A stretch of 64,000 bases of DNA, taken from assembly GCF_900187015.1 (NCBI RefSeq), contig NZ_LT906479.1, forward strand, positions 806,001 to 870,000. Direction: 5' to 3'. The notes below the pieces were generated by a model, which saw only the letters and a program-made list of their open reading frames with translations, ran no database searches and had not been told where the DNA came from. The stretch is from Serratia ficaria. Its GTDB lineage: Bacteria; Pseudomonadota; Gammaproteobacteria; Enterobacterales; Enterobacteriaceae. The position numbers and the translations under genes were made by a program. Shown in pieces: positions 1 to 64,000 of the stretch. Each line of letters starts with the position of its first letter. Positions within the stretch are counted from its first letter, which is position 1.

Positions 1-485
1 GTGTAACGATTGGCGCCGCGCATTTTCATTTTATCGGCGTCGCCGCGCCCCTGACGGCCGACCATCTGGTAGTCGCCCTCATAGACATCGGTATCTTTGG
101 TGTTCAGGTTCGACCAGGCTTTCGGGCCCTTCAGTTTGATTTGATTGTCGCTGTAGTGCACGTCGCCGGTGGCGGTCACGGTGCGCACCGGATCGGCCTG
201 CCCCGGATCCTGCGTCTGGTTCAGTTCCACCTGCTTGGCGGTCAGGGTGCTGTTGCCCTGCTCGATGTTGACGTTGCCGGTGAACAGCGCGCTTTTCGGG
301 TAATCAGTGCGCGAATCGTCGGCATTGATGGTGACCGGCAGGCTGTTGGGATCGCCGCTGACCAAGGGTTTGTCGTAAACGGGGACGCCAAGCATGCATT
401 GCTCGGCCAGATCAGCCAGCGCGTGCTGACTGTAGAGTGCCGTCCAAATCATTGTGGCCAGCAGTGTTGGGAAACTTTTTTTCAT
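1..485 (-). CDS. lptD: LPS-assembly protein LptD, N-terminal part (runs off the window)
   Basis: Outer-membrane beta-barrel that, with LptE, inserts lipopolysaccharide into the outer leaflet. Only about 161 N-terminal residues are present; the rest lies beyond base 1. The start ATG reads [20 protein letters not shown], a signal peptide ending near ALA, followed by a region with the OstA/LptA-like fold ([19 protein letters not shown], then [18 protein letters not shown]). Cys30 (EQCMLG) matches the N-terminal cysteine used in the LptD disulfides. It is divergent from djlA, as in E. coli. Partial, but the identity is clear. Confidence 0.93.
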
Positions 486-713
486 ACGCGGTTTTGGTGT
501 TCCGTCATCAGAGGCGTCATGTCCGGCAAACGGTCAGAGACTATATCACTCATCTGCGTTGCGCTAGTGTTAAATCCTGCCGTTTACTTGCGTCGTCGTT
601 AGGCGCAAAGATAAATGACAGGTATGATAATCCAAATCCTGGGAAAAATCGCCTTAACCCTTACCTAAGACGGAAGGGATAGTGCGGCTTTCGGCATGAT
701 AATTGAGGAGTAT

Positions 714-1520
714 ATGCAGTATTGGGGAAAACTGCTCGGGGTCATCGTCGCCATTTGGTCTGGCGCGGGATTCTGGGGTGTAGTTTTGGGGCTGATTGTC
801 GGTCATATGATCGATACTGCGCGCGGCAATAAGCGCAGCCGGGGTTTCTTCGCCGACCAGCAAACGCGGCAAACGCTGTTTTTCCGCACCACTTTTCAGG
901 TGATGGGTCACCTGACCAAATCGAAAGGGCGTGTTACCGAGGCGGATATTCAGATCGCCAGCCTGTTTATGGATCGCCTGCAGCTGCATGGCGAGGCGCG
1001 CACCGCGGCGCAGCAGGCGTTTCGTGAAGGCAAGCAGAGCCAGTTTCCGCTGAGAGAGACGCTGCAGCAGTTCCGCAGCATCTGTTTCGGCCGTTTCGAC
1101 CTGATTCGGATGTTTCTGGAAATCCAGATCCAGGCGGCGTTCGCCGACGGCTCATTGCATCCGAACGAGCGCCAGGTACTCTACGTGATCGCCGAGGAGC
1201 TGGGCATCTCGCATGCGCAGTTCGATCAGTTCCTCAGCATGATGGAGGGCGGGCGCCAGTTCGGCGGCGGTCGGCAGGGCGGCTACCAGCAGGCGCAGCG
1301 CGGGCCGACGCTGGAGGATGCCTGCAAGGTGCTGGGCGTCAGCAGCGGCGACGACGCCGCCACCATCAAGCGCGCTTACCGCAAGCTGATGAGCGAACAT
1401 CATCCGGACAAGCTGGTGGCGAAAGGCCTGCCGCCGCAAATGATGGAGATGGCCAAGCAAAAAGCGCAGGAGATCCAGGCGGCATACGATCTGATCAAAC
1501 GCGAGAAAGGCTTCAAATAA
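714..1520 (+). CDS. djlA: Membrane-anchored DnaJ-like co-chaperone DjlA
   Basis: Type III J-domain co-chaperone of DnaK, linked in E. coli to the Rcs envelope stress response. The start was set at the ATG reading [10 protein letters not shown] because E. coli DjlA starts with the same residues; an in-frame upstream ATG at 696 would add six residues. There is one N-terminal transmembrane helix (about residues 7-30, with GxxxG-type glycines), a central TerB-like helical domain, a glycine/glutamine-rich linker ([12 protein letters not shown]), and a C-terminal J domain (about residues 200-268) with the essential HPD triplet in SEHHPDKL. 268 residues, usual length. Confidence 0.95.
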
Positions 1521-1530
1521 CCCCAGGGGG

Positions 1531-1658
1531 ATAGCGCCGTCATACTTCGAGCCGCAGGTGTGTTGGCTGCCTGCGCTTACCCCGGTCACGTACTTTTTGT
1601 ACGCTCCCGGGGCTGCGCTTAGTTGCCGTCTTCCTGCAACTCGAATTATTTAAGGTAT
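1531..1658. repeat. ERIC element (copy 1)
   Basis: About 128 bp between djlA and rluA. It has the ERIC ends (ATA..CGTCATACTTCGAG on the left, CTCGAATTATTTAAGGTAT on the right) and the central near-palindrome, here CCCCGGTCACGTAC facing GTACGCTCCCGGGG. It is flanked by convergent genes, the usual intergenic setting, and would form a long hairpin if transcribed. The centre differs from the copies at 19655 and 57978. Confidence 0.85.
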
Positions 1659-1673
1659 TCGTTGGCGATGAGC

Positions 1674-2324
1674 TCAGAAATCCGGCTCGGCGCGAAAATG
1701 CATCGGCGTCTGGAAGGCGGGGTGGGTGATGCGCAGCTCCTGCGCGTGCAGCTGCAGCCGCGGCGCCATCGCTTTGGCTTCGGGAGGCGCGTAGAAACCG
1801 TCGCCGAGGATCGGATGCCCCAGCGCCAGCATATGCACCCGCAGCTGGTGAGAGCGGCCGGTGATCGGCGTCAGCTGTACTCGCGTGCTGCCGTCGGCGT
1901 CGCGCGACAGCACGCGATATTCCGTTTGCGCCGCCTTGCCGGTGTCGAAGCACACTTTCTGCAGCGGCCGGTTCGGCCAGTCGCAGATCAGCGGCAAATC
2001 CACCAGTCCCTCATCCTGTTCCAGATGCCCCCAGACGCGGGCGATATAGCACTTCTTCGGCTCGCGTTCGCGGAACTGGCGCTTCAGCTCGCGTTCGGCG
2101 GGCTTGTTCAACGCCACCACGATCACCCCGCTGGTGGCCATGTCCAACCGATGCACCGACTCGGCGGCCGGAAAATCGGCCTGAATGCGCGTCATCAGGC
2201 TGTCTTTGTTCTCCGGCGCCCGGCCGGGCACCGACAGCAGGCCGCTGGGCTTGTTGACCACCATGATGTGCTCATCCTGATACAGGATGTGCATCGGGTC
2301 CTGCGGGGGATTGTAGGGTTCCAT
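1674..2324 (-). CDS. rluA: Dual-specificity RNA pseudouridine synthase RluA
   Basis: Makes pseudouridine 746 in 23S rRNA and pseudouridine 32 in several tRNAs. 216 residues, close to E. coli RluA from the first residues (EPYNPP). The catalytic aspartate is D61 in the RluA-family motif HRLDMATSG, and the family motif GRSHQLRVHM lies further on. A good ribosome site (GGAG) sits five bases before the ATG. It is downstream of rapA on the same strand with a 55-base gap, as in E. coli, so co-transcription is likely. Confidence 0.96.
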   Translation of the reverse strand: MEPYNPPQDPMHILYQDEHIMVVNKPSGLLSVPGRAPENKDSLMTRIQADFPAAESVHRLDMATSGVIVVALNKPAERELKRQFREREPKKCYIARVWGHLEQDEGLVDLPLICDWPNRPLQKVCFDTGKAAQTEYRVLSRDADGSTRVQLTPITGRSHQLRVHMLALGHPILGDGFYAPPEAKAMAPRLQLHAQELRITHPAFQTPMHFRAEPDF

Positions 2325-2379
2325 CTCGGCTCCGCTAAAGGGGCTGAACGGGGAGCCGTGGCTCCCCGCGTCGCGCCGG

Positions 2380-5286
2380 TTACTGGTGGGTGACCACCAC
2401 CAGACGAATGGCGTCGAGACGCCAGCCGGCTTCGTTGAGGTTGGCCAGCACCTGACGGCGGTTGAACTCCAGCGCTTCGACTTCGTCGTCGCGGATGTTC
2501 GGGTTGACCGCCTTCAGCGCTTCCAGCCGCGCCAGTTCGGTGCTCAGCTTGTCGTCCGCTTCCTGTTTCGCCTGCTCGATAAGCTGGCGAGCCTGCGCTT
2601 CGACCAGGCCTTCCGCCTGCTGCAGCATGGCGTGCACGTCCTGCTGCACCGCATTGACCAGCTTGCTGGAGGTGTGGCGGTTGACCGCGTTGAGCTGGCG
2701 GTTGAAGCTTTCGAACTCCACCTGCGCCGCCAGGTTGGTGCCTTTGCGATCCATCAGCATGCGGATCGGCGTCGGCGGCAGGAAGCGGGTCAGCTGCAGG
2801 TGTTTCGGCGCCTGCGCCTCCACCACGTACACCAGCTCAACCAGCAGGGTGCCGACCGGCAGCGCCTTGTTTTTCAACAGGGATACCGCGCAGCTGCCGG
2901 TATCGCCGGACAGGATCAGATCCAGCCCGTTGCGGATAATCGGGTGTTCCCAACTGACGAACTGCGCGTCTTCGCGCGACAGCGCCTGATCGCGGTCGAA
3001 GGTCACGGTGCAGCCGTCCTGCGGCAGGCCCGGGAAGTCCGGCACCAGCATATGGTCGGACGGCGTCAGCACGATCAGGTTATCGCTGCGATCGTCCTGG
3101 TTGATGCCGACGATGTCGAACAGGTTGAGCGCGAAGCCCACCAGGTTGACGTCGTTATCCTGCGCGGCGATGGCTTCCGCCAGCGCCTGGGCTTTATCGC
3201 CGCCGTTGGAATGCATCTCCAGCAGGCGGTCGCGGCCCTGCTCCAGCTGCGCTTTCAGCTGGTCGTGCTGCTGGCGGCAGGCGTGGATGAATTCGTCCAG
3301 CCCTTCCTGTTCGGTCGGCGAAGCCAGATACCCGATCAGCTGCTCATAGCTGCTGTCGTAGATGGTGCGGCCGGTCGGGCAGGTGTGTTCGAAGGCGTCC
3401 AGCCCTTCGTGGAACCAGCGCCCCAGCACCGCCTGCGCGGTATTTTCCAGGTACGGCACCATGATCTGGATATCGTGCATCTGGCCGATGCGGTCCAGGC
3501 GGCCGATGCGCTGCTCCAGCAAATCCGGGTTGAACGGCAGATCGAACATCACCAGCTGGCTGGCGAACTGGAAGTTGCGGCCTTCGGAGCCGATCTCGGA
3601 GCACAGCAGCACCTGGGCGCCTTCCTCTTCGGAGGCGAAGTAGGCGGCGGCGCGGTCGCGTTCGATGATCGACAACCCTTCGTGGAACACCGCCGCGCGG
3701 ATCGCTTCACGCTCGCGCAGCACCTGCTCCAGCTGCAGCGCGGTTTCCGCCTTGGCGCAGATCACCAGCACTTTCTCGTGGCGGTTGGCGATCAGGTAAT
3801 CCAGCAGCCACTCCACGCGCGGGTCGAAGTTCCACCAGGTGGCGTTTTCGCCCTCAAATTCCTGATAAATCTGCTCCGGGTACAGCATGTCGCGCGCGCG
3901 CGCCTCGACGGTTTTCTTGGCGCCCATGATGCCGGACACTTTAATCGCGGTCTGGTACTGGGTCGGCAGCGGCAGCTTGATTTGATGCAGGTTGCGGTGC
4001 GGGAAGCCCTTCACGCCGTTACGGGTGTTGCGGAACAGCACGCGGCTGGTGCCGTGGCGGTCCATCAGCATGGTCACCAGCTCCTGGCGCGCCTGCTCGG
4101 CGTTGTCGCCGTCGCTGTTGGCGGCTTTCAGCAGCGGCTCGATGTCCTGTTCGTCGATCAGCTCACCCAGCAGGTTCAGTTTGTCGTCGGCCAGGCGCTC
4201 GCCGCTCAGCAACAGGGTGACGGCGTCGGCCACCGGGCGGTACTTCTGCTGCTCGGCGACGAACTCGTGATAGTCGTGGAAACGGTTCGGATCCAGCAGG
4301 CGCAGACGGGCGAAGTGGCTCTGCTGGCCAAGCTGTTCCGGGGTGGCGGTCAGCAGCAGCACGCCGGGAATGTGCTCGGCCAGTTGTTCGATCACCTGGT
4401 ACTCGCGGCTTGGGGCTTCTTCGCTCCAGGCCAGGTGGTGGGCCTCGTCGACCACCAGCAGGTCCCACTGGGCGTCGGCCAGCTCTTCCAGGCGCTGCTT
4501 GTTGCGGCGCACGAAGTCCAGCGAGCAGATCACCAGCTGTTCGGTCTCGAACGGGTTGCTGCTGTCGAGCTTGGCCTCGGCATAGCGGCTGTCGTCGAAC
4601 AGCGAGAAATAAAGGTTGAAGCGGCGCATCATCTCGACCAGCCACTGGTGCTGCAGGGTTTCGGGCACCACGATCAGCACGCGTTCGGCGCGGCCGGCCA
4701 GCAGCTGCTGGTGAATGATCATGCCGGCTTCGATGGTTTTGCCCAGGCCGACTTCATCCGCCAGCAGCACGCGCGGCGCATGGCGCTGGCCGACTTCGTA
4801 GGCGATATGCAGCTGGTGCGGGATCAGGCTGGCGCGCATGCCGCGCAGGCCGGCGAACGGCAGGCGATATTGCTCGCTCTGGTATTTGCGCGCGCGAAAG
4901 CGCAGGGCGAAGCGATCCATGCGGTCTATCTGGCCGGCGAACAGGCGATCCTGCGGTTTGCTGAAGGTCAGCTTGCTGTCCAGCAAGACTTCGCGCATCG
5001 CCACGCCGCTTTCCTGCGTGTCCAGGCGGGTGCCGATGTAGGTCAACAGACCGTTATCCTCTTTGACCTCTTCCACCTGCAGCTGCCATCCCTCGTGGCT
5101 GCTGATGGTATCGCCCGGATTAAACATCACGCGGGTGATCGGCGAATCGTTTCTGGCGTAGAGGCGGTTTTCACCGGTGGCGGGGAAAAGCAGGGTAATC
5201 ATGCGCGTATCCAGCGCCACGACGGTTCCCAGTCCTAATTCGCTTTCCGTATCGCTGATCCAGCGTTGACCAAGTGTAAAAGGCAT
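2380..5286 (-). CDS. rapA: RNA polymerase-associated ATPase RapA (HepA)
   Basis: Swi2/Snf2-family ATPase that binds core RNA polymerase and helps recycle it after transcription. 968 residues, same as the family norm. Tudor-like N-terminal domains precede the helicase core: Walker A in [12 protein letters not shown] (about residue 178), the DEAH box in [10 protein letters not shown] (about 280), the SF2 motif [11 protein letters not shown], and motif VI near [12 protein letters not shown] (about 600). The long C-terminal part is also conserved. A very long open frame lies on the opposite strand, an artefact of GC-rich codon use. Confidence 0.97.
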
Positions 5287-5511
5287 ATATTGTCGGCTCG
5301 ATTCTTTGTAAGTAAGTCCTGTCGCTACGGCGCAGCGACCTGTATTAAACCCGATTTATTTTAATTCGGCGGGCAATAGCTATAGCTCCCATGCCATCGT
5401 CGTCGGACGGCGCGGGGGGTGATTCAGAAATTGGGAAGGGCGCTATGGTAATGGAAGGCGGCGCGTTCGTCACCTGCAAAACCCGATGATTTTTCTTAAC
5501 CCTTCGCGATC

Positions 5512-7878
5512 TCAGAACAGCCCCATCTGACCGGTGACCAGCGTGGTGAAATCGTCGTGCAGAAAAGGGAGTATAGCGTCTGCCACCGGTTGCAGCTGGC
5601 GCTCCAGATAATGTTGGTAGTCGATGGCCGAATGGCGCGTTTCCAGCGGCTCCGGCCCGGCGACGGTCATTACGTAGCTGATCCAGCCGCCGTTCTGGTA
5701 CTGCAGCGGCCGCCCCTGTCGGCGATTGTAATCGTCGGCGATGCGCGCGGCGCGGGCGTGCGGCGGCACGTTGCGCTGGTATTCGTCCAGCTTTCTGCGC
5801 AGGCGCTTGCGGTAAATCAGCTGCTGGTCGAACTCGCCGTTCAGCGTCTTGCTGACGTAGTCGCGCACGTAGTCCTGATAGGGTTGGCGTTTGAAGATGC
5901 GCTGATACAGCTGCTGCTGGAACTGCTGCGCCAGCGGCGTCCAGTCGGTGCGCACCGTTTCCAGTCCTTTATACACCATTTCTTCGCCGCCGTCGGGGCG
6001 GGCTACCAGGCCGGCGTAGCGTTTTTTGCTGCCCTGCTCGGCGCCGCGGATGGTCGGCATCAGGAAGCGCGAGTAGTGGGTTTCGAACTCCAGCTCCAGC
6101 GCGTTTTCCAGCCCGTATTGCTGCTGCAGATGCCGTTGCCACCACTGATTGACCTGCTGCACCAGCGCGCGGCCAATCTGCGCCGCCTGCCGTTCATCGT
6201 GCGGCTGTTTCAACCAGACGAAGGTGGAGTCGGTATCGCCGTAGATCACCTGATAGCCTTCGGCTTCGATCAGTTCGCGGGTCTGGCGCATGATCTCATG
6301 GCCGCGCAGGGTGATGGAAGACGCCAGCCGCGGATCGAAAAAGCGGCAGCCGCTCGATCCCAGCACGCCGTACAGCGCATTCATGATGATCTTCAGCGCC
6401 TGGGACAACGCCTTGTTTTGCTGGCGCTTGGCCGTCTCGCGCCCCTGCCAGATCTGCTCGACGATCGCCGGCAGGCAGTGCTTGCTGCGCGAGAAGCGCG
6501 CGTTGCGAAAGCCGGGCACCGAATCGGCATCGTCCGGATGGCGCATGCCTTCCGCCAGCCCGACCGGATCGATCAGGAAGGTGCGGATGATCGACGGGTA
6601 CAGGCTCTTGTAATCGAGCACCAGCACCGAGTCATACAGGCCGGGCTGCGAATCCATCACGAAGCCGCCGGGGCTGTGCTCCTCCGGCTGTTCGCCGAGG
6701 TTGGGCGCCACGAAGCCCAGCCGGTGCATGCGCGGCATATACAAATGGCTGAACGCCGCCACCGAGCCGCCGCTGCGATCGGCCGCCAGCCCGGTGACGG
6801 TGGCGCGCTCCAGCAGGAAGTTGAGCAGGTCGGTTTTGGCGAAAATGCGCGTCACCAGCTCGCAGTCTTTCAGGTTGTAGCGGGCCAAAGCCGGTTTGTC
6901 TTCGGCGAAGCGCCGGTCGATCTCCGCCATGCGCTGATAGGGGTTATCGATCGACTTGCCTTCGCCCAGCAAATCTTGCGCCACGTATTCCAGGCTGAAG
7001 GAGGGGAAGTTCCAGGTGGCGGATTTCAGCGCTTCGATGCCGTCGATAATCAGCCGGCCGGCGGCGGAGGCGAAAAAGTGATTCTGCTTGAAGCCATGCT
7101 CGCGCCACTCCAGCAGGTTGCCGCCGCGCCCCAGCCGCAGAGGGATCCGGTAACGTTCGGCGTGCTTTTGCAGCACCCGCAGATCGAACTGCACCAGGTT
7201 CCAGCCGATGATGGCGTCGGGATCGTGCCGTTCCAGCCACTGATTCAGCCGTTCCAGCATTTGCGGGCGGCTGATGCAGTACTCCAGATCGAAATCCAGC
7301 GCTTCGTCACCGCCGTTGGCCGGCCCCAGCATGTAAACCTGCCGCTGGCCGCAGCCTTCCAGCGCGATGGAATAGAGTTCGCCGTGGGCGGTGGTTTCGA
7401 TATCCAGCGACACCAGCTTCAGCGCCGGGCGGTATTCCGGCGCCGGCTTCATCTGGCCGTTGAGCAACGGGCCGCCGCCGTTGGCCTGGCCGCTGAACCA
7501 GACCGGCGCGGTGATGAAACGCTCCATCAGGTAGCGTTCCGGCGGCCGGACATCGGCTTCGTAAACCGTGACGCCGCCTTCTTTCAGCAGCTTTTCCAGC
7601 TTGATCAACTGACGGTGCTGGCGACAATACAGCCCGATCATCGGGCGGTGATGGAAATCCGTCAACGCCAGCGGCTTCAGCTCCACCTGCCGCTCTTCGC
7701 GCAGCAACGGCTCAGCGCGCCGGCGCTGTTCCGCGGGAATAAAGGCCACCGAGGTCTGCGGCGGCAGGCGCAGTTGCCGCGGCCCGGCGTCGGTCGCCAG
7801 CCAAAATTCAACCTCGGTGCCGGCGGGCGTGTCGCGCCAGTGGCGAGTGAGCAGGAAACCCTGTTGCAGTGCTGTCAT
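5512..7878 (-). CDS. polB: DNA polymerase II (family B)
   Basis: SOS-associated repair and translesion polymerase with proofreading. 788 residues (E. coli about 783). The 3'-5' exonuclease motif DIETTAHGE is near residue 155, ExoII near [11 protein letters not shown], polymerase motif A in [10 protein letters not shown], motif B in [12 protein letters not shown], and motif C in YGDTDST with both catalytic aspartates. The next gene in E. coli, araD, is absent; yabI is the divergent neighbour here. Upstream bases contain a candidate promoter with a LexA-like site (see 7963-7991). Confidence 0.97.
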
Positions 7879-7962
7879 AACCCCTTCGTTCTCCGCCGGG
7901 CGGCGTGCGCGACATTCAGCGTGATGTCGTTTTTGGCGCTAATGCCAATATAGATGAATCAT

Positions 7963-7991
7963 AGTATGGGTTTTTATACAGGGGTTGTCCA
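7963..7991 (-). promoter_or_regulatory. Candidate polB promoter with degenerate LexA-like site
   Basis: On the minus strand TGGACA (7986-7991) and CATACT (7963-7968) are spaced by 17 bases. The spacer and -10 contain CTGTATAAAAACCCAT (7966-7981), whose left half matches the LexA consensus CTGTATATATATACAG and the SOS box I recall for E. coli polB, while the right half is degraded. Placement 88 bases before the polB start suits SOS control. This is motif reading only. Confidence 0.45.
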
Positions 7992-8098
7992 CGGCTGTGC
8001 GGCGTTGCCAAAAACGCATACAATTCATCGATTGACTCGTCTCCGGCGGCACCGGACAATCCTCGGCCCGTGCGCTTTGCCTAACGAACAGAGGTTTA

Positions 8099-8869
8099 AT
8101 GGAAGCCTATTTACAACATTTGATCACCCAGTCATTGGCTTTCACCCTGATGGTCGTCATGTTGGTCGCATTTTTGGAGTCGCTGGCGCTGGTGGGGCTG
8201 CTGCTGCCCGGCACGGTGATGATGGCCAGCATCGGTGCGCTGATCGGCAGCGGGCAGGTGGATTTTTATTACGCCTGGGCGGCCGGTATCGTCGGTTGTC
8301 TGCTGGGGGACTGGATCTCCTATTTTATCGGCCGCGCCTTCAAGGGGCCGCTGCACCGCTGGTCATTTCTGAAGAAGAACAAGGCGATGCTCGACAAAAC
8401 CGAGCACGCGCTGCATCAGCACAGCATGGCCACCATTCTGATTGGCCGCTTTGTCGGCCCGACGCGCCCGCTGGTGCCGATGGTGGCCGGCATGCTCGAT
8501 CTGCCGCCGTACAAATTCGCCCTGCCGAACGTCATCGGCTGCATCACCTGGCCGCCGGTTTATTTCTTCCCCGGCATTCTGGCCGGCGTGGCGATCGACA
8601 TTCCCACCAGCGCCGACAGCGCCATGTTCAAATGGCTGCTGTTTGCGGCGGCGATGCTGCTCTGGCTGGCCGCCTGGCTAAGCTGGCGCTGGTGGCGCGA
8701 AGGCAAGCGCAGCGCCGATCGGCTGAGCCGCTGGCTGTCGCCGGGGCGGCTGCGCGCGGCCTGTTCGCTGAGCTGGCTGGCGGCGCTGGCCAGCTGTTAC
8801 CTGCTGAGCCAACAGCCGCTGATGCCGGTGTATCGGCATCTGCTGTGGAAGGTGTTGTCCGGGCAATGA
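8099..8869 (+). CDS. yabI: DedA-family inner-membrane protein YabI
   Basis: DedA/SNARE-associated superfamily protein. The family supports membrane homeostasis, and members are linked to proton-motive force and undecaprenyl phosphate recycling; the specific role of YabI is not established. 256 residues with several hydrophobic segments. Family motifs are visible: an acidic residue in FLESLALVGLLLPGT, GDWISYFIGR, and the re-entrant-loop arginine in GRFVGPTRPLVPMVAG. Very close to E. coli YabI throughout the first 170 residues. It faces ilvN across a shared hairpin. Confidence 0.93.
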   Translation: MEAYLQHLITQSLAFTLMVVMLVAFLESLALVGLLLPGTVMMASIGALIGSGQVDFYYAWAAGIVGCLLGDWISYFIGRAFKGPLHRWSFLKKNKAMLDKTEHALHQHSMATILIGRFVGPTRPLVPMVAGMLDLPPYKFALPNVIGCITWPPVYFFPGILAGVAIDIPTSADSAMFKWLLFAAAMLLWLAAWLSWRWWREGKRSADRLSRWLSPGRLRAACSLSWLAALASCYLLSQQPLMPVYRHLLWKVLSGQ

Positions 8870-8870
8870 C

Positions 8871-8892
8871 AACGGGGGCGTTTGCCCCCGTT
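8871..8892. terminator. Convergent hairpin between yabI and ilvN
   Basis: Nine-base perfect stem AACGGGGGC / GCCCCCGTT with a GTTT loop, just after the yabI stop and just before the ilvN stop on the other strand. The downstream T-tract is poor, so it may act as a bidirectional terminator or mRNA-end protector. Confidence 0.6.
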
Positions 8893-8896
8893 CGCT

Positions 8897-9190
8897 TTAC
8901 TGGAAGAACGCCTCCAGCTGTTCGAATACCCGCAGGTCCTCGCCGTGGCGCTTCACCTGCAGCACGTCCTCCAGCTTTTCGACCTGGCTTATCATCTGCA
9001 CCAACCGCTGATCGTCGGCCACCAGCAGCCAGATGCGGCTCTGCTGGCCGTCTTTCAGCGGCATGCACAGAATGCCCTCGACGTTGAAGGCGCGGCGGGC
9101 GAACAGGCCGCAGACGTGCGACATCACGCCGGGATGGTTTCGTACCGCCAGCTCCAGGATCACCTGTGGTTTATCTTGTTGTTGCAGCAT
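8897..9190 (-). CDS. ilvN: Acetohydroxyacid synthase I small (regulatory) subunit
   Basis: ACT-domain subunit that activates IlvB and gives valine feedback inhibition. 97 residues (E. coli IlvN 96). The ACT core is seen in [21 protein letters not shown], with GILCMP after it, matching E. coli IlvN almost residue for residue. It lies three bases after ilvB, so translation is probably coupled. It differs from the longer IlvH encoded at 30594. Confidence 0.96.
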
Positions 9191-9193
9191 GGC

Positions 9194-10888
9194 TTATTCT
9201 CCAATCATGTCGATGTTGGCGGCGCCCGGCGGCACCATCGGGAACACTTTTTCATTGATATCGATCAGCGCGTGGATCAGGCATGGCCCCGGGCGGCGGA
9301 TCGCCTCGGCCAGGGCGGCCTGCGGATCCTCCGCGGCGTTCAGATCGCAGGTATCCAGCCCGAAACCGGCGGCGATCTTGAGGAAGTCGGTGCGCTTCGG
9401 ATAGGCGGCGGCAAAGATGCGCTGCTGGTAGAACAGGGTTTGTTGCTGATGCACCAGCCCTAACGCCTGGTTGTTCATCAGGATGATTTTCACGTCCAGA
9501 TCCTGTTCGACCGCGGTGGCCATCTCCTGAATGTTCATCATCAGGCTGCCGTCGCCGGAGAAGCACAGCACCTTGCGCTGCGGTTCGGCCAGCGCCGCGC
9601 CGATCGCCGCCGGCAGGCCGAAGCCCATGGTGCCCAAACCGCCGGAGGTCAGCCATTGGCGCGGTCGGCTCAGCGGATAAGCCTGCGCCACCCACATCTG
9701 ATGCTGGCCCACGTCGGTGGTGATGATGGCGCTGTCGTCCACGCAGCGCGCGGCGGCCTGCACCAGCCCGTAGTGGCTCAGCGGATCTTCCGCGTTCGGC
9801 ATGTTGAACGGGAACTCGCGCTTCAGGTCGCTCACGGTGTTCAGCCACGCGCTGCGCGGCTGCGTCTCGATCAGCGGCAGCAGCTGCCGCAATACCTGAC
9901 CCACGTCGGCATGAATGGCGATATTGGCCTGTTTCACCTTGCCCAGTTCGGCGCGGTCGATATCCACATGGATGATGGCGGCGTTGGGGCAGAACAGTTC
10001 GGTCTTGCCGATCGCCCGGTCGTCGAAGCGCGCGCCCAGCACGATCAGCAGATCGGCCTCCTGCAGAATAAAGTTGGTGCTGCGCGCGGCATGCATCCCC
10101 AGCATGCCCAGCGACAGCGGGTGTTCAACCGGCATCGCGCCCAGCGCCATCAGCGTCATGGTGGTGGGCAGGCTGGCGCGCTCCGCCAGTTCCAGCGCCT
10201 GCTGGTGGGCTTCAGCGCAGATAATGCCGCCGCCGAGGTAGAGGATCGGGCGCTTGGCCCGGTTGATCATGGCGGCGGCCTGCGCCACCTGCGCCGGTTC
10301 GAAGGCCGGCGCCGCATCGGGCACCGCAATCGGCGGCAGTTCGTCCAGCTCAATCTCCGCGGTCTGCACGTCTTTCGGAATATCGATCCACACCGGGCCA
10401 GGCCGGCCGGATTCGGCGATGCGGAAGGCGTCGCAGATCACCTGCGGCAGCTCGCGGATATCGCGCACCAGATGGTTATGTTTGGTGATCGGGATCGAGA
10501 TGCCGTAGGTGTCCACTTCCTGGAAGGCGTCGGTGCCGATCATCGAGGAAGGCACCTGGCCGGTGATGCACACCAGCGGAATGGAATCGAGCTTGGCGTC
10601 GGCGATGGCGGTGACCAGGTTGGTGGCGCCCGGCCCGCTGGAGGCGATGCACACCGCCGCTTTGCCGTTGGCCCGCGCCATGCCCTGCGCCATAAAGCCC
10701 GCGCCCTGTTCGTGGCGCGCCAGCACGTGGTGGATGCGGGTGCTTTGGCTCAGCGCGTCATACAGCGGCAGCGCGGCGCCGCCGGGAATGCCGGCGACGG
10801 TGGTGATGCCCTGACGCTCCAGCAGATGAACGATCAGCTGCGCGCCGGTAAAGCGTTTGCCTGGGTGAGGCGTGCCCGAAATTGCCAT
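9194..10888 (-). CDS. ilvB: Acetohydroxyacid synthase I large (catalytic) subunit
   Basis: ThDP-dependent enzyme that condenses pyruvate with pyruvate or 2-ketobutyrate, the first common step to valine, leucine and isoleucine. 564 residues. The catalytic glutamate is in LARHEQGAGFMAQG; the FAD-binding region reads GARFDDRAIGK; the ThDP/Mg motif is GDGSLMMNIQE followed by NNQALGLVHQQQ. Best match is IlvB, not IlvI, from the KRFTGA N-terminus and the PPGAAN C-terminus. It is preceded by the ivbL leader and an attenuator. Confidence 0.96.
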   Translation of the reverse strand: MAISGTPHPGKRFTGAQLIVHLLERQGITTVAGIPGGAALPLYDALSQSTRIHHVLARHEQGAGFMAQGMARANGKAAVCIASSGPGATNLVTAIADAKLDSIPLVCITGQVPSSMIGTDAFQEVDTYGISIPITKHNHLVRDIRELPQVICDAFRIAESGRPGPVWIDIPKDVQTAEIELDELPPIAVPDAAPAFEPAQVAQAAAMINRAKRPILYLGGGIICAEAHQQALELAERASLPTTMTLMALGAMPVEHPLSLGMLGMHAARSTNFILQEADLLIVLGARFDDRAIGKTELFCPNAAIIHVDIDRAELGKVKQANIAIHADVGQVLRQLLPLIETQPRSAWLNTVSDLKREFPFNMPNAEDPLSHYGLVQAAARCVDDSAIITTDVGQHQMWVAQAYPLSRPRQWLTSGGLGTMGFGLPAAIGAALAEPQRKVLCFSGDGSLMMNIQEMATAVEQDLDVKIILMNNQALGLVHQQQTLFYQQRIFAAAYPKRTDFLKIAAGFGLDTCDLNAAEDPQAALAEAIRRPGPCLIHALIDINEKVFPMVPPGAANIDMIGE

Positions 10889-10940
10889 TGTTCCTGTCCT
10901 TTCTCAAGGCCGGTGAGCTTTCCTGGGCAGGGGGCTAAAA

Positions 10941-10975
10941 CTAGAAACCCCGCCCGGTTTGCGCCGGCGGGGTTT
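10941..10975 (-). terminator. ilvBN attenuator terminator
   Basis: On the minus strand a perfect ten-base stem AAACCCCGCC / GGCGGGGTTT (10945-10975) encloses an 11-base loop and is followed by CTAGTTTT. It lies between the ivbL stop and ilvB, where a leader-controlled terminator is expected; stalling at the Val/Leu codons of ivbL would favour the antiterminated form. Confidence 0.85.
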
Positions 10976-11000
10976 GGGAATCGATGCGTTGATTCGGACC

Positions 11001-11099
11001 CTACGGCGCATTGCCGACGACCACCACCACACGCACGACGACCACCGCGGCTGGTAGCGCGGTAACTAGTAGGGTCGAAGTCAGCGAGGATGCGATCAC
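11001..11099 (-). CDS. ivbL: ilvBN operon leader peptide IvbL
   Basis: Reads from a GTG start as a 32-residue peptide ending PAAVVVVRVVVVVGNAP, which is the same ending and the same total length as E. coli IvbL. It has eleven valines and four leucines, so ribosome stalling during valine or leucine shortage would control the attenuator downstream. The start is supported by AAGG six bases upstream. The N-terminal half (MIASSLTSTLLVTAL) differs from E. coli. Confidence 0.92.
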   Translation of the reverse strand: MIASSLTSTLLVTALPAAVVVVRVVVVVGNAP

Positions 11100-11202
11100 A
11101 GGGAACCTTATCATCAGTAAAAAAAGTCAGGTTTTTATAAAAACACAGGCGCAAAATTCGCACAACAGGTTTATTTGCACAGCATAAAAAACGCGCGGCG
11201 GA

Positions 11203-11907
11203 TCACGCTTTATGCGAAATGCCCAGCACCTGCGCTGCCGGCGAGCTGCCGTCCAACAGGGATTGCGTCGGGCCGTCGTAGTAAATGCGGCCGTCGACCA
11301 CCAGCAGCGTGCGCGGCGCGATGCGCGCGGCGTCGTCCAGGTTGTGCGACACCATCAGCAGCGTCAGATTGCGCTGTTCACACACTTCCTGCAGCAGCTG
11401 CAGCATTTCGTTGCGCAGCGCCGGATCGAGCGCCGAGAAAGGCTCGTCGAGCAGCAGGATCGGCCGTTGGCGGATCAGGCAGCGCGCCAGCGCGGCGCGC
11501 TGCCGCTGGCCGCCGGAGAGCTGCGACGGCAGGCGCGGCAGATGTTCCTCCAATCCCACCTGCCGGGCGATCTGCGCCAGCTGCCGTTGCTGCTGGGCAT
11601 TCAGCCGCAGGCCGGGATCGAGGCCCAGACCGATGTTCTGCGCCACCGTCAGGTGGGCGAACAGGTTATTTTCCTGAAACAGCATCGACACCGGCCGCTG
11701 GGCCGGCGGCGTGGCGGTGCTTTCCTCGCCGTCGAGCAGCAGCCTGCCGCTGGCGGCCGGCAGAAAACCGGCGATCAGGCTCAGCAGAGTGCTTTTGCCC
11801 GCGCCGCTTGGCCCGAGCACCGCGACGCGCTCGCCCGGCTGGATGCGCAGATCAAAGCGCATCGGCAGGTGTTCATACAGATAAGTCAGTTTTTCAAGCG
11901 TCAGCAT
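11203..11907 (-). CDS. thiQ: Thiamine/TPP ABC transporter ATP-binding protein ThiQ
   Basis: ATPase of the ThiBPQ importer. Walker A is GPSGAGKST, the Q-loop [10 protein letters not shown], the signature LSGGQRQR, Walker [13 protein letters not shown], and the H-loop MVSHN, in normal order over about 234 residues. The ATG giving [18 protein letters not shown] was chosen because it matches E. coli ThiQ; an upstream in-frame start at 11952 would add 15 unsupported residues. Last gene of the thiBPQ operon, 57 bases after thiP. Confidence 0.95.
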
Positions 11908-11964
11908 AGGTTCTTCATCTTTCGAGTCGCCGCGGTGTGGGTTGCCTGTCATTTAGCTTGAAAC

Positions 11965-13569
11965 CTATTGGGCAGCGCGGCCCGGTAAGCGTTCGATCAG
12001 GGTAAACAACAGGAAGCACAGTCCCAGCAGCAACAGCGCGGTCACCGCGCCATCGTTGCTGCGGTAGGCGCCAATCTGCTGATACAGGTAGAACGGCAGG
12101 GTACGGAAATGTTCGTTGCCAAACAAGGCGACTACGCCGAAATCGCCGATCGACAGTACGCAGGCGAAGGCCAGCGCCTGCGACAGCGGGCGGCGCAGCG
12201 CTTTCAGTTCGATCAGGCGCAGCCGCCGCCAGCCGCGTATGTCCAGCGACAGGCACAGCGGATTATAGCGTTCGGCCAGGTCGCGCATCGGGTTTTCCAG
12301 CACCTTCAGCGCATAGGGCACCGCCATCAGCGCATTGGTGAGGATCACCAGCGCATAGGGCGACTGCGGCAGCCCGACGGTGTCGTTCAGCAGCAGGAAG
12401 AAGCCGGTGGCCAGCACGATGCCCGGCATCGCCAGGATCACCATGCCGCTCAGCTCAAGCCGTTGCCCCGCGCGCAGCCGTTGCCGCAGCTTCAACTCAC
12501 GGCTGCTCCACAGCAGCATCATGGTCAGCGCCACGCACAGCAGCCCGGCGCCGATCGCGATGCGCAGCGAAGTGAACAGCGCTTGCCACAGCAGCTGCTG
12601 TTGCAGCACGCTGAGCATCGCCTGATTGACGCCGTCGACCATGACCGCCAGCAGCGGCGGCAGCAACAGCAGCAGGGCGGCGGCGATCAGCACCACGTCG
12701 CTGACGCGCCGCCACAGGCTGTCTTCGGGGTTGCGCCAGATCTGCGCATGGGTATGGCCCACCGGCAGCGCCTGGCTCAGCCGCTGGCTGAGCAACACCA
12801 ACCCCAGGCAGCATGTCAGTTGGATCAGCGCCAGCAGCGCGGCCCGGCTGAGATCGTAGTCGTAGCTCAGCGCTTGGTAGATGGCCAGCTCGATGGTGGT
12901 GGCCTGCGGCCCGCCGCCCAGCGACAGCACGGTGGCGAAGCTGGCGAAGCACAGCATGAAGATCAGCGCGCCGCTCGGCAGGATCTGGCGGCGCAGCGCC
13001 GGCCATTCGACGAAGCGGAACTGCTGCCAGCCGTTCATGCCCAGCTGCGCCGCCAGCTGGCGCTGCTCGACTGGGATGTTTTCCAGCGCCTGCAGCAGCA
13101 ACCGGCTGGCCAGCGGCAGGTTAAAGAACATGTGCGCCAGCAGAATGCCCTGCAGGCCGTAGGGCGAGAAGCCGTAATCGAGGCCCAGCCAGCCGCATAG
13201 CGTCGCCAGCCAGCCCTGGCGGCCATAGACGCTGAGCAGGCCGAATACCGCCACCAGCACCGGCAGCACCAGCGTCATGGCGCACAGCCTGAGCAGCAGC
13301 CGCCTGCCGGGGAAGCGGCGCCGGAACAGCGCGCGCGCCAACAGGATGGCCGGCAACACCGAGATCAAGGCCGACAGCAGCGCCTGCCAGAAGGTGAAGC
13401 GCACCACATGCCACAGATAGCTGTCCTGCCACAGGGCGCGCCAGTCGCTGTCCGGCGCATGGCGCCACAGCGAGCCCATCGCCAGCGCGGCCAGCGTCAG
13501 CATCAACGCGGCGGCCAGCAGCCCCGGCCACAGCCAGCGGGGGATCACTGGCTGACGGCGGTTTGCCAT
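11965..13569 (-). CDS. thiP: Thiamine/TPP ABC transporter permease ThiP
   Basis: Fused double permease with about 12 transmembrane helices and two EAA-type coupling loops (QLAAQLGMNGWQQFRFVEWP and, in the second half, LSLDIRGWRRLRLIELKAL). 534 residues. The start MANRRQP matches E. coli MATRRQP, and makes the gene overlap the end of thiB by 25 bases, an arrangement I also recall in E. coli; an alternative start four codons earlier exists. Membrane partner of ThiQ and ThiB. Confidence 0.95.
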   Translation of the reverse strand: MANRRQPVIPRWLWPGLLAAALMLTLAALAMGSLWRHAPDSDWRALWQDSYLWHVVRFTFWQALLSALISVLPAILLARALFRRRFPGRRLLLRLCAMTLVLPVLVAVFGLLSVYGRQGWLATLCGWLGLDYGFSPYGLQGILLAHMFFNLPLASRLLLQALENIPVEQRQLAAQLGMNGWQQFRFVEWPALRRQILPSGALIFMLCFASFATVLSLGGGPQATTIELAIYQALSYDYDLSRAALLALIQLTCCLGLVLLSQRLSQALPVGHTHAQIWRNPEDSLWRRVSDVVLIAAALLLLLPPLLAVMVDGVNQAMLSVLQQQLLWQALFTSLRIAIGAGLLCVALTMMLLWSSRELKLRQRLRAGQRLELSGMVILAMPGIVLATGFFLLLNDTVGLPQSPYALVILTNALMAVPYALKVLENPMRDLAERYNPLCLSLDIRGWRRLRLIELKALRRPLSQALAFACVLSIGDFGVVALFGNEHFRTLPFYLYQQIGAYRSNDGAVTALLLLGLCFLLFTLIERLPGRAAQ

Positions 13570-14531
13570 GCCCGGATCCAACTGCCGCGTTGCTTGGCCA
13601 CCTCTTCGGCGCTGTACTGCAGCGCGGTCTGCGGAACGATCATCTGTTCAAAGCCGGCCGGCAGCGCGGTTTTGATCGCCGGGTACATCCAGTTGCCGGT
13701 GGGAATGCTGTTCTGGAACGCCGGCGTCACCATAAACTGCAGGAAACGCTCCGCCAGCGCCGGCTGCTTGCTGGCCTTCAGCTTGCCCGCCACCTCGACC
13801 TGCAGATAATGGCCTTCGCTGAAGTTGGCGGCGGCGTAGCCGTCTTTTTTCTCTTCAATCAGGTGGTAGGCCGGGGAGGTGGTGTAGCTGAGCACCAGGT
13901 CGCCTTCGCCTTTCAGGAACAGGCCGTAGGCTTCGCTCCAGCCCTTGGTGACGGTGACGGTTTTCTTCGCCAGCTGCTGCCAGGCCGCCGGCGCCTTGTC
14001 GCCATAGACCTTCTGCATCCACAGCAGCAGGCCAAGACCCGGCGTACTGGTGCGCGGATCTTCATAGATCACCTTCCAGTCTTGATCGCTGTTGACCAGT
14101 TCCTGCAGGCTTTTCGGCGGGTTCTTCAGCTTGTCCTTGTTGTAGACGAAGGCGAAGTAGCCGTAGTCGTAAGGCACGAAGGTTTTATCCTGCCAGCCGC
14201 CCGGTACGGCCAGCTTGCCGACATCGACGCCGCTCGGCGCGAACAGGCCGGTTTGCCGGGCGGCCTGCAACAGGTTGTTGTCCAGGCCCAGCACCACGTC
14301 GGCGGCGCTGTTCTTGCCCTCCATGCGCAGGCGGTTCAGCAGCGATACGCCGTCTTCCAGCGCGACGAATTTCAACGCGCAGCCGCATTCGGCCTCGAAG
14401 GCCTTTTTCACCGCCGGGCCGGGGCCCCAGTCGGCGGCGAAGGAATCGTAGGTATAGACCGTCAGCGTCGGCTTGGCGAGAACCGGCGCGGCGCACAGCA
14501 GCAGTAAGCAGGGCAGGTATTTTTTGACCAC
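13545..14531 (-). CDS. thiB: Periplasmic thiamine/TPP-binding protein ThiB (TbpA)
   Basis: Substrate-binding protein of ThiBPQ. The GTG at 14531 is preferred over an in-frame start nine codons upstream because AGGAGT lies six bases before it and the product then begins with a standard signal peptide (MVKKYLPCLLLLCAAPVLA, cleavage before KPTLT). The mature chain keeps YTYDSFAADWGPGP and the ligand-region motif TKGWSEAYGLF of E. coli ThiB. 328 residues. First gene of the operon, behind a TPP riboswitch. Confidence 0.95.
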   Translation of the reverse strand: MVKKYLPCLLLLCAAPVLAKPTLTVYTYDSFAADWGPGPAVKKAFEAECGCALKFVALEDGVSLLNRLRMEGKNSAADVVLGLDNNLLQAARQTGLFAPSGVDVGKLAVPGGWQDKTFVPYDYGYFAFVYNKDKLKNPPKSLQELVNSDQDWKVIYEDPRTSTPGLGLLLWMQKVYGDKAPAAWQQLAKKTVTVTKGWSEAYGLFLKGEGDLVLSYTTSPAYHLIEEKKDGYAAANFSEGHYLQVEVAGKLKASKQPALAERFLQFMVTPAFQNSIPTGNWMYPAIKTALPAGFEQMIVPQTALQYSAEEVAKQRGSWIRAWQTAVSQ

Positions 14532-14601
14532 GTTGCACTCCTGAGAAATAAGGGGCAAGGCATCTGAGGGGGCGGGGGCGGTTACGCCGGATCGCTGGGC
14601 T

Positions 14602-14705
14602 CAAATCCCTCCGCCGGTATTGACCGGATCAGGTTCGACGGGTGTGCTCTCAGCGGAAAAGCGGCCGGTCGCGCCAGCTCATTTTCCGCACCCCGTTGAG
14701 ACGGC
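14602..14705 (-). promoter_or_regulatory. TPP riboswitch (THI element) upstream of thiBPQ
   Basis: The minus strand contains the thi-box signatures in order: TCAACGGGGTGC, GCTGAGA, ACCCGTCGAACCTGATCCGG, AATACCGGCG and AGGGATTTGAG. Together they form the P1-P5 aptamer known upstream of thiB in E. coli, where the leader is also detected as the small RNA SroA. It lies about 70 bases before the thiB start, suiting TPP-dependent repression. Confidence 0.96.
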
Positions 14706-14742
14706 GCTATTGTAAAGACTAACCGACGCCGACGAAAGGCGC

Positions 14743-16404
14743 TTATGCCTCCGGCGGCGCAAACCAGGCGGATTTGAAGTCGAACCAGCCGAGGGTGTTC
14801 ATCCGTACCCCGCGCATGCTGCGCTGGCCGTGCAGCTGCAGCCAGTGGTGGAACAGCGGATGCAGATGGTGGCGGCTGACCAACCGTTGGCAGAATTCCG
14901 CCAGCGGCAGGCGGTTGGCGCGCCACAGCGCGGCGTCCTGGGCTAAATCCTCGCTCATGCAGTGCTGCATCAGCGGCAGCTCATACAGGGTGGCGAACAG
15001 CGAAAACTCCAGCGGCAGGTAAAAATTGGCGCTGCCGAGCCACAGATCGCTCTGCGCATCGCCTTTATGCCAGACCTCGTAGTCGACGCTCTGCACGATC
15101 AGTTTGATGCCGTGCAGCGCCAGCAGCGGCTCGATCGCCTGGCGGATGGCGTGGAACTCCGAGTGCTCGTTGAAATGGGTCATGGTCAGCTCGGTCAGGC
15201 CCGCCGGCTTGGGCTGCTGCGCCAGCGCGCGGTTGTGGTGCCAGCGCGGCAGCAGGCCATAGGCCGGCGACCAGTAGCGCTGGTAGACCGGACCGGCGTT
15301 GGCCAGCAGCGCAATCGGATTGATCAGTTCGCACAGCCAGCTGCGGATGGCCGGATCGGCCGCCAGCGGGGAGCGCTGGTCGAACAGCAGAAAGTAGCAG
15401 CCCTCCTCCAGCCGGCTTTCCAGCTCGTTTTTGCCGGTATCGTCGCCCTGCAGCTGCACGCCGGAGTGCACCAGCTCTTCGGTCACCTCCGGCAGCACCC
15501 AGATATTCACCTCATCGATCAGCGCCCGGTAGCCAAAGTAGTCGTCGAAGGCGTGGATTTTCATCTGGCTGCGGTGGTTGCGCACCACGCTGTAAGGCCC
15601 GGTGCCGATGGGGTGGCGGGCAAAATCCGGCAGGCTCGGCCATTCGCGCGGCAGGATCATCGCATGCACGCTGCCCAACAGCCACGGCAGCCAGTGATCG
15701 GGGCTGCGCAGATGCACGTCGATCACGTAGGGCGTCGGTGAGGTCACGCGGTCGATATGCGAGAACAGCGGCTGTGGCGTCAGGCGGTTGATGGTGCCGA
15801 TGACGTCTTCCATTTCCAGCTCGCGGCCGTGGTGGAAATGAATTGCCGGCCGCAGATAAAAACGCCAGTGCAGCGGCGTCAGCGCCTGCCAATGATGGGA
15901 AAGATCGGACTCCAGTTCCCCGTTTTCCTCGTTTATCCGCGTCAGGCCGCTGAAAATCTGGCGGGCCAGGTGGGTCTCCGAACGCCGCAGCGCCGAGCCG
16001 GGCAGCAGGTTGTACAGTTGGCGATAGTAGAGCACCCGCAGGATGTGTTTGCCCTGGCGGAAGCTGCGGCCCAGCTGGGACAGCAGCATCTGGCGCACCA
16101 CGTTTTTGTCGCCGACCAGCTGCACCAGCTGATCGATGCGGTCCTGCTCCAGCAGCTCCTCGGCCCGCTGCTGCTGCAGCGCCAGGCCGGTGTAGTGAAA
16201 GGTCAGCCGGGATCGTTTGCCGCGCCCCGACTCCGCCTGCCAGGTCAACCAGCCCTGCTGTTGCATGGCGCTCAGCAACGAACGCACGTGGCGCCGCGAG
16301 CAGCTGAGCACTTCCGCCAGCTCCTGCAGCGTGGTTTCGGTGGCTTCGCCGTGGCAGCGTTGCCACAGGCGAATGAACTGCTGCTGCAATCTGGAGGTGG
16401 ACAT
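14743..16404 (-). CDS. sgrR: Transcriptional activator SgrR of the glucose-phosphate stress response
   Basis: Activates sgrS when sugar phosphates accumulate. 553 residues: N-terminal winged helix ([21 protein letters not shown]) and a large domain related to solute-binding proteins of peptide transporters, with the invariant end [19 protein letters not shown]. The ATG giving [15 protein letters not shown] matches E. coli; a start eight codons upstream was rejected. It is divergent from SgrS and next to thiB, exactly as in E. coli. Confidence 0.96.
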
Positions 16405-16494
16405 AAAAGAGGAACGCTCCCGCATCAATCCGTCAATTTATCTTTCCCTATATTACGCCGATAATTTTCCTCAATGAAAGGGGGAGGGCGAATG

Positions 16495-16668
16495 ATGAAA
16501 GCTTTCTTGTCAAAACAGTTCTATCAGCGCTATTTCAGCGCGGTGCGCCGCCAGCACGCCGACTGGCTGGGCCTGGTGCCTGAGCAGGCGCGGCTGGAGA
16601 TGCTGGCCCACCTGACCCAGTGGAATATCAAGGAAATGACCGAAAAGCAGTACCGCGAACATCTTTGA
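16495..16668 (+). CDS. sgrT: SgrT, small inhibitor of glucose transport encoded within SgrS
   Basis: 57-residue ORF inside the 5' part of SgrS. It contains KQFYQRYFSA, corresponding to QFYQHYFTA at the start of E. coli SgrT, then a matching RLEMLAHLTQW (E. coli RLTMLEGLMQW). E. coli SgrT inhibits the glucose permease PtsG. The GGAGG at 16483-16487 is seven bases from the second of two tandem ATGs, so 16495 is preferred over 16492. This version is longer than the 43-residue E. coli form at both ends. Confidence 0.85.
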   Translation: MKAFLSKQFYQRYFSAVRRQHADWLGLVPEQARLEMLAHLTQWNIKEMTEKQYREHL

Positions 16669-16732
16669 ACGACGCTGCGGCTTGAAATAGGCAGGGCAAA
16701 AGAGTTTCTGAGTAATGGTGCAATTTCACCAG

Positions 16733-16759
16733 CCAGTGGGGCAACCCACTGGTTTTTTT
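16733..16759 (+). terminator. Rho-independent terminator of SgrS
   Basis: Eight-base perfect stem CCAGTGGG / CCCACTGG with GCAA tetraloop followed by seven T residues. The long T-tail is also the expected Hfq-binding end of the RNA. Confidence 0.93.
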
Positions 16760-16841
16760 ATCGTCGGCAACGCCATCTCCTTGCAATTTCCAGCGCGTAG
16801 CCTAAGGTTTTCACTTCTGCTTTAGGGTCAGGGACGAAGAT

Positions 16842-18041
16842 ATGCAACACCTGAGCTGGCTGTCACGACGTTTTAATCCCATTTTTGCCGCTTTCCTGCT
16901 GATCGCCTTTCTTTCGGGCATCGCCGGCGCCTTGCTGGCGCCGACGCTGAGCCTGTTTCTCACCACCGAGGTGCAGGTGCGGCCGCTGTGGGTCGGTTTG
17001 TTCTATACCGCCAACGCCGTCGCCGGCATTGCCGTCAGCTTCCTGCTGGCCAAGCGTTCCGACACCCGCGGCGATCGCCGCATGCTGATCCTGCTGTGCT
17101 GCCTGATGGCGGTCGGCAACTGCCTGCTGTTCGCCTTCAACCGCGACTACCTGACGTTGATCACCGCCGGGGTGCTGATGTCGGCGGTCGCCAACACCGC
17201 CATGCCGCAGATTTTCGCACTGGCGCGCGAATACGCCGACAGCGAAGCGCGCGAGGTGGTGATGTTCAGTTCGGTGATGCGCGCGCAGCTGTCGCTGGCC
17301 TGGGTGGTGGGCCCGCCGCTGTCCTTCGCGCTGGCGTTGAGCTACGGCTTCACGGCGATGTTCCTGATCGCCGCCGCCACCTTTGCCCTGTGTACGCTGT
17401 TGGTGTGGTTCACCCTGCCGTCGGTGCCGCGTGCACAAGAGGCGGGCGATAGTTTGCAGGGCGGCGCCTCCGCGCCGATCGCGCCCGCCAGCGCCTGGCG
17501 CAACCGCGACGTGCGGCTGCTGTTTATCGCCTCGATGCTGATGTGGACCTGCAACACCATGTACATCATCGACATGCCGCTGTACATCACCGCCGATCTC
17601 GGCCTGCCGGAGAGCCTGGCGGGGCTGCTGATGGGTACCGCCGCCGGGCTGGAGATCCCGGCGATGCTGCTGGCCGGTTATTACGTCAAACGCTTCGGCA
17701 AGCGCAACATGATGCTGTTCGCGGTCGCGGCGGGCGTGCTGTTTTACCTCGGGCTGGTGGTGTTCAAGGTCAAGCTGGCGCTGATCGCGCTGCAGCTGCT
17801 CAACGCCGTTTTTATCGGCATTATCGCCGGTATCGGCATGCTCTATTTCCAGGACCTGATGCCTGGGCGGCCGGGCGCCGCCACCACGCTGTTCACCAAC
17901 AGCATTTCCACCGGGGTGATCCTGGCCGGGGTGCTGCAGGGGGCGCTGGTGGAAAACCTGGGGCACTACGCGGTTTACTGGCTGGCGGCGCTGCTGGCGG
18001 TGGCGGCGCTGTGGATCAGCGCCCGGGTGCGCGAAGTGTGA
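16842..18041 (+). CDS. setA: Sugar efflux transporter, SetA type (MFS)
   Basis: Major facilitator protein of the sugar efflux transporter family, about 12 transmembrane helices over 399 residues. Early segments AFLLIAFLSGIAGALLAPTL and the loop between helices 2 and 3 (AKRSDTRGDRRMLI) are typical of SetA/SetB. Position directly after SgrS supports SetA and not SetB; in E. coli sgrS and setA are part of one sugar-phosphate stress unit. The ATG is preceded by AGGGACGA. Confidence 0.9.
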   Translation: MQHLSWLSRRFNPIFAAFLLIAFLSGIAGALLAPTLSLFLTTEVQVRPLWVGLFYTANAVAGIAVSFLLAKRSDTRGDRRMLILLCCLMAVGNCLLFAFNRDYLTLITAGVLMSAVANTAMPQIFALAREYADSEAREVVMFSSVMRAQLSLAWVVGPPLSFALALSYGFTAMFLIAAATFALCTLLVWFTLPSVPRAQEAGDSLQGGASAPIAPASAWRNRDVRLLFIASMLMWTCNTMYIIDMPLYITADLGLPESLAGLLMGTAAGLEIPAMLLAGYYVKRFGKRNMMLFAVAAGVLFYLGLVVFKVKLALIALQLLNAVFIGIIAGIGMLYFQDLMPGRPGAATTLFTNSISTGVILAGVLQGALVENLGHYAVYWLAALLAVAALWISARVREV

Positions 18042-18182
18042 GATCGAACGCCGTCATTATTGACGCAAGTCATTGAGAAGCTTAAGCCACACGCCCAAGC
18101 TAAACGGACACAGAGCGCGATCGCCGCGTTCTCGCCCATCTTGCCGTTGAGATGCCGATCCGTTTAGAAAAGTGGGTACGTT

Positions 18183-19655
18183 ATGGATAAACTGACACCG
18201 CTCAAGCCCGTTCCTTCCCTGTGCGCCGTCGCCGCCACGCTGATCGTCTGGTTCTTCATTCCGGTGCCGGAAGGCGTGGCGCCCAATGCCTGGCAGCTGC
18301 TGGCGCTGTTTATCGGCACCATCATCGCCATCATCGGCAAGGCGATGCCGATCGGCGCCGTTGCGGTGATCGCCATCGCGCTGGTGGCGGTGACCGGCGT
18401 AACCCACCCCGGCAAGCCGGGCGCGGCGCTGGACGACGCGCTCAGCGGCTTCTCCAACCCGCTGATCTGGCTGATCGGCTTTTCTATCATGATCTCCCTC
18501 AGCCTGAACAAAACCGGCCTGGGGGCGCGCATCGGTTACTATTTCATTTCGCTGTTCGGCAAAAAAACGCTGGGCATCGCCTATGCGCTGACGCTGGCGG
18601 AAACCACCCTGGCGCCGGTGACCCCCAGCAACACCGCGCGCGGCGGCGGCATTATTCACCCGATCATGAAGTCGATCGCCGACAGCTTCGGCTCCAGGCC
18701 CGAGCTGAATACCTCCGGCAAAATCGGCCGCTATCTGTCGCTGGTCAACTACAACATCAACCCGGTCACCTCGGCGATGTTTATTACCGCCACCGCGCCT
18801 AACCCGCTGATCGTCAGCCTGATCGCCAAAGGCACTCAGGGCAGCTTCGAGCTTTCCTGGTCGATGTGGGCGGTGGCCGCGCTGGTGCCCGGGCTGTGTT
18901 CACTGATCGTCATGCCGCTGGTGATTTACCTGCTGTATCCGCCGGAGGTGAAAAGCACCCCGGATGCGCCGCGTTTCGCCCGCGAGAAACTGCAGGCGCT
19001 GGGGCCGGTGACGCTGCCGGAGAAAATCACCCTGGCGGTGTTCGCGCTGCTGTTGGTGCTGTGGGCCGGCATTCCGGCGATGATCTTCGGGCCGGCGCTG
19101 GCGGTGCATCCGACCACCGCGGCGCTGATTGGCCTGGCGGCGCTGCTGGCCACCGGCGTGTTGAGCTGGGAAGACGTGCTGAAACACAAAGGGGCCTGGG
19201 ACACCGTGGTGTGGTTCTCGGCGCTGGTGATGATGGCCAGCTTCCTCGGCAAGCTGGGCTTGATCGGCTGGCTGTCGCAGACCGTGGGCGGCGGCATCGC
19301 GCATATTGGCATGAGCTGGGTCGGCGGCACCGTGCTGCTCACCATTATTTATCTGTATTCTCACTACTTCTTCGCCAGCACCACCGCGCACGTTACCGCG
19401 ATGTTCGCCGCCTTCTTCGCCGCCGGGATAGCGCTTGGCGCGCCGCCGGCGCTGCTGGGGCTGATTCTGGCGTTCTCTTCTTCGCTGATGATGTCGCTGA
19501 CCCACTACGGCACCGGCACCGCGCCGATTATCTTCGGTTCCGGCTATGTGACGCTGGGCGAGTGGTGGAAGGCGGGGCTGGTGATGAGCGTAATCAACCT
19601 GCTGATCTGGATGCTGATCGGCGGGGCATGGTGGAAGTGGTTGGGTTACTGGTGA
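18183..19655 (+). CDS. DASS-family anion transporter (CitT/TtdT/YbhI-like)
   Basis: 490 residues, about 12-14 hydrophobic segments. Family hallmarks are the two SNT-type motifs (TPSNTARGGGIIHPI near residue 142, and HYGTGTAPIIFGSGY near 442), placing it among divalent anion:Na+ symporters or antiporters for di- and tricarboxylates. The substrate cannot be read from sequence; CitT, TtdT and YbhI are all possible relatives. I do not recall this gene between setA and leuD in E. coli. It follows setA after a 141-base gap with no obvious terminator. Confidence 0.85.
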   Translation: MDKLTPLKPVPSLCAVAATLIVWFFIPVPEGVAPNAWQLLALFIGTIIAIIGKAMPIGAVAVIAIALVAVTGVTHPGKPGAALDDALSGFSNPLIWLIGFSIMISLSLNKTGLGARIGYYFISLFGKKTLGIAYALTLAETTLAPVTPSNTARGGGIIHPIMKSIADSFGSRPELNTSGKIGRYLSLVNYNINPVTSAMFITATAPNPLIVSLIAKGTQGSFELSWSMWAVAALVPGLCSLIVMPLVIYLLYPPEVKSTPDAPRFAREKLQALGPVTLPEKITLAVFALLLVLWAGIPAMIFGPALAVHPTTAALIGLAALLATGVLSWEDVLKHKGAWDTVVWFSALVMMASFLGKLGLIGWLSQTVGGGIAHIGMSWVGGTVLLTIIYLYSHYFFASTTAHVTAMFAAFFAAGIALGAPPALLGLILAFSSSLMMSLTHYGTGTAPIIFGSGYVTLGEWWKAGLVMSVINLLIWMLIGGAWWKWLGYW

Positions 19656-19780
19656 TACCCGTCATACTTGAAACTGCCGCCGTGTTGGCTGCGTAAGTGC
19701 ACCCCTGTCACTTAGTACACTAAGCTCCAGGGGATTAACTTACTTGCCGCCTTGCCGCAGTTCCAATTATTTAGGGTATA
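19655..19780. repeat. ERIC element (copy 2)
   Basis: 126 bp starting ATACCCGTCATACTTG and ending TTCCAATTATTTAGGGTATA, with the classic ERIC core CACCCCTGTCACTTAG facing CTAAGCTCCAGGGGATT. It begins at the last base of the transporter's TGA stop and ends ten bases before the leuD stop, so it fills the convergent gap completely. Confidence 0.93.
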
Positions 19781-19789
19781 CGCCGATGA

Positions 19790-20392
19790 TCAGTTCAGAA
19801 ACGCCGGCTGCTGCGCTTCGTAGCGGGAGATGTCCGCTTCGTGCTGCAGCGTCAGGCCGATGCTGTCCAGCCCGTTGATCATGCAGTGGCGGCGGAAGCT
19901 GTCGATCTCGAACGGGTAGCTCTTGCCGCCGGCGTTGACGGTCTGGTTTTCCAGATCGACCACGAACTCGACGCCTTCGCGCTCCGCCACCAGCTTGAAC
20001 AGCTCATCGACCTGCTGTTCGCTCAGGGTGACCGGCAGCAGCTGGTTGTTGAACGAGTTGCCGTAGAAGATATCGGCGAAGCTCGGTGCAATCACCACCT
20101 TGAAACCGTAGTCGGTCAGCGCCCAGGGCGCGTGCTCGCGCGAAGAGCCGCAGCCGAAGTTTTCCCGCGCCAGCAGGATGCTGGCCCCTTTGTAGCGCGG
20201 TTTGTTCAGCACGAATTCCGGGTTCGGTTGCTGGCCGGCGTCGTCGAGGAAACGCCAGTCGTTGAACAGGTGCTGGCCGAAACCGGTGCGGGTCACCTTC
20301 TGCAAAAACTGTTTGGGAATGATGGCGTCGGTGTCGACGTTTGCCGCATCCAAGGGCACCACTAAACCGGTATGTTGAGTAAATTTAGCCAC
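19790..20392 (-). CDS. leuD: 3-isopropylmalate dehydratase small subunit
   Basis: Swivelling-domain subunit of isopropylmalate isomerase, which interconverts 2- and 3-isopropylmalate. 200 residues, with the N-terminal [27 protein letters not shown] and the substrate-loop motif [15 protein letters not shown]. Nine bases separate it from leuC. Last gene of leuABCD. Confidence 0.96.
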
Positions 20393-20401
20393 GGTAGCCC
20401 C

Positions 20402-24472
<4,071 letters not shown>

Positions 24473-24511
24473 CGGGGCGTTCCTTATCGTGTTGATTTCA
24501 CGCTAAGCGGG

Positions 24512-24543
24512 TAAAAAAAAACCCGCGCAGTAGCGCGGGTTTC
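24512..24543 (-). terminator. leu operon attenuator terminator
   Basis: On the minus strand, AACCCGCGC-TACT-GCGCGGGTT is followed by a run of T residues that ends shortly before the leuA start. It lies downstream of leuL, in the place and form of the leucine attenuator. Confidence 0.92.
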
Positions 24544-24562
24544 TTATGGATGATGGGCTGAG

Positions 24563-24646
24563 TCAGCTCTGAACTCCGTCCACCAGCATACCGCGCAAAC
24601 AAGATGCGTTAAGTAGTAGGCCTAGTAGACGGTGAGTACGGATCAT
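24563..24646 (-). CDS. leuL: leu operon leader peptide LeuL
   Basis: 27 codons from ATG: MIRTHRLLGLLLNASCLRGM and seven more residues to TGA. It contains a cluster of five leucine codons within six (CTA CTA GGC CTA CTA CTT), four of them the rare CTA, suited to ribosome stalling when charged leucyl-tRNA is low. Sequence differs from E. coli LeuL except for the leucine cluster and the following NA, but size and position before the attenuator agree. Confidence 0.92.
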   Translation of the reverse strand: MIRTHRLLGLLLNASCLRGMLVDGVQS

Positions 24647-25337
24647 GAGGGTTCAGCTTCTCTTAAATTTGTGTCGTTGCCTAATTTGATACTTTATTGG
24701 CCTGGCGATGTCAACACCTGATTGAATGCACGGGTAATTCGCCGCGGGCAAATTGGCGCCGGATGAAAGCAGAGGATAGTTCGGTGAAAAAGCGATGGGT
24801 CAGCGTAAAAGAAGGGGGCGGTTTGCGCGCTGCTTAGCATAAACGAATCGAATATATACGGCGGCAATTGCTTCTACTTCTAATTGGGTTAAAATTTATG
24901 GGAGGCAATAAGTGGCATCGACTGCGGAGAATGAGAGGCTTTTTATTGTTTTAGCAAATGCTTTAATGAAAATGCATGTGTTTTATTTATTGCCTTGAGA
25001 ATAAAACCCTCCGTCGCGGTGTGTTTACATAAATTATTGATGGGTTTTAAGTAGTTTGATGGTTCATGATGTGTTTTTATAGTTTGTCTTATAAGACGAG
25101 GCCGATTTTAGCGCCTCATGATTATTGCTACCTATTTATTAGTATGACATTGGCTGAGCCTCTCTCGGTTGAATGAGCGGCCTCTGCCGTGCGCCCTGTA
25201 TTCGTGTTATGGCATGACATTTATCAACTGAATTGAAGGGTGATGGTTGTGTCGTGTGTGAATAAATCAATGCGGCTTATCATTGTTTCTTCTGCATAGG
25301 GATTGGATTAACTACACAGGATAGAGTGGAGTGAGAT
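24647..25337. other. AT-rich intergenic region between leuLABCD and leuO
   Basis: About 690 bases with no credible gene on either strand. Much more AT-rich than its surroundings, with many T/A tracts and TTTATTG-type runs. It must hold the leu operon promoter (just beyond 24660) and the leuO promoter. In E. coli this divergent region is bound by H-NS and LeuO; such control is likely here but not proven by any exact site I can point to. Confidence 0.6.
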
Positions 25338-26285
25338 ATGGCTGAATATGATTCAGAAGTGATCAGGGTTAAAGAACCGTCGGATATTCATTTGCGCAGC
25401 GTCGATCTTAATTTGTTGACCGTTTTCGATTCGGTCATGCAAATGCAGAATATTACGCGGGCCGCCAATTCGCTGGGGATGTCGCAGCCGGCGGTGAGCA
25501 ACGCCGTCGCGCGTCTGAAGGTGATGTTTAACGACGAACTGTTCGTGCGCTGCGGGCGCGGGATCCAACCCACCATGCGCGCCAGACAGCTGTTTGGGCC
25601 GGTGCGCCAGGCGCTGCAGCTGGTGCAAAATGAACTGCCCGGGGCAGAATTCGAACCGCTGAACAGCACGCGCGTTTTCTCGCTGTCGCTGTGCAGCCCG
25701 CTCGATTTACGCCTGGGCGCAAACATAATAAATCATCTAAAACAGATAGCGCCTCTGCTGAATTTGCAAATGAAGTCATATATTAACCATAACATCGAGC
25801 ATCAATTGCGTTATCAGAACGTGGAATTCGTCATCGGCTACAGTCGTTTTGACTCGGAGGAGTTTCGCAATGTGGCATTATTTGACGATGAGTTAGTGCT
25901 GGCGGCGGCGCAGGAACATCCGCGAATCGCCGACCGCGTTACGCGGGATCAGGTTTTAACGGAACGGCATGCGGTCGTTTCCCTGGAGAGTTTCGGATCG
26001 TTCAGCAAACCTTACTATACCGATGAATTTATGCAGCGCGCCGTTATCCAGCAGTGCACCGATTTATACAGCGTATTGAATATGGTTTCCCTCACGGAGA
26101 TGATCGCCATTGCTCCGGCCTGGCTGGTGCGTCAGCTGGCGACGTCGCTGAAAATAAAGGCGTTGCCTTTATGGCCGGAAGAAAATAAGGCGACCTGCTA
26201 TCTGACCTGGCATGATTCTTCTGAACGAGATAAAGGGCATCAATGGATGAAGGCCGTATTGTCCGAGGCGGGCGCCTATAAATAA
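25338..26285 (+). CDS. leuO: LysR-type transcriptional regulator LeuO
   Basis: Global LysR-family regulator that antagonises H-NS silencing in E. coli and Salmonella. 315 residues. Helix-turn-helix region reads NITRAANSLGMSQPAVSNAVARLKVMFNDELFVR, nearly identical to E. coli LeuO; the effector-binding half is more divergent (VEFVIGYSRFDSEEF, ATSLKIKALPLWPEENK) but keeps the C-terminal CYLTWHDSSERDKGHQWM. GGAG lies a few bases before the ATG. Divergent from leuABCD as in E. coli. Confidence 0.93.
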   Translation: MAEYDSEVIRVKEPSDIHLRSVDLNLLTVFDSVMQMQNITRAANSLGMSQPAVSNAVARLKVMFNDELFVRCGRGIQPTMRARQLFGPVRQALQLVQNELPGAEFEPLNSTRVFSLSLCSPLDLRLGANIINHLKQIAPLLNLQMKSYINHNIEHQLRYQNVEFVIGYSRFDSEEFRNVALFDDELVLAAAQEHPRIADRVTRDQVLTERHAVVSLESFGSFSKPYYTDEFMQRAVIQQCTDLYSVLNMVSLTEMIAIAPAWLVRQLATSLKIKALPLWPEENKATCYLTWHDSSERDKGHQWMKAVLSEAGAYK

Positions 26286-26748
26286 ACCGCCGTTTGCTTA
26301 TAAACAAGGCGTGACAATAACCATGACGATGGAGGAGGGGGAGCGAAAAGGTAAGAACTATCTGTATTTTTATTAAGATATTTCTTGGGGAAAGGGCGGG
26401 GATTTAATTGTTTTTCGTCATGCGATGATGAATTTATGAAAAACAATTAATATGAAGTTATATTCTGATTATTTGATTTTTACTGGTGTTTTTATCTGGC
26501 GTCAGGTCCGGCCCGCGGGGGCCGCCTTTTGTCGCCGGCATAAAACCTTTTCGCCGCCCCTTTGTCCAAGCGGTGGGTGCGGTGAAGTTAGCCTGAGTTT
26601 TAGCTCACACTTCTACGCTGAAATACCTTTTCCCGCTGCCGGAGAGTAGGTAGACTGCGCGAAAAAAAGTACACACCTGTAAGCTGAGACGCGGGGTAAG
26701 GCCCCTGCGCAAGGTTAACTGTTTGATTCATTTCAGGCTTAGAGCGCT
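26286..26748. other. Intergenic region between leuO and the acyl-CoA ligase
   Basis: 463 bases. The first half is AT-rich like the leuO gene's other flank; the second half is GC-rich. I see one hairpin (26509-26524) followed by CCTTTT, which could end leuO transcription. A 65-codon frame at 26452 has no ribosome site and no recognisable sequence, so it is not called. Confidence 0.5.
26509..26530 (+). terminator. Possible leuO terminator
   Basis: Six-base stem CGGCCC / GGGCCG with GCGG loop, followed by CCTTTT. It lies 224 bases after the leuO stop. Short T-tract, so weak. Confidence 0.4.
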
Positions 26749-28557
26749 ATGATCAATAATCTGCTGCACTACCATCTGACTCATCGTATACAGCACCATG
26801 TCTCCCACCGTGCCGATCGCACAGCTTTTCGCCAATGGTCTCCTCAGGGGGAGACGCAACTGACCTGGAAGCAGGCCGACGTTCGCATCACCCGCATCGC
26901 CAGCGCCTTGTTGGCGTTGGGCGCCGAGGTGCAGGAGCGCATCGCGATATTCGCCAACAACAGCATGGCCTGGTCGCTGGCCGACCTGGCCATTTTGCAG
27001 CTGCGCGCGGTCAGCGTGCCGCTGTACGCCACCAACACGCCGGCCCAGGCCGCCTTTATCATTAATGACGCCGATATTCGCATCCTGTTCGTCGGCGAAC
27101 AGGCGCAGCTGGATGCGGCGATAGCCCTGCGCGGCGTGTGTCCGCAGCTGAGCCACATCATCGTGTTTGATGACGCGGCCGATCTGCGCGGCTGCGAAAT
27201 CGCCCGCCCTTTGAGCGCCTTCGAGCGGGCAGCCGAACCGGCGGCCTATGAAGCGCAGCGGCGGCAGCGCATCGCCGATTGCGACCTGCAGGATCTCCTT
27301 ACGCTGATTTACACCTCCGGCACCACCGGGGAGCCCAAGGGCGTGATGCTGGACTATCGCAACCTGGCGGCGCAGCTCTCGCTGCACGATGAGCGGCTGA
27401 CGGTCAATGAGGAAGACGTTTCACTCAGCTTCCTGCCGCTGTCGCACGTATTCGAACGCGCCTGGAGCTTCTTCATCATGCATTCAGGCGCGCAAAACGT
27501 GTATTTGCCGAATACCGACTGGGTACGCGAGGCGATGGCGCAGGTGCGCCCGACGCTGATGTGCGCGGTACCGCGCTTCTACGAAAAGATCTTCAGCGCG
27601 GTGCAGGAAAAGGTGGCGCGCGCGCCCTGGCTGCGCCGCGCTCTGTTCCATTGGGCGATGGTCTGCGGCGAACGCAAGTTCCTGCAGGAGCGCGCCGGTA
27701 AGCCGTTGGGCAAGCTGTTTGCGCTTTCTCACCGCTGGGCCGATAAGCTGGTGCTGAGCAAGCTGCGCGGCATTCTCGGCGGGCGGGTGCGATTTCTGCC
27801 CGCGGCGGGCGCCAAGCTGGACGACAACGTGATCCTGTTTTTCCAGGCGATGGGCGTCAACATCAAATACGGCTACGGCATGACCGAAACCTGCGCCACC
27901 GTGTCCTGCTGGGAAGAGGGCAACTTCCGTTTCGGCTCGATCGGCAAGCCCTTGCCGGGCGTGGAAGTGCGCATTGGCGAGGAGAGCGAGATCCAGCTGC
28001 GCGGGCCGATCGTCATGCGCGGCTATTTCAACAAGCCGTTGGAAACCGCCGCCGCCTTCACCGGCGACGGCTGGCTGAAGACCGGCGACGCCGGCGCGCT
28101 CGATGAGGAGGGCAACCTGTTCATTACCGAACGGCTGAAAGACCTGATGAAAACCTCCGGCGGCAAGTATATCGCGCCGCAGATGCTGGAGGGCACGCTG
28201 GCGCAGGATCGCTTTATCGAACAGGTGGCGATCATCGCCGACGCGCGCAAGTTTGTTTCCGCACTGATCGTGCCCTGTTTCGAATCCCTGGAAGAATACG
28301 CCAAGTCGGTCAATTTGAAATATCATGATCGGCTGGATCTGCTGCGCCACAGCCATATTATCGAGATGTTCGAAAATCGCCTGCGCGACATGCAAAAAGA
28401 GCTGGCGCGTTTCGAGCAGGTGAAAAAGTTTACCCTGCTGCCGGCGGCCTTTTCGATGGAGCTGGGCGAGCTGACGCCGACCCTGAAGCTGCGCCGCAGG
28501 GTGATCCTGCAACGCTACCGGCGAGAAATCGATTCGATGTACCGGGAGCAGGCCTGA
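26749..28557 (+). CDS. Long-chain acyl-CoA ligase / AMP-dependent synthetase (FAA1-like)
   Basis: ANL-superfamily adenylating enzyme of the COG1022 long-chain fatty-acid-CoA ligase type, 602 residues. Core motifs in order: AMP-binding P-loop LIYTSGTTGEPKGVMLDY (about 185), YGMTETCATVSCW (A5, about 378), GDGWLKTGDAG (A7), ITERLKDLMKTSGGKYIAP (A8, hinge), and the C-terminal catalytic-lysine region LTPTLKLRRR (A10, about 580). It should activate a fatty acid to acyl-AMP and acyl-CoA; the chain length is unknown. It sits alone between leuO and ilvI, where E. coli has no such gene. No good ribosome site is seen before the ATG. Confidence 0.88.
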   Translation: MINNLLHYHLTHRIQHHVSHRADRTAFRQWSPQGETQLTWKQADVRITRIASALLALGAEVQERIAIFANNSMAWSLADLAILQLRAVSVPLYATNTPAQAAFIINDADIRILFVGEQAQLDAAIALRGVCPQLSHIIVFDDAADLRGCEIARPLSAFERAAEPAAYEAQRRQRIADCDLQDLLTLIYTSGTTGEPKGVMLDYRNLAAQLSLHDERLTVNEEDVSLSFLPLSHVFERAWSFFIMHSGAQNVYLPNTDWVREAMAQVRPTLMCAVPRFYEKIFSAVQEKVARAPWLRRALFHWAMVCGERKFLQERAGKPLGKLFALSHRWADKLVLSKLRGILGGRVRFLPAAGAKLDDNVILFFQAMGVNIKYGYGMTETCATVSCWEEGNFRFGSIGKPLPGVEVRIGEESEIQLRGPIVMRGYFNKPLETAAAFTGDGWLKTGDAGALDEEGNLFITERLKDLMKTSGGKYIAPQMLEGTLAQDRFIEQVAIIADARKFVSALIVPCFESLEEYAKSVNLKYHDRLDLLRHSHIIEMFENRLRDMQKELARFEQVKKFTLLPAAFSMELGELTPTLKLRRRVILQRYRREIDSMYREQA

Positions 28558-28565
28558 AACCGCCA

Positions 28566-28582
28566 CCGGGCAGCCTGCCCGG
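28566..28582 (+). terminator. Hairpin after the acyl-CoA ligase gene
   Basis: Seven-base stem CCGGGCA / TGCCCGG with GCC loop directly after the stop codon, followed by CGAAAAAATCGG, so the T-tract is lacking on this strand. Probably part of the ligase mRNA end together with the stronger hairpin at 28639. Confidence 0.45.
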
Positions 28583-28638
28583 CGAAAAAATCGGCAGATT
28601 TTCCGCCTGATATAGTTCTGTAATTCCCCACCGGTTTG

Positions 28639-28683
28639 AAACAATGCCTAGCCTGATAGCCACGGGGCTAGTGCATTGTTTTT
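28639..28683 (+). terminator. Long stem-loop with T-tail upstream of ilvI
   Basis: AAACAATGC pairs with GCATTGTTT and CTAGCC with GGCTAG, with a single bulged T and a 12-base loop; TT and ATAAA follow. About 15 base pairs, the strongest structure between the ligase and ilvI. Most simply it ends ligase transcription; it could also act in the ilvIH leader if a promoter lies upstream. Confidence 0.65.
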
Positions 28684-28872
28684 ATAAAGCGCCAATCTCC
28701 AGCCGCTTGGCAATAACCCTGGCATCTTTAAGCCATTTTGCCGTTTGCCTGCCCCATATTCTGACGTTATGTTAATCAGTTATAGTCAATCCATAAAAAC
28801 GTTGGGGCATTAGCCGCAGCAGGCGCCACGTTCCGGCGCCCGACAAGAATAAGCAAGCCTGGAGGCAAAACC

Positions 28873-30591
28873 ATGGAGATGTTGTCAGGAGCCGAGATGG
28901 TCGTTCGATCGTTGATCGATCAGGGCGTTAAGCATGTATTCGGCTATCCGGGCGGGGCGGTACTCGATATCTACGACGCCCTGCATACGGTGGGGGGAAT
29001 CGATCATATTCTGGTGCGCCACGAGCAGGGGGCGGTGCACATGGCCGACGGTTATGCGCGCGCCACCGGCGAGGTCGGCGTGGTGCTGGTCACCTCCGGC
29101 CCCGGCGCCACCAATGCCATCACCGGCATCGCCACCGCCTATATGGACTCCATTCCGATGGTGGTGCTGTCGGGCCAGGTTCCCAGCTCGCTGATTGGCT
29201 ACGACGCCTTTCAGGAGTGCGACATGGTGGGCATCTCGCGCCCGGTAGTGAAACACAGCTTTCTGGTGAAACGCACCGAAGACATTCCCGGGGTGCTGAA
29301 AAAAGCGTTCTATCTGGCGTCGACCGGCCGGCCAGGCCCGGTGGTGATCGACCTGCCGAAAGACATCGTCGGTCCGGCGGTCAGGCTGCCTTACGCCTAT
29401 CCGCAGGACGTGAGCATGCGTTCCTATAACCCGACTGTCCAGGGGCATCGCGGGCAGATCAAGCGCGCGCTGCAAACCATTTTGGCGGCCAAGCGGCCGG
29501 TGATGTACGTCGGCGGCGGGGCGATCAACGCGGCCTGCGACGGCGAACTGCTGGCGCTGGCGGAGAAACTGAACCTGCCGGTCACCTGCACCCTGATGGG
29601 GTTGGGCGCTTTCCCCGGCACCCATCGCCAGAGCGTCGGCATGCTGGGCATGCACGGCACCTATGAAGCCAACAAGACCATGCACCACTCCGACGTGATC
29701 TTCGCCGTCGGCGTGCGCTTCGATGACCGCACCACCAACAATCTGGCCAAGTACTGCCCGGACGCCACCGTGCTGCACATCGATATCGATCCGACCTCGA
29801 TCTCCAAAACGGTGGATGCCGACATCCCGATCGTCGGCGACGCCAAACAGGTACTGTCCCAGATGCTGGAGCTGCTGGCGCAGGACGACAAGGCGCAGGA
29901 CTTCGATGCGCTGCGCGACTGGTGGCAGTCTATCGAACAGTGGCGGGCGCGCGACTGCCTGGGCTATGACAAACACAGCGGCACCATCAAGCCGCAGGCG
30001 GTGATTGAAACGCTGCATCGCCTGACCAAGGGGGACGCGTATGTGACCTCCGACGTGGGCCAACACCAGATGTTCGCCGCGCTTTACTACCCGTTCGACA
30101 AACCGCGCCGCTGGATCAACTCCGGCGGCCTCGGCACCATGGGCTTCGGCCTGCCGGCGGCGCTGGGCGTCAAGCTGGCGCTGCCGGAGGAAACCGTGGT
30201 CTGCGTGACCGGCGACGGCAGTATTCAGATGAATATCCAGGAACTGTCCACCGCGCTGCAGTACAACCTGCCGGTGGTGGTGGTGAATCTGAACAACCGC
30301 TATCTGGGCATGGTGAAACAGTGGCAGGACATGATCTACTCCGGCCGCCACTCGCAATCCTATATGGATTCGCTGCCGGACTTCGTCAAGCTGGCGGAGG
30401 CTTACGGCCATGTCGGCATCGCCATTCGCACCCCGGATGAGCTGGAAAGCAAGCTGGCGCAGGCGTTGGCCGAGAAAGAACGCTTGGTGTTCGTCGACGT
30501 GACCGTCGATGAGACCGAACATGTTTATCCAATGCAGATCCGCGGTGGAAGCATGGACGAGATGTGGTTAAGCAAAACGGAGAGGACCTGA
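28873..30591 (+). CDS. ilvI: Acetohydroxyacid synthase III large (catalytic) subunit
   Basis: Second AHAS isozyme in this window. 572 residues (E. coli 574), starting [14 protein letters not shown] as in E. coli. Catalytic glutamate in [14 protein letters not shown]; the FAD region reads [11 protein letters not shown]; the ThDP/Mg motif is [11 protein letters not shown] followed by [13 protein letters not shown]. Ribosome site GGAGG lies eight bases before the ATG. Co-transcribed with ilvH, two bases downstream. Confidence 0.97.
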
Positions 30592-30593
30592 TC

Positions 30594-31085
30594 ATGCGCC
30601 GTATTTTATCTGTCTTGTTGGAAAACGAATCCGGCGCGTTATCGCGCGTGGTCGGGCTGTTCTCCCAGCGCGGCTACAACATTGAAAGCCTGACGGTGGC
30701 CCCGACCGACGATCCGACGCTGTCGCGCATGACCATCCAGACCGTCGGCGACGAGAAGGTGCTGGAGCAGATCGAAAAGCAGCTGCACAAGCTGGTGGAC
30801 GTGCTGCGCGTCAGCGAACTGGTGCAGGGCGCCCACGTCGAACGCGAAATCATGCTGGTGAAGCTGCAGGCCAGCGGCTACGGCCGCGAAGAGGTGAAGC
30901 GCTGCGCCGATATTTTCCGCGGCCAGATCGTTGACGTCACCGCGACGCTGTATACCGTTCAGCTGGCGGGCACCAGCGACAAGCTGGACGCCTTCCTGAA
31001 CGCGGTGCGCGAAGTGGCGGAGATCGTGGAAGTGGCGCGCTCCGGCGTGGTCGGCGTGTCGCGCGGCGACAAAATCATGCGCTGA
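30594..31085 (+). CDS. ilvH: Acetohydroxyacid synthase III small (regulatory) subunit
   Basis: Valine-sensing regulatory subunit of IlvI. 163 residues, same as E. coli. N-terminal ACT domain [29 protein letters not shown] with the valine-contact glycine/asparagine region, then the C-terminal ALS_ss domain ([12 protein letters not shown] to [12 protein letters not shown]). The start MRRILS was chosen over an upstream in-frame ATG at 30564 that lies inside ilvI. Confidence 0.97.
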
Positions 31086-31105
31086 AGTTCGGATTGGTAT
31101 AATTT

Positions 31106-31137
31106 AAGGGCGCGGCATGGCTGCGCCCTTTGTTTTT
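31106..31137 (+). terminator. Rho-independent terminator of ilvIH
   Basis: Eight-base stem AAGGGCGC / GCGCCCTT with a nine-base loop followed by TGTTTTT, 20 bases after the ilvH stop. Confidence 0.9.
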
Positions 31138-31244
31138 CGGCGTTTTTTGCCTGTTTGCCGGCACCTTTCGGCAAAAGCGGTTGCTAGGCAGTGTTTTCTG
31201 CTGTTAGATCGCAGAAGCTGGATTGAATAACCGCACGGGATGCG

Positions 31245-31304
31245 ATGGTTAATCCGAGCCCAGCTTACACTTCTATTTTCAGCGTCATTAAGGGGTTAAT
31301 GTGA
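31245..31304 (+). CDS. Possible upstream small ORF overlapping the cra start (leader candidate)
   Basis: A 19-codon frame [19 protein letters not shown] whose TGA overlaps the cra GTG start as GTGA, the arrangement of translational coupling. E. coli has a leader peptide gene (fruL) upstream of cra, but this sequence does not resemble it as I recall it. Its own ribosome site is weak. Speculative. Confidence 0.3.
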
Positions 31305-32305
31305 AACTGGATGAAATCGCGCGTCTCGCGGGCGTTTCGCGCACCACGGCCAGTTATGTCATCAACGGCAAGGCGAAGCAGTATCGTGTCAGCGATAAAA
31401 CCGTCGAGAAAGTGATGGCCGTGGTCAGGGAGCACAACTATCACCCGAATGCCGTCGCGGCAGGGCTGCGCGCCGGGCGGACCCGCTCTATCGGCCTGGT
31501 GATACCGGATCTGGAAAACACCAGCTACACCCGCATCGCCAATTATCTGGAGCGCCAGGCGCGCCAGCGTGGCTACCAGCTGTTGATCGCCTGTTCGGAA
31601 GACCAGCCGGACAACGAAATGCGCTGCATCGAACATCTGCTGCAGCGCCAGGTGGACGCGATCATCGTCTCCACCGCCTTACCGCCGGAACACCCGTTCT
31701 ATCAACGCTGGGCCAAGGATCCGCTGCCGATCATCGCCTTGGACCGCGCGCTGGATCGCGAGCATTTCATCAGCGTGGTGGGGGCCGATCAGGAAGACTC
31801 CTTTGCGCTGGCGCAGGAGCTGCGCAGCTTCCCGGCGGAGTCGGTGCTGTACCTGGGGGCGTTGCCGGAGCTGTCCGTCAGCTTCCTGCGCGAGCAGGGG
31901 TTCCGTCAGGCCTGGCAAGACGATCCGCGCCATGTCGATTATCTGTATGCCAACAGCTATGAGCGCGAAGCCGCCGGTGCGCTGTTTGCCGAATGGCTGA
32001 AAACGCACCCGATGCCGCAGGCGCTGTTCACCACCTCGTTCTCTTTGCTGCAGGGCGTGATGGACGTCACCCTGAAGCAGCGCGGCCGCTTGCCGACCGA
32101 TCTGGCGATCGCCACCTTCGGCGACCACGAGCTGCTGGATTTCCTGGAGTGTCCGGTGCTGGCGGTAGCGCAGCGTCACCGCGACGTTGCGGAACGCGTG
32201 TTGGAGCTGGTGTTGGCCAGCCTCGATGAGCCGCGCAAACCCAAACCGGGTTTGACGCGCATTCGCCGCAACCTGTTCCGCCGCGGCAGCCTCAGCCGCA
32301 AGTAA
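31301..32305 (+). CDS. cra: Catabolite repressor/activator Cra (FruR)
   Basis: LacI-family regulator of central carbon metabolism, responding to fructose phosphates. 334 residues, starting from GTG ([20 protein letters not shown]) with the LacI helix-turn-helix and hinge ([20 protein letters not shown]) identical to E. coli for about the first 120 residues. AAGGGG lies five bases before the start. The effector domain keeps [12 protein letters not shown] and [16 protein letters not shown]. Confidence 0.97.
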
Positions 32306-32314
32306 TGCCCGCCG

Positions 32315-32338
32315 CCGGGCCTCCCGCGTGAGGCCCGG
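32315..32338. terminator. Convergent hairpin between cra and alaE
   Basis: Nine-base perfect stem CCGGGCCTC / GAGGCCCGG with a six-base loop, located between the cra stop and the alaE stop. No clear T-tract on either side. Confidence 0.6.
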
Positions 32339-32342
32339 TATC

Positions 32343-32783
32343 TCAAACGTATCCCGTCACGCCAAACAGCCGTCGGCAATATTCCAGAAAATAACCGTAC
32401 GCCACGCCCATCGCCATCGACACGACCGCATTGCTGGCGACAGCCGCGGCCATTTGCTGCCCGTCGGCGCCGACGCTCCACAGGATCGCCGCATAAACCG
32501 GCGACTGAAAGCTGACGTAGGCCAGCAGGTCGGCGAGGTTGCGCAATAGAAACTGGCCGCGTGGGCTACGGCGGGCGGTGCGGATAAACAGGTCGCGGTA
32601 GCGCCCATAGGGCCAGGCGATCAGGATATTGACCGGGATCGACAACAGGCGCGAGGAAAGGGACTGCTGGAAACTCATGCCTGAGATCAACACTTCTATC
32701 GCCATACCGGCGATAAAGCAGTACACCACCAGCGCAAAGGTATCGGCGGCGGCGCTGCGCCAGCGGGCGGTGGGCGAAAGCAT
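32343..32783 (-). CDS. alaE: L-alanine exporter AlaE
   Basis: Small inner-membrane exporter that prevents toxic build-up of alanine. 146 residues with four hydrophobic segments, closely matching E. coli AlaE (YgaW): [19 protein letters not shown], then [23 protein letters not shown], then [15 protein letters not shown] and the C-terminal [14 protein letters not shown]. The ATG giving [16 protein letters not shown] was chosen by family match; an upstream extension of 26 residues is unsupported. Not beside cra in E. coli. Confidence 0.93.
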
Positions 32784-33151
32784 GGTGCATCCTCGACTTT
32801 TTATTGTTAATATTCTGTTAATTGCGTTGTGTGTGGTGGTTAATTTTGGTTTTTGCGTCAATTTATAGTGTACTAATCTGATGGTGGTTTTTTAACTAGC
32901 GGGATGTTTTTATTTTTAACATCTGGCTGATTTTTATGCTGATAGCGGTCGGCTAAATCTGGCGCGAAGGGATTAAAATCGAGTTTTTTAAATAAGTCGA
33001 TTAAAAACAACACGTTGCATTTTTTCGGTTTCAACGGCGGTTTTTCAAAGAAAAAATTGTGGGAATAAAGGTGTAAGAAAATGAAACCATAATTGTAAAC
33101 AGGTATTTTGGGAATAATCTTACCGAGTTGATTTAAATCGAAATTGGCTCT

Positions 33152-33180
33152 GCTCGTAATATCCGAGCCATTTATTTTTT
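33152..33180 (+). terminator. Orphan terminator-like hairpin
   Basis: Stem GCTCG / CGAGC with loop TAATATC, extendable with flanking GGCTC/GAGCC register, followed by CATTTATTTTTT. There is no gene upstream on this strand for over 850 bases, except for convergent or opposite genes, so it may end a small RNA. Confidence 0.4.
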
Positions 33181-33561
33181 CTCCGGCCTCATCATTGCCG
33201 CTTCAATTGAAGTAAAATAGCGCGCGGCCCCGACGGCAATTACCGTTGAGCGTTATTAACTCAAGGGGTTATGCCCTATTTCGCCGACCGGGGCGCGCTG
33301 CGCCGAGCCTTGGCTGGCGCGGAGCGGCATGAGATACAGGCATGCGATTGCCGAGCTGAAAAATGAGACATCGATTGCAGAAGGAAGTAATGAGTTAATT
33401 AATCGCCAATTTGTCAGGTTTTTAATCAGGCTCTTTCCGCTTAGAAAATTCTCTCCGTTTATCATGGTGTTAATTTTTAATCGTCGAACAAATAGAGTTC
33501 CTTTCGCGAGTCAGCTCCCAAAATGACCAGAGAAATATTGCCAAAGCGCTGCCGCTCTGGC

Positions 33562-33591
33562 TTGACAAGGTTTTCATACCCTCCGTAAACT
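33562..33591 (+). promoter_or_regulatory. Candidate promoter of the dcw cluster (Pmra)
   Basis: A consensus TTGACA (33562-33567) and TAAACT (33586-33591) with an 18-base spacer, followed directly by the MraZ operator. Position and composition agree with the single strong promoter that drives mraZ to ftsW in E. coli. Confidence 0.75.
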
Positions 33592-33599
33592 CCATTATG

Positions 33600-33624
33600 T
33601 GGGAATTTGTGGGGTAAAGTGGTG
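33600..33624 (+). promoter_or_regulatory. MraZ operator (three TGGGN repeats)
   Basis: TGGGA-ATTTG-TGGGG-TAAAG-TGGTG: direct repeats of TGGGN at ten-base periodicity, the third degenerate. This is the known MraZ-binding pattern before mraZ in enterobacteria, so MraZ should repress its own operon here. Confidence 0.85.
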
Positions 33625-33652
33625 AAAACGGTCATGAAGGGGTAGCTCAGGA

Positions 33653-34111
33653 ATGTTCCGTGGGGCAACGATGGTCAACCTCGACAGCAAAGGGCGGCTT
33701 GCCGTACCAACCCGATATCGGGATTTGCTGAACGAGGAATCGCAAGGCCAAATGGTCTGTACCATTGACCTCCATCAGCCCTGCCTGCTGCTTTATCCTT
33801 TACCCGAATGGGAAATTATTGAACAAAAATTGTCCCGTCTGTCGAGCATGAATCCCGCCGAGCGCCGCGTTCAGCGCTTGCTGTTGGGGCATGCCAGTGA
33901 GTGTCAGATGGACAGCGCCGGCCGTTTGCTGTTAGCCAGTACGCTGCGGCAACACGCCGGACTCACGAAAGAAGTGATGCTGGTCGGGCAGTTCAACAAG
34001 TTTGAACTGTGGGATGAACAGACCTGGTATCAACAAGTCAAGGATGATATTGACGCTGAACAGTCGACTCAGGAACCGTTGTCTGAGCGGCTACAGGACT
34101 TGTCGCTATAA
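33653..34111 (+). CDS. mraZ: Transcriptional repressor MraZ
   Basis: AbrB-like (SpoVT-AbrB double) DNA-binding protein that represses the dcw cluster. 152 residues, as in E. coli, with both repeats showing the DxxGR pattern: [19 protein letters not shown] and [16 protein letters not shown]. The N-terminus MFRGAT and the C-terminus [10 protein letters not shown] are identical to E. coli. First gene of the cluster, two bases before rsmH. Confidence 0.97.
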
Positions 34112-34113
34112 GC

Positions 34114-35055
34114 ATGTTGGAAAACTATAAACACACCACCGTACTGTTGGATGAGGCGGTTAACGGCCTCAACATCCGCAGCAACGGCATATATATCGAC
34201 GGTACTTTTGGTCGCGGTGGCCATTCTCGTCTGATTCTGTCCCAGCTGGGGCCGGAAGGACGCTTGCTGGCAATTGACCGCGATCCTCAGGCGATTGCAG
34301 CCGCCAATTCTATTGAAGATCCTCGTTTCACTATCGTACACGGCCCATTTTCCGATTTGTCACACTATGTGCGGGAACGCGAGCTGGTGGGGCAGATCGA
34401 CGGCGTTCTGCTCGATCTGGGCGTTTCTTCGCCGCAGCTGGACGACGCGGAGCGCGGTTTCTCCTTTATGCGCGACGGTCCGCTGGATATGCGCATGGAC
34501 CCGTCCACCGGCCTTTCCGCCGCCGAATGGCTGATGAAGGCGGAAGCCGACGACATCGCCTGGGTGCTGAAAACCTTTGGCGAGGAGCGTTTCGCCAAGC
34601 GCATCGCGCGCGCCATCGTGGAGAGAAACCGCGTCGAGCCGATGACCCGCACCAAGCAACTGGCCGATCTGATCGCCGAAGCCAGCCCGTTCCGCGAGAA
34701 GCACAAGCACCCGGCGACGCGCAGTTTCCAGGCGATCCGCATCTATATCAACAGCGAGCTGGAAGAGATCGAGCGCGCGCTCGACGGCGCGCTGGAAGTG
34801 TTGGCCCCCAAGGGCCGTTTGTCGATCATCAGCTTCCACTCGCTGGAAGACCGCATCGTCAAACGCTTTATGCGTCACCACAGCCGCGGCGCGCAGGTGC
34901 CGGCCGGCATTCCGCTGACCGAAGAGCAACTGCGCAGCATGGGCGGACGCACGCTGAAAGCGCTGGGCAAGATGATGCCGTCGGAAGCCGAAGTGGCGGA
35001 CAACCCACGCGCCCGCAGCTCGGTGCTGCGCATTGCAGAGAGGATGCCCGCGTGA
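34114..35055 (+). CDS. rsmH: 16S rRNA m4C1402 methyltransferase RsmH (MraW)
   Basis: SAM-dependent enzyme that methylates N4 of C1402 in 16S rRNA. 313 residues. SAM-binding motif [18 protein letters not shown], then [21 protein letters not shown] and [13 protein letters not shown] typical of the family. It overlaps ftsL by the sequence GTGA. Confidence 0.97.
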
Positions 35056-35372
35056 TCGGCAACGAACGTCACGGCCTGGTCGGGGTGATTGGCGGTGATC
35101 TGCTGCGCAACGCCAAGATCCCATTGATTTTACTGGTTGCCGCCCTGGTCTCCGCCGTTTTTGTGGTGACCACCGCGCACCGCACCCGCCTGCTGACCGC
35201 CGAACGCGAGCAGCTGGTGCTTGAGCGGGATGCGCTGGATATCGAGTGGCGCAACCTGATTCTGGAAGAGAACGCCCTCGGCGACCATAGCCGGGTTGAA
35301 CGTATCGCTACCGAAAAACTGCAGATGCAACACGTTGATCCATCGCAGGAAAATATCATCGTTAAACAATGA
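35052..35372 (+). CDS. ftsL: Cell division protein FtsL
   Basis: Bitopic divisome protein that forms the FtsQLB complex. 106 residues from the GTG that overlaps the rsmH stop; E. coli FtsL is 121, with a longer cytoplasmic head. One transmembrane helix ([19 protein letters not shown]), then a leucine-zipper-like coiled coil from [22 protein letters not shown] to the end, where [14 protein letters not shown] and DPSQENI are unchanged from E. coli. The short tail before the helix is [18 protein letters not shown]. Confidence 0.95.
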
Positions 35373-35414
35373 ATGGTTTAACCGGAATAATGACACGGAG
35401 TAGAAAGGAAACGC

Positions 35415-37178
35415 ATGAAAGCAGCGCGCCCCGGTAAGTTGAAACGCCAGGAAGATCAGGCCAGCTTTGTAAGCTGGCGTTTTGCGTTGCTGTGCGGCTG
35501 TATTTTACTGGCGCTGGTGGGGTTGATGCTGCGCGTGGCCTATCTGCAGGTCATCAACCCGGATCGCCTGGTGAAAGAAGGCGACATGCGTTCGCTGCGG
35601 GTGCAGGAAGTGCCTACCGCGCGCGGCATGATCAGCGATCGCGCCGGCCGGCCGTTGGCGGTGAGCGTGCCGGTCAACGCCATCTGGGCCGATCCGAAAG
35701 AGCTGAACGAACGCGGCGGCATTACGCTGGACAGCCGCTGGAAGGCGCTGTCCGACGCGCTGAATATCCCGCTGGATCAGCTCTCCAACCGCATCAACGC
35801 CAACCCGAAAGGGCGCTTCGTTTACCTGGCGCGTCAGGTGAACCCGGCGGTCGGCGATTATATCCGCAAGCTGAAGCTGCCGGGGATTAACCTGCGGCAG
35901 GAATCGCGCCGTTACTACCCGGCCGGGCAGGTCACCTCGCACATCATCGGCGTCACCAACATTGACGGCCAGGGCATCGAAGGCGTCGAGAAGAGTTTCG
36001 ACCGCTGGCTGACCGGGCAACCGGGCGAAAGAACCGTGCGCAAGGACCGCTATGGCCGGGTGATTGAGGACATCTCCTCGGTCGACAGCCAGGCGGCGCA
36101 TAACCTGGTGCTGAGCGTCGATGAACGCCTGCAGGCGCTGGTGTACCGCGAGCTGAACAACGCCGTGGCCTTCAACAAGGCCGAGTCCGGCACCGCGGTG
36201 CTGATAGACGTGAACACCGGCGAGGTGTTGGCGATGGCCAACAGCCCGTCCTACAACCCGAACAACATGGCCGGTACGCCGAAAGACACCATGCGTAACC
36301 GCGCTATCACCGATATTTTTGAGCCTGGTTCTACCGTAAAACCGATGGTGGTGATGACCGCCTTACAGAATGGCGTGGTGAAAGAGAACAGCGTGCTGAA
36401 CACCATTCCTTTCCGCATTCAGGGCCACGAAATTAAAGACGTGGCGCGCTATGCGGAGCTGTCGGTAACCGGGATCTTGCAGAAGTCGAGTAACGTCGGC
36501 GTTACCAAGCTGGCGTTAGCGATGCCGTCCTCGGCGTTAGTAGATACTTACTCTCGTTTTGGACTGGGAAAGGCGACCAATTTGGGGCTGGTCGGAGAAA
36601 GCAGTGGCATATACCCAAAAAAACAACGGTGGTCTGACATAGAGAGGGCCACCTTCTCTTTCGGCTACGGGCTAATGGTAACTCCGTTACAGTTGGCGCG
36701 AGTCTACGCAACGATCGGCAGCCTGGGCGTGTATCGCCCATTGTCGATCACCAAGGTTGACCCGCCGGTCGCCGGCGAACGCGTTTTCCCTGAACCACTG
36801 GTGCGCACCGTGGTGCACATGATGGAAAGCGTGGCCCTGCCGGGCGGCGGCGGCGTGAAAGCCGCCATCAAGGGGTACCGTATCGCCATTAAAACCGGTA
36901 CCGCCAAAAAGGTCGGTCCGGACGGCAAATACGTCAACCGATACCTCGCTTATACCGCCGGCGTCGCGCCGGCCAGTAATCCCCGTTTTGCTCTGGTGGT
37001 GGTCATCAACGACCCGCAGGGCGGGAAGTACTATGGCGGCGCAATTTCCGCGCCGGTGTTTGGCGCCATCATGGGCGGCGTATTGCGCACCATGAACGTC
37101 GAACCGGACGCATTGCCTACCAGCGATAAAAGCGAATTAGTGACTAACAAAAAAGAGGGTTCAGGTGGCAGATCGTAA
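35415..37178 (+). CDS. ftsI: Septal peptidoglycan transpeptidase FtsI (PBP3)
   Basis: Class B penicillin-binding protein that crosslinks septal peptidoglycan. 587 residues. Transmembrane anchor at about 20-40, pedestal domain, then the transpeptidase motifs: SxxK with active serine S306 in [12 protein letters not shown] in LQKSSNVG (about 358), and KTG in AIKTGTAKK (about 493). The coding sequence contains an internal block (about 36510-36715) of unusual codons, with an embedded RNA candidate; see the separate entry. It overlaps murE by 14 bases. Confidence 0.97.
36510..36715 (+). ncRNA. FtsO-like ORF-internal RNA candidate within ftsI (RybB sponge)
   Basis: About 200 bases of ftsI use rare synonymous codons (TTA three times, ATA twice, GGA, CTA, GTA, AGG, CGA) while the rest of the gene strongly prefers CTG, GGC and CGC. 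Inside it, AAAGCAGTGGC at 36598-36608 is an 11-base perfect complement to the 5' end of RybB as I recall it (GCCACUGCUUU). E. coli has FtsO, an RNA internal to ftsI that sponges RybB. Boundaries here are a guess from codon use; existence is inferred. Confidence 0.6.
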
Positions 37179-38652
37179 TTTGCGCGACTTACTCGCCCCG
37201 TGGGTGCCGACGGCACCCGGGCGCGCGCTGCGGGAAATGACATTAGACAGCCGTATTGCGGCTGCCGGGGATCTGTTTGTCGCCGTTGCCGGCCATCAAA
37301 CGGATGGCCGCCGCTATATTCCGCAGGCCATCGCGCAGGGCGTCGCCGCCGTGATCGCCGAAGCTGACGGCCAGGCCGAAGACGGCGCCATCGTCGAAAT
37401 GCACGGCGTGCCGGTTATCTACCTGAGCCAACTGAACCAGCGCCTTTCCGCGCTGGCCGGGCGTTTTTACCACCAGCCGGCGGAGCGTCTGCGCCTGGTG
37501 GGCGTCACCGGCACCAACGGCAAAACCACCACCACCCAGCTGCTGGCGCAGTGGAGCCAACTGTTGGGCGAGACCAGCGCGGTGATGGGCACCGTCGGCA
37601 ACGGTCTGCTGGGCCAGGTGTGCCCGACGGAGAATACCACCGGTTCTGCGGTGGATGTTCAACACGTATTAAACGATCTGGCTGAGCGGGGCGCGACCTT
37701 CGCCGCCATGGAAGTGTCTTCCCACGGGCTGGTGCAGCACCGGGTGGCGGCATTGCCGTTCGCCGCGGCGGTGTTCACCAACCTGAGCCGCGATCACCTG
37801 GATTACCACGGCGACATGGCCAATTACGAAGCCGCCAAATGGTCGCTGTTCGCCGGCCACGACGTGGGCCAGGCGATCATCAACGCCGACGATGAAGTCG
37901 GCCAGCGCTGGCTGAGCAAGCTGCCGGATGCGGTGGCGGTCACCCTGCACGACAACCTGCAGCCGGGCTGTCACGGCCGCTGGCTGAAAACCACCGCGGT
38001 CAGCTATCACGACAACGGCGCCACCATTCGCTTCAGCTCCAGCTGGGGCGACGGCGAAATCGAAAGCCGCCTGATGGGCGCCTTCAACGTCAGCAACCTG
38101 CTGTTGGCGCTGGCGACGCTGCTGTCGCTGGGTTATCCGCTGGATCAGCTGGTGGAAACCGGCAACCGTCTGCAGCCGGTCTGCGGCCGGATGGAAGTGT
38201 TTAACGCGCCGGGCAAACCGACGGTGGTGGTGGACTACGCCCACACCCCGGATGCGTTGGAAAAAGCGCTGGAAGCGGCGCGCCTGCACTGCCAGGGGCA
38301 GCTGTGGTGCGTGTTCGGCTGCGGCGGCGATCGCGACAAGGGCAAGCGCCCGCTGATGGGCGGCATCGCCGAACAGTTCGCCGATCGGGTGGTGATCACC
38401 GATGACAACCCGCGCACCGAAGAGCCGCGGGCGATCATCGCCGATATTCTTGCCGGGCTGCTGGACGCCGGGCAGGCGCTGGTGATCCACGGCCGCGCCG
38501 AGGCGGTGACCAGCGCCATCATGCAGGCGCAAGAGCAGGATGTGGTGCTGGTGGCGGGCAAAGGCCACGAGGATTACCAACTGGTGGGCAACCGCCGCCT
38601 GGATTACTCCGACCGCACCACGGTCGCCCGGCTGCTGGGGGTGTTGGCATGA
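37165..38652 (+). CDS. murE: UDP-MurNAc-L-Ala-D-Glu:meso-diaminopimelate ligase
   Basis: Mur ligase that adds meso-diaminopimelate to the peptidoglycan stem. 495 residues from a GTG start ([15 protein letters not shown]), as in E. coli. ATP-binding loop [15 protein letters not shown] (about 112) and the meso-DAP specificity motif DNPR in [14 protein letters not shown] (about 413). Its start lies within the ftsI end. Confidence 0.97.
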
Positions 38653-40010
38653 TCCCTGTCTCCCTTCAGGCACTGGCTGAGGTATTGAGCGCTGAGCTTT
38701 ACGGCGCCGATTGCCAAATCGTTGAGGTGACGACAGATACCCGCAAGGTGACCGCCGGTTGCCTGTTTGTGGCGCTGAAAGGCGAGCGTTTTGACGCTCA
38801 TGATTTTGCAGCTGACGCCGTAGCCGCGGGCGCTGGGGCGTTGCTGGTAAGTAAGCGCTTATTGGTGGACGTACCGCAGCTGGTGGTGGCGGATACCCGA
38901 CTGGCGCTGGGGCAGCTTGCCGCCTGGGTGCGTCAGCAGGTGCCGGCGCGCGTTGTGGCGCTGACCGGGTCTTCCGGCAAGACCTCGGTGAAAGAAATGA
39001 CCGCCGCCATTCTGCGTGAATGCGGCGAGGTGCTGTATACCGCCGGCAACTTCAACAATGACATCGGCGTGCCGCTGACGCTGCTGCGTCTGCAGCCGCA
39101 GCATGACTTTGCCGTGATTGAGCTGGGCGCTAACCATATTGGCGAGATTGCTTACACCACCGCATTGACGCGGCCGCAGACCGCCCTGGTGAACAACCTG
39201 GCGGCGGCCCACCTGGAAGGCTTCGGCTCGTTGGCCGGCGTCGCCCAGGCGAAAGGTGAAATTTTTGCCGGCTTGCCGGACGACGGCGTGGCGATCATCA
39301 ACGCCGACAACAACGACTGGCCGCACTGGCAGAGCATGCTGGGCGGCAAGACCGTCTGGCGCTTCTCGCCGCAGGCGGCGGAAGGCGTAGATTTCTTCGC
39401 TGAAGAGGTGCGGGTTAACGGCGACGGCACGCAGTTCCAACTGCATAGCCCGTTTGGCCGCACCGAGATCAGGCTGCCGTTGCCGGGGCGCCACAACGTG
39501 GCCAATGCCCTGGCGGCGACGGCGTTGGCGATGTCGGTGGGCGCCACCCTCGAGGCGGTGCGCCAGGGGCTGCAACAGCTGGAAGCGGTGCCGGGGCGTC
39601 TGTTCCCGGTGGCGCTGGGCGCCGGCAAGCTGCTGTTGGACGACAGCTACAACGCCAACGTCGGGTCGATGACCGCGGCGGCGCAGGTGCTGGCGGATAT
39701 GCCGGGCTACCGCGTGATGGTGGTGGGCGATATGGCCGAACTGGGGGCAGAGGCCGAAGAATGCCATCGTCAGGTGGGCGAAGCCGCCCGTCTGGCCGGC
39801 GTCGACAAGGTGATCAGCGTCGGCGGTTTGAGCCGGGTGCTGAGCGCGGCGTCCGGCAACGGCGAGCATTATCAGGACAAGACGGCAGCGATCGCGCGCG
39901 TGGCGGAATTACTGTCGGAACATGCGGTAATTACCGTGTTAATCAAGGGTTCACGTAGTGCCGCAATGGAGCAGGTAGTACGCGCGTTACAGGAGAGATC
40001 ACCATGCTAG
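38649..40010 (+). CDS. murF: UDP-MurNAc-tripeptide:D-Ala-D-Ala ligase
   Basis: Adds D-alanyl-D-alanine to complete the cytoplasmic pentapeptide precursor. 453 residues. ATP-binding loop [16 protein letters not shown] (about 105), Mur central-domain [14 protein letters not shown], and [16 protein letters not shown] typical of MurF. Starts in an ATGA overlap with murE. Confidence 0.97.
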
Positions 40011-41086
40011 TTTGGCTGGCCGAGCATTTGGTCAAGTATTACTCAGGCTTCAACGTCTTTTCCTACCTGACGTTCCGAGCCATTGTCAGCCTGCTGACCG
40101 CGCTGTTCCTGTCGCTGTGGATGGGCCCGCGGGTGATCAAGCGCCTGCAGGAAATGTCCTTCGGGCAGGTGGTGCGCAACGACGGCCCGGAGTCGCACTT
40201 CAGCAAGCGCGGCACGCCGACCATGGGCGGCATCATGATCCTGACCTCCATCACCATCTCGGTGCTGATGTGGGCCTACCCGTCCAACCCGTATGTGTGG
40301 TGCGTGCTGTTCGTGCTGGTGGGTTACGGCATCGTCGGCTTTGTCGACGACTACCGCAAGGTGGTGCGCAAGGATACCAAGGGGCTGATCGCCCGCTGGA
40401 AGTACTTCTGGCAATCGGTGATTGCGCTGATTGTCGCATTCGCCATGTACGCCGTAGGAAAAGACACGCCAGCCACCGAGCTGGTTGTGCCGTTCTTTAA
40501 GGACATCATGCCGCAGCTGGGGCTGCTGTACGTGCTGCTGGCCTATTTCGTGATTGTCGGCACCAGCAACGCGGTCAACCTGACCGACGGGCTGGACGGC
40601 CTGGCGATCATGCCGACGGTGTTCGTGGCCGCCGGTTTTGCGCTGGTGGCCTGGGCTACCGGCAACATGAACTTCGCCAACTACCTGCATATTCCGTATC
40701 TGCGCCATGCCGGTGAGCTGGTGATCGTGTGTACCGCCATCGTCGGCGCCGGCCTCGGTTTCCTGTGGTTCAACACCTACCCGGCGCAGGTGTTTATGGG
40801 CGACGTCGGTTCGCTGGCGCTGGGCGGCGCGCTGGGCACCATCGCGGTGCTGCTGCGTCAGGAGTTTCTGTTACTGATTATGGGCGGCGTGTTCGTGGTT
40901 GAAACGCTGTCGGTAATTTTGCAGGTGGGATCGTTCAAGCTGCGCGGACAACGCATTTTCCGCATGGCGCCGATTCACCACCACTATGAATTGAAAGGCT
41001 GGCCGGAACCGCGCGTGATCGTGCGCTTCTGGATCATTTCGCTGATGCTGGTGCTGATTGGCCTGGCGACGCTGAAGGTGCGGTAA
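40004..41086 (+). CDS. mraY: Phospho-MurNAc-pentapeptide transferase MraY
   Basis: Integral membrane enzyme that transfers phospho-MurNAc-pentapeptide to undecaprenyl phosphate, giving lipid I. 360 residues, ten transmembrane segments. Family motifs: [11 protein letters not shown], the double aspartate FVDDYRKV, the Mg motif [14 protein letters not shown], and histidine-rich [14 protein letters not shown]. Overlaps murF by seven bases. Confidence 0.98.
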
Positions 41087-41088
41087 TC

Positions 41089-42408
41089 ATGGCAGACTAT
41101 CAGGGTAAGAAAGTGGTCATCATCGGGCTGGGCCTTACCGGCCTGTCCTGTGTTGATTTCTTTATGGCGCGCGGCGTGACGCCGCGCGTTATGGATACCC
41201 GCGTCTCACCGCCTGGGCTGGACAAGCTGCCGGACAGCGTAGAACGCCATCTGGGCGATCTGCATCAGGACTGGCTGCTGGCGGCGGATTTGATCGTCGC
41301 CAGCCCGGGCGTGGCCCTGGCGACCCCGGCGTTGAGCGCCGCGGCGGACGCCGGGGTGGAAATCGTCGGCGACGTAGAGCTGTTCTGCCGCGAAGCCCAG
41401 GCGCCGATCGTGGCGATCACCGGTTCCAACGGCAAGAGCACCGTCACCACCCTGGTGGGCGAGATGGCGCAGGCGGCCGGCTGGGCGGTGGGCGTCGGCG
41501 GCAATATCGGCCTGCCGGCGTTGAGCCTGCTGCGCCAGGAATGCCGGCTGTACGTGCTGGAGCTGTCGAGCTTCCAGCTGGAAACCACCCACAGCCTGCG
41601 GGCGGCGGCGGCGACCATCCTGAACGTTACCGAAGACCATATGGATCGTTACCCGTTTGGCCTGCAGCAGTATCGCGGCGCCAAACTGCGCGTTTATGAA
41701 AATGCCGGCGTCTGCGTGGTGAATGCGGACGACGCGCTGACCATGCCGGTGCGCGGCGCCGACGCGCGCTGCGTCAGCTTCGGCGCCGACGTGGGCGACT
41801 ACCACCTGAACCGACAGCAGGGCGAAACCTGGTTGCGGGTGCAGGGTGAGAAAGTGCTGAATACCCGCGAGATGAAACTGACCGGCCGCCATAACTACAC
41901 CAATGCGCTGGCGGCGCTGGCGCTGGCCGACGCGGTGAACATCCCGCGCGCCTCCAGCCTGAAGGCGCTGACCACCTTTACCGGCCTGGCGCACCGCTTC
42001 CAGCTGGCGTGGGAACACAACGGCGTGCGCTGGATCAACGATTCCAAAGCCACCAACGTCGGCAGCACCGAAGCGGCGCTGAACGGCCTGCAGGTGGACG
42101 GCTCGCTGCATCTGCTGCTGGGCGGCGACGGCAAATCCGCCGACTTCTCGCCGCTGGCGCGTTATCTGCAGGGCGACAACCTGCGCCTGTACTGCTTCGG
42201 CCGCGACGGCCAACAGCTGGCGCAGCTGCGGCCGGAAGTGGCGACGCTGACCGAAACCATGGCGCAGGCGATGCGCGTTATCGCCGGCCGGGTGCAGCCT
42301 GGCGATATGGTGCTGCTGTCGCCGGCGTGCGCCAGCCTCGATCAGTTCCGTAATTTTGAAGCGCGCGGCGATGAATTCGCCCGCCTGGCACAGGAGCTTG
42401 GCGGATGA
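41089..42408 (+). CDS. murD: UDP-MurNAc-L-alanine:D-glutamate ligase
   Basis: Mur ligase that adds D-glutamate. 439 residues: UMP-binding Rossmann start [21 protein letters not shown] loop [18 protein letters not shown] (about 112), metal-ligand region [10 protein letters not shown] and C-terminal [17 protein letters not shown]. Two bases after mraY; ends in an ATGA overlap with ftsW. Confidence 0.97.
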
Positions 42409-43607
42409 GACTACGCATGCCGAACTTCGGGCTGACAGAACGGCTGAAAGACTGGGTGATGGGATCGCGCGACAACGATTCGGTCAACATGGTGCTGTAC
42501 GACCGCACGCTGCTGTGGCTGACCTTCGGGCTGGCGATCGTCGGCTTCGTGATGGTGACCTCGGCCTCGATGCCGATCGGCCAGCGTCTGGCGGACGATC
42601 CCTTCCTGTTCGCCAAGCGCGACGCGCTGTATCTCGGCCTGGCCTTCGGGCTGTCGATGGTGACGCTGCGCATTCCGATGGAAGTCTGGCAGCGCTACAG
42701 CAACGTGATGCTGTTGATGTCGATTGTGATGCTGCTGATCGTACTGGTGGTCGGCAGCTCGGTAAACGGGGCATCGCGCTGGATTGCGCTGGGCCCGCTG
42801 CGCATTCAGCCGGCGGAGCTGTCCAAGCTGTCGCTGTTCTGCTACCTGGCGAGCTATCTGGTGCGCAAGGTGGAAGAGGTGCGCAGCAACTTCTGGGGCT
42901 TCTGCAAGCCGATGGGCGTGATGGTGGTGCTGGCGGTGCTGCTGCTGGCGCAGCCGGACCTCGGCACCGTGGTGGTGCTGTTCATCACCACCCTGGCGAT
43001 GCTGTTCCTGGCCGGCGCCAAAATGTGGCAGTTCCTGGCGATCATCGGTTCGGGCGCCTTCGCGGTGGTGCTGTTGATCATCGCGGAGCCTTACCGTATG
43101 CGCCGCGTGACCTCGTTCTGGAACCCGTGGGCCGATCCGTTCGGCAGCGGCTACCAGCTGACCCAGTCGCTGATGGCGTTTGGCCGCGGCGAATTCTGGG
43201 GGCAAGGGCTGGGCAACTCGGTGCAGAAACTCGAGTATTTGCCGGAAGCGCACACCGACTTCATCTTCTCGATTTTGGGCGAAGAACTGGGCTATATCGG
43301 TGTGGTTTTAGCCCTGTTAATGGTATTCTTCGTCGCTTTTCGCGCGATGTCGATCGGCCGCCGCGCATTGGAGATCGATCAGCGCTTTTCCGGCTTCCTG
43401 GCCTGCTCGATCGGCGTGTGGTTCAGCTTCCAGGCGCTGGTTAACGTCGGCGCCGCCGCCGGCATGCTGCCGACCAAAGGCCTGACGCTGCCATTGATCA
43501 GCTACGGCGGTTCGAGCCTGTTGATCATGTCGACGGCGATCGTGCTGTTGCTGCGTATTGATTTTGAAACGCGTCTGGCCAAAGCCCAGGCGTTCGTGAA
43601 GAGGTAA
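42405..43607 (+). CDS. ftsW: Septal peptidoglycan glycosyltransferase FtsW
   Basis: SEDS-family polymerase, partner of FtsI. 400 residues, ten transmembrane helices after a short cytoplasmic tail. SEDS signature near [25 protein letters not shown] and the conserved loop [35 protein letters not shown]-terminal 20 residues are shorter and different from E. coli. Confidence 0.97.
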
Positions 43608-43610
43608 GGG

Positions 43611-44675
43611 ATGAGCGGGAAAGCTAAGCGTTTAATGGTGATGGCAGGCGGTACCGGCGGGCATGTGTTCCCGGGGCTGGCGGTCGCGCATCATCTGATG
43701 GCGCAGGGCTGGCAGGTGCGCTGGCTCGGAACCGCAGACCGAATGGAAGCCGATCTGGTGCCGAAGCACGGGATCGAAATTGATTTTATCCGCATTTCCG
43801 GCCTGCGCGGCAAGGGGCTGAAGGCCCAGCTGAGCGCGCCGCTGCGCATCTGGAGCGCGGTGCGTCAGGCGAAGGCGATCATGCGCAACTACCAGCCGGA
43901 CGTGGTGCTGGGCATGGGCGGTTACGTTTCCGGCCCGGGCGGTCTGGCCGCCTGGCTGTGCGGCGTTCCGGTGGTGCTGCACGAACAGAACGGCATCGCC
44001 GGGCTGACCAACCGCTGGCTGGCGCGCGTGGCCAAAACGGTATTGCAAGCCTTCCCCGGCGCGTTTCCGAACGCCGAAGTGGTGGGCAATCCGGTGCGCA
44101 CCGACGTGCTGGCCCTGCCGCTGCCGGCGGAGCGTTTGAACGGGCGTGAAGGCCCGATCCGCGTGCTGGTCATTGGCGGAAGTCAGGGGGCCCGGGTGCT
44201 GAATCAGACAGTTCCTGAAGTCGCGGCGCGTTTGGGCGATAGAATTACGCTCTGGCATCAGGTAGGCAAAGGCGCACTGGATACGGTGCTGCGCGACTAC
44301 GAGAGGGTAGGGCAGACGCAGCACAAGGTGACCGAGTTTATCGATGACATGGCGGCCGCCTACGCCTGGGCCGACGTGGTGGTGTGCCGTTCCGGCGCTT
44401 TGACCGTCAGCGAAATTGCCGCCGCCGGCCTGCCGGCGATTTTTGTGCCGTTTATGCACAAGGACCGCCAGCAGTACTGGAACGCGCGTCCGCTGGAAGA
44501 AGCCGGCGCGGCGAAGATTATCGAACAGCCGCAGTTCAGCGCCGATGCGGTGGCGGAACTGCTGGCGAGCTGGGACCGCCCGACGCTGCTGGCGATGGCC
44601 GAAAAGGCGCGCGCGGTCGCCATCCCCGACGCGACCGAACGGGTGGCGGCGGAGCTGGTGCGGGTCGCCAAATAA
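43611..44675 (+). CDS. murG: Lipid II synthase MurG
   Basis: Adds GlcNAc from UDP-GlcNAc to lipid I at the inner membrane. 354 residues. N-terminal [20 protein letters not shown]-loop [15 protein letters not shown] and [16 protein letters not shown], then UDP-binding part [20 protein letters not shown]. Three bases after ftsW. An 80-base spacer without an obvious terminator follows before murC. Confidence 0.97.
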
Positions 44676-44755
44676 TATGCAGGGGCTCGGTATGTCGGGC
44701 CTGAATTGAAGAATCTGTAGGGGTTCGGCTAACCGGACCTGGATTAGAGAGACTG

Positions 44756-46231
44756 ATGAATACACAACAACTGGCGAAACTACGTACTATAGTGCCCGAG
44801 ATGCGACGCGTCCGGCACATTCACTTTGTCGGCATCGGTGGTGCCGGCATGGGTGGTATCGCCGAAGTGTTGGCAAACGAAGGTTATCAGATCAGCGGCT
44901 CCGACCTGGCGCCGAACCCGGTAACCCAACAGCTGAGCGCGCTCGGGGCGACGATTTACTTCAATCACCGCCCGGAAAACGTGCTGGATGCGAGCGTTGT
45001 GGTGGTGTCTACCGCCATTTCCGCCGATAACCCGGAGATCGTCGCCGCCCGTGAAGCGCGCATCCCGGTGATCCGCCGCGCCGAAATGCTGGCCGAACTG
45101 ATGCGTTTCCGCCACGGCATCGCCGTCGCCGGCACGCACGGCAAGACCACCACCACGGCGATGGTGTCGAGCATTTACGCCGAAGCCGGGCTGGACCCGA
45201 CCTTCGTCAACGGTGGGCTGGTGAAGGCGGCGGGTACCCATGCGCGTCTGGGCTCCAGCCGTTACCTGATCGCGGAAGCGGACGAGAGCGACGCGTCGTT
45301 CCTGCATTTGCAGCCGATGGTGGCGATCGTCACCAACATCGAAGCCGACCACATGGACACTTACCAGGGCGACTTCGAGAACCTGAAGCAGACGTTTATC
45401 AATTTCTTGCACAACCTGCCGTTCTACGGCCGCGCGGTGATGTGCGTCGATGATCCTGTGGTGCGTGAGCTGTTGCCGCGCGTGGGCCGCCATATCACCA
45501 CCTACGGCTTCAGCGACGATGCCGACGTGCGCATCGAGAGCTACAGCCAGGTGGGGCCGCAGGGGCACTTTACCCTGAGCCGTCAGGACAAGCCGCTGAT
45601 GACGGTGACCCTGAACGCGCCGGGCCGCCACAATGCGCTGAACGCCGCGGCGGCGGTGGCGGTGGCGACCGAAGAAGGTATCGACGACGAAGATATTCTG
45701 CGTGCGCTGGCGGGCTTCCAGGGCACCGGGCGCCGCTTCGATTTCCTGGGCGAGTTCCCGCTCGAGCCGGTCAACGGCAACGCGGGCAGCGCGATGCTGG
45801 TGGACGACTACGGCCACCACCCGACCGAGGTGGACGCCACGCTGAAAGCGGCGCGCGCCGGTTGGCCGGACAAGCGGCTGGTGATGATTTTCCAGCCGCA
45901 CCGCTACACGCGCACCCGCGACCTGTACGACGACTTCGCCAACGTGCTGTCGCAGGTGGATGTGCTGCTGATGCTCGACGTCTACGCCGCCGGCGAAGCG
46001 CCGATCCCGGGCGCGGACAGCCGTTCGCTGTGCCGCACCATCCGCAACCGCGGCAAGCTGGATCCGATCCTGGTTTCCGACGCCGATACCCTGTCGGAAA
46101 CCTTGGCGCAGCTGCTGCAGGCCGATGATTTGGTGCTGGTGCAGGGCGCCGGCAACGTGGGCAAAATCGCCCGCAAACTGGCCGAGCTGAAGCTGCAGCC
46201 GCAGAAAAAGGAGGAGGAGCATCATGGCTGA
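44756..46231 (+). CDS. murC: UDP-N-acetylmuramate:L-alanine ligase
   Basis: First amino-acid-adding Mur ligase. 491 residues: [18 protein letters not shown] nucleotide fold, ATP loop [17 protein letters not shown] (about 122), acidic [12 protein letters not shown] and the C-terminal [14 protein letters not shown]. Overlaps ddlB by eight bases. Confidence 0.97.
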
Positions 46232-47144
46232 TAAAGTTGCCGTACTGCTGGGTGGCACCTCCGCTGAACGTGACGTATCGCTGCAATCCGGCGCCGCCGT
46301 GCTGGCCGGGCTGCGCGAAGCCGGCATCGACGCCCACGGCGTCGACACCCGCGACGTTCCGGTAACCCAGCTGAAAGAGCAGGGGTTCACCAAGGTATTT
46401 ATCGCGCTGCACGGGCGCGGCGGCGAAGACGGCACCCTGCAGGGGCTGCTGGAGTTTCTCGCGCTGCCTTATACCGGCAGCGGCGTGATGGCTTCGGCGC
46501 TGACCATGGACAAATGGCGCACCAAGATGGTGTGGCAGTCGATGGGCCTGCCGGTGGCGCCTTATGTGGCGCTGAATCGTCAGCTGTACCTCGGCGGCGA
46601 GAAAGCGGCGCTGTTGGATCGCGTCGCGTCGCTCGGCCTGCCGCTGATCGTCAAGCCGAGCCGCGAGGGTTCCAGCGTCGGCATGAGCAAGGTCACCGAA
46701 AGCGCCGCGCTGGAAGCGGCGCTGGAAGAAGCCTTCCGTCACGACGACGACGTGTTGGTGGAGAAATGGCTGAGCGGGCCGGAATACACCGTGGCGATGC
46801 TGGGCGACCAGGTGCTGCCGTCGATCCGCATTCAGCCGGCCGGCGTGTTCTACGACTATCAGGCCAAGTACATTTCGGACGACACGCAGTACTTCTGCCC
46901 GAGCGGTTTAAGCGCCGAGCAGGAAGCCGAGATGGCGGCGCTGGCGCTGCGCGCCTACCGCGGCCTGGACTGCAGCGGCTGGGGCCGCGTGGACGTGATG
47001 CAAGACAGCGATGGCAGCTTCTATCTGCTTGAGGTGAATACCTCTCCGGGCATGACCAGTCATAGCCTGGTGCCGATGGCGGCGCGCCAGTTTGGATTAA
47101 GCTTCTCGCAGCTGGTAGCGAGAATTTTGGAGTTGGCCGACTGA
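46224..47144 (+). CDS. ddlB: D-alanine:D-alanine ligase B
   Basis: ATP-grasp enzyme making D-Ala-D-Ala for MurF. 306 residues. N-terminal [47 protein letters not shown] and the metal-binding end [17 protein letters not shown]. In E. coli ftsQ, ftsA and ftsZ have promoters within this region; I did not identify specific ones here. Confidence 0.97.
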
Positions 47145-47145
47145 T

Positions 47146-47997
47146 ATGTCGCAAGCTGCCCTGAATGCGCGCGAACGCGAGGTGGACAACGGCCCGCGCC
47201 GCAGCAATGGAACCCAGTTGGCGGGAATGGTCTTCCTGCTGATGGTGTTGGGAACGGTCCTGTGGAGCGGGTGGGCGGTGATTGGCTGGATGAAAGACGC
47301 CAGCCGCCTGCCGCTCTCGCGACTGGTGGTGACCGGTGAACGGCACTACACCACCAACGATGATATTCGTCAGGCGATCCTGGCGCTGGGCGCGCCGGGG
47401 ACGTTCATGACCCAGGATGTGGACGTTATCCAGCAACAGATTGAACGCCTGCCGTGGATCAAACAGGCCAGCGTGCGCAAGCAGTGGCCGGATGAGCTGA
47501 AGATCCACCTGGTGGAGTATGTGCCGGTGGCGCGCTGGAATGATTTGCACATGGTGGATGCCGACGGCAAATCATTCAGCGTGCCGGCAGAACGGGCCGG
47601 CAAACAGAAATTGCCGTTGCTCTATGGTCCGGAAGGCAGCGAACAGGACGTTCTGGAAGGCTATCGAACCATGAGCAGCATGTTAACGGCCAGCAAGTTT
47701 ACGTTGAAAATGGTGGCGATGAGCGCTCGCCATTCGTGGCAGCTGGCTTTGGATAACGATGTTCGGCTGGAGCTGGGGCGCGACGATCGCGCCGGGCGTC
47801 TGCAGCGGTTTATCGAGCTGTATCCGGTGCTGCAGCAGCAGGGCCAGGCGGAAAGCAAGCGCGTCAGCTACGTCGATTTGCGCTATGAGTCCGGCGCCTC
47901 GGTAGGTTGGGCCCCGGTGCTCGTCGACCCGCAGGCGGCAGGCGGTCAGCAAAACAGTAATCAGCAACAGAATCAGGCACAGGCAAAACAACAATGA
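47146..47997 (+). CDS. ftsQ: Cell division protein FtsQ
   Basis: Bitopic divisome scaffold that recruits FtsL-FtsB. 283 residues: short cytoplasmic tail, one transmembrane helix ([25 protein letters not shown]), then a POTRA domain ([25 protein letters not shown]) and beta domain. The tail is rich in glutamine and asparagine ([16 protein letters not shown]). One base after ddlB; ATGA overlap with ftsA. Confidence 0.96.
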
Positions 47998-49250
47998 TCA
48001 AGTCGACGGACAGAAAACTGGTAGTTGGACTGGAGATCGGTACTGCAAAAGTCTCCGCATTGGTAGGGGAAGTTCTGCCCGATGGCATGGTCAACATTAT
48101 CGGGGTGGGCAGCTGCCCGTCTCGCGGCATGGATAAGGGTGGCGTAAACGACCTGGAGTCGGTGGTGAAGTGCGTGCAGCGCGCCATCGATCAGGCCGAG
48201 CTGATGGCGGATTGCCAGATTTCTTCGGTGTACCTCGCATTATCGGGGAAACATATCAGCTGTCAGAACGAAATAGGGATGGTTCCTATTTCAGAAGAGG
48301 AAGTGACTCAGGAAGATGTGGAGAACGTAGTGCATACCGCTAAATCGGTACGCGTCCGCGACGAACACCGCATCCTGCACGTTATTCCTCAGGAATACGC
48401 CATCGACTATCAGGAAGGCATCAAGAACCCGGTTGGGCTGTCCGGCGTGCGCATGCAGGCCAAGGTGCACCTGATCACCTGCCATAACGATATGGCGAAG
48501 AACATTGTCAAGGCCGTGGAACGTTGCGGTCTGAAAGTTGACCAACTTATTTTCGCCGGTCTGGCCGCCAGCTATGCGGTGCTGACCGAAGATGAGCGCG
48601 AACTCGGCGTCTGCGTAGTGGATATCGGCGGCGGCACCATGGATATGGCGGTGTACACCGGCGGTGCGCTGCGCCACACCAAAGTGATCCCTTACGCCGG
48701 GAACGTGGTCACCAGCGATATCGCCTACGCCTTCGGCACGCCGCCGACAGATGCGGAAGCGATCAAGGTTCGGCACGGCTGTGCGCTTGGGTCGATTGTT
48801 AGCAAGGATGAGAGTGTAGAGGTGCCTAGCGTCGGGGGACGTCCTCCGCGCAGTCTGCAAAGACAGACGCTGGCTGAAGTCATTGAGCCACGCTACACCG
48901 AACTGTTGAATCTGGTTAACGATGAAATTTTGCAATTGCAGGAGCAACTGCGTCAGCAAGGGGTGAAGCATCATCTGGCAGCGGGTATCGTGCTGACCGG
49001 TGGCGCCGCCCAGATTGATGGCCTGGCAGCCTGTGCGCAACGGGTGTTCCACACTCAGGTACGCATCGGCCAACCCTTGAACATCACGGGTCTGACGGAT
49101 TATGCGCAGGAGCCTTACTACTCTACGGCGGTAGGTCTGCTGCACTATGGAAAAGAGTCTCACCTGAGCGGTGAGGCAGAAGTAGAAAAACGCGCCTCGG
49201 TGGGCAATTGGTTTAAACGCATCAATAGCTGGCTGAGAAAAGAGTTTTAA
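47994..49250 (+). CDS. ftsA: Cell division protein FtsA
   Basis: Actin-like ATPase that ties FtsZ to the membrane. 418 residues (E. coli 420). Phosphate-1 motif [17 protein letters not shown], phosphate-2 [19 protein letters not shown], adenosine motif ITGG-like [13 protein letters not shown]. The C-terminal amphipathic helix [14 protein letters not shown] is the membrane-targeting sequence. Confidence 0.97.
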
Positions 49251-49324
49251 TGTTTCAACAAAGAGATCATGCTGAGTAATCTTTTTATGATCTCGCAGCG
49301 ACAGGCACAAAACGGAGAGAAACT

Positions 49325-50479
49325 ATGTTTGAACCAATGGAACTAACCAATGACGCGGTGATTAAAGTCATCGGCGTCGGCGGTGGCGGCGGCAACGCCG
49401 TTGAACACATGGTGCGCGAGCGCATCGAAGGTGTTGAATTCTTCGCCGTTAATACAGACGCTCAGGCGCTTCGTAAAACGGCAGTTGGCCAAACCATCCA
49501 GATTGGTAGCGGTATTACCAAAGGTCTGGGTGCGGGCGCGAACCCTGAAGTGGGTCGCAATTCAGCGGAAGAAGACCGCGAAGCCCTGCGCGCAGCGCTG
49601 GACGGCGCAGACATGGTCTTCATCGCAGCCGGCATGGGCGGCGGTACCGGTACCGGTGCGGCGCCGGTGGTGGCTGAAGTTGCCAAAGATCTGGGTATTC
49701 TGACAGTGGCCGTGGTTACCAAGCCTTTCAATTTCGAAGGCAAGAAACGCATGGCGTTCGCTGAGCAGGGCATCGCAGAATTGTCCAAGCATGTGGACTC
49801 ACTGATCACTATCCCGAACGACAAGCTGTTGAAAGTTCTGGGTCGCGGCATCTCTCTGCTGGACGCGTTCGGCGCGGCCAACGACGTGCTGAAAGGCGCG
49901 GTGCAGGGTATCGCCGAGCTGATCACCCGCCCGGGCCTGATGAACGTCGACTTCGCCGACGTGCGCACCGTGATGTCCGAAATGGGCTACGCGATGATGG
50001 GTTCCGGCATTGCCTGTGGTGAAGACCGCGCTGAAGAAGCGGCCGAAATGGCGATCTCCAGCCCGCTGCTGGAAGACATCGACCTGTCCGGCGCGCGCGG
50101 CGTGCTGGTCAACATCACCGCCGGCTTCGACCTGCGTCTGGATGAGTTCGAAACCGTGGGTAACACCATCCGCGCCTTCGCTTCCGACAACGCCACCGTG
50201 GTTATCGGTACCTCGTTGGATCCGGAAATGAACGACGAACTGCGCGTCACCGTGGTGGCGACCGGTATCGGTATGGACAAGCGTCCTGAAATCACGCTGG
50301 TTACCAACAAGCAGGCCAGCCAGCCGGTGATGGATCACCGTTATCAGCAGCACGGCATGTCACCGCTGCCGCAGGAAGTGAAGCCTGCCGCCAAGGTGGT
50401 TAACGATCAAGCTGCGCAGCCGAATAAAGAGCCCGACTATCTTGATATTCCAGCCTTCCTGCGCAAGCAGGCGGACTAA
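49325..50479 (+). CDS. ftsZ: Cell division GTPase FtsZ
   Basis: Tubulin homologue forming the Z ring. 384 residues. GTP-binding signature [16 protein letters not shown] (about 105), T7 loop [11 protein letters not shown], and the conserved C-terminal peptide [14 protein letters not shown] that binds FtsA, ZipA, ZapD and others. AGAGAAACT lies before the ATG. A 74-base spacer separates it from ftsA. Confidence 0.98.
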
Positions 50480-50519
50480 GAATATCCTGAGAATTTGGAA
50501 TCTCCGCTCTTTGTGCTAA

Positions 50520-51500
<981 letters not shown>

Positions 51501-51549
51501 AGCCGGGCCCCATCGCCTTAGGAATACCGGCGGGCGACACCTGATCCCG

Positions 51550-51570
51550 AGAGCCTGGCAACCAGGCTCT
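51550..51570. other. Hairpin after lpxC
   Basis: Nine-base perfect stem AGAGCCTGG / CCAGGCTCT with a CAA loop, 50 bases after the lpxC stop and before the convergent DUF721 gene. Followed by GGGTACG, so it is not a standard intrinsic terminator. Confidence 0.5.
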
Positions 51571-51627
51571 GGGTACGATGGACGTCGGCTGCGGGTAACC
51601 CTTGCAGGTCAAATGCCGTGTCGCTGG

Positions 51628-52143
51628 CTACTTATCACGACTGGTTGCGTTGGCACCCTCTCCGGCCAATGCCGCCAGTCGTTCCAATATCTTGCGCAGT
51701 TTTTCCGGACTGCGGCTCGCCAAAACTCTCAACTCTTCCGCGCTTTCCTGGCTCAAATGACGCAGCGGCGCCGCTTTTTCCGGCTTTTTCTCCGCGTTCT
51801 GCACCTGATTGTACCCTTTCGCCATCAAGCCCGGATTAATCCTGATGTCGATCGATGACAATGATGGTAGAATTTGCGCTCGTAGTGCAGACAGCAAGGC
51901 GGGTTGTTCGTAGCGCAAGCGCATCATCCAGCTGGCATTTGCCGTTTCTAGCACTAAAATACCCTGTCGGAAATTCGCGACGCGGCACCAGGGATGCAGT
52001 TGAACGGGCAGCAGGCCCTTCACTGCACGGTTAAGCTTGAGCAGCGCCACCGCGCGTTGCTGGACGTTATGCAGCGGCCCTTTGTCTTCTGCAGACGCGT
52101 CGTCGAACAGGACATCTAATAATTGTGGACGGCTATCGCGCAT
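51628..52143 (-). CDS. DUF721-family protein, DciA-like
   Basis: 171 residues from the ATG with CGGAG six bases upstream, starting MRDSRPQLLDVLFDD. Residues about 35-110 form the DUF721 (KH-like) domain, with LLPVQLHPWCRVANFRQGILVLETANASWMMRLRYEQPALL and LSSIDIRINP. The C-terminal part is charged and low in complexity. In many gamma-proteobacteria a DUF721 gene lies between lpxC and secA and encodes DciA, a replicative-helicase loader/operator; E. coli has none here. Divergent from secM with 26 bases between starts. Role here unknown. Confidence 0.85.
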   Translation of the reverse strand: MRDSRPQLLDVLFDDASAEDKGPLHNVQQRAVALLKLNRAVKGLLPVQLHPWCRVANFRQGILVLETANASWMMRLRYEQPALLSALRAQILPSLSSIDIRINPGLMAKGYNQVQNAEKKPEKAAPLRHLSQESAEELRVLASRSPEKLRKILERLAALAGEGANATSRDK

Positions 52144-52169
52144 AATGGGCTCCGGCGGATTATAAACTC

Positions 52170-52703
52170 GTGATCGGTATTCTAAATCGTTGGCGACAAT
52201 TTGGCAGACGTTATTTCTGGCCCCATCTCCTGTTAGGGATGGTCGCGGCCACGCTTGGCGTACCTTCAAATCTGTCCGGCGCACCCGATCAGGCCGCTCT
52301 GCCAAGTACCTCGTCCAGCCTCAACCGGCAAAATTCAGCCAGCGGCGCCTTCAATAGCCTGGCGCTGCTGCAGGAAGCGCACCGCCGCCCGACCTTCAGC
52401 GTCGACTACTGGCAACAGCATGCGCTTCGCACCGTCATTCGTCACCTTTCTTTCGCGCTGGCGCCGCAGGCGGTCTATGCGCGGGTGCAGGAAAGCGAAG
52501 CCGAAGCGGCCGAACCTCCTTTGCAGGTGGCGCAACTGGCGCTGCTTTCCACCCTCAACGCGCTGCTGACGCACGAGCCGAAGCCGCCGACCATCATTCG
52601 CCATACGCATCGTGCGCTGCTGCCCGCTCAGGCGCAGCATCAGACTGGCCTGTGGCTGGCGCAGGTGCAGGGCATCCGCGCCGGGCCAGGCGCGCTCAGC
52701 TGA
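52170..52703 (+). CDS. secM: Secretion monitor SecM
   Basis: Regulatory exported peptide whose translation arrest raises SecA synthesis when export is slow. 177 residues from GTG, with a long signal peptide ([20 protein letters not shown], then GMVAATLG) and the region [21 protein letters not shown] as in E. coli. The C-terminal arrest motif ends QGIRAGP with proline near residue 173, then five more residues. The upstream half of the motif is altered: E. coli FSTPVWI corresponds to HQTGLWL. It precedes secA by 86 bases. Confidence 0.92.
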
Positions 52704-52748
52704 TTCTGCCCGCAGGGCGACAAAAAACCGATAAAATAACAGCAAGTT

Positions 52749-52768
52749 GACGGCCACTTTTGGCCGTC
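52749..52768 (+). promoter_or_regulatory. Stem-loop in the secM-secA spacer
   Basis: Eight-base perfect stem GACGGCCA / TGGCCGTC with CTTT loop, 21 bases before the secA ATG. The secM-secA spacer in E. coli forms structures that mask the secA ribosome site until SecM stalls; this stem is a candidate counterpart. The ribosome site itself is weak here. Confidence 0.5.
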
Positions 52769-52789
52769 ATGACAGAGATATCAAACATC

Positions 52790-55501
52790 ATGTTAGTGAA
52801 ATTATTGACCAAAGTTTTTGGTAGCCGCAACGATCGTACGCTGCGCCGCATGCGCAAAGTGGTTGAGCAGATCAACCGCATGGAACCGGACATGGAAAAG
52901 CTGTCCGATGACGAGCTGAAAGCCAAAACCAACGAATTCCGCGCGCGCCTGGAAAAAGGCGAAGCGCTGGACAGCCTGATCCCTGAAGCCTTCGCCGTGG
53001 TGCGCGAGGCCAGCAAGCGCGTATTCGGCATGCGCCACTTCGACGTGCAGCTGCTGGGCGGCATGGTGCTGAACGACCGCTGCATCGCCGAGATGCGCAC
53101 CGGTGAAGGTAAAACCCTGACCGCTACCCTGCCTGCCTACCTGAACGCCCTGAGCGGCCGCGGCGTGCACGTGGTGACCGTCAACGACTATCTGGCGCAG
53201 CGTGACGCCGAAAACAACCGCCCGCTGTTCGAGTTCCTCGGCCTGAGCATCGGCATCAACCTGCCGGGCATGCCGGCGCCGGCCAAGCGTGAAGCCTACG
53301 CCGCGGACATCACCTACGGCACCAACAACGAATACGGCTTCGACTACCTGCGCGACAACATGGCGTTCAGCCCGGAAGAGCGGGTTCAGCGCAAGCTGCA
53401 CTATGCGCTGGTGGATGAGGTGGACTCCATCCTGATCGATGAAGCCCGTACTCCGTTGATCATCTCCGGCCCGGCTGAAGACAGCTCCGAGATGTACATC
53501 AAGGTCAACAAGCTGATCCCCAAACTGATCCGCCAGGAAAAAGAAGACTCCGACTCCTTCCAGGGCGAAGGTCACTTCTCGGTGGATGAAAAAGCGCGTC
53601 AGGTGCACCTGACCGAGCGCGGCCTGATCCTGATCGAAGAGATGCTGGTGGAAGCCGGCATCATGGAAGAAGGCGAGTCGCTGTACTCGCCGACCAACAT
53701 CATGCTGATGCACCACGTGACCGCCGCGCTGCGCGCCCACGTGCTGTTCACCCGCGACGTTGACTACATCGTGAAAGACGGCGAAGTGATCATCGTCGAC
53801 GAACACACCGGCCGCACCATGCAGGGGCGCCGCTGGTCCGACGGTTTGCACCAGGCGGTGGAAGCGAAAGAGGGCGTGGAGATCCAGAACGAGAACCAGA
53901 CGCTGGCCTCCATCACCTTCCAGAACTACTTCCGTCTGTACGAGAAGCTGGCCGGCATGACCGGTACCGCCGACACCGAAGCCTTCGAATTCAGCTCCAT
54001 TTACAAGCTGGACACCATCGTGGTGCCGACCAACCGGCCGATGATCCGTAAGGACATGCCGGATCTGGTCTACATGACCGAGCTGGAGAAAATCGGCGCG
54101 ATCATCGAAGACATTCGTGAGCGCACCGCCAACGGCCAGCCGGTGCTGGTGGGCACCATCTCGATCGAGAAATCCGAAGTGGTGTCGCGCGAACTGACCA
54201 AAGCGGGCATCGACCACAAGGTGCTGAACGCCAAATTCCACGCCATGGAAGCGGATATCGTCGCCCAGGCCGGCCAGAGCGGCGCGGTAACCATCGCCAC
54301 CAACATGGCGGGCCGTGGTACCGATATCGTGCTGGGCGGCAGCTGGCAGGCTGAGGTTGCTCAGCTGGAAGCGCCGACCGAAGAGCAAATCGCCGCCATC
54401 AAGGACGCCTGGAAAGTGCGCCACGATGCGGTACTGGCAGCCGGCGGCCTGCACATCATCGGTACCGAGCGCCATGAATCGCGCCGTATCGACAACCAGC
54501 TGCGCGGCCGTTCCGGTCGCCAGGGCGATGCCGGTTCATCCCGCTTCTACCTGTCGATGGAAGACGCCCTGATGCGTATCTTCGCCTCGGATCGCGTTTC
54601 CGGCATGATGCGCAAGTTGGGCATGAAAGAAGGCGAAGCGATTGAGCACCCATGGGTGACCAAGGCGATCGCCAACGCCCAGCGTAAGGTGGAAAGCCGC
54701 AACTTCGACATCCGTAAGCAGCTGCTGGAATACGACGACGTGGCCAACGATCAGCGCCGCGCCATCTACAGCCAGCGTAACGAACTGCTGGACGTGTCTG
54801 ACGTGAGCGAAACCATCGCCAGCATCCGCGAAGACGTGTTCAAGAGCACCATCGACAACTACATCACCCCGCAGTCGCTGGAAGAAGAGTGGGACATTCA
54901 GGGGCTGGAAGAGCGGCTGAAGAACGATTTCGACCTGGATATGCCGATCGCCCAGTGGCTGGACAAAGAGCCCGAGTTGCACGAAGAGACGCTGCGTGAG
55001 CGCATTCTGGATAACGCCAAGCAACAGTATCTGCGCAAGGAAGAAGTGGTCGGCACCGAGATGATGCGCAACTTCGAGAAGGGCGTGATGCTGCAAACGC
55101 TGGATTCCCTGTGGAAAGAGCACCTGGCGGCGATGGATTACCTGCGTCAGGGCATCCACCTGCGCGGCTATGCGCAGAAGGATCCGAAGCAAGAGTACAA
55201 ACGCGAGTCCTTCAACATGTTCGCCACCATGCTCGAATCACTGAAATACGAAGTGATCAGCGTGCTGAGCAAGGTGCAGGTGCGGATGCCGGAAGAGGTT
55301 GAAGCGTTGGAACAGCAGCGTCGCGAAGAAGCCGAACGTCTGGCGCAGCAGCAGCAGCTGAGCCATTACGAAGAGAACTCGCTGGTTACCGAAGATCCTA
55401 ACGCGCCGGCGAGCGCCGAGCGTAAGGTGGGCCGCAACGATCCTTGCCCGTGCGGTTCCGGCAAGAAATACAAACAGTGCCACGGCCGCCTGCAGAAGTA
55501 A
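52790..55501 (+). CDS. secA: Preprotein translocase ATPase SecA
   Basis: Motor of Sec-dependent protein export. 903 residues. Start [16 protein letters not shown] as in E. coli (an in-frame start ten codons upstream is rejected). Walker [17 protein letters not shown] (about 103), DEAD-like [19 protein letters not shown] (about 208), NBD2 motif [10 protein letters not shown] and [16 protein letters not shown], and the C-terminal zinc motif [13 protein letters not shown], which also binds SecB. Confidence 0.98.
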
Positions 55502-55528
55502 GCTGAGTCGGGTTTAACGCGGTACGTC

Positions 55529-55560
55529 AGGGGTTCAGCATGCTGAACCCCTATTTTTTG
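55529..55560 (+). terminator. Rho-independent terminator after secA
   Basis: Ten-base perfect stem AGGGGTTCAG / CTGAACCCCT with a CATG loop, followed by ATTTTTTG. It lies only 20 bases before mutT, so most secA transcripts probably stop before mutT. Confidence 0.92.
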
Positions 55561-55580
55561 GCATCAAACAGGAGGATGTG

Positions 55581-55985
55581 ATGAAACATCTGAACATCGC
55601 CGTGGGCATTATCCGTAACGATCGGCAGGAGATCTTTATTACCCGCCGCGCCGCCGATTCACATATGGCGGGTTTTTGGGAGTTTCCCGGCGGTAAAATC
55701 GAGCAGGGCGAAACGCCGGAACAGGCGCTGAGCCGCGAGCTGCGCGAAGAGACCGGCATCGAAACCGAACGCGCAACGCTGTTGGAGGTGCTGGAGCATC
55801 GCTTCAGCGATCGCATCGTCACGCTGAACTTTTATCTGGTGGAAGGTTGGCAGGGCGAGCCGTTCGGCCGCGAAGGCCAGCCGATGCGCTGGGTGAAGCA
55901 GGCGGATCTGCGCGAGGAAGAGTTTCCCGAGGCCAACATCAGCATTATCAAGCTGTTGGTGGATCAGGCCAACGCTGCGCAATAA
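55581..55985 (+). CDS. mutT: 8-oxo-dGTP diphosphatase MutT
   Basis: Nudix hydrolase that cleans the nucleotide pool of 8-oxo-dGTP, preventing A:T to C:G transversions. 134 residues (E. coli 129). The Nudix box runs from GGKIEQGETPEQAL to SRELREETGIE with the REXXEE core intact. AGGAGG is five bases before the ATG, deciding the start against a GTG one codon earlier. Confidence 0.96.
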   Translation: MKHLNIAVGIIRNDRQEIFITRRAADSHMAGFWEFPGGKIEQGETPEQALSRELREETGIETERATLLEVLEHRFSDRIVTLNFYLVEGWQGEPFGREGQPMRWVKQADLREEEFPEANISIIKLLVDQANAAQ

Positions 55986-56015
55986 AACAACCGGCCCGGC
56001 GGGGCGCCGGGCCGG
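55981..56015 (-). terminator. Terminator shared by mutT and yacG-zapD-coaE
   Basis: Ten-base perfect stem CCGGCCCGGC / GCCGGGCCGG with five-base loop (55991-56015). Reading leftwards on the minus strand it is followed by TTGTTTTATT, a proper T-tract for the convergent yacG transcript; on the plus strand there is no T-tract. Confidence 0.85.
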
Positions 56016-56110
56016 CAGAGGCGATCAACGATGGCTACTCGGCTCGTCCATGAGCCAGGCCCTTTCAGGGCCGCTGCAAGCAGCGTTCAAATCTGTTCCC
56101 GACCGATTTT

Positions 56111-56290
56111 TCATTCGCTCCAGTCATCGCTTTCCGACCGTTCGTTGTTGCTCGGAATACGCTTCTCTTCATCGGCCCACTCGCCGAGATCGATCAGCTG
56201 GCAGCGTTTGCTGCAGAACGGTCTGAATGGGCTCACTTCGCCCCATACTACGCCTTTGCCACAGGTCGGGCATTTCACTACGGTCGTCAT
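56111..56290 (-). CDS. yacG: DNA gyrase inhibitor YacG (zinc protein)
   Basis: 59-residue protein. Starts [19 protein letters not shown]; the zinc site is formed by four cysteines in CPTC and [14 protein letters not shown], the YacG family hallmark. In E. coli YacG inhibits DNA gyrase. The acidic tail ends SESDDWSE. 48 bases after zapD on the same strand; same operon as coaE and zapD. Confidence 0.95.
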
Positions 56291-56338
56291 AACGGTTCCT
56301 TACTCCCTCCCGATCAGAAAGGGTTTCATCTCAATAAT

Positions 56339-57091
56339 TCAGCAACAGGCCAGTTCGAAGGTCAGGCGTTCCGGCACCACGCCGTGTTCGTTGTCCAGCG
56401 GCAGGAAGCGGATGGCGTAGCGCGTCTTGTGACCGGAAATCTGCGGGTAGAGCTGCGGTGCCAGGCTGATGCGCAGGCGCAGCAAATCCGCCCCTTCGGC
56501 ATTATCCTGGAAGAAGCCGTTCAGGCTGATTTGATTGCGGAACGGCCCTGATTGGCGGATCAAATCCAGCACCATGGTCAACGCCTGATTGAGCGGCTCC
56601 AGCGTCTGCAGCCATGCCACGACGTCGGCGTCGCGCTCTTGCTGGGGGGCGTGCATCCACATATGCAGCGTAGGCAGATCGAAGCTGCAGCAACCGCCGG
56701 GGATGCTCAACCGCTGGCGCACCAGGCCGATCAGCCGATCCTCACGCAGCGCCTGGCCGAGACGCGGCGCCGACATCAGCGCCGCCGCGCGCGCTTTCAA
56801 TTGGCCGCGCAGTTGTTCGATCAACGACATATCGACACCCGGCACATCGGCCCAGGCCAGCAATTTCTGTTGTTGGCGCTCCAGCTCTTTCAACAGTTCG
56901 GTGCGCACTTCGCCGCGTTCCAGCACGTCCAGCAGGTCGGACAGGGTGCGGAAGAAGGTCAGGGCGATGGCGGTTTCGCTCAGGGCGCGTTGGCCGTGCA
57001 GCTGCTGGAGTAAAAATTCGATGCGCAGCCAGGTGCGCATTTTTTCATTCAGCGGATGTTCAAAGAGAACGCTTGGGGAAACATCACTCAT
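56339..57091 (-). CDS. zapD: Cell division protein ZapD
   Basis: FtsZ-associated protein that crosslinks FtsZ filaments through the FtsZ C-terminal peptide. 250 residues (E. coli 247). Conserved [24 protein letters not shown], the [17 protein letters not shown] helix, [22 protein letters not shown] and the end LTFELACC are as in E. coli. Lies five bases after coaE. Confidence 0.96.
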
Positions 57092-57096
57092 GCAGT

Positions 57097-57711
57097 TTAA
57101 TCCTGTTGGGTCGCTGATGCCGCCAGTTCAAGATAGCGGCGATGCAGTGCGGCGACCAATGGCTCTATCCCCTGAGCGGTGCCGCTGTTGTCAATAATGT
57201 CATCTGCCACGGCCAGACGCTGCTCGCGGGTGGCCTGTGCGGCAAGAATGCTATGCGCCTGCCGGCGGCTGATGCCGTCGCGCGCCAGGGTTCTGGCCAA
57301 CTGGGTTTCGACGTCGACGTCGACAACCAGTACCCGATCGGCGCGATCCTGCAGGTTATTCTCCACCAGCAGCGGCACCACCCAGAGCGCATAAGGGCTG
57401 GCGGCCTGCGCCAGCTGGCGCTGGGTTTCCCGGTGGATCAACGGATGCAGCAATTGATTCAGCCAGCTTTTATCATCAGGCTGGCTGAAGATTCGCTGAC
57501 GCAGCGCGGCGCGATCCAGCGTACCGTTCGCCAGCAACATTTCATTACCAAAACGTTCGGCGATCGCGGCCAGGGCAGGGGTGCCCGGTTCGACAACCTG
57601 TCGGGCGATCACATCGGCATCGACGATGGCTGCGCCGTGGCGCGCAAAGGCGTCCGCTACGGTCGACTTGCCGCTGCCTATTCCCCCGGTCAACGCAACA
57701 ATATAGGCCAT
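57097..57711 (-). CDS. coaE: Dephospho-CoA kinase CoaE
   Basis: Last step of coenzyme A synthesis (3'-phosphorylation). 204 residues. P-loop [16 protein letters not shown] at the N-terminus, core [13 protein letters not shown] and lid region [11 protein letters not shown]. The ATG giving [12 protein letters not shown] was chosen by match to E. coli [12 protein letters not shown]; a frame extended by eight residues is unsupported. Confidence 0.96.
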
Positions 57712-57924
57712 GCTGTTAGATGCACCCGAATTCATAAAAAAATAATAGAGGAATCATAAAGCGATCGCGCAGAAGTGCAAGTCGGCAGGCGGCGCTTGCC
57801 TGAGAGCCTGCGCTATTCGGTGATAAAAAGCGCAGCCGAAAAGGGAAAGTGAGCGAGAGGTCACACTGCGGTTTCGCAGGTAAATTTGTCGGATTGTAGC
57901 GTAAATAATCGAGAATTCGCAGTC

Positions 57925-57952
57925 TTGTCCGGCAATTATTAGCGCGTATGAT
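57925..57952 (+). promoter_or_regulatory. Candidate guaC promoter
   Basis: TTGTCC (57925-57930) and TATGAT (57947-57952) with a 16-base spacer. Transcription would start near 57960, upstream of the ERIC element, so the element would be part of the guaC mRNA leader. Confidence 0.5.
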
Positions 57953-57977
57953 AGCGTCACTGGAACTGGCATTACTC

Positions 57978-58088
57978 TATACCCGCCATTCTTCAAGCCG
58001 CAGGCCCATCCCCTGTCACTTACTGACGCAAGCTCCTGGGGATGAGCGATCGGGTCGCCTGGCTGCAACTTGAAATTCATAGGGTATA
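57978..58088. repeat. ERIC element (copy 3, shortened)
   Basis: 111 bp bounded by TATACCCGCCATTCTTCAAG and ATTCATAGGGTATA, with core CATCCCCTGTCACTTACTGACG and GCAAGCTCCTGGGGATG. About 15 bases shorter than the other two copies: the TGTTGGCTGCGT-like segment on the left is missing. Confidence 0.9.
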
Positions 58089-58139
58089 GGTTCGAATATT
58101 CTCTGCGATCCGTCGCCATAAACCAGGAAATCATTAGTC

Positions 58140-59183
58140 ATGCGTATTGAAGAAGATTTGAAGTTAGGCTTTAAAGATGTGCTGATCCGCCCTAAGCGCT
58201 CCACGCTGAAAAGCCGTTCTGAAGTGGAACTGGAGCGCCAGTTCACCTTCAAGCATTCTGGCTACGGCTGGTCCGGCGTGCCGGTTATCGCCGCCAACAT
58301 GGACACCGTCGGCACCTTCCGCATGGCGGAGGCCCTGGCTTCCTTCGACGTTCTCACCGCCGTTCACAAACACTACAGCGTCGAGCAATGGGCCGCTTTC
58401 GTGCAGCGCGCGCCCGAGTCGGTGCTGCGCCACGTGATGGTGTCCACCGGCACCTCCGAGGCCGATTTCGCCAAGATGAAGCAAATTCTGGCGCTCTCCC
58501 CGGCATTGAAGTTCATCTGCATCGACGTGGCCAACGGCTACTCGGAGCACTTTGTCGCCTTCCTGCAGAAAGCGCGCGAGGCCTGCCCTAATCACGTCAT
58601 CTGCGCCGGCAACGTGGTCACCGGTGAAATGGTGGAAGAGCTGATCCTGTCCGGCGCCGACATCGTTAAAGTGGGCATCGGCCCGGGCTCGGTGTGCACC
58701 ACCCGGGTGAAAACCGGCGTGGGCTACCCGCAGCTGTCTGCGGTGATCGAGTGCGCCGATGCCGCGCATGGCCTGGGCGGGCAGATCGTCAGCGACGGCG
58801 GCTGCTCGGTACCGGGCGACGTGGCCAAGGCCTTCGGCGGCGGCGCCGACTTCGTGATGCTGGGCGGCATGCTGGCCGGCCACGACGAGTGCGAAGGCAC
58901 GGTGGTGGAAGAGAACGGCGAGAAATTCATGCTGTTCTACGGCATGAGCTCCGAATCGGCGATGAAGCGTCACGTCGGCGGCGTGGCCGAATACCGCGCG
59001 GCCGAGGGGAAAACCGTCAAGCTGCCGCTGCGCGGCGAAGTTGAATTCACCGTGCGCGATATCCTCGGCGGCCTGCGCTCCGCCTGCACCTACGTCGGTG
59101 CAGAGCGCCTGAAGGAGCTGACCAAGCGCACCACCTTCATCCGCGTGGCGGAGCAGGAAAACCGCGTCTTCGGCGCCAGGTAA
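58140..59183 (+). CDS. guaC: GMP reductase GuaC
   Basis: NADPH-dependent conversion of GMP to IMP in purine salvage. 347 residues. TIM barrel of the IMPDH/GMPR family with the catalytic cysteine in [17 protein letters not shown] (about 186), [30 protein letters not shown], and the C-terminal [13 protein letters not shown], close to E. coli. Confidence 0.97.
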
Positions 59184-59205
59184 CCCGCGCGCCGCGCTGC
59201 ATGCC

Positions 59206-59225
59206 GGGCGCAGTCTGCTGCGCCC
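59206..59225. other. Hairpin between guaC and hofC
   Basis: Eight-base stem GGGCGCAG / CTGCGCCC with TCTG loop in the convergent spacer, without a T-tract. Confidence 0.5.
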
Positions 59226-59232
59226 GCTATCC

Positions 59233-60432
59233 TCACCCCAAAACGTTTCCCAACTGAAAGATCGGCAGATACATGGCAATCACCAGCGCGCCGACGATCC
59301 CGCCGACCACCAACATCAGCAATGGCTCCAGGGTTTGCGCCAGCGTATCGGCCAGCTCGAGCGTTTGCCGCTCGTGCCACTGCGCCAGCTTGTCGAGCAG
59401 GCTGTCCAGCGAGCCGGACTCTTCCCCCACCCGCACCAGCTGCCGGCACAGCGCGGGGAACAGCGGCTGTTGGCTCAGCGCATGATGGAAGGTTTCCCCT
59501 TGGGCAATCTGGCGTTGCACGTGTTCGAGCGCCTGTCGATAAAACAGGTTGTCCACCGCCATTGCCGCGGCGTTCAAGCCGTCGACCAGCGTCAATCCCG
59601 CCTGCTGGGTCATGGCCAGAATGCGAAAGATTTGGCTTAACGCGCTGCCTTCGATCAGGCGGGCGATCAGCGGCAGCCGCAGCTGGGCCGCCTGTTCGCG
59701 GCGTCGCCAGCGGGGCCGCGGGTGCAGCCAGCGGCGGTAGCCGAAGATCACAGTGCCCAGCAACAGCGCCAGATAAGGCCCTGCGGCGATCAGCAGGGCA
59801 GAAAGATGCAGCAAGCCCTGGGTAAACCAGGGCAGCGGCGCGTCGAAGGATTGATAAACGCCGGCGAATTCCGGCAGCACCAGCACCAGCATCAACACGC
59901 TGACCAGCAGCGCCACCGCGCAGATAAACAGCGGATAGCGCAATGCCTTGAGCACCTTGTTGCGCAGCTTCCGTTGAGACTCCTGCTGTTGCGCCAGCTG
60001 CAGGCAGCAACGGTCCAGGTTGCCGGTCAACTCGCCGATGGCGATCAGCTGGCGGTAAATCAGCGGGAAGACGGCCTGCTGTTCGGCGATGGCTTCCGAA
60101 AAGGGGTGGCCCTGCCGCACCCGTTCGCTCAGCAGCCGTAAAAGGCAGCGCCAGGCCGCAGCGGGGTGCTCCGCGGCCAGCAACTGCAACGCGTTGACCA
60201 GCGGCAGGCCGGCCTGCAGCAGCGTGGCCAGCTGGCGCGTGAAGTGAATCAAGGGTTCGCCGCGCCACTGCCCGGGCGCGATGCGCCCGCGGTACTTAAT
60301 CCGGCAGGGTTGCAGCCCCTGCTCGATAAGCTGCCGGCTGACCCGGCTTTTGGCGCTGCTCATCAGCTCGCCGTGACGGACCACTCCCTGGGCATCGATA
60401 GCCTGCCACAGAAACAGGCGCCGGGCTTTCAT
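59233..60432 (-). CDS. hofC: Type IV pilus inner-membrane platform protein HofC (PilC/GspF family)
   Basis: Platform protein of the type IV pilus machine. 399 residues with two T2SS_F domains: first with LTRQLATLLQAGLPLVNALQLLA-like FTRQLATLLQAGLPLVNAL, second with FRILAMTQQAGLTLVDGLNAAA; three hydrophobic segments, the last MLVVGGIVGALVIAMYLPIF near the C-terminus. Start overlaps the end of hofB by four bases. More divergent from E. coli HofC than its neighbours. Confidence 0.92.
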   Translation of the reverse strand: MKARRLFLWQAIDAQGVVRHGELMSSAKSRVSRQLIEQGLQPCRIKYRGRIAPGQWRGEPLIHFTRQLATLLQAGLPLVNALQLLAAEHPAAAWRCLLRLLSERVRQGHPFSEAIAEQQAVFPLIYRQLIAIGELTGNLDRCCLQLAQQQESQRKLRNKVLKALRYPLFICAVALLVSVLMLVLVLPEFAGVYQSFDAPLPWFTQGLLHLSALLIAAGPYLALLLGTVIFGYRRWLHPRPRWRRREQAAQLRLPLIARLIEGSALSQIFRILAMTQQAGLTLVDGLNAAAMAVDNLFYRQALEHVQRQIAQGETFHHALSQQPLFPALCRQLVRVGEESGSLDSLLDKLAQWHERQTLELADTLAQTLEPLLMLVVGGIVGALVIAMYLPIFQLGNVLG

Positions 60433-61877
60433 GCGCGTTCCTGCGCATTTGCCGCCGTATCCACCACGCGGTACAGCTCTTCCAGCGAGGTGACGCCGGC
60501 GGCAACCTGGGCCAGCCCCGCCTGCAGCAGCGTGATCTGTCCCTGGTCACGGGCGATGTCCGCCAGTTGGCCGGGCGAGGCGTTCTCCAGCAGGCCGGCC
60601 TGCACTTGCGGCGTGACGCTCAACAGCTCATAGACCCCGATGCGGCCATAGTAGCCGCCGAAGCAGTGTTCGCAGCCGTCGGCGCGCCAGGCGGTCAGCG
60701 GCTCCGGCCATATCGCCGCCGGGAAACGCACCGCCTGGCCATGCGGGTAGCGGCAGTGCTCGCACAGTTTGCGCACCAGCCGTTGGGCGATCACCAGCTT
60801 CAGGCTGGCGGCGATCAGATAGCCGGGAATGCCCATGTGCGTCAGGCGCGTCAGGGTTTCGCCGGTGGAGTTGGTGTGCAGCGTCGACAACACCAGATGG
60901 CCGGTTTGCGCGGCCTTGACGGCGATTTCTGCGGTTTCCTTATCGCGTATCTCGCCGATCATGATGACGTCCGGATCTTGCCGCAGCAGCGCGCGCAGCA
61001 CGCGGGAAAAACTCAGTTCGGTTTTGACGTTAATCTGGGTTTGATTGACGCCAAACAGCGGGATTTCGATCGGATCTTCGACGCTGCACAGGTTGCTCTG
61101 CGCGTCGTTCAATTGGCGCAGCCCGCTGTACAGCGTCACCGTTTTGCCGCTGCCGGTCGGCCCGGTCACCAGGATCATGCCCTGCGGGCTGCTCAGCGCC
61201 GCGGCATAGCGCGCCAGCGCGGCCTGGCTCATGCCCAGGCGATCCAGCGGCAGCTCCTGCCGCTCGGTTTGCAGGATGCGCAACACCACTTTTTCGCCGT
61301 GCAGCGTCGGCAGCGTGGCGATGCGCATCGAATAGCGGGCGTTGTCCAGCCACAGGCTGAGCTGCCCGTCCTGCGGCAACCGGCGCTCGGCAATGTCCAG
61401 CTGCCCCATGATCTTCAACCTGGCGCTCAGGCGCGCCGCCAGTTCCGACGGCGGCGAGGCGATGGCCTGCAGCACGCCGTCAATGCGCAAGCGAACGCGA
61501 AAGCGTTGTTGATAAGGCTCGAAGTGAATGTCCGAGGCGCGGCGCTGGATGGCCATGCGCAGCGTCTGGTTGATAAATTGCACCACCGGCGCGTCGCTCT
61601 CGTCGTCGAGGGAGGCGCCGCCGGCCTCAGGCTTTTCGGTTGCCGGCGCCGAGGGTTCAGCCTGCAGATGACGCCGGTTCAGCGCCTGTTCCAGCCGGGC
61701 CGCCGGCCATTGCTCCAGATGGATGCGTTTGCCGGTGGCGAAACGCAGCGCCGCCAGCAGCCCCTGCGGCGCGTCTTCACTGAGCGCGATGGTCAGGGTC
61801 GACGCGTCTGCGCTGAGCGCCAGCGTCTGGTAGCGTTGGCACAGCGCGTGCACTTCTTCGCTGATCGTTTCACTCAT
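60429..61877 (-). CDS. hofB: Type IV pilus assembly ATPase HofB (PilB/GspE family)
   Basis: Hexameric secretion ATPase that powers pilin assembly. 482 residues. Order: N-terminal MshEN-like part, Walker A VTGPTGSGKTVTLYSGL (about 270), Asp box YRIRLRIDG-like VRLRIDGVLQ, Walker B DPDVIMIGEIRDKETAEIA (about 325), His box LVLSTLHTNS, and a tetracysteine zinc motif formed by LCEHC and GCEHCF. Five bases after ppdD; same operon. Confidence 0.95.
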   Translation of the reverse strand: MSETISEEVHALCQRYQTLALSADASTLTIALSEDAPQGLLAALRFATGKRIHLEQWPAARLEQALNRRHLQAEPSAPATEKPEAGGASLDDESDAPVVQFINQTLRMAIQRRASDIHFEPYQQRFRVRLRIDGVLQAIASPPSELAARLSARLKIMGQLDIAERRLPQDGQLSLWLDNARYSMRIATLPTLHGEKVVLRILQTERQELPLDRLGMSQAALARYAAALSSPQGMILVTGPTGSGKTVTLYSGLRQLNDAQSNLCSVEDPIEIPLFGVNQTQINVKTELSFSRVLRALLRQDPDVIMIGEIRDKETAEIAVKAAQTGHLVLSTLHTNSTGETLTRLTHMGIPGYLIAASLKLVIAQRLVRKLCEHCRYPHGQAVRFPAAIWPEPLTAWRADGCEHCFGGYYGRIGVYELLSVTPQVQAGLLENASPGQLADIARDQGQITLLQAGLAQVAAGVTSLEELYRVVDTAANAQERA

Positions 61878-61882
61878 CGTCG

Positions 61883-62320
61883 TTACTCCGCAGCGTTGTC
61901 AAAGCGGAATACCTGCTGGCACACCTCAGTCAGATTGGCATTCTCGCTGGTGCACAGGCGAGCCCAGCGGGTTTGGCCGCCGGCATTTTGCGTGGGCGTC
62001 AGCACCACCTTCAGCCCCGACAGCGTCTGAGCGCCGGTGAGCGAGATAGTCCCCTTGCCGACCTCTAGGGCGCTGACGTAGCGCGACGTCCCGCCGGCGG
62101 GGATGCCTTTGCTGCCGGCGTTGCAGTCGGTCGGCGCGCCGTCGTCCAGCACGCACAGCTCCACGGCCATTTTATAGGGTGCCATGGCCTGCAGCATGTC
62201 GGTCATCGCCGCTTTCTGGATGTAGCGCTGATAAGCCGGAATGCCGATGGCGCTCAGTATCGCGATGATGGCGATCACCACCATCAGTTCTATCAGGGTA
62301 AAGCCGCGTTGCGTTGCCAT
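61883..62320 (-). CDS. ppdD: Type IV major pilin PpdD (prepilin)
   Basis: 145-residue type IVa prepilin. Short leader MATQRG followed by the processed N-terminus FTLIELMVVIAIIAIL with Glu5, cut by prepilin peptidase at G-F. Four cysteines (VELCVL, DCN, RLCTS, EVCQQ) could form two disulfides as in the E. coli pilin. First gene of ppdD-hofB-hofC. Confidence 0.95.
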   Translation of the reverse strand: MATQRGFTLIELMVVIAIIAILSAIGIPAYQRYIQKAAMTDMLQAMAPYKMAVELCVLDDGAPTDCNAGSKGIPAGGTSRYVSALEVGKGTISLTGAQTLSGLKVVLTPTQNAGGQTRWARLCTSENANLTEVCQQVFRFDNAAE

Positions 62321-62483
62321 TTTTCGTTTCCTCCATGTCGGTATGGAGGGGACGGTAACCGGTCTGCAGGCGGGCTTCGAGCGCCTTCGGCGCGTTTCTC
62401 GGGGCGCTTCCCGCGCAGGCGGTTTCGCTTGCAGCGGGATGAAAAAATCTGGGGGGCAGCGCGCAATTCAGGCGGGGAAAGGG

Positions 62484-62505
62484 CCTTCCCGCCGCGGCGG
62501 GAAGG
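62484..62505. terminator. Hairpin after nadC
   Basis: Ten-base perfect stem CCTTCCCGCC / GGCGGGAAGG with a two-base loop, six bases beyond the nadC stop. On the minus strand it is followed by CCCTTTCC, a poor T-tract. Confidence 0.6.
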
Positions 62506-62511
62506 CGAGGA

Positions 62512-64000
<1,489 letters not shown>

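Follow-up and report, generated by a model that had tools for sequence, protein, structure and literature searches.

FtsO, published in 2021 (PMC7815308), is an RNA located inside the ftsI open reading frame of E. coli, where it acts as a sponge of the small RNA RybB. The RNA itself, its pairing with RybB and its effect on RybB are demonstrated in that report, according to which FtsO is probably cut from the ftsI mRNA, binds RybB, as probed with compensatory mutants, contacts it on Hfq and lowers the RybB level. A connection between division and envelope stress is a suggestion made in the same report for E. coli. It also describes STnc475 of Salmonella as an FtsO homologue and gives, as an average over 18 gammaproteobacterial species, a wobble-position identity of 91% over ftsO versus 67% over ftsI. 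A matching internal 3' end of ftsI has been reported from K. pneumoniae, S. enterica, ETEC and S. flexneri (PMC10687069), and the reported half-life of FtsO is 12.8 min, that of the ftsI mRNA 0.6 min (PMC10349824). RbsZ and 3'ETS-leuZ are described as RybB sponges too, but they derive from other transcripts (PMC7815308). AceK-int and other ORF-internal RNAs likewise originate within coding sequences, but in other genes and with other partners (PMC7815308, PMC10687069). In the literature searched, no paper linked FtsO as a sponge with Serratia.

The ftsI Locus of Serratia ficaria

The window, meaning the whole stretch of 64 kb that was analysed, corresponds to G000:C1:806001-870000 of the 5.21 Mb genome of Serratia ficaria.

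35415..37178, plus strand: ftsI (PBP3), 587 amino acids, host gene of the putative RNA, compared with 80 ftsI loci of other genomes and MG1655 ftsI
36484..36657, plus strand: putative FtsO homologue, located by projecting E. coli b4810 through the alignment with MG1655 (ends by projection)

The FtsI protein of the window reaches an identity of up to 98% to Serratia loci. In MG1655, ftsO (b4810) is annotated at 92485-92658 (L082:3486-3659), and with window position 36480 aligned to position 3482 of L082, the block of ftsI treated here is collinear with it. This annotation and PMC7815308 confirm what the preliminary description, made from the bare letters, had stated about E. coli FtsO as an ORF-internal RNA of ftsI that sponges RybB. 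The two loci are alike in gene, position, RybB seed complement, predicted stem-loops and synonymous conservation. E. coli FtsO has been seen as an RNA, whereas the Serratia RNA is predicted from sequence. Collinearity with b4810, the constraint and the matching RybB support the idea that a regulatory RNA has been kept in this segment, and the block is very probably the Serratia orthologue of FtsO, an ftsI-derived RybB sponge acting in the manner proposed below. By analogy, we infer that FtsO would be made and would work alike in S. ficaria. The locus is a relative of a described RNA, and the new facts, on reach, losses and predicted pairing, are modest.

About 200 bases of ftsI had been said to switch to rare synonymous codons, and the counts agree with this. 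The seven kinds of rare codon named make up 13 of the 68 codons in 36510-36715 versus 22 of 588 in the whole gene (P 6e-8 by the hypergeometric distribution, with n=69). Of the 2218 codons in six other dcw genes, ftsL excluded, 43 are of these kinds. GC3 is 0.59 in the block versus 0.77 in the remainder of ftsI. The block placed at 36510..36715 thus exists, but its limits had to be redrawn, as the constrained segment, 36486-36704, is slightly wider on the left and narrower on the right. The same genome harbours a second ftsI-like gene (L231, G000:C1:2566947-2568626) with 50% identity; it lacks the FtsO codon pattern, with consensus codons at 16/37 positions in the block and 133/221 outside.

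Synonymous Constraint

The alignment of ftsI across Enterobacterales that the preliminary description had proposed was carried out with two sets of sequences, one of 82 ftsI sequences (the window, MG1655 and 80 loci) and one of 99 rows, consisting of 77 genus rows, restricted to RybB carriers, the window, MG1655 and 20 named loci.

36486..36704, plus strand: segment of maximal synonymous constraint (99-row set, column permutations)
36658..36704, plus strand: constrained tail of 47 nt (codons 415-430), beyond the 3' end projected from E. coli FtsO

In the first set, the mean pairwise codon identity rises from a background of about 0.5 to values of 0.6 to 0.87 across the block. In the second, none of 5000 column permutations matched the value observed for 36486-36704, with windows of 12, 20, 40 and 60 codons. 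The assumed constraint at the nucleotide level is therefore real, in the form of raised synonymous conservation across Enterobacterales. With 8-codon windows, the top position falls to a hairpin near the start of ftsI, which was matched in 10 of 5000 permutations and is treated separately below. A scan of 1210 12-codon windows in mraZ, rsmH, ftsL, ftsI and murE gave 0.32, 0.32 and 0.29 for the three top windows of FtsO, 0.17 for the tail and 0.10 for 36531-36569, against a background of 1111 windows with a mean of 0.00, a standard deviation of 0.055 and a maximum of 0.24. For the tail, 0 of 20000 background draws were as constrained as codons 415-430.

The constraint is high at the predicted stem-loops H1, H2 and H3 (listed below) with the adjoining RybB site, in the A-rich linker, at stem-loop H4 and in the tail; codons 380-387 within FtsO show no synonymous constraint. 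Weaker constraint windows were noted at 33992-34033, 37165-37206 and 37234-37281, close to the end of mraZ and at the start of murE, with mean excesses of 0.24, 0.20 and 0.18; the start of murE overlaps the end of ftsI.

RybB and Its Seed Site

One RybB match (RF00110, 105.8 bits) is present in the genome. Its rybB starts GCCACTGCTTTTC and the 5' end of the RNA is GCCACTGCTTTTCTTTG, so that the 11-base complement in ftsI is perfect with the RybB of the same genome; the species carries the expected 5' end and not a divergent one.

36598..36608, plus strand: RybB seed site AAAGCAGTGGC, 11 Watson-Crick pairs with RybB nt 1-11

Within the 64 kb, AAAGCAGTGGC is unique on both strands. In the whole genome (5.2 Mb), the 11-mer occurs five times, one occurrence being rybB itself, compared with ten for a reversed control pattern. 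The match alone is therefore not rare, and its weight stems from its location in the apparent FtsO homologue and from its conservation.

The pairing was also expected to be at least as long as in E. coli, and it comprises 11 contiguous Watson-Crick pairs in Serratia versus 8 in E. coli, because codon 396 is AGC (Ser) in the former and CGC (Arg) in the latter. Of 107 rows, 65 have a Ser codon here (AGC/AGT) and 41 an Arg codon, and the unrooted tree shows a single switch between the two. L232, L233 and L236, which are the nearest outgroup rows, have AGT, so Arg is probably the derived state. Among the 99 fetched family rows, 22 show 11 contiguous pairs and 37 exactly 8, the E. coli type.

A site was regarded as kept when RybB nt 1-8 were paired, with G-U allowed. 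By this definition, it is kept in 91 of the 107 rows and absent from 16, the tree requiring 11 changes or more. In the site-kept rows, codon 394 is GGA or GGG in 88/91 (background 0.19), its third base preserving the pairing with RybB, and codon 393, which also belongs to H3, is GTC or GTT in 90/91 (background 0.40). At both codons, the third bases that would pair with RybB are kept although the usual codon use would break the pairing.

RybB 5' ends were read in 50 stretches (L131 has no RybB) and compared with the FtsO sites for 40 genomes. No convincing compensatory change between seed and site was found in these 40 genomes, and the seed is nearly invariant. In G254, whose RybB lies below the family cut-off, one pair is apparently swapped and another lost. 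The RybB of the Symbiopectobacterium-type loci L113 and L114 reads GCCGCTGC instead of GCCACTGC, and the FtsO site can still pair via G-U. The record L054 is named Serratia marcescens, but by eye its ftsI and RybB resemble those of Candidatus Symbiopectobacterium; it is possibly mislabelled.

Predicted Fold and Extended Pairing

36485..36523, plus strand: predicted 5' stem-loop H1, paired cells 99% in the 91 site-kept rows, 77% and 85% (two parts) in the 16 site-lost rows
36539..36552, plus strand: predicted stem-loop H2, paired 95% in site-kept versus 86% in site-lost rows
36574..36594, plus strand: predicted stem-loop H3, paired 99% versus 83%, with RybB pairing as the alternative
36628..36653, plus strand: predicted 3' stem-loop H4, followed by TTCT, paired 99% versus 78%
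36591..36608, plus strand: predicted extended RybB pairing, 18 nt of FtsO with RybB nt 1-8 and 10-19, one bulged U

The fold is kept in the rows that keep the site, as the paired cells show, but in the window it is only mildly better than that of shuffled sequences (z -1.5, 18/200 as good); for MG1655 FtsO, z is -2.8. Changes on both sides of a helix are few (H1a 0, H1b 7, H2 1, H3 6 and H4 0 cells), and covariation contributes little to the RNAalifold score (-1.83).

With the genome's own RybB, the predicted contact consists of 18 bp interrupted by one bulge, and of a second block, namely 8 bp, a bulged U, 10 bp and then 6 bp between RybB CCCCAA and FtsO TTGGGG. The latter motif (36582-36587) lies in the loop of H3 and is complementary to RybB nt 22-27. 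The predicted pairing gain is -28.9 kcal/mol for the window and -23.1 for MG1655, both computed with the RybB of the window genome. Opening the site would cost 3.25 kcal/mol, which ranks it 19 of 162 windows in predicted accessibility (median 6.38), and of the 88 positions in the 64 kb that match the RybB seed, it forms the top duplex. When internal folding is ignored, RybB 1-38 pairs with FtsO at -48.0 in the window versus -36.3 for the best of 500 shuffles, and at -43.1 in MG1655 versus -38.5 for the best shuffle.

RybB 20-38 alone is no better than shuffles on FtsO (56/500 as good in the window, 125/500 in MG1655). The second contact therefore rests on its adjacency to the seed, on a test of cognate pairs and on an association with the RybB CCCC motif. 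All 72 cognate RybB/FtsO pairs beat their own shuffled mean, and the cognate mean of -41.8 compares with -40.7 (sd 0.17) in 60 re-dealings of partners, a difference from which relatedness is not removed. The CCCC motif (about nt 22-25 of RybB) is present in 42 of 47 site-kept rows versus 2 of 12 site-lost rows. Over seven independent pairs on the tree, 3.9 point the same way and 0.1 the opposite way (p 0.125). If the last C became U, a G-U pair would still be possible. Coevolution of CCCC with the FtsO site is suggestive only, and the second pairing block is inferred from the modelled duplex.

A broader proposal is that a two-part contact (the seed, and RybB nt 22-27 with the H3 loop) has shaped the coevolution of FtsO and RybB, that CCCC drifts in lineages without FtsO (Dickeya and others), and that the tail is a part of the precursor cut off in making FtsO. 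Taken together, these three statements are put forward tentatively, and are less likely than not to hold.

Distribution and Loss

The site and the helices are repeatedly absent together. In site-kept versus site-lost rows, consensus codons amount to 0.86 versus 0.49 in FtsO outside the site, 0.84 versus 0.47 in the tail and 0.62 versus 0.50 in the background; at the ftsI 5' hairpin, they amount to 0.87 versus 0.88. FtsO and its tail thus sink together to the background level, and the 5' hairpin behaves independently. Both Dickeya loci are among the site-lost rows, and both Dickeya genomes retain the RybB seed. L148, the tree neighbour of the Dickeya ftsI loci L063 and L069, shares with them the absence of site and codon pattern along with a RybB in which the seed is retained.

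RybB was taken as present with E up to 0.001 (two of 93 below the gathering score). A site of 8 Watson-Crick pairs occurs in 61/80 rows with RybB versus 1/19 without it (P 1e-8), or, with reduced genomes excluded, in 60/77 versus 0/5 (P 0.001). If G-U is allowed, the association is weaker (73/80 versus 9/19, P 6e-5; 72/77 versus 2/5 with reduced genomes excluded, P 0.006). A repeated search with laxer filters in 10 of the 19 RybB-less genomes yielded no RybB that reached the cut-off. On the tree, about three of four independent pairs agree in the absence of RybB and site and none is opposite (p 0.25). This asymmetry, in which RybB occurs without the site but the strict site rarely without RybB, is what a sponge would be predicted to show, within the four independent pairs that the tree offers.

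Alternative Explanations

The block may be constrained for another RNA function, such as mRNA folding or processing or pairing with a partner like CpxQ, the match to RybB being incidental. The constraint does extend far beyond the seed and includes a tail outside the E. coli RNA, and CpxQ is the second FtsO partner in the E. coli RIL-seq data reported in PMC7815308. However, the third bases at codons 393 and 394 preserve the pairs with RybB, the site co-occurs with RybB, and helices, tail and site decay jointly. As a source of the remaining constraint, CpxQ found no support with the one version tried, that of E. coli, whose predicted duplex with FtsO is no better than that of shuffled CpxQ (185/300 as good). 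A function independent of RybB is therefore improbable.

Rare codons could also slow translation for the folding or membrane insertion of FtsI, a view to which the enrichment of seven rare-codon kinds lends itself. This explanation is rejected as highly improbable, since the partners in the helices are kept, conservation extends to common codons of the block (ACC in 82/82 sequences at codon 388, GCG in 81/82 at codon 367) and codons 393-394 retain the very bases that pair with RybB. Moreover, Dickeya-type rows use different codons in the block (consensus codons 0.32-0.42).

Recombination of a foreign segment would account for the lower GC3 of the block, but it can practically be dismissed, given that the site is spread over the family (91/107 rows), that the block is present in E. 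coli, and that outgroup families show at least 8 Watson-Crick pairs in 1/19 rows (2/19 with G-U).

A Separate Hairpin at the Start of ftsI

35460..35478, plus strand: terminator-like hairpin inside the start of ftsI, separate from FtsO, GCCAGCTTTGTAAGCTGGC followed by GTTTT

The scan window around this hairpin, 35445-35489, is the most constrained of mraZ-rsmH-ftsL-ftsI-murE, and the constraint itself is placed at 35451-35489. Base 2 of codon 17 (G/A) and base 3 of codon 20 (C/T) agree as a pair in 103/106 rows, with six and seven changes, respectively; three of four independent pairs point the same way and none the opposite way (p 0.25). The fold is not unusual compared with shuffles (z -0.5), and the region contains two terminator-like sites, this hairpin being listed among them, versus a shuffle mean of 2.8. 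The MG1655 annotation shows no feature of its own at this position, and a search of main-text literature found nothing on it. The hairpin could act as a partial terminator, form the 3' end of an RNA derived from upstream, or have a role related to translation. Elsewhere in the window, Rfam matches to a leucine operon leader (24515-24662) and a TPP riboswitch (14588-14705), on the minus strand, are ordinary.

Proposed Mechanism and Biological Meaning

If the Serratia RNA follows its E. coli relative, the ftsI mRNA would be cut within the open reading frame, as PMC7815308 proposes for E. coli, and the part at 36484-36657 would persist as a folded RNA of about 174 nt with a stem-loop at either end. 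The exposed bases separating H3 from the 3' stem-loop would pair with the 5' end of RybB, and the pairing could span RybB nt 1 to about 27, running through 8 bp and, beyond a bulged U, a further 10 bp into a second block of 6 bp that would open the H3 hairpin. RybB would thereby be drawn off its mRNA targets and its level lowered, allowing porin mRNA to recover after envelope stress. If the broader proposal of a two-part contact holds, the sponge would, besides the mRNA targets, hold the inner sequence of RybB in place.

For the family, this would mean that a two-layer code, in which one stretch of DNA specifies both a protein and a regulatory RNA, is retained in a large part of Enterobacterales and missing from several lineages. 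Natural knock-outs such as Dickeya and variants in strength, with Ser or Arg at codon 396, may serve to probe the purpose of FtsO. The second contact, if true, would mean that a sponge shapes the very sRNA that it controls.
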